A stretch of 64,000 bases of DNA, taken from the NCBI GenBank assembly GCA_011319805.1, contig SJRY01000062.1, positions 124,001 to 188,000 of the forward strand, read 5' to 3'. Shown here piece after piece: positions 1 to 64,000 of this stretch (the stretch's first letter is position 1; every line of letters begins with the position of its first letter). Below the pieces are notes generated by a model, which saw nothing but the letters and a program-made list of their open reading frames with translations, made no database searches and was not told the origin of the DNA. The position numbers were made by a program, and so were the translations under genes. This stretch comes from Macrocybe gigantea. Taxonomy: Eukaryota; Basidiomycota; Agaricomycetes; Agaricales; Callistosporiaceae.

Positions 1-12300: not shown

Positions 12301-13229
12301 CAACAATTTATATAGTGGTGCATGGTGGCAGTCTGCTCGTAAATACACCAAGGTATCTACCATAAATATGACGAGTCTGAGACAAACAGACTAAAGAAAG
12401 ATACATTGAGGGCTGCAGTGCCCTGTTCTCTCATGCCCGCGCTCGAGCTGTATAACTCAAGCTCACGCATACTCACTTGCTAGAGCACCGTCCCCCACCC
12501 TGAAGGGCCGTTGTGGTCAATTCCACATAAAAGGTCCCAAAGGACCTATAACAGATGCTTTTGTGAAGTTTGAGGTTCGCATACTGCTCGATCAGCGCTT
12601 CGTCGCTAATCCAACTGCTTTAAGATTGTCCAGGTTGCCCCAGGCAATCTCCGCTACAGCACAGTAGTCACCCGCTGCCTGGATCTGGAATAAAAGCACC
12701 TGCAGCCTTATTAGATGCCAGGTACTTAATAAACCAGCGATGCACAAATGCGTCGAATTGGCATTCTGTTGGCCTTTGCCAGTTACGGCACTGAGTCATG
12801 ACATGGACAGGGTCTTCCGGCCCTCATCCGCAAGAGCATAAATCGCTCTCGACAAAATTAAACCATGCCCGATATGCATTGATCAGAGCATGGCCGCATG
12901 CAAGGCGTGCACAGCGAGCGAAGAGTTCGTTCTCTGTCACCAATTTCATGAAACCCATTCTCTTATGAGAGGGGCATTCATAGGAGTTTGGCTTTCCTGC
13001 TTCATGAAAGTGGAACGTGGAAGAGCCAATGTACTTCTTGTTCCCAGAATTCTGGAACCAAGTGTTATGCATGTCATCGTCAGCCTCTTTTTGAAGGCCA
13101 TTGGTGGTGTAGAGGGGACGAAGCCCCAGGGGAACGTTGAGGCTCCGAGCCAATTCATGAGCCTCAACCTGTATTGCCCACTTTCACTTGGAAGGGACAT
13201 GCCAGAATTCAACCCAGCACTGCTCTGAC
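12269..13229 (-). mobile_element. LINE 3' fragment, minus strand, inserted in copy D
   Basis: Begins with a T run (the poly-A tail on the minus strand) and covers the 3' UTR, C-terminal zinc motif and end of the RNase H region. It is 5' truncated at 13229. A perfect 12-bp target duplication TCTTAGTGACCT flanks it (12257-12268 and 13230-13241). The minus-strand coding remnant at about 13212-12824 reads ESQTPMNAPL and CSCG, in two frames. This is a typical dead-on-arrival LINE insertion. Confidence 0.85.
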
Positions 13230-13944
13230 TCTTAGTGACCTCTTTGATATGCAGATTAAAGAAGGCATGTTTAGTGTCTTTAATGGCTTGTCACAAGATG
13301 CAGTGGTCTCTTTCAGACTGTATCTGCCTGAAAGTATTCAAAGCTTTCAAACAATGCTGGTTCTATCAGCCTTTGCTCTGCTTCGATAGCTTGCACTCAT
13401 TGGAATGGAGATTCCAAGCTCAGTCAATCAATCTCAAGAGTATTCAAAGAATGCTTTCAAGGTCATCCGGTATCTTGATAGGCACAGAGTCCATACTGAG
13501 AAGATCACCAGCAATGTCAGAGATAAACTCTGGCATACTATCTTTAGGCAGAGTCTACTGTGGATCAAAGAGATCCAATAGTAGAACATCTAATGACAGT
13601 GACAATGGAAGGTAATCTGATGTCAGCCTGTAAGCATCAATAATGCGAGAAGTCATATCTGCCATATTGACAGAGGTGAACATCAGATCAATAACTGAAG
13701 GATGAAGCTCTGGGTTATGAGAAACAAAAGTCAGACTATGATTAGATAATTCTATCCAATTCAGACTGAGGTTGAGCACTGCATTACACAACATCTTGCC
13801 TCACATATACTATGAGATATGAACTCTATCCCAGAGTTTATAGTGACAATTAAAGTCCCCACTGAGATAGACAAGGTTGGAAAAGTCTGATCTTTCTGTG
13901 CAATTATGCAGCAAATGAATACTGCTGCCATCTATATCAGAATA

Positions 13945-14171
13945 TGTTAAACAGAAAAGATGTCCTGACTGGAGATTGAATCCAGGACCTCCTAGACATA
14001 TACCAGTAGCTCTACCACTGAGCTATCAGGCCTGATGGATCAACTTAGATGTTGCATTTACAATTACCTCATCCTATATACCTTCATACTGAGATACTAT
14101 TTGGTCTAGGTTCTTTGGTATCTTTGATATCAATAGAGATAACAATGTATCTGAATATACACAATCTAATA
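13945..14171 (-). mobile_element. 227-bp solo LTR (TRIM-like) carrying a tRNA-like unit, copy 1
   Basis: Ends are TGTTA...TA(C/T)A inverted termini: TGTTAAACAG at 13945 and CAATCTAATA at 14171, where copy 2 has CAATCTAACA. The flanks are a perfect 5-bp duplication GAATA (13940-13944, 14172-14176), and host LINE D resumes across it. This is the structure of a solo LTR. A second copy of identical length is at 40929-41155. A tRNA-like sequence occupies positions 13961-14031. No internal coding region is attached here. The strand is assigned from the tRNA-like unit and is otherwise arbitrary. Confidence 0.7.
13961..14031 (-). tRNA. tRNA-like sequence inside solo LTR, copy 1
   Basis: Minus-strand cloverleaf-like unit with A box TAGCTCAGTGG, B box GGATTCAATCTCC, and a TTTT tract just after its 3' end (a Pol III terminator). 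D stem (GCTC/GAGC) and T arm are present. The anticodon loop lacks T at position 33, so it is not expected to serve translation. Confidence 0.5.
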
Positions 14172-14685
14172 GAATAGGCATTAGTAAGAAAAAGCAGATC
14201 ACTTGGAGTAGTAAAACTAATAATCATCAAGTCATAATTGTGCAGTAAATGAATGGTACTGCCATCTACATCAGAGTAGGCATTAGCAAGAAATAAAGAT
14301 TTGCCAGGAGTGGCAAAGCTAATAACTATCAAGTTGCAACTGTCAATGAGATCACGCCTGAGGGAAGAATGTAACTGCTATAGTCAGTTATAAACATATG
14401 CCATCATATGAAGAGGATTCTTATATAATGACCATCTAACAATGCAGGTCCAGTCAGGATGACTGAAACCTTCTACTACTGCCTTGCTTCAATAGAAAGT
14501 ATGGATAGAGTATGCCTTATAAGGTTCTAAGCTGGTTCTTGGAAGAACAGAATATCATAATCTTCTCTAAGAGTGAAAAGAAGCACATTCATATGTATAT
14601 ATTTTCTATTTACATTCTGAGAGAAAATACAAAAATAAGAAATCGATAAGTGCCCACCTGAATTAGGAATGACAGCCAGGGCTGC

Positions 14686-15497
14686 CCTCCACATTTCGTT
14701 TTTACGATGCAGGGAAGCCAGAGTCCTATGAGTGCCTGCTTTACAAAAGAACAGGCTTCATGAAGTTGGTGATAGGCAATGAGCTATTTGCTCATTGCTA
14801 TCGCATTGCTTGCGGACATGCACCAATTAATGCATATTGAGCACGGTTCAATTTTATTGAGAGCGATGAATGCTCATGTGGACAAGAACCTGAAGACTCC
14901 ATCCATATGATGACTCTGTGCTGTAACTGGAATAGACCAACCGAACACCAGTATGATGCCTTTATGCATTCCTGGTTTGTTAAGTACCTTATGTCAAATA
15001 AGGTGGCAGGTGCTTTTATTCTGGATCCAGGAGGGGCAGGTAACTGCCCTTTTGCAGCAGGAAATCCTCTTGGTTATAGCTCTTTGTGAGGCTTTCGCAT
15101 GGAAATAACTGCATCTGGCCTTCGGGCTGGGAGACCTGGAGCATCAAGTCAGTATGGTGTTTGATGAGAGTGAACACCGAGCTTTAGTGTGCATCACAGC
15201 TTCTGCAATGCTTGTCATTATGGGCCCTTTTGGACTCCTTACATGGAATCAACCACATCTGGCTTCTAAGAGCTGAAGGACACAGGCCTAGCAGGCAAGT
15301 AAGCATGGGCACGAGCCTAAGGGGCGTGGGCACAGGCAGGAGACAGCAGGGTTAGTGCACCTTCCATGTATATTGCCTTAGTCTGGTTTCATTCAGACTA
15401 GTTGTATTTATTGTAGATACCTTTATGTATATACAAGTAGACTGCCATCATGCACTGCTATAAAATTGTTGATTTAAAAAAAAAAAGAAAAAAAAAA
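14686..15497 (+). mobile_element. LINE copy E, 3' fragment with A tail
   Basis: Plus-strand 5'-truncated LINE. It starts in the region between RNase H and the zinc motif, includes GPEDSIHMMTLCCNW at about 14885-14930, then the 3' UTR and an interrupted A run to 15497. The target duplication is ACAGCCAGGGCTGC (14672-14685) and ACAACCAGGGCTGC (15498-15511), one mismatch. It is inserted in the opposite orientation at the start of ORF2 of copy D. Confidence 0.85.
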
Positions 15498-15565
15498 ACA
15501 ACCAGGGCTGCACTATCTGAGCTTATAATGTATCAGCCTCTGCATTCCACTGCAGAGAGGCATTA

Positions 15566-18500
15566 CTGTGTGTGACCCTGAACCTAGTCACCTAAGCACA
15601 AAATACAGATTGCTAATGCCCAAGTTGCAGTCATTTTGTTTTCAGTATCTCAAAATGTGAAAAAGTATTGTACTCAATGATCTATAACTTTGTTTTATGT
15701 TTAAGATGGATTTTGCTTGAGAAATAAATTTTTTTCTCTGTTGCACCCAGTTTTGGCGAATGATTAAGTAGCTAGTTACCCATAGGACATTTTTATCTGC
15801 CCTCCTTCCTCAACATTTCGAGCTCATCTAACATTGCTTGTCATAGCAATGCATGTGCAACTGACACTGGTATATTATTCGAACAATATCTATCAAAAAA
15901 AAATACATTCATTTTGCTGCATTTCTTCTAGGATTGCAATGAAGAGGTACTTTTACAACTGACAATGCTGCAACTGGAGAATTACTGGATGAATCGGCAT
16001 CAGAGGGCAGTCTCAGAAGGTCCAGAGAAGTCAATAATAGGTCGTGCTTTGAAAATAGGACACAAGCAAGGACACGATGAGGCTGGAATATCATTGGTGA
16101 GCATCGATGATGTGTTTGATATTGCATCTAGATCAAACTCCTCACCAGAATCATCTGCTATTACAACAGCAATCCTCTTTGACCTTCCTGGTGTATCAGC
16201 CTTCTATTCCATCACTTTCTGCTTTCATGGTATTACAGGCAGTGCTGCTGTCTTTCTTCTGGCTCCTTTTTCTACCTTTCCCATCTTCTGGGCAGCTTTT
16301 TCAGCTGCTTTTTGGCATTGGGCCTCCATACACTCCTCAGCCTTCTTCGTCCACTGTGCTTTCTGCTCCTCCTGTTTTTGCTATCTCTCATCATTGGCTG
16401 CAGCAGCTGCAATCTGCTGATAGTGGTTGTCAATGCCCTTTTAGCTCCCACAATTTTAGCATTGCCTCTTTTAAGACCTCCTTCATGCCTGTGACCCAAA
16501 CCTCATGGGCAAGATGATTCAACGCCTCGATACTAGTCATATGGTGAGGTAAGCCTGTCACCTCCTTCTTCCACCACTTCTGAGTCTTTGCAAATAACTG
16601 TTTTCACAGCTTTTCATTGTCATATTCCATCAAGACCATTTGCGCATAATCGCACTCAACCTGCATGATGGTGGCCTTTGCAATTTCATGCAGCTCCTCA
16701 TTTTGCCAGCACAGCACATCTCATGATGCATTATATGGAAGAGCGGGGGAGGATGCCAACAAAGACATATCAGGGAGCTAGGTTTTGCATTGTTGTAGTT
16801 GGATCCATGGGAATATCGAATATAGAGGGGTTTGAGGTTTGTTGTTCATCATTTGACATGTAATCAGCTGATAATGTTTCTAATGTAGATTGGATAGGGA
16901 CGAGCATCGATAAGAGCCTAGCAGGAAGAGGTAGCACTGTGTCCATCATAGTATTGAAGGATAGTGCAAATGCTTCTGAGGGAATAGCCTGGAGATCAAG
17001 TGGCCATATCCCTGTCTTCCTGAATGCACTAATGATAGTACTTGATTTCATTGCATGTTCATGAGCTTCTGCATAGTATTGCAATAAATTTATTTTTGGA
17101 GTTGCAGTACTTTGGCAAGGTGCCTCAATGACTTTGGACTTCTATGCCGATGCAAGTGGACCGAAGACACCAACATTGCAGGGTTATAATGCATGTGTTG
17201 TATGAGAGGGAAGGCAGATGACAATAATCTTGCTTTCGGCCACAAACTTGCAAAAGTGATATGTGCAATGGGAGTTATAGCCATCAAGAATTAGCAATCG
17301 GTATCCACCAGATGTGTTTCAGGCTGCTGTAAGTGGGTGAAAATCCTTTTCCAACCACAAGCTGCCCAATTCCTGATCCATCCATCCCTTCTCTGATATT
17401 GAAATACTATCAGACAATTAGCCTCTTTAAATAATGGTTAGTGCTAATGTTCGAATCTTGCATTACAGGGATTGATTCGTCCCTATTCAAGGTTTCACTG
17501 TTTGCCTTGGAAAATAATACATAGCATGAGGGATGAACTATCAGCACATACAGTTTCGATGATGGTGACCAGCTCACGATTGCCTATTTCAATATATTGT
17601 ACTGCTTTTTGATCATAGTTGATGAGTGCAGCAATTCTCTTTCTGATGCCCAGCTGTATTCTCTTCTTATTCATATTATAGATATTTTTGAGTGGGACTT
17701 GATATTCTTCAATAATCTCAGCTAGCAAATTAAAATATTGTTTCACGGCATTGGGATTCAATATGTGTGCTCGACACTCTTCTAGGCTTGTAGTATACCT
17801 AAGTATGATATTTGGATGCCATTTCATGAAGCGCTTGAGCCAAGTGGCTCTAATATCCTTGCCGCACAGATCTGATGCATGATCTCAAAGTGTCTGTGGT
17901 GTGATTGGAAGTCCATAGTGATCCATTACTTTTATCTACTTCTCAAGAACATCCTTCTGAGCAGCTGCAAGCTTCATTTTGTGCTCGTGGGCTTCACTGC
18001 ATGACAAAACACTATTGTAGTAAGCTGTGAGAGTGGAACGTGGGACTCTGTAGTCAAGTGCAGCCTGTCGCAATGAGATGCCTTTGCAATGGACAGCCTC
18101 GAGAGCAAGCTGACTATGTTCTTCTTGGCCAAACTTGTCTATCTAGATCAAGCTCATCTGAGGATGACATGATGCAGAGGAGGCAGTAAGGGAACAGATA
18201 ATGGCTTATCACCAAAGAAGATAGATATGGTAGAACATTCAGAAAAATGCTTCTATATGTTCAAAATGAAAGCCAATCACTATCTAGAATGTGCACTCAC
18301 ATTGTTGCAGCATGATCATGTGGCTGCAATCATAGGGCAATTACAAAAACAACGCCTCATGGCAAGTATTGTAGTACCTGATCCACTGGTAGCAGAGGTG
18401 CTCTGAGGTTATAAAATGAAGGATCTTATAGTATGCTCACATTCTATCATGTTCCTTTGAGGAGTATGCTGCTTTTGTGAGACAAATCCTTTTTGATACT

Positions 18501-19079
18501 TTGTGCTTGCAATTTTCCATCTTCTGCACTTCAACAACTAGATCTAGATGGAAAAAAATCACAAAAATATAATCTATAGTAGAATACATGCTAAAACATG
18601 TCCATATCCATTATACAATGAATAAAGACAGAAGGATGTTACATGCTATTTCTGTGGCAGTTCCAAGATATAGGTGCAACCAAAGGCAATTTTGGAAGGA
18701 TCAGTGAATGTCACATCATCCTGGCAATGAAGAACAGTTTTTCATGCAAAGATGGCCTCATAATTGGACTCAGCAGCATGAAAAGCATCAAAAACAATGA
18801 TGATGAATGTTCAGCCGGTCAATTAGAGGAAATCTACAGCATATTTCAATATAGTAGCAAGTACAATATAAGCAAATCACTGATTCAGTTGCACTTCCAT
18901 GAATTTTTGAGTCAGGTCTCAATCATGACAGCTTAGACTACCTCAATACTGTGTTAGAATGTTGTTTACAATCTAGTTCAATGATTGGTCACTATAATTT
19001 AAGGGCAGCAGATGTATTTGTGCATTGACGATTAAAGTGACCAGGTTTCTAGTGTGACCAGGTATCTGATCTCCTACAG
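15566..19079 (-). mobile_element. pogo/Fot1-like DNA transposon (3.5 kb)
   Basis: Flanked by TA on both sides (15564-15565, 19080-19081). The imperfect 28-bp terminal inverted repeats include the flanking TA; 19 of 28 positions match by eye. They begin CTGT and share CCT-GTCAC. The element carries a minus-strand DDE transposase remnant. It is inserted in LINE D, whose ORF1 text resumes after 19081. Family assignment rests on the transposase text plus the TA target. Confidence 0.75.
15950..18170 (-). pseudogene. pogo-like DDE_1 transposase, decayed
   Basis: The minus strand reads, in order: an N-terminal psq-like helix-turn-helix (SLRQAALDYRVPRSTLTAYY, about 18090-18030); a CENP-B-like DNA-binding segment; then EYQVPLKNIYNMNKKRIQLG and ALINYDQKAVQYIE (about 17700-17590), with GNRELVTIIETVCAD. 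A DGHNSH-type region near 17280 reads HITFASLWPKARLL, and the C-terminal IISAFRKTGIWPLDLQAIP sits at about 17040-16985. The catalytic region is broken by frameshifts and one acidic residue of the N-M-D-E-K motif is lost (NMNKK). A lysine/arginine-rich tail follows at 16500-15950. It cut and pasted the element when active. Confidence 0.75.
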
Positions 19080-19778
19080 TATGTCAATGGTGGTGAGAAC
19101 CTGACAGAATGGAAAGCAAGCAGCACTTCTAGTCATTGGTAGAATAGTCCTTGCTGCAGCTCAGACACTTGGGAGGATAGGAGCAGGGCTGGCCTGCCAG
19201 AGTCACCTCATAGAGAGAGTTAGCCTTAGGTCTTGCTTTACAGCAAGATATGAGTATATGATAATACTACTTGTCATGCATGTGTCTCATCACTATATAT
19301 AGCTGTTTACTTTAGAACTTCAATAGTATGCACAACATCGCACTGGTGAAGCAATTGTGCCAGATGCAGCGCAAAGCTTGCATCTGGATTAATGGTCAGT
19401 TCTACACCACTCTAGAGGGTGCAGCTGAAATGATGGCTTGTGTCGAGCCCATTGCCAGATTCGTCAAACGTCTGAAAGTCGGGTCCTCTGCTTGTCTGGT
19501 GAATTCCAATCTGAGGCATGCTCTTAGGTCTCTTACTACCCTGCCTAGTGCTGGAGGTGATTCCTCTGGGTCAAAGAATCTGGCCTTTTTATTGGACAGG
19601 CAGTGCAATGTGCTGAAGTTCCCCCTCAAGGACTTGGTGGACCTTAAACCACCAAACTTTCTATTCATAGACTATTTTACAGATGCAAATAATCTGGGCA
19701 AGTGGCTCATTAATGAATTCAGCAGCTGCCTTAAGATCCATAAGCTTCTTGGCAAAGACAAAAACTCTGTCAAGGCTT

Positions 19779-20993
19779 TTTTTTTTTTTTTTTTTTTTTA
19801 AATCAACAATTTATAAAGCAGTGCTCAGTGGCAGTCCACTTGTAAATACACAAATGTACCTACAATAAATACACAAAGTTTAGGGCCCTCCAAGTGGAGG
19901 ACCCTTATCACCGTCTCCTTTGCAGGATAGGTGCTAGACTAACTGGTGGAATTCTGTGTCTAGACCTTGGAATCAACTTGGATTCAAAGCCTGGATTAGT
20001 CATCCAGATGAACCAGCAGAGGATAAGTCCTCTCAGACCGGAGTCAGGGGACTGCCCTGTTCCACCACAGTCTGAATTTCAGCCAGGGAGCAAGTTACTA
20101 AGAGGCCAAGTAAACAGGGACACTGGGTATTGGTAAGCCCCACCTACTTTAATTTTCCTGTTCCTGAGCACATGGTTCACTGATGCCCGGAAGGCACGGA
20201 TCCCCAATTATATCACAGGTCTCTGCCTTGCCAGCATCCAGCCCCAGTGTGCATCCTAGACCTAAGGCCTATGCCAGGGAATTCTATACCCATGCTTAAC
20301 CTGGTTATGCATGCCCCACAAGGAGGTCTCAGGCTCCCACCTAAGCAGTGCTTTATGGTCATGTGGTGACTACTCCTGGGCCTGGAGACTCCCCAAGTAT
20401 GCCCAAGGACTGGTCCACACTACCAACGCTGACTAATGATCAGGTTCTCTGCCTAATCTAGTTGGTTAGACTGGGCCCGAGATTAACTAGTGGAGGGTGT
20501 CCTGTTCTAAGCTTGCAGTCCAAAGAGACTCCCTATTATGAGGTGTGCGGCACCTTCCAGAAGCACACAGGCTCTGGAACGCCCCATTACAGGGTGCGCA
20601 TTATAGGTCGGGTAGTTCTCAAGTCTTTCCTCTACTTACCACGCCCTGTGCTTTCACTCCTTACTTGATCACATGATTAATCATGTGACCATTTCAGGCA
20701 TGGCCTGTCAGAGATCACCTGACCTGCCACTTTGGGCTCCCACAATCATCCCTGTCACGTGACCAGATTACCACCCTAGTTATGGAAGGTTACATGACCA
20801 TTGTACTGCCTCAGAGTTGATTACCAACCTGAGTCACCAAGCACATGACTGTAACCGATGATGGGTCACATGCCTATCCCTACTTTCAAAGTACAGGGGA
20901 TGAGTGGGAATCGAACCCACAACCTTTCTAGTGACTGCACAGCCACCTCTCCAGTCTTTAGTAGTGATTAAACTACTGGGCTACTGGGGCCCC
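19779..20993 (-). mobile_element. tRNA-headed retroposon, family 1, copy 1 (1.2 kb)
   Basis: Minus-strand insertion. The T run at 19779 is the poly-A tail, followed by the LINE-type tail and the body; the tRNA-derived head is at 20993-20900, with GGTTCGATTCCCA as B box. A perfect 15-bp target duplication ACTCTGTCAAGGCTT lies at 19764-19778 and 20994-21008, within LINE F. It aligns with 37665-38877. Confidence 0.9.
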
Positions 20994-21267
20994 ACTCTGT
21001 CAAGGCTTACCATGCATCTCTTGAGCAGGCACTCATTGAGTACTGGCTTGAGCCTAATTGAATATATACAAGTAGTGATGGCGCTATGCCTATGAAAGCA
21101 GATGTGCTCAATAAACAGTCGGTGTGTTCCTCCTGGGTCTACTGGGGCACTAGACTTATCCATAAAATACATCAGCCTGTCAGTAAAGCAATGAGCAATG
21201 ATTCTGAGCTGATTGGATTGCATATATCAATCCAAAGGGCTATTATACAAGACAGAATTACATCCGT

Positions 21268-22896
21268 AGGGGCTGGTTGGCATAGCGGTAAATGCAGTCA
21301 GGTAGTCCTATGGATGTGGCAATCCATGAAGCCGCAGGTTCTAGTCCTGGAGGGCATCTTCAGATTTGCATTCGGAAGTGTCTGGAGCTGGTTCCACGTG
21401 ATACAGGCAGGAAGTATCATGACCCTGTGACAGTTGTTCCCACAAGGGAGGTGACTTGGTCATATGACTAAGCAGCTGGCACATGACATAAGCTGGGTTA
21501 TGCATCACACATGTGACTTACCTCACAATGTGGGTCAAGTATCACATGACCCTAACTCATGTGACTGGGTTTCCCTTGGCATGGATGGCCTTGGGATGTA
21601 AGTGCTGGACAATGCCTTAATCTGGCAGACTACACGTGATCCCCGATTTCAAAGTGTAGGGGCTGAAAGGATAAGGGACCATACCAGGAGTCGGGCTGAT
21701 AACCACCTGATGGTGTTTGAGCCAACAGAGTATCCGGTACCATGTGAGCTGCCTGAAGTAGGGGTCCACAGAGGTTAGTCACCGCAGTACATCACCTGCT
21801 TAAGTTAGCAGAAGTAGATCTAGATCTGTTCAGTAAGGGCAACCTTGCTGTGATATCGGATGCCAGTCTAGCAGGCATGTGGCAAGACAGAGACCTTAGA
21901 CAGATGGGGATCCACGCACGTGATGCATCTGCAAACCATCTGCTAGGGAATGGGAAGGCAGGACTGGGGGTCATGCCTCTGACACCACTGGGCCATAGCA
22001 AGGCTAGACAGTCTCCAGTCCTTGGCTCAAGAGACCTAACTCCTCTGTCAGTGGTTCCTGGAATAATACACTCAGGTAACTGCTTAAGTTGAATCTAAAG
22101 TGTGAAACTCCTGGGTAACGGGCCGCCTCCATAGCACAATGGAGGGTCAGGCCTGAAGCTGGGGTAAGCCACTTCTCCCGCAAGGAGGGGGCTAAACTTT
22201 GCAGTCTAACCAACTGGATTAGGTGGAGAACCTGGTCATTAGTCAGCATTGGTAGTGTGGACCAGTCCTTGGGCACACTTGAGGAGTCCCCAGGCCCAGG
22301 GGTAGCCACCACATGATCATAAAGCACTGCTCAGGTAGGAGCCTAAGACCTCCTTGTGGGGCATGCATAACCGGATTAAGCATGGGTGTAGAACTCCCTA
22401 GCCTAGGCCTTAGGTCTAGAATGCATACTGGGGCTGGACGCTGGCAAGGCAGAGACCTGAGATATAATTAGGAATCCGCGCCCTCCAGGCATCAGTGAAC
22501 CACATGCTCAGGAATGGGAAAAGTAAAGTAGGTGGGGCTTACCAATATCCAGTGTCTCTGTTCACTTGGCCTCTTGGTAACTTGCTCCCTGGCCGAAATT
22601 CAGACCATGGTGGAACAGAGCAGTCCCTTGACTCTGGTCTGAGAGGACTTATCCTCTGCCAGTTCACCTGGATGACTAATCCAGGCTTTGAATCCAAGTT
22701 GATTCGGAGGTCTAGACATGGAATTCCACTTTTCAGTCTAGCACCTATCCCGCAAGGGAGGTGGCGATAAGGGTCCTCCACTTTGAGGGCCCTAAACTTT
22801 GTGTATTTATTGTAGGTACATTTATATATTTACAAGTGGACTGCCACTGAGCACCGCTTTATAAATTGTTGAATTAAAAAAAAAAAAAAAAAAAAG
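21268..22896 (+). mobile_element. tRNA-headed retroposon, family 3 (1.63 kb, chimeric)
   Basis: The head (21268-21357) has a different tRNA origin: A box TGGCATAGCGG and B box GGTTCTAGTCC. From about 22200 onward the body is the family 1 body, including the LINE-type tail and A run. A perfect 13-bp target duplication GAATTACATCCGT lies at 21255-21267 and 22897-22909. The module containing GGCAAGRCAGAGACC followed by a GGGATCC-like block occurs twice within it (about 21880 and 22450), evidence of modular assembly. Confidence 0.85.
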
Positions 22897-24060
22897 GAAT
22901 TACATCCGTTGTGTGCTTCCTTAAAGCGACAAGCGATGACTCCGAGCTGATTGGATTGCATATGTCTATTCAAAAGGCTATCACATAGGATGGAGCTACA
23001 TTCATCGTGTGTTTCCTCGACTCGATGAATGCTATTAACCACATTGTCGATTGCAACCCCTACTCTGCACAGTCGCATTCTATTGCACTGTGCACTTCAT
23101 TGCATACTTGGCTCACCTAATCCAAGCAGCACCAGATTATGCTCTGGCACGTCCCTTCCCATTGGAAGTGGGCTATTCAAGTCAAAGCACACAAATCCAT
23201 GCATGAGCTTGACGTTCCTTAGAGACCTTGCTCTTTCTATACTATGGATGCACTCTGCAAGGACGCAGATGATGATATGCATGCCTCTTGGTTCTGTGAT
23301 TTCAGAATCAAAAAATATATTGGCACTTCCACATTTTGTTTCCATGATATAGGAAAGCCAGAGTCCTATGAGCACCCAGCTCATAAGAGAATGGGCTTCA
23401 TGAAATTGATAATGGGCAATGAGCTATATGCTTGTTGCTGTCACATTACTTGTGGACATATGCTGATCAATGTGTATCGAGCATAGTTCAATCTCGCAGA
23501 GAGTGAAGAATGCTCTTGCGGCCGAGGGCCTGAAGACTCTGTCCATGTTATGGCTCTGTGCTGTAACTGGAACAGGCCAACTAAATGCCAGTATGATGCC
23601 TTTGCATGCTCCTGGTTTGTTAAGTACCTAACATCCAATAAAGCAGCAGGTGCTTTTATCTCGGATCTGAAGGGCGGGTAACTGCTCTTTTATAATAGAG
23701 GATCCTCTGGGTTATGGCTTCTTATGGGGCCTTTGCGCAGAAGTAACTGCAGCCAGCCTTCAGACTAAGGGACTCTGAGTATTAAGTCAGTGTGGTGTTT
23801 GATGAAAGTGAATACCAAGCTTCATTACAAATTGCAATCTTCACAATGCTTGGGCCCTTTTGGACCTCCTACATAGAATTGACCACATCTGGCTCTTAGA
23901 AGCTGGGGGATGCAGGCCTAGCAGACAAGTGAGCATGAGCAGGAGCCTAGTGGCACAGGCATGGGCATGAGAGAACAGGTTTAGTGCGCCCTCTATGTAT
24001 ATCTCCTTAGTCTGCTCTATTGGACTTGCTGTATTTATCGTAGGTACCCTTGTGTATTTA

Positions 24061-25140
24061 AGGGCTCCAGTAGCCTAGTGGTTATCATCACCACCAAAGA
24101 CTGGAGAGGTGGCTGTGCACCACCGGAAGGGTTAGGGTTCGATTCCTCTCATCCTCAGTACCCATAAAGCTGGGAAAGGCATGTGACCTGTCAGAGGCTA
24201 CTATCATATGCTTGGTTCACACGGGTCAGGTGATGCTAACACCATGGGAAAGATTAGTTGCATTGATCACCTGGCCTGGGTGTGGTGCCTGAATTGATAA
24301 CTCAGGACCCGGGTTCAAGGAGTCACGTGACATTTATAGGATGGCACATGATCCAGGTAGGAGTGATCGATCATACCCCAAAGTGGCACATTAGACCTTG
24401 AGTCTGGTGTCCTGTGCCTGAAATGGTCATGCGATATCATGTGATCAAGTAGGGAGCGAAAGCATAGGGGGCAGTAAGCAGGGTAGAATATAGACAGAAC
24501 AAGCTGAATGTCTGGGTGATTCCAGGCCAGGCCATCCCCCACTACAGACAGTCATGGTCCAGTATCACCGGAGCCATCCATTGACATAAAGTGGTTGTTA
24601 GTCCCAGTAGTATGACACCTATGATGTACCTGCAAAGTGGGCCACTCCTTACGGACTGGGTCCATGGACACTCAGAGACTCCAGGGAAGGGTGTGGGAAA
24701 TGAGTCGAGTCCTGGGTTCCTCAGAACTAAATGGGGAGGGCTCCTGGTATCAGAAACCAATCTCTGGCTCCTTCAGGAGAGCACAACCAGGGCTGGCTGG
24801 TGGCAAGGCAGAGACTGGGGACAAGTGGGGATCCACATTGATGACAAAGCAAACCACTTGCTTTGGAACAGAAAATAGTAGTAAGCAAGGCTCTCTGTAA
24901 ACTCCTTGCTAAAGAGCGAGCCGTGGCAGGCTGGGACAGTCTCCTACAACCTGGCCGGAGTGGTGCTAACAAACTCCTCTATCGGTTCATGGACTGATGA
25001 GGTCCATTAGGTCTGAGTTGACTCGGGGATGCACTGTAATGGTGGGCTCCCCCTCGCAAGAGCGGGCGAAGCACAGGGCTCTGCTATATGCAGGGCTCTG
25101 AATCTCATAAATTGTTGATTTAAAAAAAAAAAAAAAAAAA
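24061..25140 (+). mobile_element. tRNA-headed retroposon, family 2, copy 2 (1.08 kb)
   Basis: The tRNA-like head has TAGCCTAGTGG and GGTTCGATTCC boxes. The body matches 10843-11931, and the tail is AAATTGTTGATTT plus A run. The target duplication in the LINE F 3' UTR is CCCTTGTGTATTTA (24047-24060) and CCCTTGTATATTTA (25141-25154), one mismatch. The LINE tail continues after it to its own A run at 25199-25214. Confidence 0.9.
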
Positions 25141-25214
25141 CCCTTGTATATTTACAAGCAGACTGCCATCGAGCACCACTATATAAATAATAACAGAATT
25201 AAAAAAAAAAAAAC

Positions 25215-26271
25215 CGCCCTCAAAGACTGGATTTTGAAGGTTGGCTCATTCTCTGTCTCTATTCTGGTGGGATATCAATATGCTATTGCTGCAGGCATTG
25301 CGACTTTAGTCAGCAGTACTGGCAATGTCAACATGTTCTCCATCTCTATGCTTGACGGACCTCAGCACTACCTTGGAATGTGTTTGCATGAAATCGTCAA
25401 AGTGCACCTCCCTTCTCATAGGAAGGCAACTCGTTTCACTGACCCCGCCCTTCATAACTCCCTTTCTGGTACTGTATGCCTAGAAGACTCCTGATCAAAC
25501 CAGGGTGCTCGCCCTCCGAGACTGCTTTGGAATCTGAACCACTCTCCTTCTCCTCAGTCATGGTCCTGCTCCCAGACCTCTGGTCATGGACCATCCCCTC
25601 CAGTAAACAGGGCTACTCAGCCTGCTACTGGTAAATGCTCCTATGTGCAAGCACTGGCCCAACTGGCCAATACTCCCACTGAGGCTATCGTAGCCTTGGC
25701 AAAAACCTTTCCACACCTCTCTACTGAAAAGATTGTCTCTTTGCAAAAAAAAGCAACTGGGGAGCCTTCTGGACCATTTAAGAAGAAGGTGAAGTCCACT
25801 TCTTATAGCCCATCCTAACGTAACATCAGAGTAACCTTCACTTTCTCTGCAGACGACATCTCTGTTACCGCCAGAACTCTCCTCTATTCACTTACTGCAT
25901 GATTGTGCAGAAAGACCTGATTTCCCTAACCTGGCTTATCTGGGTGGGGACTTCGATTGTCATTATGAACTCTGGGATGGAGTTCATACCTCGCAGTGTA
26001 CATGAGGAGAGATGCTGTGTAATACAGCCCTCAACGTTGGACTAGAATAGGCAGAGCCATCTAACCATGGCCTGACCTTTATCTCACACAACTTAGAGCT
26101 TCAGCCCTCAGTTATTGATTTGGTATTCACTCCTGTTGATTTGGCTGAGGTGGCACTAGTCATTGTTGACAACTTGAGGCTGACCTTGGACCACTGTCTG
26201 CTATCACTTTTATTAGACATTCCACTGTTGGACCTCTCTAATCTATGCCGGACTCTTTCAAAGGACAGTGT
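25215..26271 (+). mobile_element. LINE copy I, internally deleted
   Basis: 25215-25895 is ORF1 (VGYQYAIAAGIATLVSS, then TEAIVALAKTFPHL and KKVKSTSYSPS). At about 25899 it jumps directly to the endonuclease segment YLGGDFDCHYELWDG and the following linker, so roughly 1.5 kb has been deleted. This copy keeps the tryptophan codon TGG after HYEL that copies A and C have turned into stops. It ends abruptly at copy J. Confidence 0.75.
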
Positions 26272-27172
26272 CATCAATTTATATAGTAGTGCTCAATGGC
26301 AGTCTACTTGTAAATACACAGAGGTACCTACAATAAATACAACTAGTCCGACTAAAACCAGACTGAGGAGATATACATAGAGGGCGCACTAACCCTGTTC
26401 TCTCGTGCCCGTGCCCGTGCCACTTAGGCTCGCGCTCATGCTAACTTGCCCATTTGGCCTGCATCCCCCAGCTCCTGGGAGCCAGATGTGGTCAATTCCA
26501 TATAAGGGGTCCAGAAGGGCCCATAATGAATAAGCATCACAGAGTCTGTGAATCGCAATGAAGCTTGGTGTTTGCTTTCATCAAACACCCCACTGGATCG
26601 ATGCTCTAGGTCCTCCAGCCCAAAGGCTGGCTGCAGTTACTTCCATGCAAAGGCCCCACAAGAAGCCATAACCGAGAGAGTCTCCCACTCCGGATCTGGG
26701 ATAAAAGCACCTGCCACTTTATTCGACGTTAGGTACTTAATGAACCAGGACCACACCTAGGCATCATACTAGCATTCAGTTGGTCTGTCCCAGTTATGGC
26801 ACAGAGTCATAATATGGATGGAGTCTTTAGGCCCACGTCTATAAGAGCATTCATCACTCTCAGCAAAATTAAACCATGTTCGATATGCATTGATTAGTGC
26901 GTGTCCGCATGCAATGCGACAGCAATGAGTGAACAGCTTGTTGCCCGTCATCAACTTCATGAAGCCTGTTCTCTTGTAGAGGGGGCATTCATAGGACTCT
27001 GGCTTTCCCACATCATGAAACTGAAATGTGGACGTGCTAATGTATTTCTTGATTCCAGCATCATAGAACCAAGAGGTATGCATGTCATCATCCGCCTCCT
27101 TCTGCATCCGTGGTGTGCATGGTAAGCCTTGACAGAGTCTTCATCCCTGCCCAGGAGCTTATGGATCTCAAG
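26272..27172 (-). mobile_element. LINE copy J, 3' fragment, minus strand
   Basis: Minus-strand 3' UTR and C-terminal region (zinc motif and PESYECPLYKRTGFMKLMTG at about 27000-26940), followed after a deletion at about 27117 by an upstream RNase H-side segment. It has no T run at its left end, so the tail was lost when it was joined to copy I. Confidence 0.7.
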
Positions 27173-27374
27173 GGGACCAATATCTCTTTCTGCAATGCCT
27201 ACTTATAAATATCTATAAACAACACTCATACATCGCATCCATCATTCTACAGCGTCAACAGTTGAGCCAATCGTTGATCAAATTGCATATCCAGATTCTA
27301 TTATTCTTGAGCACTCCTCATTTCTGAAATCACGAAAATCAGCTGAAAATCGCCCAGTTTATTGGAGTTTTTCT

Positions 27375-28249
27375 ATGAGCGAGGACCCGCTCAACATCGT
27401 CAGCAGCAGTGGCCCCCCCACCACTCAATGAAAGATGACTCAGTTCGCTGACCCTCATACCTCTCCTTCTGGTACCATACATCCAGAAGACTCTTGATCA
27501 AACATGGGCACCCGCCCTCCGAGATTGCCTCAGAATCTGAATGTCTGATGATGAAGGTGGCATTACCCAAGGACCTCGGCATTTTGTGAGAGGCCGCCCT
27601 CTGGTGTGCTCCGGTTGGATCTACCATTGAGCTCGCTATTCCTATGAGCATTTCCTATGTAAAACTGCTTGACATACCATACTTCAATGCTGATGGTAGT
27701 GTTATCACTATTCAGCAAGCCTATGAGATCCTCCGAGACTCTTCGTTCTCAGATCTCATCACTCTCATTGGAGTTCCGCACGTCATGCGCAACTCCAAGA
27801 ATTCTGATACTGTGACCATTTGGTTCAATATTGAGGACACATCAACTGGCCAGAACGTCAAGGTTCTGGACAATTAGGCGATGAAAGAGTGGTGTGGAAC
27901 TGGCAATGCCAGTTCCACGCCGCTCTTTCATCATCAGGAGTTCCTCTCTGCGAACGGTGTTGGTGCTGGGGACACTCTGCTTTGAAGTGTAACCAGCAAT
28001 CCCTCTGGTGACCAATCTGTGGAGAATTCCACAGAAAGGAACACCACCACATGCTCATGTCTTGCTGCAAGGCAAGACCTAAGGCCAACCCTCCTCGTGA
28101 GGCAACTCTGGCAGGCCAACCCTGTCCACATGCCTCAAAGTGTCTTAGCTGCAGCAAAGACCACTCCACCGATGACCGGAAGTGTACCTTCTGGAAGAAC
28201 CAATTTGATTCCAAATGGATCAAACAATACTATCAGCTAGTACGTAATT
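27375..28249 (+). pseudogene. LINE copy B ORF1, decayed
   Basis: Starts MSEDPLNIVSSSG. It suffers a large deletion straight after, then reads IPMSISYVKLLDIPYFNADG (27645-27700) with ILRDSSFSDLITLIGVPHV, and ends in the knuckle region CPHASKCLSCSKDHST (28120-28170) and WIKQYYQLV. It is not translatable as one frame. In copy C the same region is longer and contains an additional proline/arginine-rich linker. Confidence 0.75.
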
Positions 28250-28313
28250 GAACACGATCAAGTCCCAAACATTCTAATGCCTCCCTGCAGCATAATGCAG
28301 AGGCCAATGCATC

Positions 28314-30660
28314 ATGAGTGACACCTCCAGTAGATCAGCCCTGGCTGTTGTCCCTGGATCAGGCCGGCGCTCACTGATTTCTTCGTTTCATATTTTCTCT
28401 CAAAATATAAATAGGAAATATGTACATATGGATGCTCTCCTCTCCACCTTGGGAGAGGATTATGATATTCTGTTTTCCAAGAGCCCACTTGGAACTGTTG
28501 AGACAAGCCCTGTCAGCACACAGCACTGACGGCGAGCCAGTAATTGGAGGTCCCAGTCATGCCAACTGGACTTGTATCATCTGCCACTCATCATACGAAG
28601 ATCCTCCTCATGTGATAGCTTATGTTCACAACTGCTTACATCAGTTGCATCCCTCCCTGAGATGCGATCTCATCGATAGTCACAACCTGATGATTATCAG
28701 CTTCTCCACTCTGAGAGAGCCTCTGTTTCTCGCAAATGCCTACTCTGATGTAGACGGAAGCACTATTCATCTGCTGCATGATTGTGCACAATACCTCTGC
28801 CCCAGGACCTGACCATCTGTCCTGGGGCCATGTCAAGCAGCTTGTGAAATTTCCTCACTTAGCTGATTTCGTCCTGAACATCGCTAATGCATATCTGGAA
28901 CTGGGTCATTGGCCTTCTTACTTCAAGCAGAGTCTGTCGGTGATCATCTCGAAACCTGGCAAACTTGCATATGATACCCCAAAGGCATTTCGTCCGATTG
29001 CACTTTTGAATACTCTCAGCAAGCTAGTCGAGAAAATGCTAGCACAATGTATGCAATACGAAGCAATCAAATTTGCTGTCTTCGACCTGAAGCAGTTCAG
29101 CAGCATCCGGCAGAATTCTATAGAGGATGCTGGTGTCTTCTTAACCCACATTATCCAGCAAGGCTGGCTAAAAAGTCTCAAGATGAGCATCATCGCATTT
29201 GATGTAGCTCAATATTTTCCTTTACTCAACCATTGCATGTTGGTGAGGATATTGCATCATGGAGGCTTTGCATGTCAAGTGTCAATGTTCTTCGAATCTT
29301 ACCTCGTTGGGCGTAAAACTTTGTATGCCTGGCGCAGTGCCGTCTCGCCTGAGTTTGATGCTAATGTTGGTATTGGCCAAGGCTCAGCTTTATCCTCCAT
29401 ACTGTCAGCCTTGTCTTTGGCACCAGTACTGAAAATATACCAGAAGATTGGTGATATGCTGACCATCATGTCATTTGTGGATGATGGGCTTATCATTGCT
29501 CAGTCCAAGTCCATTCTGGACAATGTTTCGAAGCTCCAGAGGGCATATGCTTCGGTGCACAACCTTGTCACGGACTTCGGTCTTGTTATCAAATACAACA
29601 AAACTGAACTGCAGCACTTCTCATGCAATAGTAAGGATCCCTGCCCTTCTATTGATTTGGGTTTTGCCCCTTTCACAAGTAATACTCCACTGCGACCCAA
29701 GGATGTCTGGAGATATCTTGGGTTCTTTTTGGATGTGCGCCTATCCTTTAGGGAACACGTCCATTTTTATGCAATGAAGGCACTGACTACTGCCAGGGCA
29801 TTTCAGATGTTGGGCAATTCTGTTCGGGCTTATCCCCCTAGCAGAAGCGCATCCTCTACCTGTTGTGCGCACGTCCTATCGCAACGTATGGCTGTTTGCT
29901 ATGGAACTTCAATGGCATGCATAATGTTGCACTGTTGAAGCAGTTATGCCAGATGCAGCGTAAAGCTTGCATCTGGATCAATGGTCAGTTTCATACCACT
30001 CCAGAGAGTGCAGCTGAAACAATGGCCTGTGTCGAGCCAATCGCCTGGTTCATCAAGCATTCAAAAGTCAGGTCCTCTACCTGTCTTGCTAATTCCAACC
30101 TGAGGCATGCCCTCAGGTCTTTAACTACCCGCCACAGGAGGGGGGTGATCCCTCAAAGTCAAAGAATTTGGCTTCTCTATCGAGGCAGCACAGCATGCTC
30201 AAGTCCCCTCTCAAGGACTTGGTGGACTGAGTAGTGATGGTGCCGTGCCCACGAAAGCAGATACACTCAGACAGTCAGTGTATTCGGCCTGGGTTTACCG
30301 AGGCAATACACTTGTGTTTGAAACTTGTCAGCCTGTCGGCAAAGCGATAAGCGATGATTCCGAGCTTATTGGATTGTGTACATCAATCCAAAAGGCCATC
30401 GCGCAGGATGGAGCTACATCCATCATGAACGTCTGAAAGTCGGGTCCTCTGCTTGTCTGGTGAATTCCAACCTGAGGCATGCCCTCAGGTCTTTAACTAC
30501 CCCGCCACAGGAGGGGGGTGATCCCTCAAAGTCAAAGAATTTGGCTTCTCTATTGGACAGGCAGCACAGCATGCTCAAGTCCCCTCTCAAGGACTTGGTG
30601 GACCTTAAACCACCAAACTTTTTATCCATGGACTATTTCGCAGATGCGAATAATCTAGGC
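28314..30660 (+). pseudogene. LINE copy B ORF2, decayed but with a long open RT
   Basis: Endonuclease start MSDTSSRSALAVV at 28314, frameshifted at about 28475. After the EN-RT deletion, an open stretch of 386 codons (28778-29938) covers the fingers, palm and thumb. It includes GSALSSILSALSLAP and the catalytic FVDDG (~29475), LRPKDVWRYLGFFLD and ALTTARAFQMLGNSVR. A 1-nt loss at about 29837 breaks the frame relative to copy C. RNase H is partly deleted. Of the plus-strand copies this is the best preserved RT. Confidence 0.85.
29107..30427 (+). repeat. Inverted repeat arm 1 (LINE B RT region)
   Basis: Pairs with 31797-33120 in opposite orientation. By eye the arms agree almost base for base and even share the same lesions: the GGTGGACTGAGTAG deletion junction and a missing TTGGACAG-like segment. 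Only single-base differences in homopolymers were noticed. Flanking LINE text diverges normally outside the arms. Confidence 0.85.
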
Positions 30661-30999
30661 AGGTGACTCGTTGATGAATTCAGCAGTCACTTTGAGATCC
30701 TTTTTTTTTTTTTTTTTTTAAATCAACAACTTATAAAGTGGTGCTCGATGGCAGTCCACTTATATACGAGGGTACCTATGATAAATACAACTAGTCCGAC
30801 TCAAACCAGACTGAGGAGATATACATAGAGGGTGCACTAACCCTGTTCTCTCGTGCCTGTGCCCGTACCACTTAGGCACGTGCTCATGCTGACTCACCCA
30901 CTCGGCCTGCATCCCCCAGCTCCTAGGAGCCAGATGTGGTCAATTCCATGCAAAGGGTCCAAAAGAACCCATAACGAACAAGTGTCGTAGAGTCTGTGA

Positions 31000-33900
31000 A
31001 TCACAATGAAGCTTGGTGTTTGCTTTCGTCAAATACCCTACTGAATTGATGCTTAAGGTCCCCCAATCTGAAGGTTGGCTGCGGTTACTTCCACGCAAAG
31101 GCTCCGCAAGGAGCCATAACCCTAAGTATCCCCTGCTGCGAACCCACCCCCCGGATCCAGGATAAAAGCACCCGCCACCTTGTTTGACATTAGGTACTTA
31201 ACAAACCAGGAATGCACAAAGGTGTCATACTGGCATTCAGTTGGTCTATCCCAGTTACAGCACAGAGTCATGATGTGGATAGAGTCTGCAAGAGCATTCA
31301 TTGCTCTCAACAAAGTTGAACTGTGCTCAATATGCATTGATCGGCACGTGTCCGCAGGTGATGCGACAGCATCAAGCAAATAGCTCATTGCCTGTCACCA
31401 ACTTCATGAAGCCCATTCTTTTATGAAGCGGGCGCTCGTAGGATTCAGGCTTTCCTGCATTGTGGAATCAAAACGTGGAAGCGCCAATAAATTTCTTGAT
31501 TCCAGAGTCATGGAACCAGGAGGCATGCATGTCATCATCCACCTCCTTCCGGAGTGCCTCTGTGGTGTAAAAGGGACAAAGTCCCTGAGGGATGTCGAGG
31601 CCACACACTGACTCGTGCACTTCGACTTGAACAGCCCACTTCCAAGAGGAAGGGATGTGCCAGAATATAATCTGGTGCAGCTCAGATTGGGTGAACCAAG
31701 CATGCAATGAAGTGCACAGTGCAATAGAATGCGACTGCACAGAGTGGGGATCGCAATCGATGATGCGATTGATTGCATTCATCGAGTCGAGGAAGCACAT
31801 GATGGATGTAGCTCCATCCTGCGCGATGGCCTTTTGGATTGATGTACACAATCCAATAAGCTCGGAATCATCGCTTATCGCTTTGCCGACAGGCTGACAA
31901 GTTTCAAACACAAGTGTATTGCCTCGGTAAACCCAGGCCGAATACACTGACTGTCTGAGTGTATCTGCTTTCGTGGGCACGGCACCATCACTACTCAGTC
32001 CACCAAGTCCTTGAGAGGGGACTTGAGCATGCTGTGCTGCCTCGATAGAGAAGCCAAATTCTTTGACTTTGAGGGATCACCCCCCTCCTGTGGCGGGGTA
32101 GTTAAAGACCTGAGGGCATGCCTCAGGTTGGAATTAGCAAGACAGGTAGAGGACCTGACTTTTGAATGCTTGATGAACCAGGCGATTGGCTCGACACAGG
32201 CCATTGTTTCAGCTGCACTCTCTGGAGTGGTATGAAACTGACCATTGATCCAGATGCAAGCTTTACGCTGCATCTGGCATAACTGCTTCAACAGTGCAAC
32301 ATTATGCATGCCATTGAAGTTCCATAGCAAACAGCCATACGTTGCGATAGGACGTGCGCACAACAGGTAGAGGATGCGCTTCTGCTAGGGGGATAAGCCC
32401 CGAACAGAATTGCCCAACATCTGAAATGCCCTGGCAGTAGTCAGTGCCTTCATTGCATAAAAATGGACGTGTTCCCTAAAGGATAGGCGCACATCCAAAA
32501 AGAACCCAAGATATCTCCAGACATCCTTGGGTCGCAGTGGAGTATTACTTGTGAAAGGGGCAAAACCCAAATCAATAGAAGGGCAGGGATCCTTACTATT
32601 GCATGAGAAGTGCTGCAGTTCAGTTTTGTTGTATTTGATAACAAGACCGAAGTCCGTGACAAGGTTGTGCACCGAAGCATATGCCCTCTGGAGCTTCGAA
32701 ACATTGTCCAGAATGGACTTGGACTGAGCAATGATAAGCCCATCATCCACAAATGACATGATGGTCAGCATATCACCAATCTTCTGGTATATTTTCAGTA
32801 CTGGTGCCAAAGACAAGGCTGACAGTATGGAGGATAAAGCTGAGCCTTGGCCAATACCAACATTAGCATCAAACTCAGGCGAGACGGCACTGCGCCAGGC
32901 ATACAAAGTTTTACGCCCAACGAGGTAAGATTCGAAGAACATTGACACTTGACATGCAAAGCCTCCATGATGCAATATCCTCACCAACATGCAATGGTTG
33001 AGTAAAGGAAAATATTGAGCTACATCAAATGCGATGATGCTCATCTTGAGACTTTTTAGCCAGCCTTGCTGGATAATGTGGGTTAAGAAGACACCAGCAT
33101 CCTCTATAGAATTCTGCCGGATGCCGCTGAACTGCTTCAGGTCAAAGACAGCAAATTTAGTCGCTTCATATTGCATATGCCGTGCCAGCATTTTCTCGAC
33201 GAGTTTGCCAAGAGTGTTCAAAAGCTTGTGACAATTGGGTGAAAGGCCTTTGGGGTATCGTATGCGGGTTTGCTGGATTTCAGAATGATCTGGTACCAAC
33301 AGACTCTGCTTGAAGTAAGAGGGCCAATGACCCAGTTCCAAACATGCATTAGCAATGTTCAGGATGAAATCAGCCAAGTGAGGGAATTTCACAAGCTGCT
33401 TAACATGGCTCCAGGACAGATGGTCGGGTCCTAGGGCAGAGGTATTGCTACACAGCTCTAAGGACTCTTGGAGTTCTGCAGCAGAAAACGGGACCCAGTC
33501 CCGAACTGGATGTGGTTCTAGGTCATCAAGCTTATCTAAATTAACTGGTCAGTCCGATGCAGCATTATAGTATTTATCGAGTGTGTTCTAAAGCAACTCG
33601 ATCGGAAGGTGCGTTTAGCATCTTTAATAGCTAGCTGCCAGATGCGATAGTTACCCTCAGACTGGGTCTGCCTGAAGGTGTCCAAAGTTTTAGAACAATG
33701 CTGGTTCCACCAGCCTTTGCTCTGCTTCAATAGCTTGCACTCCTTGGAATGGAGGTCCCAAGCACAATCAACAGATTTGGAGAGAGTCTGAAGAATGCTC
33801 TCTAAATCATCTGGTGACTCGATTGGCACCAGGTCTATACTGAGCAGATCACCAGCAATGTCGAAGATAAACTCGGGCATGCAGTCCTTTGGAAGAGTCC

Positions 33901-34716
33901 GACATGGATCAGAAAGGTCTAGCAATGGAATATCTAAGCAGAGTGACAACGGACAGTGGTCTGAGGTCAATCTCAGGTCGTCATGAATAACCGGTGCCAT
34001 CCCAGCCATGTCAACAGAGATGAATATCAAATCGATAACCGAGGGCCACAGCTCTGGGTTATGTGAAACGAAGGTCAGGCCATGATTAAATGGCTCTGCC
34101 AATCAAGACCAAGGTCGAGTGCTGCATTACACAACATCTCTCCTTGTGTACACTGCGAGGTATGGACTCTATCCTAGAGTTCATAGTGACAATTGAAATC
34201 CCCTCCCAGATAAGTTAGGTTGGCAAAATCAGATCTTTCTGCACAATCATGCAGCAGATTAATAGTGCTTCTGTCTATATCAGAGTAGGCATTTGCGAGA
34301 AACAGAGGCTCTCCCAGAGTGGAGAAACTGATAATCATCAGGTTGTGACTATCGATGAGATCGCATCTCAGGGAGGGATGCAACTGATGTAAGAAGTTGT
34401 GAACATAAGCTATCACATGAGGAGGATCTTCGTATAATGAGTGGCAGATGATACAAGTCCAGTTGGCGTGACTGGGACCTCCGATTACTGGCTCGCCGTC
34501 AGTGCTGTGTGCTGACAGGGCTTGTCTCAACAGGTTCCAAGTGGGCTCTTGAAAAAACAAGATATCATAGTCCTCTCCAAGAGTGGAGAGGAGAATGTCC
34601 ATATGTACATATTTCCTATTTACATTTTGAGAGAAAATATGAAACGAAGAAATCAGTGAGCGCCCGCCTGATCCAGGGACAACAGCCAGGGCTGATCTAC
34701 TGGAGGTGTCACTCAT
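31000..34716 (-). pseudogene. LINE copy C ORF2 (EN-RT-RNase H-CCHC)
   Basis: Minus-strand ORF2. Endonuclease 34716-34174 is open for 180 codons and reads from MSDTSSRSALAVV through FFQEPTWN to GGDFNCHYEL, followed by a TAG that replaces a tryptophan codon seen intact in copy I. A linker is at 34102-33536. RT (33392-32385, 335 codons) contains GSALSSILSALSLAP and FVDDG. The connection is 32363-31995 and RNase H 31980-31468 (PTKADTLRQSV, DDSELIGL, CFLDSMNAINR). The C-terminal zinc segment near 31290 is partly deleted. Relative to the family there are one tryptophan-to-stop change, deletions at 32045 and 31990, and a few frameshifts. Confidence 0.85.
31797..33120 (-). repeat. Inverted repeat arm 2 (LINE C RT region)
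   Basis: The partner of 29107-30427, separated by a spacer of about 1.37 kb. See that entry for shared lesions. The arms would form a long hairpin. Confidence 0.85.
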
Positions 34717-34778
34717 GATGCATTGGCCTCTGCATTATGCTGCAGGGAGGCATTAGAATGTTTGGGACTTGATCGTGT

Positions 34779-36563
34779 TCAATTATATACTAGCTGATAG
34801 TATTGTTTGATCCATTTGGAATCAAATTGGTTCTTCCAGAAGGCACACTTCCGGTCATCGGTGGAGTGGTCTTTGCTGCAGCTAAGACACTTCGAGGCAT
34901 GTGGACAGGGTTGGCCTGCCAGAGTTGCCTCATAAGGAGGGTTGGCCTTAGGTCTTACCTTGCAGCAAGATGCAAGTGTGCAGTGGTGCTCCTTTCTATG
35001 GGATTTCCCACAGATTGGGCATCGGAGGAACTGCTGGTTACACTTCAAAGCAGAGTGTCCCCAGCGCCAACAACATTCACAGAGAGGAACTTCTGGTGAT
35101 GAAAGAATGGTTCACAACCAGCATCACCAATTCCAGACCATAACCGTGCAATTATCCAGAGCCTTAACATTCTGGCCAGTTGACATGTCCTCGATATTGA
35201 ACCAAACAGTCACAGTATTGGAATTCTTAGAGTTGCGCATGACATGCAGAACTCCAACGAGAGTGATGAGATCCAAAAATGAAGAGTCTCAGAGGATCTC
35301 GTAGGATTGCCGGGCAGTGATAACATTTCCGTCGGCATTGAAATATGGTACATCAAGCAGTGTCACATAGGAAACGCTCATAGGAATAGCGAGCTTGATG
35401 CTAGATCCTGCCAGAGCACATTGGAGAGCAGCTTCATGCAAAATGCTGAGGTCCTTAGGTCATGCCACCTTCATTATCAAGCAAGAGAATGAGGAGGCTG
35501 AATGATCCTAGATGGATTCGCATCAGATCCAGGATTTATCAGCAGTCAGCCCTCAATTGAAGGCTGAGAAAAGAGCTCCAGCAGCAACAGAAACATTGTC
35601 CACAGGGAAAGTGAAGGTCATCCTGATATTATGTTCAGATGGGCCATGAGAGGTGGACTTCGCCTTCTTCTTGGGCAGTCTAGAAGACTCCCCGGTCGCT
35701 TCCTTTTGCAAGGAGATGATCTTCTCCATGGGGAGGTATGGGAAGGTCTTTGCCAAAGCTACGATAGCCTCAGCAGGAGTATTGGCCAGTTGGGCCAGTG
35801 CTTGCATGTAAGAGCACTTGCCAGCAGTGGAGCGAGTAGTCCTATTGACAGGAGGGGGTGGTCGATGACCCAGAGTTTGGGAGCGGGACCGTGGTTGCAG
35901 TGGAGGGGGGCGATTCAGATTCCGAGGTGGTCTTGGAGGACAAGCACCCATGTTCAATCAAGAGTCTTCTGGACATACAGTACCAGAAGGTGAGGTGTGA
36001 GGGTCAGCGAACTGAGTCGCCTTTCCATGAGAGGGGAGGTGAGCATTGACAATTTCCTGCAAACACTGTCCAAGGGAGTGCTAAGGCCTGTCTAGCATAG
36101 AGACGGCGAACATGTTGATATCGCTGGCACTGCTGACCAGAGTCACAATGCCCTCGGTGATGGCATATTGATATCCCACTGGGATGGAGACAGAAGATGA
36201 GCCGACCTTCAGAATCCAAGCCTTGAAGGTGGCGAGAGATTCGGCTGCAGCCTTAGCTTCACTGTGAAGGAACCGGTCCCCTTCAGAGAAGATCACGATA
36301 CCAATACTATTGTCATTGTATGCTGCCTTGGTGGACAGAATCAATGGAGAGGGGGGGGCAGAGGGTCCGGTAGGCCCTCCGGCATTAGAAGTGTTGGTGT
36401 TGTCAGTGTTCATGAGACCGTCGCCACCTTGGAAAAGGAGGCTCTCATTTCTTGGAGGAGGCAGAGCAGGAGACCGGGATGGGCCAGCAGAGGGCTGTCC
36501 AGGGTGCGGGTTGAGCAGTGCATGACCGCCACTGCTGACAATATTGAGCGAGTTGTCGCTCAT
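34779..36563 (-). pseudogene. LINE copy C ORF1 (gag-like, three zinc knuckles)
   Basis: Starts MSDNSLNIVSSGGHALLNP. The first 160 codons (36563-36081) are open, and a frameshift or stop follows near 36081. A proline/arginine-rich block with VNRTTRSTAGKCSYMQALAQ and KKKAKSTSHGPSEHN reads at 35957-35553. The end (about 35090-34779) has three knuckles: CECCWRWGHSALKC (C-X2-C-X4-H-X4-C), CPICGKSHRKEHHC and CLSCSKDHSTDDRKC. It is the presumed RNA-binding partner of ORF2. The call rests on the knuckles and on position upstream of EN. Confidence 0.8.
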
Positions 36564-36755
36564 AGAAAAACTCTAATAAACCAGACGACTTTCAGCCGAT
36601 TTTCGCGATTTCAGAAACGGAGAGTGCTCAAGGATAGTAGAATCCGGGTATGCAATTTGATCGATGATCGGCCCAACTGTTGATGCTGCAGAATGATAAA
36701 TGCGATGTGCAAGTGTTGTTTATAGATATTTACAAGTGGGCATTGCAGAAAGAGG

Positions 36756-37113
36756 TGCCACACTTCCGGGACTCAGAGCATCAAGTCAGTATGGTGTTTG
36801 ATGAAAGTGAACACTGAGCTTCATTGCACTTTGCAGAGCCTGCGATGTCCATCATTATGGGCCCTTTATGTGGAATCGACCATATCTGGCTCTTAGGAGC
36901 TGGGGGACACAGACCTAGCGAACAAATAAGCATGAGTGCGAGCAGTGAGTGGTCATGCACAGGCAGGAGACAATAGGGTTAGTGTGCCTTCTATATTTAT
37001 CTCTTCAGTCCAGTTTCTTTTAGACTTGTCATATTATAGATACCACTATGTATGTACAAGTAGACTGCTACCGAGCACCACTATAAAAATTGTTGATTTA
37101 AAAAAAAAAAAGC
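36756..37113 (+). mobile_element. LINE 3' UTR fragment K with A tail
   Basis: Plus-strand 3' UTR text beginning ACTCAGAGCATCAAGTCAGT and ending AAATTGTTGATTT plus A run at about 37112. It could be the displaced 3' end of copy B if copy C inserted there and about 1 kb was lost, or an independent truncated insertion. Confidence 0.75.
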
Positions 37114-37664
37114 AACATTTCTGATTTCAGGTTATGTATCCTTGCAAGAAATGAGGATCACATGGCAAATAATATGTAGCTCAGAACCTTAGAATATGAG
37201 ATGGCATTCTATATTCTATGTTGCAAGAACAGCATTCCTTGTTCTACATCAGTAAATCAGTGTTTCTCATTCCTCATTGTATATTTTAGTATAGGAAATA
37301 GACCTGTTGTAGATGAAATTAGAAGGTGGCAGAATTTTTCAGAAAGAAAAAGACATATAACAATAAATGCTAGCATGACTCATGAAATTGCATATCATGC
37401 AGGCAATATAAAATAGCAACTATTCTTGCATTCTGTTCTCATGCATCAGAGTAATTATTTGAGGCCACAATACTAAAACGACAATAGAATTGAGCCAAGT
37501 AGTTCCTCAGCATAGCATTGACAAAGAGGTTATAGTTGTCATCAAGAAGCAGAAGCAAGATAGTCAAGATGAGACAACTCTATCCCACAGATATATTGCA
37601 GGGCAGAAAGAAGTGAGTATACTATTATCTATATCTGGAATAAGGGACTGACCTATTTTCAGCT
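37114..37664. other. Unassigned AT-rich spacer
   Basis: No gene or repeat recognised. A short open frame at 37201-37416 has no recognisable motif. The same spacer continues after the retroposon at 38893-38984. Confidence 0.5.
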
Positions 37665-38877
37665 GGGGCCCCAGTAGCCCAGTGGTTTAATCGCCACTAA
37701 AGACTGGAGAGGTGGCTGTGCAGCCACTGGAAAGGTTGTGGGTTCGATTCCCACTCATCCCCTGTACCTTGAAAGTAGGGATAGGCATGTGACCCATCAT
37801 CGGTTACAGTCATGTGCTCGGTGACTCAGGTTGGTAATCAACTCTGAGGCAGTACCATGGTCATATGACCTTCCGTAACTAGGGTGGTAACCTGGTCACG
37901 TGATAGGGATGATCGTGGGAGCCCAAAGTGGCAGGTCAGGTGACCCCTGACAAGCCGTGCCTGAAATGGTCACGTGATTAATCATATGATCAAGTAGGGA
38001 GCGAAAGCATAGGGCGCGGTAAGCGGGGGAGAGACTTGAGAACCACCCGACCTATGATGCGCACCCTGTAATGGGGCGTTCCAGAGCATGTGCGCTTCCG
38101 GAAGGTGCCGCGCACCCTGTAATAGGGAGTCTCTTCGGACTGCGAGCTTAGGACAGGACACCCCCCACCGGTTAATCTCACGCCCAGTCTAACCAACTGG
38201 ATTAGGCTGAGAACCTGGTCGTTAGTCAGCGTTGGTAGTGTGGACCGGTCCTTGGGCACACTTGGGGGGTCCCCAGGCCCAGGGGTAGCCACCACATGAT
38301 CGTAAAGCACTGCTCAGGTGGGAGCCTGAGACCCCCTTGTGGGGCATGCATAACCGGGTTAAGCATGGGTGTAGAACTCCCTGGCCTAGGCCTTAGGTCT
38401 AGGGGGCACACTGGGGCTGGACGCTGGCAAGGCAGAGACCTGAGACACGATTGGGGATCCGCGCCCTCTGGGCATCAGCGAACCACGTGCTCAGGAACGG
38501 GAAAAGTAAAGTAGGTGGGGCTTACCAATACCCAGTGTCCCTGTTCACTTGGCCTCTTGGTAACTCGCTCCCTGGCCGAAATTCGGACCGTGGCGGACCA
38601 GGGCAGTCCCCTGACTCCGGCCCGAGAGGACTCATCCTCTGCCGGTTCACCTGGATGACTAATCCAGGCTCTGAATCCAAGTTGATTCCGGAGTCTAGAC
38701 ACGGAATTCCACCGTTTAGTCTAGCACCTATCCTGCAAAGGAGACGGTGATAAGGGTCCTCCACTTGGAGGGCCCTAAACTTCGCGTATTTATAGTAGGT
38801 ACCTTGGTGTATTTACAAGCGGACTGCCACCGTGCACCGCTATATAAATTGTTGAATTAAAAAAAAAAAAAAAAAAA
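37665..38877 (+). mobile_element. tRNA-headed retroposon, family 1, copy 2 (1.21 kb, best preserved)
   Basis: The tRNA-derived head (about 37665-37762) shows A box TAGCCCAGTGG and B box GGTTCGATTCCCA in a class II layout with a long variable arm. A body of about 1 kb includes an array of CACGTGA-type motifs (37785-37990). The 3' end copies the LINE tail, ending AAATTGTTGAATT plus about 18 A. A perfect 15-bp target duplication GACCTATTTTCAGCT lies at 37650-37664 and 38878-38892. It retains more CpG than its relatives, suggesting it is the youngest copy. Confidence 0.92.
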
Positions 38878-38984
38878 GACCTATTTTCAGCTTGTTTTAG
38901 TAAATGTTTGGGGTGGCAATCCAAAAATTGATATCTATGTTCAGGAATTGGAGGGCCAGAAGTAGCATAGATGGGACACATATC

Positions 38985-40425
38985 TTTTTTTTTTTTTTTT
39001 TTTAAATTCATCAATTTGTATAGTGGTGCTTAGTGGCAGTCCACTTATAAATACACAATGGTACCTATGATAGATATGTGAAGTTTAAGGCCCACTCTTA
39101 TTGCCATCTTCTTTACAGAGTAGGCACTAGACTAACCAGTGGAATTCTGTATCTAGACTCTGGAATCAACTTGGATTCAAAGCCTGAATTAGTCATTCAG
39201 GTAAACTGGCAGAGGATAAGTCCTCTTAGGCCAGAGTCAGGGGACTACTCTGGTCTGCCATGGTCCAAATTTCAGCCAGGGAGTAAGTTACTAAGGGGCC
39301 AAGTGAGCAGAGATATTGTTAGGCTAGACGAATCTTAAAGGACTCGGGCAGACTAAGTGCGAAAGTGGTTTAAGACGATGGCAAATAGAATATTAAGCCT
39401 AGCATTACTGGTACATCTGGAAGTCCTTATATACATTACAGTACTCGGGCATGGACCATGGACTGCACAATACTATGGACTGTGGATGAGTAAGACTGGG
39501 ATGAGATGACTCAGGATAACTAGGAAAGTGAAGATAACTCGATGGCTGTGCACTGCACAGTGTGATAGGGAGATAAGGAAAGGGAGATAAGATAAGAAAA
39601 TGAATGGTCCTTTGAGCGACGTTCATAACAGATACTGGGTATTGGTAAGCTCTACCTACTTTACTTTTCTTGTTCCTGAGCATGTGGTTCACTGATGCTT
39701 GAGGAGCATGGATCCCTAATCATGTCCCAGGTCTCTGCCTTGCCAGTGTCCAGCCCCAGTATGCATCCTAGACCCAAGGCCTAGGCTAGAAAGTTTTACA
39801 CTCATGCTTAACCTAGTTATGCATGCCTCGCAAGGAGGTCCCTACCTGAGCAGTGCTTTATAGTCATGTAGTGGCTACCCCTGGCCCCTTCAAATGCTTG
39901 GTAGGCCTTATGATCAAGGATCGGTTCATGCTACTAATGCTGACTAATAATCAAGTTCTTTGCCTAATCCAGTTGGTTAGACTGGGCCCAAGATTAACTG
40001 GTGGGAGGTGTCCTGTCCTAAGCTCACAGTCTGAAGAGACTCTTCATTACAGGATGCATGGCACCTTCCAGAAGTATGCATGCTCTAGAACTCCCCATTA
40101 CAGGGTGCATATCAGAGATTGGATTGTTCTCACATCACTCCTCCACTTACTGCGCTCTATGCTTTTGCTTCCTACTTGATCACATGATTAGTCACATGAC
40201 CATTTCAGGCATGGCCCACCAGGGATTACCTGATCTGCCACTTTGGACTCCCACGATCATACCTATCATATGACTAGGTTACCACCCTAGCCATAGAAGG
40301 TCACCTGACTGTGGTATTGCCTCAGAGTTGCTTACCAACCTAAGTTACTGAGCATGTGATGGTAACTGATAATAGGTCACATGCTTAGTCCTACTTTTTA
40401 AGGTACAAGAAATGAGCAGGAATCT
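38985..40425 (-). mobile_element. tRNA-headed retroposon, family 1, copy 3, disrupted
   Basis: Minus-strand copy with a T run at 38985-39003, then tail and body. A solo LTR sits inside at 39317-39630. The tRNA head is cut off at 40425 by the T run of the LINE fragment at 40426. Confidence 0.8.
39317..39630 (-). mobile_element. Solo LTR, ~320-bp family, copy 1
   Basis: TGTTA...TAACA termini with target duplication GATAT (39312-39316) and GATAC (39631-39635), one mismatch, inside the family 1 retroposon. On the minus strand it carries TATATAAGG (about 39430) as a promoter TATA box. The same family is at 43106, 54470, 56176 and partly at 61946. Confidence 0.85.
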
Positions 40426-40928
40426 TTTTTTTTTTTTTTAAATCAACAGTTTATAAAGTGGTGCTCGATGGCAGTCCACTTGTAAATACACAAGGGTACC
40501 TATGATAAATACAACTAGTCTGACTCAAACCAGACTAAGAAGATATACATGGAGGGTGCACTAATCCTGTTCTCTTGTGCCCATGCCTGCACCACTTAGG
40601 CTTGCGCTCGTGCTGACTCACCTGCTCAGCCTGTGTCCCCCAGCTCCTAGAGCCAGATGTGGTCAATTCCATGCAAAGGGTCCAAAAGGACCCATAATGA
40701 ACAAGCGTTGCAGAGTCTGCAAATCGCAATGAAGCTTGGTGTTCGCTTTCATCAAACACCCTACTGAATTGATGCTCAAGGTCCCCCAGCCCGAAGGCTG
40801 GCTGTGGTTACTTCTGCACAAAGGCTCTGCAAGGAGCCATAACCCTAAGTATCCTCCGCTCTGAAGGGGCAGTTACCCGCCTCCCAGATCCGGAATAAAA
40901 GCACCTGCTGCCTTATTTGACATGAGGT

Positions 40929-41155
40929 TGTTAAACAGAAAAGATGTCCTGACTGGGGATTGAACCCAGGACCTCCTGGACATATACCAGTAGCTCTACC
41001 ACTGAGCTATCAGGCCTGATGGATCAACTTAGAAGTTGTATTTACAACCACCTCATCCTATATACCTTCACCCCAAGACACTATTTGGTCTAGGTTCTTC
41101 AGTATCTTTGATATTAGTAGAGACAACAATGTGCCTGAATACACACAATCTAACA
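40929..41155 (-). mobile_element. 227-bp solo LTR carrying a tRNA-like unit, copy 2
   Basis: TGTTAAACAG...CAATCTAACA termini, same length and content as 13945-14171 but less decayed. The 5-bp flanks differ (GAGGT left, GATTT right), and each matches the LINE position on its own side. This is expected for recombination between two LTRs at different sites, not a single insertion. Confidence 0.75.
40945..41015 (-). tRNA. tRNA-like sequence inside solo LTR, copy 2 (better preserved)
   Basis: The minus strand shows a D stem GCTC/GAGC with AGTGGTA loop, an anticodon stem CTGG/CCAG around a 7-base loop, and a perfect T arm CTGGG-TTCAATC-CCCAG. About five acceptor pairs CCTGA/TCAGG follow, then TTTT. 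Internal A and B boxes are intact. Position 33 is not T and the acceptor stem is short, so this is probably a Pol III promoter unit and not a decoding tRNA. Confidence 0.55.
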
Positions 41156-41324
41156 GATTTTCAGCCAATTTTTGTGATATGAAAGATGAAGGTGCTCAAG
41201 AGTATGAAGAACTTAGATCTGCAACTTGATACAAGATCGGCCCAGTCGATGATAGTGTAGAGTGATGAGGACGATGACAGTACATTATTTACACTTATTT
41301 ACAAATGGGCATTGCAGAAAGAGG

Positions 41325-43895
41325 TAATTTTGAATACCTTCCTCTCATTCCTCACCTATGAGGGATGTTTGCAAATGCTGATTATGTACAAGCAATTCAT
41401 TATGAGCATAAACACATCTCAGAACAGTCCACAGACATTTTTAATAGGTCTCACTATCACACCCTTTGAGAGACTCTTATCACTATCAGTAAAAAGACCT
41501 TTGATTTCTTCTACTTTTCTGATCCATAGGATATCATGCTTGGTTTCACTACAGATGGCTTTGCAGTATTCAAAAACTGAACAAAAAGTGCCTGGCCAAT
41601 TGTCTTGTTTAACTACAACCTTCCACCCAATGAATAATTTCACCAAGACTATCTTATCTCTTTAGGTACCATATCAAAGAAGCTGAAAAACATGGACTCC
41701 TTCCTGTGGCCATTGTGCCTGGAGATGATACAACTGGCCATTGGCATCAGCACTTTCAATGTTCTTTTCTAAAGCATCTTTGACATGCATAGCTACCTAA
41801 TTACAGGTTTTGGTAATATCATAGCAATGGCTTTGGTTATGCAGATGAAAGGACCTAACACCATTTTCCCATGCTACATATGCAAAATTGAAGGCATACG
41901 CATCCAGTCATCCAGCTGTCATATGCACTATATTCCTCTCTACTGTAATAATATTGATGGCATATTATTGGACAATATGATCCATTCAACTTTCACATAT
42001 GAATGTACAATACCTTCATGGAACAAGCACATGGAGTCCATTATGCCAACAACAGTACTACTTATGAAAGACTGGCAAAGCAATGCAGCATCAAAGGTAA
42101 ATATGCCTTTACTGAGCTATCTAGGCTCCCTCTCCTTCCTAATGTCATTTCCTTTCAACTTTATGCATCTCAACTGGGAAATTCTTATTTCTAATCTTGT
42201 CCTCTTTTGGACTGAAAAGTTCAAGAACCTTCAGCATGAGGAACAGGGGTATATGTTGGAATGGTCAGTTTGGAATATGATTAATAAAGCATCTGCTGAA
42301 GCCAGAGATTATATACCTCAGACATTTGGCATGCAGATGCCAGATGTTGTAATGAACTCTGAACAACTCACTACTGAAATGCAGTCAATCTGGACACTCT
42401 ATGTTGCTCCTGTGCTGCTGAATCATTGCTTCAAGACCAAGGCATACTATAAGCACTTTATCAAGATTGTCAAACTATTGAATTAATGCCTAAGATTCAA
42501 CATTTCATCTGAAACAATTGATGAGATCAATGATGGCTTCAAGTCATGGGTCGAAACATATGAGGAGTAAGTATTGATCCAATCAACTATAACTTATGCT
42601 GCTCACATGCATAGGCTATACTATTAGTATGATTCTGCAAGGCTCTTGGCCTGTCCCCTGCTTTATATTGTGGATGGAATCAGAACCATGGGCCTGCCTT
42701 AGGCTTATTGGGCATTTCTGATAGAACATTATTGTGGCAAACTCATGAAAGACATAACAAGTCACTGGAATTCATATGTCTTGATTAACAACTATGTAAC
42801 TGTGATAGTCTATCTGACTCAAATCAAGCATATATATAATCTGCATTCTAACCTATCTCTTGAAAAATAGAAGACAAATGCAAGTGCCCACATCTTCGAT
42901 GAATGTGAGTTTTCACTGCTAGAGTCTCAATTTAGAGCTTGATGCCTTATAGATCTGGACCTGGTTTTTTTGCCTCTGAAGATAGAGGCTGAGCTGCTGC
43001 CAGGTTTACATTAGAAAGTCTGCATACATCTTGTAACATGCTTTGGCAAGAACATCAGTTGCACTTGTAAATAGCTGCCAAAGAACATACTTGTTGCTCA
43101 GTATGTGTTATGGACATCACTCAAAGGACCATTCATTTTCTTATCTTATCTCTTCTATATCTCTTATTTCCCTATCACATAGTACTGCACAGTGCATAGT
43201 CACCAAGTTACTTCCTCCCCTAGTTATTCTGAGTCACTTCTTGCTAGTCTTACTCATCTACAGTCTACAGTACTGTGCAATCCATGGTCTGTGCTCACAT
43301 ATTGTAACATATATAAGGGCTTCCAAATGTACCAGTAGTGCTAGGCTTAATATTCTATTTGCCATTGTCTTAAACTACTCTCACACTTAGTCTGCCTGAG
43401 TCCTTTAAGATTTGTCTAGTCTAACAGTATGGAAAAGTAAGGTGAACAGGAGGGGGTGACTATTTTGATGCTCAAAAGCTTATGCAATTAGGCCATGACA
43501 GTTGCAATGCATCATTTGTTTGGGTACCAGTCTCTTTTTCTCTCTACACCTCTTATTGACTATTAAAAATAATAGTATGAACCGGATGTTGATATTCATG
43601 CCCACTATTATAATGTAGAGCCAGTCTACCAGACTCAAAACTTTTATGGTCAACTTCTATGTATTTTAGTTGTATGACTACCACTTGTTGCAGCCTGGTG
43701 TCTAGATGAGCCTACGGTCTTATTGCTCAGAGTGATCAAGCATGTTATTATATCATGCATTGATACTTTAGGCACTTCTTACTACTGCAGATTTGCTAAA
43801 ACAGAGGTGGTCGATCTCAATACTATAAAATGTGTTACTGGATGCATCTGAAATGCTAATAAGTAGGCAATCATTGATCACACATATGCATATCA
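41325..43895 (+). pseudogene. Tnp2/CACTA-like transposase, decayed, split by a solo LTR
   Basis: Plus-strand transposase text, in order: MLIMYKQFIMSI and DIMLGFTTDGFAVF-like (about 41350-41580); VPGDDTTGHWHQHF-like; NIIAMALVMQMKGPN with FPCYICKI (about 41800-41890); then YERLAKQCSIKGKYAF and FPFNFMHLNWEILISNLVLF (about 42070-42210). VWNMINKASAEARDYIP and WTLYVAPVLLNHCF-TKAYYKHF read to 42486, then YYYDSARLLACPL-like and YWAFLIEHYCGKL (about 42600-42740). After the LTR it resumes with DVDIHAHYNVEPV, TEVVDLNTIKCVTG (to about 43890). This order is typical of basidiomycete Tnp2-type transposases. The longest open stretch is 41785-42486. Stops and frameshifts make it inactive. The 5' end was cut by the LINE 5' end at 41324; terminal repeats were not found. 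Confidence 0.75.
43106..43426 (+). mobile_element. Solo LTR, ~320-bp family, copy 2
   Basis: TGTTA...TAACA termini with perfect 5-bp duplication GTATG (43101-43105, 43427-43431), inserted in the Tnp2 pseudogene. TATATAAGG lies at about 43309. Confidence 0.88.
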
Positions 43896-46843
43896 GATCT
43901 GATAATAAGGTATTGAAATGATAGTGGACTATGGCTATTGCTCATTTTCATGTTAAGGACATCTATCCAAGACTTTGATCTTCTAACCAAAGTAATATGA
44001 ATATAATAGACATCTGAATGGTAGATCATTGCTGTTATTTTTCTTTATGCCACACATTTCTCTGTGCACCTTGCCAGGTCTCCTTTATATCTTTTGCCTT
44101 ACAGAACATTTGCAAGAATTTATTTACTTTGCACTTTCTTTTTACACTAACCTGCTCTGAGTGTGATAGTTGCCACTCAAATTCAACCAAGAGAATATGC
44201 TCTTGACCTTTCTGCAAGTGGTGGTTATATCGCCACTGCATTTTGAGGCTGACTCACTAGAGAAGTACTCCACTTTTATGATGATCCTAAAGTCATCCAT
44301 CCTGTCATAATGTCTGACTGCAACTGATTCACCATTGGATGGTGAGGTGCATCATGAGCAGACTACTTCTGCTGCTGGACTCTGCAGAGTTGTATAACAA
44401 CACTGGGCTTATGGTGTGCACCAAAGAAACTGTAGATGACTATATAGAAAGTAGTAGATAAGGAAAAGAGAGCATTGGATCACTGAAAGTGTGGTAGAAG
44501 TTTGTCTAGGTTTGCCTTGAGCGGCATTGGTGCATGGAGTGCAGAGCAGTGGTAACAGTTGTCATCCTTATAGATCATATTGTCAGCCATCATGGATGAA
44601 TTTCTTGAGCTAAGAGGACCAGATTATCAACAGTATGTCTGATTTTTGTCAGATATTTTTTAAACTAACATCGAAAGCCATTGCCAAAGATACATTTTGC
44701 AAGTTTGTACTGATGGTGTTCATTGACAATTATCACTATGATTGACCTGATTGGATATTCCATTTCTGAATAAAATATATATTTTGATAATTTGCATTTT
44801 AATATCTGGGATTAACTTGTCAATTCTGGGCAATAATCTCAATCATAAAGACTACAAAATCATGAGAAATAGTGACATTCTCATTCAGCAATTCTACATT
44901 TTATTACATTAAGTGAATACATCCAATATCTTGTTCTTCTTCTCCCAATAGCCCCCATTGTTCCACCACCATGCTTGCTATTTCATATAGATATGCATCA
45001 TTTCACAAGCCCTTCTGTTAACAAAACCACATACTGTCTAATGTAATATAATATCTGACTTTGAAAAATGCAGTGCTCCTCTGGATGACGAATCATTATC
45101 TTGCAAGAAGATCAATATGATAATGATGAATACTATGACTCACTCCACTGATGACGTCCTAAGATGCCTGAAAACTGCTTCAGAATGTTTTTCTAATGTG
45201 ACTTCAACTCTTGCCTTTATCTCTGCATGCCAAATGGCTGAGTTAGCCAGTAATTTCAATGTTTTGAGGTATCAGATCATGAAAATGGTGTTTGCAGAAT
45301 GTAGTAGTCGAAAGGTATGAGACATTGCCAGTTATCTTATTTTTTCTTGACTTATCCCAGGACAAAGAACCCTCTATCCAATGTACACAAATTCAGCTCT
45401 ATCATCCTCAAACCGCATTCCAAATGCAACAAGTCCACCACTCTGCATGCTGTCTTCACACTCTTGCTATCTTCACCACCGTCATGCTGCCTTTCTCAAT
45501 TCTTCACAGCAGCATGCTCTTACCTCTTTGAGCATTGTTAGAGCTTCATTCTCATCTTCTGCTTCTGCTATTGATGCAAGCATTAGAATAAGCTATAGCA
45601 AGAGAAGAGAGAAGCAGAAAAAAGGCTCACTAGGATAAAAAACAGCGAAGAGAGAAAACAGCTTGGAAAAGAGAGGCTGGAGAGTGAGAAGCAGTGGAAA
45701 GAGCATCACTTCATCAATGACCACAGTAAATCTGCCTGTTCCAACTCCATCTATGAAGACTGTGAAGGCTGTGCCTCCTGTGCCTTTCTGCCATGAATAG
45801 CGGTTCCAGCTTCCAAGTGTGCACTGCTTTCCCACTACCAAGATATCCTCGCATGCCTCCTGCTGCTCCTGAATCTCACTAAACCCTGTCTATGCACTCT
45901 GCAGCTATATCTGCTCTGGCATTTTCTGCTATCAAAACTGCACCTGCAATATATCTATAGGGTAAGGCACTGCAGATATGTGAAAAAGCCCTTCATAAAC
46001 AACACGAAAAATGATGGGCAGATCTGCCAGCTAGCAAAGAAGAAAAAGGCAGTAAGGTTGAAGGAGCAGAGAAAGCAGAAAGAAGTCACTGCCAACTGCC
46101 TCCCTTCTTTGCTATCTCTTCTTTGTGTTCTTGTAGCTTCACAGTCATGCATCCTCGCTTTCTGCTTCTTACTCCAATACATGAGCAAGGCCCTCTGCCT
46201 CAATCTCCTCCTAAGCTGGGATCTCATAGCTCTCCTCAAATTCACCACATCTGACAAGGCCACAGATCCACTACTAGCCTATAGAATGTGTTAAGAAGCT
46301 TGATGCCATGTATAAGATGTAGATGGATGCTAACATAGTAAAGGGCCTTGAAGACATACTTGGTGAATGCTATAAGGGCTGTAGTGTAAGTCTTCCTTTC
46401 AAGATAGAAAAAAAATACTAATACTCATGCTTTCAAGCAGAAAAACAGGCTGAGATTTCATATAGAGATTCTCCTTCTCTCAGTACATGAATATGTTGCC
46501 AAGTACATGAAAATTTTGAGCTGTGTCTGAACATATTTTGTTGTGGCTCAGATCTAAGAAAGCAATGTCTACTACTAATACTTTCATGTATTGATTCAGG
46601 CCCTGACTATTGGAATTATAGCTGTCTCTCAGCATATATGAATCAGATGCAAACACATGACTTTTATACTTCAAAAATCCCTACATCTAGCATCAGAAAA
46701 AGGCCAGTCCTCCCCACTAGTTTGAAAATCCCAGCCCAAGTAAGCTCTCAGTGCATGATACATTCCCATTCTTATATACTGCTAATCATCCTTCTTGCAG
46801 ACATTCTTCTTTTTTTTTCTATTTGTATCTTCCATCAATAGTA
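43896..46843. other. Unassigned region between the Tnp2 pseudogene and the KDZ element
   Basis: No recognised gene. 44200-44640 has scattered coding-like text on the plus strand (FDDPKVIHPVIMSDCN-like), with many stops. 45090-46080 on the plus strand looks like a decayed gene: TDDVLRCLKTASECFSNVTS and QMAELASNFNVLRYQIMKMV at 45140-45310, followed by a serine-rich stretch and a lysine/glutamate-rich stretch (about 45600-46080). I do not recognise the family. The remainder is AT-rich without structure I can name. Confidence 0.4.
45117..46100 (+). pseudogene. Unrecognised decayed protein with Lys/Glu-rich tail
   Basis: Readable amphipathic text (LRCLKTASECFSNVTSTLAF, MAELASNFNVLRYQIMK) is followed by a serine-rich low-complexity segment and a charged REKQKK-type stretch, in shifting frames with stops. 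This arrangement could be the tail of a transposon accessory protein, but no motif identifies it. Confidence 0.35.
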
Positions 46844-47280
46844 GCTCCTACTTTTATATACAATAACAGGGCAATGCTAAGTAGTCCATTGTATATAATA
46901 CTAAGAACTTGTTATAATGGATAATTGTAATACATTGTAATTAATCTGGGCAGAAATTGTGATACATTGTAATTGATCTGAGAGGTGATTGTAATTCATT
47001 GTAATTGATCTGGAAGGTAATTGTAATACATTGTAATTGATCTGAGAGGTAATTGTAATTCATTGTAATTAAAACTGGAAGTCATTGTAATTCATTGTAT
47101 TCTCACTGGAGACCATCGTAATATATTGTAATTGAAACCCCACCTATTGTAATTCATTATAATTGAAACTACACTTATTGTAATATATTGTAATTGCTAC
47201 CAGTAGCCATTGTAATTCATTGTAATTGAAACTGCACTCATTGTAATTTATTGTAATTGGCACTGACAGCTATTGTAATT
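46844..47280 (+). repeat. Left terminal inverted repeat of the KDZ element
   Basis: The outer unique part (46844-46920) is followed by about 12 units of 31-32 bp, each with two ATTGTAAT boxes spaced 10 bp apart and a variable linker (GATCTGAGAGGTA, AAACTGGAAGTC, GAAACTGCACTC types). The linker series recurs in the same order, inverted, in the right repeat. Confidence 0.9.
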
Positions 47281-47379
47281 AATTATAATTGAAACTGAGA
47301 TATTTAATAAGGTATTTTTATTTACAATATAATTATTCTTCTCATTCAAATGGATCAACTAGCTTCTCTTTTCCTATTC

Positions 47380-47410
<31 letters not shown>

Positions 47411-47425
47411 TTCTTTCTCTTCTGC
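47380..47425 (+). repeat. (CTT)n microsatellite
   Basis: A run of CTT/TTC triplets. On the minus strand it encodes a lysine/arginine/glutamate-rich stretch at the C-terminal end of the KDZ gene. Confidence 0.9.
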
Positions 47426-50400
47426 CAAGTTGATGCCATCCTTTTCTGTGCCACTCTGGCTTCATGTTTTGTGCTAGCAAATATGGCAACTAATTTGTTG
47501 CAAACTTTTCAGCCAAGCAGTGGCAAAAGTATGCTTGTTTTCTTGCATATGCCTTGAGGCTACTAGAAAGAGAATTATCTTTATCATCATACCTGTTTTC
47601 TTGTTCTACTCCTTCTACTTGTAGTATACAATTGTCTGACACATTTCCTCCAGAATAAAATAGACTTCTTCTTCCCAGCATATTTTTCTAGCTTGAGATT
47701 TTGACCATTTGATGCACAGTCCTTCATCTAGCATCTGCTCGAAAGCATTGATCTGTAGTTCATTTGGGGCCTGTGGCACCAACCAAATTCAAGAGACTTC
47801 ATAGTGTCCAGAGCTCATAGCTTCTTTATCTGTCTCTGGAAGATTGAAATCATCTTTGCCAGGTCCTCGTACATCAGCATCCTTGAGCTTCTGCAGACAT
47901 GACTGCCAAGACCCATCTGGATCAGCAGCTAATAGAGCTGACTTCGCTTCACAATAGGACAGCACTGCACACCACATGTGGTGCTTGAAATGAATGTATA
48001 TACTGCACATATGAGTATTTGGATAGTTACCAGTTCCACTAATATTGAGTTTCTTGAACTGCCATAGGCCTGCAATAAGCTGCAAATGATGGCGAATAAT
48101 ACCCAGGGCATCATCTGCCTGGGCAATGTGCAAATGGACTTCACATAATAAGATATGTATCAAGAGAGAAGAACTGTGCATTGTGGGAGGAAGAGCTGAA
48201 GGAAGAAATAATGGTATGTTTTCTGCATCTACAGTCTTGTCTTTGTCAGCAGAAATGAACTGTGCTGCCACAGTAGCAATCATGGGACTTGTTCCAGGAA
48301 TGTAGGCAAGCTATGCCTCACGCCAATTGTTGATTGAGAGCATGAGAGACCATCTCTTTTCTTCTAGATCAGCCAATTGCTTTTGTGTTTGATATTTCTT
48401 TATCACTTTGATTTCATATATCAGGTTTTGCCTTGAGTTTCCTTTAGTAACTATATTTCACAGTTATTTTCTAATACCTACTGTTGTTCCTCGAGCTCCA
48501 GGCCAGTGACAAGAAAATCTGTCAATCCTATTTTGTAGATTATCAATTCTCCTTTGGCAGCCAGAGCTGAGTCTTCTTTGGCTAGCTCAAGCCATACATC
48601 CTATAAGGTATTGGCTATAAATGCTTTTAGTCTAATAAAAAATGAAGTGAATCTTATTTCAGAACTTACTTAGTCCATAATCATAAAATGGATTGGTCTG
48701 TTTATGGTCCACTTTCCAGGCATCAATTATCTTCTGCCATGCTTTGAGGGTTTCAGGCTGAAATGTAGCAGAAAATTGCTTATAAAGTTTCTTGTGCTTT
48801 TTTGCCATTACAATTGCATCCTTCAAGTAGCATAAGAATAGTTGACCTGTAATGTCTGATTATATTTCTATCATTTTATAATAATAAAATTAAACTGACC
48901 AAATTCAATAATTCTCTGATGGTTTAAACCACCTCATTGACTATTCAAGGCCTCATGCTGTGCTCCAGAATCCATCTCTCTTGTGCTCGGTCCTAGAAGA
49001 TTGGTACCAACCCAAGTAACTTCAATCTCTTCACTACATATGTGCCCAACACCATTCCGATAGGCCAAAGCAAAGTTTGCATAGCAATTTGGACCATGAG
49101 CATTGATATGCCAATTGGGAACAGCAAAGTCAATAGCTGTATTCTTATCAATCTGCATTTCGAGGGGAAAGTTCTTCATATACAGTCCAAACTTTTTTGC
49201 ATACTGGCACCCAATGTCTGATGTCAAATAAATATATTGTAGCTTTTCACTCTTGACCGATGATAAAACTGTATAATCCAGATTGGCAAATCTATATATC
49301 ATGTTCAATAACCAGTATTTGAGAGATTGATAACTATTTACTTACTTTTTGCCCAGTTGCAAATCACCAACACTATTTCTGTGTATCAGACCATGCCATG
49401 GACAGATTACAACCAATACACTAGTAATCTTATATCCTAGTTTTGATCGAACAGCTGCATGGACCAAGGCATTAGGTTCCGATTGACAAGTATTGATCTG
49501 TGGCATGAAAATAAAATGTAAACATGGAATATGTTATCAAAAATACAATACAAACCTCAGGTTCATGATTGATATTTCTCTTTTTCAACAAAGTAGGCCC
49601 AACTAGCATCCAGTTCAATATCAGTGATCTTACAGTTCTTTTGCTGTAGTTTGAAATTGCCATTGATAGCAAGATACCTTTATAGTGGGATTGATGAATG
49701 AATTATAGTTCAGATAAAAGAAAACATACTGGTGTGGTGCCATTTTCCAATTTTCTGACAAATTGCAGCCAGGATGGGGGCAAGCTGGACATTCGATTGC
49801 CAGCTCACCTTTGGAAGTGGCAGCTGGTCCCTCTAGATCATGCCCATGGCCTATCCTTTTACACATTATAAGGTGCTGCCAGATGCACACAGCATATTGA
49901 AACTCAGTCAAATGATTCTATATAATATAATGAATTAATATTTTGATATAAGACATACAAAGCCTTACCGATATGTTTTTCAAAAGAAGAGGATCAGTTA
50001 TATTGAGTAATATGTGGCAAAAGTCATATGCATTGACTTTGCCTTGCAAAGTCAGCTTGTGATAGAAATTGAGGCAGCAGAAAGTGAAGGCCATTTTTGG
50101 TCAGTTAAAGGTTGCAGGAAGCCAGCATGCATGAAACAGCTGTATATGATATGGGACAATACCATTCTGCCAACAGTTGCAAAAGACAATAGTGACTTGG
50201 TGTACTCCTGTGAGATCGATGATAGAAAAAGAGGTGGGCTCTTGGGCAGGTAGAGGACATGAAGGTCTAGCAAACTAGCATTATACAGCGATGACTTGAG
50301 AAAAAAAGAACCATTCTATTTCTAGAACTAATGTCAAAAGAATGGCCATCAATTCTAAAGATCTGATTATATACCTCAATATGATAGAAAGAATGAGCAG

Positions 50401-50740
50401 CATGCGAGGACAGAATACAATCCTGGCATCGTAACAGCCCTCTATCAATACAGTTGTGACATTTCCAGAGGGGATTGCCTTTGCCACAGGAACAGATTTG
50501 ACAATCAAGGGATTCTGCCAGACCATCATGACGAAGCAGCTCATCAAGGCAGATTTGGTGATAGCCAAGCCATTCCAATAGCTTGGTCTATATTGCAATC
50601 AGTAACAGGCAACAGGATCCTAAAATCAAAGCATACTGCATTGGTATTCTTCTTCTTAGGGTGAGCCTTCTGGTCAGGTGGTGATATTGTCTTAATGAGT
50701 CGGATGCTACTGTTCTCATCCTTGAGCATCAGGAAAAGAG
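47400..50740 (-). pseudogene. KDZ-family transposase with CxC2 cysteine cluster
   Basis: Minus strand. The N-terminal CxC2 cluster (50505-50370) reads CQICSCGKG, WKCHNCIDRGLLRCQDC and HAAHSFYHIEVY, the cysteine pattern associated with KDZ transposases. Next come FQYAVCIWQHLIMCKRIGHG and GELAIECPACPHPGCNL (49905-49755). The core lies at 49308-48934: TSDIGCQYAKKF, VPNWHINAHGPNC and GVGHICSEEIEVTWVGTN, where the first Asp, the His/Cys pair and the Glu of the catalytic fold are kept. The C-terminal helical part (48283-47789) reads LFLPSALPPTMH, HLQLIAGLWQFKKLNISG, SALLAADPDGSW and KLKDADVRGPG. It is interrupted by several short introns (AT-rich gaps with GT...AG). A stop replaces Trp after LNSQ at 48933. 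It may be only lightly degraded. Confidence 0.85.
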
Positions 50741-50949
50741 AATCATCTTGTGAAAATGGGTTAACAGCAGATATATCGGAAGGAGAATGTAATGCTTTAT
50801 TTGAGCCTGAAGCCTCTGATGAGTTCCATATACAAGAGCTGATGCGACCACCAGCAGACTTTCACAAAGTGGTGACTCAGAATTTGGGCTGGGGCTTGGA
50901 GGTACTGGATGTAGGCTCGGAGGATTATTGAACTAGTCTAAATATAGGC

Positions 50950-52757
50950 TTGCTTCACTTGGTTTTAGAAGCAGATGCAGCATTCTTGTCTTTTCGTTTC
51001 GAAGGCATGGTTGCTAGCACAAACAGATGGTGGCTGTGCACTTGTTCAATCGATGAAAAAGGCAAAAAAGCTGATTCATTGCGAGTTTGTTAATTGTAGC
51101 TGTATATCTGTTTGCCAAGCAGCAAAGATGAAAGAAGCGATAGTCATTGAAATATTACAATAGACTACTTAATCAGCATCATGCATAGGTACTTTTTCTA
51201 TCAAATTTTTAAAGCGACTAGGAGTATAAATAGAAATGCCACACTGGTACTGATCATGAACAGTTGTAGTTTGAGGATTGTAATCTTAGATGCTTGTACC
51301 ATGCCAGTGTAAAGGATCCCAAGCTACTACAGAATCAGCTACTCCTTGCATATAAATACTATAATCACAGTTGTAAAAATGGCCCCTTTGGTTATCAGTA
51401 AGAGTTTGTAAAGTAGTCCATGCCATCGCAAACTTGTGTAGTTGGCCTAGTTCATAATAGGTGTATCTATATTATAATTTTGATTAAGCACAGATAATAT
51501 CAGTGTGAGAGAAAAAACCAATTATCTGGAATAATTGGCTGCCAGTGCTCCTGTTAGAGGAGCCCACTCAACCTTTGAAAAAGAAAAGACATTATCGCCA
51601 ATGTCGAGATTGATCTCACTGATGTCACTCTTGTCCTTAGTTGCTTTCTTGTTCATCTGATCAACTCCTCTTTCTTTAATCCATTTGATGATATTATCAG
51701 AGATTGCATCAGAGAGTTTTTTGCAAATGAGAGTTCAGAAAAGAGCAAAAATATGAGCTGTCTGGTGATCAAGATGGTCAATCTCCTTCTGAGAAGTTCT
51801 TTTGGACAGGATATTGTAAACTCAGTTCAAAACTGGCTTGTTGCGAGACCCAGCTAAAAGTCCACATTGGACTATACTGCCAGGATCATCAAGCTAGAAT
51901 TAATCAATTAGCCATAGTATGAACTACTGGAAAAATACTTACTCACATGCTTAGGTGAGCTTGTACTGATCACAAGACAATCTCATCGATGAGAGCTAAC
52001 AGGCCAGGATGCTAGAAGAAGTCACAAATAACTATCATGATCAACTCCCCAGTCGTGCTGTCAAATATGAGGACACTGCAATCGGAAGCGATGTCATGGG
52101 GCACCCATTGAATATGAAATGGTTTCTTGGGTCCCTTCCAAGGATCATAGACTGAGCCCTTCACAATTGTCAAGGCCCACTTTTGATAAATTGCACCATG
52201 CTTGTACAGCCACTTCTTTAGGTCAGGATGGGGCTTGGCGAGTTTGCAGATGTCCAAGGTTTTGATGTTGGTGAGAAATGCTGCCTTCGTGTCAGAAGTT
52301 CAATCAAGACCAATGGTTTGGATAAATGTTCATTTGTCTTTGCAATGGTTGGTGAGGAATCTCTGCCTGACCTGCAGAGCAGTAGCGAGGCCAATTGCCT
52401 CGCTCAGATGTTCCTGCTTGAACCTGGAAAAAATTGCATCCATTCAGGAGATATAGTAGATCAAATATTTACCTGCCCAGCCAACAAGTGAGTAGATCAA
52501 AAAGCTGTCCAGAATTGGTTTTATGGCCAGCAAATGCCTCAGATGATTGCTTGATTAAAGTCTGAATGAAAAAGGCTTTCGAGGCAGGAGAAGTGGCAAT
52601 CGCCAGTAGATCCAACAGCTGTAAACTCTCTGCAATCATTTGGCACAAACTATGGGTATTTTGTGCTGCTTGATCAGACATGCTGTAGAGGAGTTCAGTG
52701 TCCAGAGATAAGACGGTGAAGATCATGGCTGTGTATACTTCTTTCTCTGCCCCCAAC
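50950..52757 (-). pseudogene. TET/JBP-like 2OG-Fe(II) dioxygenase remnant
   Basis: Minus strand, divided by likely introns. A helical N-terminal stretch reads MSDQAAQNTHSLCQMIAESL and TNSGQLFDLLTCWLG (52700-52470). LKKWLYKHGAIYQKWALTIV and VLIFDSTTGELIMIVICDFF follow at 52220-52012. The core end (51600-51230) reads ISEINLDIGDNVFSFSKVEW, then RGHFYNCDYSIYMQGVADSV and VAWDPLHWHGTS (about 51325-51290). The last supplies the distal metal-binding His. It ends with DYNPQTTTVHDQYQCGISIY and TPSRF, where the Arg may bind 2-oxoglutarate. The proximal HxD pair was not identified with certainty. Neighbouring KDZ supports the call, since such pairs are established in mushrooms. The predicted role is oxidation of 5-methylcytosine. 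Stops are present, so it is probably inactive. Confidence 0.6.
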
Positions 52758-53937
52758 TACCACCACCTTGAGCCTTTCCCTGGCCCAGCTGGGTTTTACT
52801 CAGGCAGTGATGGGCCTTGCTTTGTGGCCTTTCCTTGGCATGGCCAGGTTTTGCTATGAGCAATCATGCAGCTGCCAGTAGCAGAGGACCCTGCAGCACT
52901 ACCGCTTCTGCCATCACCCTGCAGCCCACTCCACCCGTGACACAAGTGTGACCCTGTGCCTCTCCCTTGTCCCTGTGCCTCCTTTGTTCCTCTGCCTCAC
53001 TCATCCCCTGCTTCTCCAGCTCCCTCCACAGCAGGGTGACATAGCACATAGGCTACATTACTGCTGGCCGCCAGCAAAGAGAGGTAGGTCTGCCCACCTC
53101 TCTTGCTTAGACTACTCCCCTCTCCTCCTCCTCCTCTTCAAGTACCTCATCCTCCTCCCTAAGTGCCTCATCCTCCTCCTCTCCCAGCCCTCTGCCACTC
53201 TCGTTCCTCATTCCTCATCTCTTGCCCCTTCGACCCTGCAAGGCCCAGTCAAGTAATGTGGCCCATGCACCATATTGTTAGTGGCTGCCAGCACACAGAT
53301 GTAATGAGGAGGACAACTCCTCATCCTCCTCCCCTCTCTGCCTCTTTCTGCCTTCCACCACCTCCCACTGCTGCTCCACAATGATGATGAGGGCTCAACA
53401 GCCTTTGCCCTTGCCTCTCCACCTCTCTCCACCTCCCACTACCTGCCACTGCTGCTTCATGATGATAACAAGGGCCCAACAGCCCTTGCCCTCCCCTCTC
53501 CACCTCCTACCACCTCCCACTGCCACTCTATAATGATGACAAGGGCTCAACAGCCCTTGTCCTCCCCTCTCTGCCTCTCTCTGCCTGCCACTGCCTGCCA
53601 CTACCTGCCACTACTGCTCCATGATGACAACGAGGGCCCAACAGCCCTCATCCTCTTCTCTCTGCCTCTCTCTGCCTGCCACTACCTGCCACCGCTACTC
53701 CATGATGACAATGAGGGCCCAACAGCCCTCGTTCTCCTTCTTCTCCTTGTCCCTCTCCTCTTCCCACCATAGCCTCTCCTCTCTACCTTGCATTCTCTCT
53801 CCTCTCCCTCTTGCTAGCCCTTTGTACATTTTTTTATTTCATTTCTTATACTACTTGTATGTTACCTGTTACATAGCCCTAATAATATTTGATTTGCTGC
53901 TAGCCTAGGGGAAAAAAAAAAAAAAAAAAAAAAAAAA
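52758..53937 (+). mobile_element. CT-rich VNTR segment ending in poly-A (possible composite retroposon)
   Basis: A pyrimidine-rich, low-complexity segment between the TET-like remnant and the accessory gene. It ends in a pure run of about 27 A at 53911-53937. Order: G/C-mixed 5' part (52758-52950), CT-rich part (52950-53380), tandem repeats (53382-53740), short 3' part, A run. A plus-strand retroposon is the simplest reading, but I could not find a target duplication or the 5' end. Confidence 0.45.
53382..53740 (+). repeat. VNTR, five units of 73-87 bp
   Basis: Each unit begins near ATGATGACAA and contains AGGGC(C/T)CAACAGCC followed by a CT-rich tail with CTGCCACTACCTGCCACT. Unit starts are near 53382, 53460, 53533, 53620 and 53702. 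Open frames across it result from composition. Confidence 0.85.
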
Positions 53938-54469
53938 TCAAGGCAAGTCATATGATACAAGCTGAAGTTTAGTCAGACTTTCATTCAACTCTTGGCTATT
54001 GATCCCCTTTTGTGTCAAACCAGACTACTTACATTACTCTCAACATAGGCAAAAGACCTTGGTCTACAACTGAATAATCCAACTGAATGACCTCTGAGCT
54101 TCCAGGCTTCTATGAAGCCAAGCAAACTAATACAACTTCCATCTTTTTCACAAATATCTTCACCGAGTTTGAGAAGAAGTGGCTGATCAGCCTGGATGAT
54201 GAAGACTTAGCAGCTGCTAAGGGAGAGGAAGCACTGGCCAGATCCATCAAGTTGAAGCAAAGGAAAAAAGTACGACTCTTTATCCAGCTTCTGTTCAAGT
54301 TTCTGATTTGTCAATATGCCAGCAAATCTACAACTGGTATTACAACTGACATGGTAAAGGCTCTGGATCTGGCACTCATGGTGTATTAAAGCTCTCAGCA
54401 TCCAACTGCAGCCCTGGCAGGCCTTTGCGAAGCTCTTCACCAACAAGCTGAAAGAAAAGGTCAAGCAGG

Positions 54470-54831
54470 TGTTACGGACGTTGTTCAAAGGGATGTTACA
54501 GCTGTCGCCCAAAGGGATGTTACAGACATCACCCAAAGGACCATTCATTTTTCTTATCTTATCTCTCTTCTCTTATCTCCCCATCATACTGTGCAGTGCA
54601 CAGCTATCAAGTCATTTTACCTTCCTAGCTATCCTGAGTCATCTCATCCCAGTCTTACTCATCCACAGTCTACAGCATTGCACAGTCCATGGTCCATGCT
54701 CAAGTACTGTAGTGTATATAAGGACTTCCAGATGTACCAGTAATACTAGGCTTAATATTCCATTTGCCATCGTCTTAAACCACTCTTGCACTTAGTCTGC
54801 CTGAGTCCTTTAAGATTCATCTAGCCTAACA
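54470..54831 (+). mobile_element. Solo LTR, ~320-bp family, copy 3, with triplicated start
   Basis: TGTTA...TAACA termini and perfect duplication GCAGG (54465-54469, 54832-54836). It is about 40 bp longer than its relatives because the first ~22 bp (GTTACRGAC then CCCAAAGGGA-like) occurs three times. TATATAAGG lies at about 54714. Confidence 0.88.
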
Positions 54832-56175
54832 GCAGGAGTGGAAGGCATATCAGAAGGCCAATCCTGAATCGCCACAATCGCTCTTCAAGTTCTGAAATAA
54901 GAAAATGCAGGCCTAGTATCAGGAAGTAAGCGATGAAATCAAGGAACAGGTTGAAGCCTTTCGTCAATAATCTAAGGATGGTGATGGCCCATCGGACAAT
55001 GAAGCGATGCAAAAGTAAGCAATACACCTCTCATATGGAATGCCTGGCAGGTGAATTAACCTACTACACAGAGCAATCACCAAGCTTCCTCACACTCTCA
55101 TGTCAGCTGCCGACGAGATTGTCAAACAGACAGGAATGAACTGTTTGATTATTGTCAGAGGTCCTGTCCCTCATATGGGTGGAGCAAATCAAACTTTCAT
55201 GTGAGGTTCAAGCTGTTATTGGTATTTGCTTTACTCAAATAAAAGCAGGGTCCATTGGGGAACCACTTTGAATGGCAAGACCTTTGAGGAGTATCTCAGC
55301 GATTATTATAAAGAAGAGTTTGTGCTGATGTTTGACAAATTTATAGAGGCTTCATTTGGTTGGTCTGTCACAAATCCTTACTAGATGCATTAATCAATTT
55401 GCAATAGACAAGGCTGCCTGCAAAGAATGTGCTCTCATACTACCTGTACCAAAGCAAGGCACATCTAAGTCTGAAGTCGATTACAAGACATCAAAGGAAT
55501 ACCAAGAACAATTAGCAGTAAAATGTGCAGCTAACAAAGCAATGTTGGATGCTTTCATGAACGATGAGCCTTTGGCAGCTGGAGCCTCAGCTACTATACT
55601 GATTCTTTGCAAGAGGCTGCCTCGGATGCTTCTGGTCCCATGACAGCCTCCACTCCCTGCACTATTCTATCCCACAGTTTATCTCCATCTCCAGTTCCTT
55701 CTTCCCAAGCCTCTCATCTATACCTGCTAATGAGGACTCAGTGGATAGGGACCCGATGGACCAGGATCCAGTGGCTGAAGCCCCAATAGCTGAGGACTTG
55801 GTAGGTAAAAGCAAGGCTCTTGTTGTAGCTGACACACCAATGTCCGAGGATGAGGCACCAGCTACCAGTATTCCTCCAGTCTCTACTTCAGCTCTTGCCA
55901 ATGAGGCTGCATTAACCAATAAGGCAGTCATCACTCTTCTTCCATACCTTAAGGACATCTCACAAGAGAAGCAGTGGCTGAGTTTGATTTCAAACTGGGT
56001 TTCATTTGAGCTTGCTAATCCACTCTGTAGTGTATGTTTCATGTTATTATTGCTATTTTACTGAATATCTTAGTTTTTTAAGTGTTTGCCTATAAAATTC
56101 CATCCAAGTCAGATTGCTGCCTGGCTTAAGAAAGGCTGCAAGGCTGAGGCTGCTCAATTGCCAGACATCGGTGAT

Positions 56176-56494
56176 TGTTAGACTAAATGAATCTTAAAGG
56201 ACTCGGGCAGACTAAGTGCGAGAGTGATTTAAGATGATGGCAAATGGAATATTAAGCCTAGCACTACTGGTACATCTAGGAGTCCTTATATACATTACAG
56301 TACTCGAGCATGGACCATGGACTGTGCAAATGCTGTGGACTGCGGATGAGTAAGACTAAGGAGGAGATGACTCAGAGTGACTAGGGAAGTGGAATGACTC
56401 GATGGCTGCGCACTGCACAGCGTGATGGAGAGGATAAGAAATGTGGGAAGATAAGACAAGAAATTGAATAGTCCTTTGGGCAGCGTCTGTAACA
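56176..56494 (-). mobile_element. Solo LTR, ~320-bp family, copy 4
   Basis: Inverted relative to copy 3. TGTTA...TAACA termini; duplication GTGAT (56171-56175) and GTAAT (56495-56499), one mismatch. It sits inside the accessory gene. Confidence 0.85.
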
Positions 56495-57041
56495 GTAATG
56501 GCACCAAGTTTGGCTTAGATTGGACTTTGTAGTAGAAAGCTATTCAACCAAGTTGGTGCCAGAAAACCCTGACTCATAACATTCCTCCTAATGCCACTTG
56601 GTCTTCATTATTATGTGGTAGTGTTAATAGCATTCTGCTTGTTCTTTTAGGCCTTAGTTGGTGGGTCAATACAGGTGGATCTGATATTGCTAGTAGCCCA
56701 GACATCATTGCAGTTATTGATGATATTAGCTGGGCCTTGGTTCAGCTGCGAGCTATGCTGGATTTGGACAAGAAAAGGCAAGCTGATTCTACTTTAGACT
56801 ATGATGAACCTGATGCAAAGAGGTAAGTCTGATATATCTAAAATTTAAGTCTTGAAATTGATTTGTGATTCAGGCAAAGGAAGGGTGTTCAAAAAAGATG
56901 ATGGCTCTGTTGATCTGTTTTTTTTGTATACAATTTATAAACTGTGCTTATGTGGGACTTGTAATACCATGCTATGGGCTTTCTGAGCTGCAGACTAAGA
57001 TTGTTCAATACTATTTATAATAAATTACAATGACCATGTTG

Positions 57042-57510
57042 GAATTACAATGGCTATCGGTGCCAATTACAATGAATTACAATGGGTGCAGTTTCAATTA
57101 TAATATATTACAATGGATATAGTTTCAATTACAATGAATTACAATAGGTAGGGTTTCAATTACAATATATTACGATGGCTGCCAGTAGAAATTACAATGT
57201 ATTACAATAAGTATGGTTTCAATTACAATCAATTACAATGGTCTCCAGTGAGAATACAATGAATTACAATGACTTCCAGTTTTAATTACAATGAATTACA
57301 ATTACCTCTCAGATCAATTACAATGTATTACAATCACCTTCCAGATCAATTACAATGAATTACAATCACCTCTCAGATCAATTACAATGTATCACAATCT
57401 CTGCCCAGATCAATTACAATGTATTACAATTATCGATTACAATAAGTTCTCAGTATTATACACAATGGACTACTTAGCATTGCTCTGTTATTGTATACAA
57501 AAGTATGAGC
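57042..57510 (-). repeat. Right terminal inverted repeat of the KDZ element
   Basis: Complement of the left repeat: an array of ATTACAAT pairs with linkers in the same order, followed by the unique outer part through TATACAAAAGTATGAGC at 57510. It is slightly longer than the left copy because of a few more or longer units. Confidence 0.9.
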
Positions 57511-57639
57511 CATGACTCCTTCTATACTCACTTTCACTATATATGCTCATCTGATTCTGTTGCCTGCCTTGTGAGTGTTACGTTCTTTCTGAGGATATAT
57601 TTACATTAGGGCCAGTAATGCAGTTAGTGCCATCTTGGA

Positions 57640-59110
57640 TATATTGACTAATATAGAATTGCTTGGCTCAATTAAGATGGGGTATGCTAATGACAAATAG
57701 ATCAATAAATTTACAGATATAGCAGCAGAGATGCAAGACATCAAATAAATTAATGGGCTCTAGTACATCAGGCAGCAACTTGCAGAGGAATGTGAGGCCT
57801 TGTATTGAATGGCTCATGACATGCTAGGGCATTTTGGATTCAACAAATCCTATGCTGCCTTGTGTAATAGTTTCTATTGGCCTAATATGAGAAAAGATCT
57901 AGAAAAGAGCTATATTCCATCTTGTGATGATTGCTAGTGAGACAAGAGTGTTACACATAAATGAGCAGGCCCTCTATACCTCTTGCCTGTTCCTAATGTG
58001 AGGAGAGATTGTGTTATAATCAACTTCATCAGTCCTTTGCTGGAAGATGAAGGGTTTGATTGTATTACAATATTTACTGACTATTTGGGCACTAACATTC
58101 AGGTTATTCCATGTAATGTGAACCTCATGGCAGAGGAACTGGCAATGCTATTCTTTAACAAGTGGTATTGTGAGAATGGACTCCTAGCTAAGATAATTTC
58201 AGACTATGACCACTTGTTCTTGTCAAATTTCTGAACAGCACTATAGAAACTCACTAGTATTAAATACAGACTCAGCACATCCTACCACCTCCAGATAGAT
58301 GAATCCTTAGAGCAAATGAACAAGACTGTTATTCAATGTCTTTATTTCCACATCAAAAGGAATCAGAAGAGCTGGGTCTGCACCTTTTTGTATATTTACT
58401 TTTAGATAATGAATACTATAAATGCAAGCACCAGTTTTTCACTCTTCTACTTAAAGACTGGACAACATTCGAGACTCATGCCACCTCTCTCTGCATCTAG
58501 TAATCAGAATGACAAGGCCATCAATGCATTCCTTAACCAACTCAAAACAGATCTGTTGGAAGCCCAAGACAATTTATAAATGGCAAAGATCGGCCAGGCT
58601 TAGCAAGCTAACAAGCATCACAGGCCAGAACATGAGTTCAAGATGCAGGACTGCATTCAACTGACAACATTCCATAGGTGCTGAGAATATAAGAAGGGAG
58701 AGAAAAGAGTTGCTAAATTTATGCCATGGTATGCTATTCACAAGATTATTGCTAAATGTTCAGAAACTTCAAACTATATGCTCGACTTGCCTGCCTTTTC
58801 AAAATGCTATCTAGTCTTTTATGCCTGTGAACTGAAGCCATACAATGAGAATGATGATGACAAGTTTCTGTTCTGGTGATGTGCTCAGCTCAAACTGATC
58901 ATGTCTGAGGCTGGAGACAAAGAATATCTTGTGAAGAAAATTATTGATTCAAAGCATTGCAGATAGGAAGATGTAGGATGCAAGGTTTTAGTTCAGTAGA
59001 CTAGATATGAACCTGAAGAAGACTCTTGGCTACCTTATAATGAAGTCAATAACTGCACTGCAATGGACGATTGGCTAAGAAAATACTCTAAGGATGCATA
59101 ACCAGCAGTA
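57640..59110 (+). pseudogene. Chromovirus (Ty3/gypsy) integrase-chromodomain, copy 1
   Basis: Plus strand. The H2C2 zinc module reads HDMLGHFGFNKSYAALCNSF and YIPSCDDC (57815-57935). The integrase core reads INFISPLLEDEGFDCITIFT, EELAMLFFNKWYCENGL and KIISDYDHLFLSNF (58020-58234). The C-terminal part has KFMPWYAIHKIIAK and SNYMLDLPAFSKC (58710-58800). The chromodomain is YLVKKIIDSKHCR, then TRYEPEEDSWLPYNEVNNC and DDWL (58925-59095). A chromodomain guides insertion to marked chromatin. Many stops; RT-RNase H is absent. Confidence 0.85.
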
Positions 59111-59190
59111 GCTTTTTCTCTACTAGAGTTTTTTAATGCATCTGTCCAGTTATAGCTTCTGTAGTGGAAAATTTTTAGAGTTTGGAGGAG

Positions 59191-59345
59191 TGTAAGCCTG
59201 CCTTGGCTTACATCAGCATCACTTATATAAAGAGTAGGCTTTGGCATTGTACTTTCTTCAAGATGTACTTCACTTTTGTTCCTATACATTCAGCTTGAAG
59301 ATTACTTCTGCATTATTTGCTAGTTTTCTCTTGCAGAAGGATTTT
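59191..59345 (+). mobile_element. 3' LTR of chromovirus copy 1 (end uncertain)
   Basis: A purine tract TTTGGAGGAG is followed by TGTAAGCCTGCC, the start of an LTR. TATATAAAGAGTAGGC at about 59223 is a TATA box. A second copy starts at 61781. The LTR's right end is not resolved. Confidence 0.65.
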
Positions 59346-59349
59346 TAGT

Positions 59350-60330
59350 GATACTAACCTTATGAAATACTTCAACAACTTTCAATACTCTCAAAATCCT
59401 GGAACTCTATTTTCATGGACTTTATTGAATTTCTTCCACCTTTTAACTCTTTCAATGCAATTCTAGTAATTATTGACTGATTTATGAAACAAGCAATCTT
59501 TATTCCAACAACCATTAAAATCACTTCTGCAGAATTGATACAACTCTTCATTGTCCATATCTTTTCCAAACATGAAATTCTGGAACATATCATCTCTAAC
59601 TGCAGTTCTGAATTTGTTTTCTATTTCTTCTACTCTCTTGGAAAAGCCTTTAATATAACACTCTACTTTACTTCCAAAGGTAATGGCCAGACAGAGCATA
59701 CCAACCAAACACTTAGACAATATCTTTACATTTATTGCAATTATCAACAAAATAACTGGTCATTTCTCCTTTCTCTTGTGGAATTCACTTATAACAATGC
59801 TTCTTCCACCTCTACCAGAATTTCTCCATTCTTTGCTAATAAAGGCTATTATTTAAACATCACCATCTATCCAAAGTATGACATAGCTTCTGCTCATACT
59901 TAAGACTTTGCAGTTAACTTGAATGAACTTTACTTCAAAATAAAGAAAGCTCTTTTTAATGCTCAACTCTGATACTAGGGTCCTGCAGACAAATGATGAT
60001 CTATTAGACAACAATTTTTTATCAAATCCAAGTACTTCAAAACTATTCAACCATCTACAAAGCTTTCTGAAAAGTGCTATAGTCCTTTTGAAGTCATATC
60101 ACAAGTCAGAAGAGTCTCTTTTACCTTCTGCTTATCCAATACTATGCACTCTGTACATTCTGTTTTCTATATTTCTATGCTGGAACTATCCACTCTAAAT
60201 ACCATTCTGGACCATATCAAACTGCCTCTATTCCCAATCAAAATCAATAATAAATCTGAATATGAAATATCTGAAATTATTGACTCAAAGATCAACCACT
60301 GACAGACTTGTAAACTTCTATATCTTGTTC
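59350..60330 (+). pseudogene. Second Ty3/gypsy integrase remnant, strongly AT-rich
   Basis: Plus strand integrase core: SWNSIFMDFIEFLPPFNSFN, EHIISNCSSEFVFYFFYSLG and GNGQTEHTNQTLRQYLYIYC, then NNWSFLLSLVEFTYNNASS (59400-59800). Further right come DHIKLPLFPIKIN and YEISEIIDSKI (about 60205-60300), a chromodomain start. Catalytic Asp and Glu region are recognisable. Extreme AT bias and stops indicate an old copy. Confidence 0.8.
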
Positions 60331-60489
60331 AATGGCTGGGCTATGAAGGCACTAACAATGAATTTTCTTAGATTCCAGCAAATGAACTTTTGCACACTTC
60401 TGAATTTACTTCTGACTTTCATTTCATATACCTACTCAAACTAAGTCTGCTTTCTGCTCTTTAATTCAAACAAGATATCAAAATTAAAT

Positions 60490-60960
60490 TCAACTTTAAA
60501 AAAAAAAAAAGTTGTTTTCATATAAAGCAGATTTTTAGAGGATGGCAGACAAAAAAAAAATTAAATGTTCAATTAGGCCTTTGTGGCTATAGCCGACTCT
60601 GCTCTGAGCACTTTTATTTTGTTCTCTCCATCTCCCTCTGCTTCTGCTTCCTTTGGCCTCTCAATCTCTATATCTTCCTCTTCATTATCTTTTTCTGAAC
60701 CCTCTAACTTACTATTCTTCATCTCCATATCTTCTCTGATGTCTTTTTGCTCCTCCTTTTCTGCTTCCATCCTTTCTGTGTCCTCTTCTATCTTAACTCT
60801 GTCTGCACATTTGACATGTTTTGCTTTTTTTTCTGCTAGCACCTCTGCCTCAATCCTCTCCACCTCTACCTGAGCAGAAATATAGGATAGAGTCTGACTT
60901 GACTCTGTTCTGTATTCTGCTCCTCCTGCAATCTTTTGTACCATCCCTGTATACTTCTTG
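60490..60960. other. Low-complexity segment
   Basis: A short A run (60499-60511) is followed by CT-rich sequence. The minus strand encodes a Glu/Lys-rich coiled-coil-like stretch (60944-60573) and the plus strand a Ser-rich one. It could be the tail of a protein such as a gag or accessory gene, but composition alone explains both open frames. Confidence 0.4.
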
Positions 60961-61009
60961 CATCACTACTCTAAAACTGTTGACCTAATTGGCAAGCTCC
61001 TTCTGAAGC

Positions 61010-61690
61010 TATTAGATTAGTTCTCGCTCTTCTACTTGAAGACCGGTTGCTATCCCTAACTCATGCTGCTACTATCCGCCTCCATTGATGTGAAGAACAA
61101 GGCTGCTAATGCATTTCTCGACCAACTTGCAATGGACCTGCTCAAAGCTCAGGACAATCTGCAAATGGCAAAAATTAGCCAAGCTTAACAAGCAAACAAG
61201 CATTGTGGGCTGGAGCATGAATTCAACATTGGGGATCAGATTTGTCTAACTATGTTTCATCGACAACAGAAATACAAAAAAGAAGAGGAGAAGAGAGTCA
61301 CTAAGTTCATGCCATGGTATGCTATTCACAAGGTTATCGCTAAACACCCAGAGACTTCAAACTATATGCTTGACATATCCACATCTTCAAAATGGTATCC
61401 AGTATTCCATGCTTGTGAGCTCGAGCCATACACTGAAAACGATGATAAGAAGTTTCCTTTACAGTGCTGATTGATACTGAAGCCTGTCATTTCCAATTTG
61501 GGGGATGAAGAATACTTCATAGACAAGATTATTGACTCAAAGCATTGCAGATGAGGGGGCGTGGGGTGCAAATTTTTAGTGCAGTGGACTAGGTACAGAC
61601 CAGAAGAAGACACTTGGCTGCCTCACAATGAAGTGGATGATTGCTCAGCAATGGTCGACTGGTTGAGGGAACACCCCAAGGATGCATGAC
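61010..61690 (+). pseudogene. Chromovirus integrase C-terminus and chromodomain, copy 2
   Basis: Same family as 57640-59110. It reads NAFLDQLAMDLLKAQDNLQM, KFMPWYAIHKVIAKHPETSN, then chromodomain YFIDKIIDSKHCR and YRPEEDTWLPHNEVDDCSAM, VDWL. It starts abruptly; only the 3' end of pol remains. Confidence 0.85.
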
Positions 61691-61780
61691 CAGCAGTAGC
61701 TTTTTTCCCACCAGAGTTTTTTAATGCACCTGTCTGGTTATGCCTCCTGCAGTGGAAATTTTTTTTGGAGGTTGGAAGAG

Positions 61781-61945
61781 TGTAAGCCTGCTTTGGCTTA
61801 CATCATCTTTGCTTATGTAAGAGGGTGGGCTTTGGCATTGTGCTTGCCTCGAGATGTACTTCACTTTCATTTCTATACATTTAGCTTCAAGATTATGTTC
61901 ATATGAATCTTCTTCATCCATTTTCCCTCATGAGAGGGTTTTCAC
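61781..61945 (+). mobile_element. 3' LTR of chromovirus copy 2, partial
   Basis: A purine tract GGTTGGAAGAG is followed by TGTAAGCCTGCTTTGGCTTA, aligned with 59191 onward. It is cut or joined by the solo LTR fragment at about 61946. Confidence 0.65.
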
Positions 61946-62188
61946 CTAGTGCTACTGGTACATTCAAAGGGTCTTATATACATATAGTTTGTGAGCACAG
62001 ACCATGGACTGTGCAATGCTGTAGGCTGCAGATGAGTAAGACTAGTAGAGAATGATTCAGAATGACTAGGAAGGATAGATGACTCAAAAGGCTGCATGCT
62101 GTGCAAAGCTGTGTAGTGAGATAAGGATGCAAGGAAAAGAGAGATAAGATAAGAAAAATGAATAGTCCATCAGGCAGCATTTGTAACA
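61946..62188 (-). mobile_element. Solo LTR, ~320-bp family, copy 5, truncated
   Basis: Minus-strand copy with the 5' terminus TGTTACAAATGCTGCC at 62188. The 3' ~75 bp are missing at the junction with the chromovirus LTR. It disrupts the unknown gene at 62190-62569. Confidence 0.8.
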
Positions 62189-62189
62189 A

Positions 62190-62569
62190 AAAGCCCAGAC
62201 ATATTTATCATTACTATCTGCTTCAAGCCCAAACTTCCTGGCTTGAACTGCTTTGATATTGTACAGATTTGGACCTGGCAAAGGACCAGTCATGATGTTG
62301 AGGGCTTCCTGCACAATAGCACTGCTTGGAAGATCAGAATCATCAGTTTGGTCAGTATCAATCTCAGCCTCAATTGTAGTTTCCAAGTCTGTCATCCATC
62401 CATGCTGGTTCACAACATTCATTGAATGGTCATTGCTTAATTTAGCAATAACACATAACATATGTCTCATTGCTAAAAATCCATTGGTAGAAGTGTAATG
62501 CACCCTTCTCTGGTTACCTCCATACATGTCAGTACAGTATACCATCTCACAGCATGATATAGAGGCCAA
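62190..62569 (-). CDS. Hypothetical protein, truncated by a solo LTR
   Basis: A 127-codon open stretch begins at the ATG 62569 and reads MASISCCEMVYCTDMYG, YTSTNGFLAMRHMLCVIAKL, HGWMTDLETTIEAEIDTDQT, DDSDLPSSAIVQEALNIMTG and PLPGPNLYNIKAVQARKFG. It continues into the LTR at 62188 and so is truncated. The acidic DTDQTDDSD patch suggests a soluble protein. I do not recognise the family. It lies just downstream of GH44 on the same strand. The start may be internal to a longer exon. Confidence 0.5.
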
Positions 62570-62688
62570 TGAGCATAAAGCATGAAGAATTATTAATTGG
62601 CTGATCCCTTAGTCAATAAAAAAACATTTGACTCTTCTTAGCCATGTAACCAAATGCATTTAAAATCAAATGCATCATTCAAAACATC

Positions 62689-64000
62689 TCATTTTTGCTG
62701 TAAAAAGATGGCAGTGTAAGGTGGTACAACAATATAATTATTAGCCTTTAAGGTGATTGTAGTCTAAGCACATGAATTACATCAGTCCTCTTCACCCCAT
62801 CTAGAACAAAGGAGTATGCTTACCTGCCACTTTGCAATACCTGCAGCACCACCAAAGTGGCGTATGAAATATGTCCCAAACGGGACATTGGCCATGTCGT
62901 AGGCAACTGGTACTTTTGGATCTTTGTTGATGATGACCAGCGAAAGCTTGCCTTTCTCGGTACCGGCGTACACACCCAAGGTATTTGGATTGGGAGTTGC
63001 AAGGTTGACTTGGGCACTCGAATCACCAAAGTACACACCATAGCTGTTCAAAATAAACAGTCAAAGTGGGTTTGAGGCAGAAAGCCGTTCCGCTCGCTCA
63101 CCCACGATAGAGCCAGTAAGCCAGCCCAACTGGGCCCAGTTCATTTGGAGTCGCCCAATAAGTTGCACTGTCGACTTTGTATCGTCCAAAGATTCCGAGA
63201 ATATCAGCGGCTAGCAGTCCACCAGTGAGATCGTTGTCGTTTGTTGAACTCCACTCGCTGATGGAAAGCTTCGTGCCAGGGTAATTCTGGTCAATGAGCG
63301 TCCTAAACCGGGGAATCAGATCAACGGCGGTCGGATTCCATTGGTGGTTCTGAGGGTTGGATCCAACCCATGACTCATCAATGTATGATGGATCCTTGGA
63401 AGTGGCAGGTAAGTTCAAGTTGTCGGGACGGGACATGAGGATTTACCCATAAACTCCTCGACATTCTGAGCCGCAGTGCCTTGGCAGTGTCGTTATTCGA
63501 GCTCGTATCAGGCTGAAAATAGTAATGAATATCTAAATAGTCAAGAAGCCTCTTGCCAGTCGCCACGTCGTGCTTCTTCATTTGAGCGAGGAACCACGGA
63601 AGGAAATCGATGTTGTCATGAGCGGCAGTATCAGACCATCCAATCATGCTGGTCCAGTCTTGGGACGCAGGTAAGCAACAGTTGGGGGAAGAAAGATAGC
63701 GAACACTCACAAAACCACCACGAGCAAGTAGATGGCGCTGCGACAAGTACGTTCGGAAGCACTGCCTTCGCGGCGGTGGCAAAGTCGATGACACGAGACA
63801 GTTCCTCGTCGTAGCTCACAGGACTGGACGGCCGTTACAAGAGGAAACTCAGCAATGACATCATACGACGCACTCGGGATGCATATCTTGATGTGTGTTG
63901 CTAGCTATCTCTATCTCATTGTCGACGGTGACGATATCCGGCTTGTTCTTGAGGCCAGTCAGCCACTGCTTCATTAGAGTCGTGTTCCAGGGGGTGTATA
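62689..64000 (-). CDS. Glycoside hydrolase family 44 (endoglucanase/xyloglucanase), 3' part, five introns in view
   Basis: Minus strand, N-terminus beyond the window. Exons: 64000-63874, 63823-63711, 63658-63447, 63394-63102, 63043-62824, 62763-62689; introns are 50-60 bp with GT-AG. The spliced frame is open to the TGA at 62691-62689. The catalytic acid/base Glu is in VDNEIEIASNTHQDMHPD (codon 63917-63915), the nucleophile Glu in KLSISEWSS (codon 63257-63255). Other family landmarks are DFLPWFLAQMKKHD, LLDYLDIHYYF, MSRSLWDPSYIDESWVG, LLAADILGIFGRYKVDSATY, GLAYWLYRGYGVYFGD and the C-terminal beta-sandwich end NNYIVVPPYTAIFLQQK. GH44 enzymes cut beta-1,4-glucans; such fungal enzymes are usually secreted, but the signal peptide is outside. 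It retains CpG and looks functional, unlike everything to its left. Confidence 0.92.

Follow-up and report, generated by a model that had tools for sequence, protein, structure and literature searches.

A structurally complete but dead KDZ DNA transposon carrying a TET-like dioxygenase in Macrocybe gigantea

Do the two long inverted repeats found in a 64,000-nucleotide stretch of the Macrocybe gigantea assembly (GCA_011319805.1, contig SJRY01000062.1, positions 124,001 to 188,000; hereafter the window) delimit a single transposon, and what might the dioxygenase-like gene between them do? The reading that we favour, with a rough probability of 0.62, is that of a dead, structurally complete KDZ DNA transposon that carries a TET-like dioxygenase with an anti-silencing function. 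We are highly confident of the identity of the element, and give about even odds to the proposed anti-silencing role of the dioxygenase, including demethylation of the element itself.

By the end pattern and by flank comparison the element spans positions 46836 to 57518 of the window and measures 10,683 bp (Table 1). The original prediction was thus right in seeing a unit with two inverted ends, and its borders (46844..57510) fall 8 bp short on each side. The inverted ends, predicted at 440–470 bp, were recovered by alignment as paired arms of about 460 bp, 94% complementary across 321 bp ungapped and 88.6% identical over the 463 columns of a gapped alignment. A pattern made of the outermost shared bases, with two mismatches allowed, was run on the 41.2-Mb assembly and gave 11 matches, against none for the reversed control. 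Eight of these form four left–right pairs, located on C62 (the window), C175 (18.1 kb), C224 (21.8 kb) and C280 (10.8 kb). In every pair one end starts with CA and the other with GAGTC, followed by a common GCTC/GCTT..TACTTTT, so that the termini are CA...TC, the second end being GA when read inward. The three remaining matches are unpaired single ends (C306, C309 and C224:11920). Those at C309:103938 and C224:11920 are 91% identical over 2.4 kb including their flanks, and since the flanks are shared at least one of the two was probably copied inside a larger repeat.

All four pairs are bounded by 7-bp target duplications, identical at seven of seven positions in C175 and C280, at six in the window and at five in C224, and the three mismatches are all transitions. 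Over the four elements 25 of 28 positions match, compared to a mean of 2.17 out of 7 (maximum 4) for the 12 mispaired flank combinations, and in 20,000 random draws of flank windows the highest score was 18, so that 25 was never attained. The length of 8 bp suggested at the outset was rejected, matching at only 4 of 32 positions, and lengths of 3–6 and 8–12 bp gave nothing comparable to 7 bp. We also searched the organism's own assembly for an empty site of the window element, as had been proposed, and found none there.

Table 1. Features of the element, with positions in the window
Feature	Position	Strand	Remarks
Left target-site duplication, CTTCCAT	46829..46835	.	6/7 identical to right copy; length set by four elements
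Left terminal inverted repeat (TIR), end type CAATAGTAGCTC..., 31-32-bp units ATTGTAATNCATTGTAATTGATCTGR	46836..47297	+	Inner border approximate
KDZ transposase gene, several exons, frame breaks	47345..50861	-	Outer limits follow the open frames
TET-like (PE-type-like) dioxygenase pseudogene	51172..52726	-	YYE at HxE position 51459-51451; HWHGTS 51309-51292
Accessory gene, interrupted by inserts	about 54087-56823	+	Searched part 55603-56667; N-terminal part from 54087 by eye
Solo-LTR-like insert in accessory gene, 362 bp	54470..54831	+	GCAGG (5-bp duplication) on either side
Right TIR, end type GAGTCATGGCTC... read inward	57027..57518	-	Inner border approximate
Right target-site duplication, CTTCTAT	57519..57525	.	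By flank comparison

The search for full copies that accompanied the original prediction thus yielded three further elements with both ends, matching gene order and 7-bp duplications. In all four elements the order is TIR, transposase, dioxygenase, accessory gene on the other strand and TIR, as judged by match positions and with the interior of C224 partly read. These elements bear directly on whether neighbouring insertions have merely been bracketed by chance between two repeats. Such an origin might be suspected from the later inserts within the accessory gene, and from the C224 element, which is large and has its dioxygenase match split over 6.5 kb; it is nevertheless extremely improbable, because ends are paired and flanked by 7-bp duplications in four of four cases around a constant cargo, and because C280 is compact (10.78 kb) and aligns lengthwise with C175. 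The idea that the two repeats stem from separate insertions fails for the same reason, the other three elements pairing both ends around the same genes. C280 and C175 share two long stretches of 94.1% and 95.5% identity, the dioxygenase included, and are about 90% identical at their ends; they lie at different sites, each with its own 7-bp duplication, and C175 carries about 7 kb of extra sequence that is Gypsy-like by eye. The elements fall into two subfamilies, whose aligned DNA is only about 64–70% identical. Ends and genes of this kind are shown in this way to form one mobile unit.

One part of a third KDZ/dioxygenase copy stands on each side of the C175 element (C175:73220-97191), amid many CACTGAC repeats; the region is a nest of what look like at least three insertions, and its CACTGAC-rich stretch looks like another transposon. 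In the window, outside its element, reverse transcriptase/endonuclease frames that by eye resemble those of non-LTR retrotransposons were seen as near-duplicates on both strands (8248-9162, 28754-29938 and 31468-34734), and a 237-aa open frame at 41773-42486 appears by eye to be like a Plavaka-type transposase.

The arms of the window element are built of 31-32-bp units that repeat ATTGTAAT at 10 and 22 bp, near full helical turns. Counted over both arms, the paired unit ATYGTAATNNATYGTAAT is present in 17 copies, and the remainder of the 64-kb window has none. The arms of C280 contain a related yet distinct unit, ATTGTTAATGATTGTAAATGnTCTGG (by eye), and the window unit has no copy in the arms of C280 or C175, which argues that the array changed jointly in both arms of a subfamily. 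The 31-32-bp units are likely to be transposase-binding sites.

Profile searches bore out the predicted KDZ transposase with a CxC2 cluster. The KDZ profile (PF18758) matches 48931-49497 of the window on the minus strand with 98.1 bits (cut-off 26.6, E 1.0e-26), a single KDZ exon gave E 5e-24, and the X-joined transposase pieces gave E 7.7e-36 for KDZ and E 4.6e-21 for CxC2 (PF18803), the CxC2 match lying at about 50208-49975 and the KDZ match at about 49679-48937. D, D and E residues that may form the catalytic triad stand at plausible places (ANLDY, TSDIGCQY and SEEIEVTW). In the genome that holds the element the KDZ profile had 29 matches, the window among them, and 32 candidates were scored. 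We compared the transposases of the window and of the inner C175 element with 22 loci drawn from the KDZ and dioxygenase matches, omitting second gene pieces. The close relatives, namely two copies on C175 and those on C224, C280, C105 and C306:69518, are 55–63% identical in the main stretch and less so in broken copies. The transposases on C282, C48, C55, C120, C146:10963, C244 and C227 are about 22–37% identical in the main stretch; C126, two more C146 loci and C297 had no match to either of the two query transposases. The dioxygenase loci on C306 and C309 also lacked a transposase match, and these contain little or no such domain. With the window counted, a dioxygenase adjoins five of the seven close transposase copies, the copies on C105 and C306:69518 being those with no adjoining dioxygenase match.

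The dioxygenase-like remnant with an HWHGT motif was found as predicted, upstream of the transposase and on the same strand. A profile built from 13 relatives scores it at 248.5 bits, and none of 200 shuffles was listed at E ≤ 10. Its predicted TET/JBP-like identity stands in part. Searches with Tet_JBP (PF12851) and with 2OG-FeII_Oxy_6 (PF20515) gave no match to the window gene, their matches in the own genome lying elsewhere only, and a PDB search by sequence found no chain. For Tet_JBP this is, taken literally, the outcome that the original prediction had named as refuting it. The predicted fold of a Lentinula relative (P0005), however, which the window pieces match at E 1.4e-37, is closest to TET2, CMD1, NgTET1 and CcTET, above other 2OG enzymes. 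Since the fold of this relative, rather than that of the window protein, identifies the family as TET-like, PF12851 appears too narrow. HxE, and not HxD, is present in 11 of the 13 relatives and in all five other copies read in the own genome, the window copy having YYE. Agaricus bisporus protein P0010 is a member of the family, and HxE relatives were also found in Boletales and Polyporales (Suillus, Leucogyrophana and Fomitopsis), which suggests a distribution of PE-like enzymes beyond the examples from Agaricales and Pezizomycetes given in the available text of PMC12730594. One relative, in the region of C65:251909, is near-intact (HYE...HGTS) and has a C-terminal chromodomain (PF00385, E 1.7e-7). 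It has CpG-rich surroundings and an adjoining dehydrogenase gene, with no KDZ match on the contig; the C65 and C67 contigs (the latter in the 40523 region) are 99.97% identical over 3,267 bp. The C65/C67 relative may have been domesticated as a TET-like gene that targets marked chromatin.

The accessory gene was confirmed on the opposite strand, with homologues at the equivalent position in the C175, C280 and C224 elements and weaker matches outside the four elements on C244 and C259. No Pfam family scored above the cut-off against its protein, and none of 5,100 candidates reached E ≤ 1e-3 in a protein search, which is a weak absence because the query was joined from pieces. Besides the insert listed in Table 1, a second solo-LTR-like insert lies at about 56176-56597 in the opposite orientation (aligned inverted part 56176-56329), and no flanking duplication was seen around it.

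Is the window copy itself active? Six in-frame stops stand in the pieces of the window copy that were read, and the HxE motif of the dioxygenase starts with Tyr (codon TAT), so that a metal-binding His is lost; these two features contradict the expectation of a working copy. The transposase pieces of the CxC2 region lie in different frames. Taken with the insertion in the accessory gene, the six stops, the His to Tyr change and the frame breaks mean that the window copy is dead, and complete in structure only. We do not claim a RIP-like origin for the stops: several fall, by eye, at Trp or Gln positions of the relatives, where CpG changes would not yield a stop, and the C/T differences between the window's own arms are spread over all four CpN contexts.

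How might such an element have worked when intact? In the model that we favour, the KDZ transposase would bind the long inverted ends through their repeat arrays, the likely binding sites, and would move the whole unit by cut and paste with a 7-bp staggered cut. The dioxygenase would be a divergent TET-fold 2-oxoglutarate/Fe(II) enzyme of a PE-like type (HxE...H), and by oxidising 5-methylcytosine, its presumed substrate, on copies of the element it would keep the transposase gene expressed. Weighing against this model are the missing profile and PDB matches, a fold predicted for a relative in place of the broken window protein, the two close KDZ copies with no dioxygenase match beside them, the accessory-gene matches on C244 and C259, the CpG decay described below and the search for an empty site, which found none. 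A possible though somewhat unlikely variant keeps the same transposon and has the TET-like enzyme make 5hmC or another hypermodified cytosine, or act on 6mA, so as to mark or protect the element and not to lift methylation for expression. Quite improbable, in our view, is a passive role for the dioxygenase, as cargo derived from a TET-like gene of the host that was captured once and carried without benefit to the element. This would sit well with the damage in all the KDZ-linked copies examined closely (the window, C280 and inner C175), with the near-intact chromodomain relative, which adjoins a host-like gene on a contig without KDZ, and with the two close KDZ copies that have no dioxygenase match beside them. 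It is opposed by the place and orientation of the dioxygenase, constant in four of four two-ended elements and across two subfamilies as distant as those described above, and by the HxE...HGTS pattern retained among relatives.

Between C280 and C175, C/T differences in the two long stretches (direction not polarised) were found at 102 of 258 and 26 of 60 CpG sites, compared to 61 of 1191 and 22 of 515 at CpA, 29 of 708 and 17 of 325 at CpC, and 19 of 837 and 5 of 401 at CpT. This is the pattern that deamination of methylated CpG gives, and the elements were probably methylated in the past. The CpG-biased differences suggest that the mark on which a TET enzyme acts was present on these very elements. 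No CpG bias was found between the two arms of the window element, where the 27 C/T differences divide into 17 at CpA, 4 at CpC, 3 at CpG and 3 at CpT, and where no unchanged CpG remains. The observed/expected ratio of CpG is 0.19 in the window element and 0.34 in the rest of the window, 0.36 in C280, 0.52 in C175 and 0.46 in the C175 flanks; in six other loci it is 0.78–0.99 in five and 0.52 in one (L042). Judged by this decay, the elements appear not to have escaped methylation in the long term. Since other sequence of the window is also CpG-poor, CpG decay is uninformative on the dioxygenase in particular.

Complete TET+ transposons in fungi, TET-bearing KDZ elements included, have been published already (Kojima 2025, PMC12730594), and in the available text of that work their enzymes are divided into PU, AG and PE types, PE being marked by HxE. 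The same text describes Zisupton elements as having 8-bp duplications in general, and Kyakuja elements as having 7-bp duplications, no TIRs and AG-type enzymes (HxD, close to CcTET). The PE-type Zisupton of Agaricus bisporus likewise combines KDZ with an HxE dioxygenase that was missed by profiles and recovered by structure, and its host belongs to the Agaricales, an order probably shared with the present host. A single protein points to this order: the closest named short-chain dehydrogenases, at about 75% identity, include one from Collybia nuda (Agaricales), the best matches overall being at 78%, and a near-identical named protein was not found. TIRs are common to both, whereas the duplication is 8 bp there and 7 bp here, and the passages on Zisupton mention no 31-32-bp end arrays, asymmetric end types or similar accessory gene (PMC12730594). 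The TET+ Kyakuja elements of Laccaria bicolor and others share the KDZ transposase, the 7-bp duplications and one CA end; Kyakuja-1_LB and -2_LB, however, are described there without TIRs and with CA..TG termini, compared to about 460-bp TIRs and CA...TC here, and the Kyakuja dioxygenase is of the AG type (HxD) rather than the HxE type (PMC12730594). KDZ1–KDZ3 of Cryptococcus are likewise about 9–11 kb in size with long TIRs (139–241 bp), so that long TIRs have a precedent among KDZ elements, but they carry CxC1 in place of CxC2, their duplications are 8 bp (KDZ1) or 4–8 bp (KDZ2 and KDZ3) as opposed to 7 bp, and no TET gene is mentioned for them in the passages of PMC12810828. Alignments with Coprinopsis cinerea CcTET, human TET2, NgTET1 and CMD1 gave 7–14% identity; these enzymes have HxD where the present family has HxE, and unlike the window copy they possess the metal-binding His.

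With the PE hallmark (in relatives), a KDZ transposase, 7-bp duplications and long TIRs, the element fully fits neither the Zisupton nor the Kyakuja description as far as the available text gives them. The combination of PE-type TET, KDZ, 7-bp duplications and repeat-built TIRs was not found in the literature searched, the accessible text of PMC12730594 included. The element may still be a family among the A. bisporus Zisupton elements of that paper, from which it is set apart here by text descriptions and not by sequences. That it instead represents a separate KDZ branch, neither Kyakuja nor Zisupton, defined by its 7-bp duplications, phased 10/22/32-bp TIR units, two end types and long-carried three-gene set, and in which the accessory protein would guide the TET-like enzyme onto the repeats of the element itself, seems to us unlikely. 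If true, such an accessory-guided enzyme would imply demethylation that is targeted and not spread over the genome. The element provides a clean unit, with ends, duplication, gene order and repeat array, for a class of transposon-borne TET enzymes that is poorly known.
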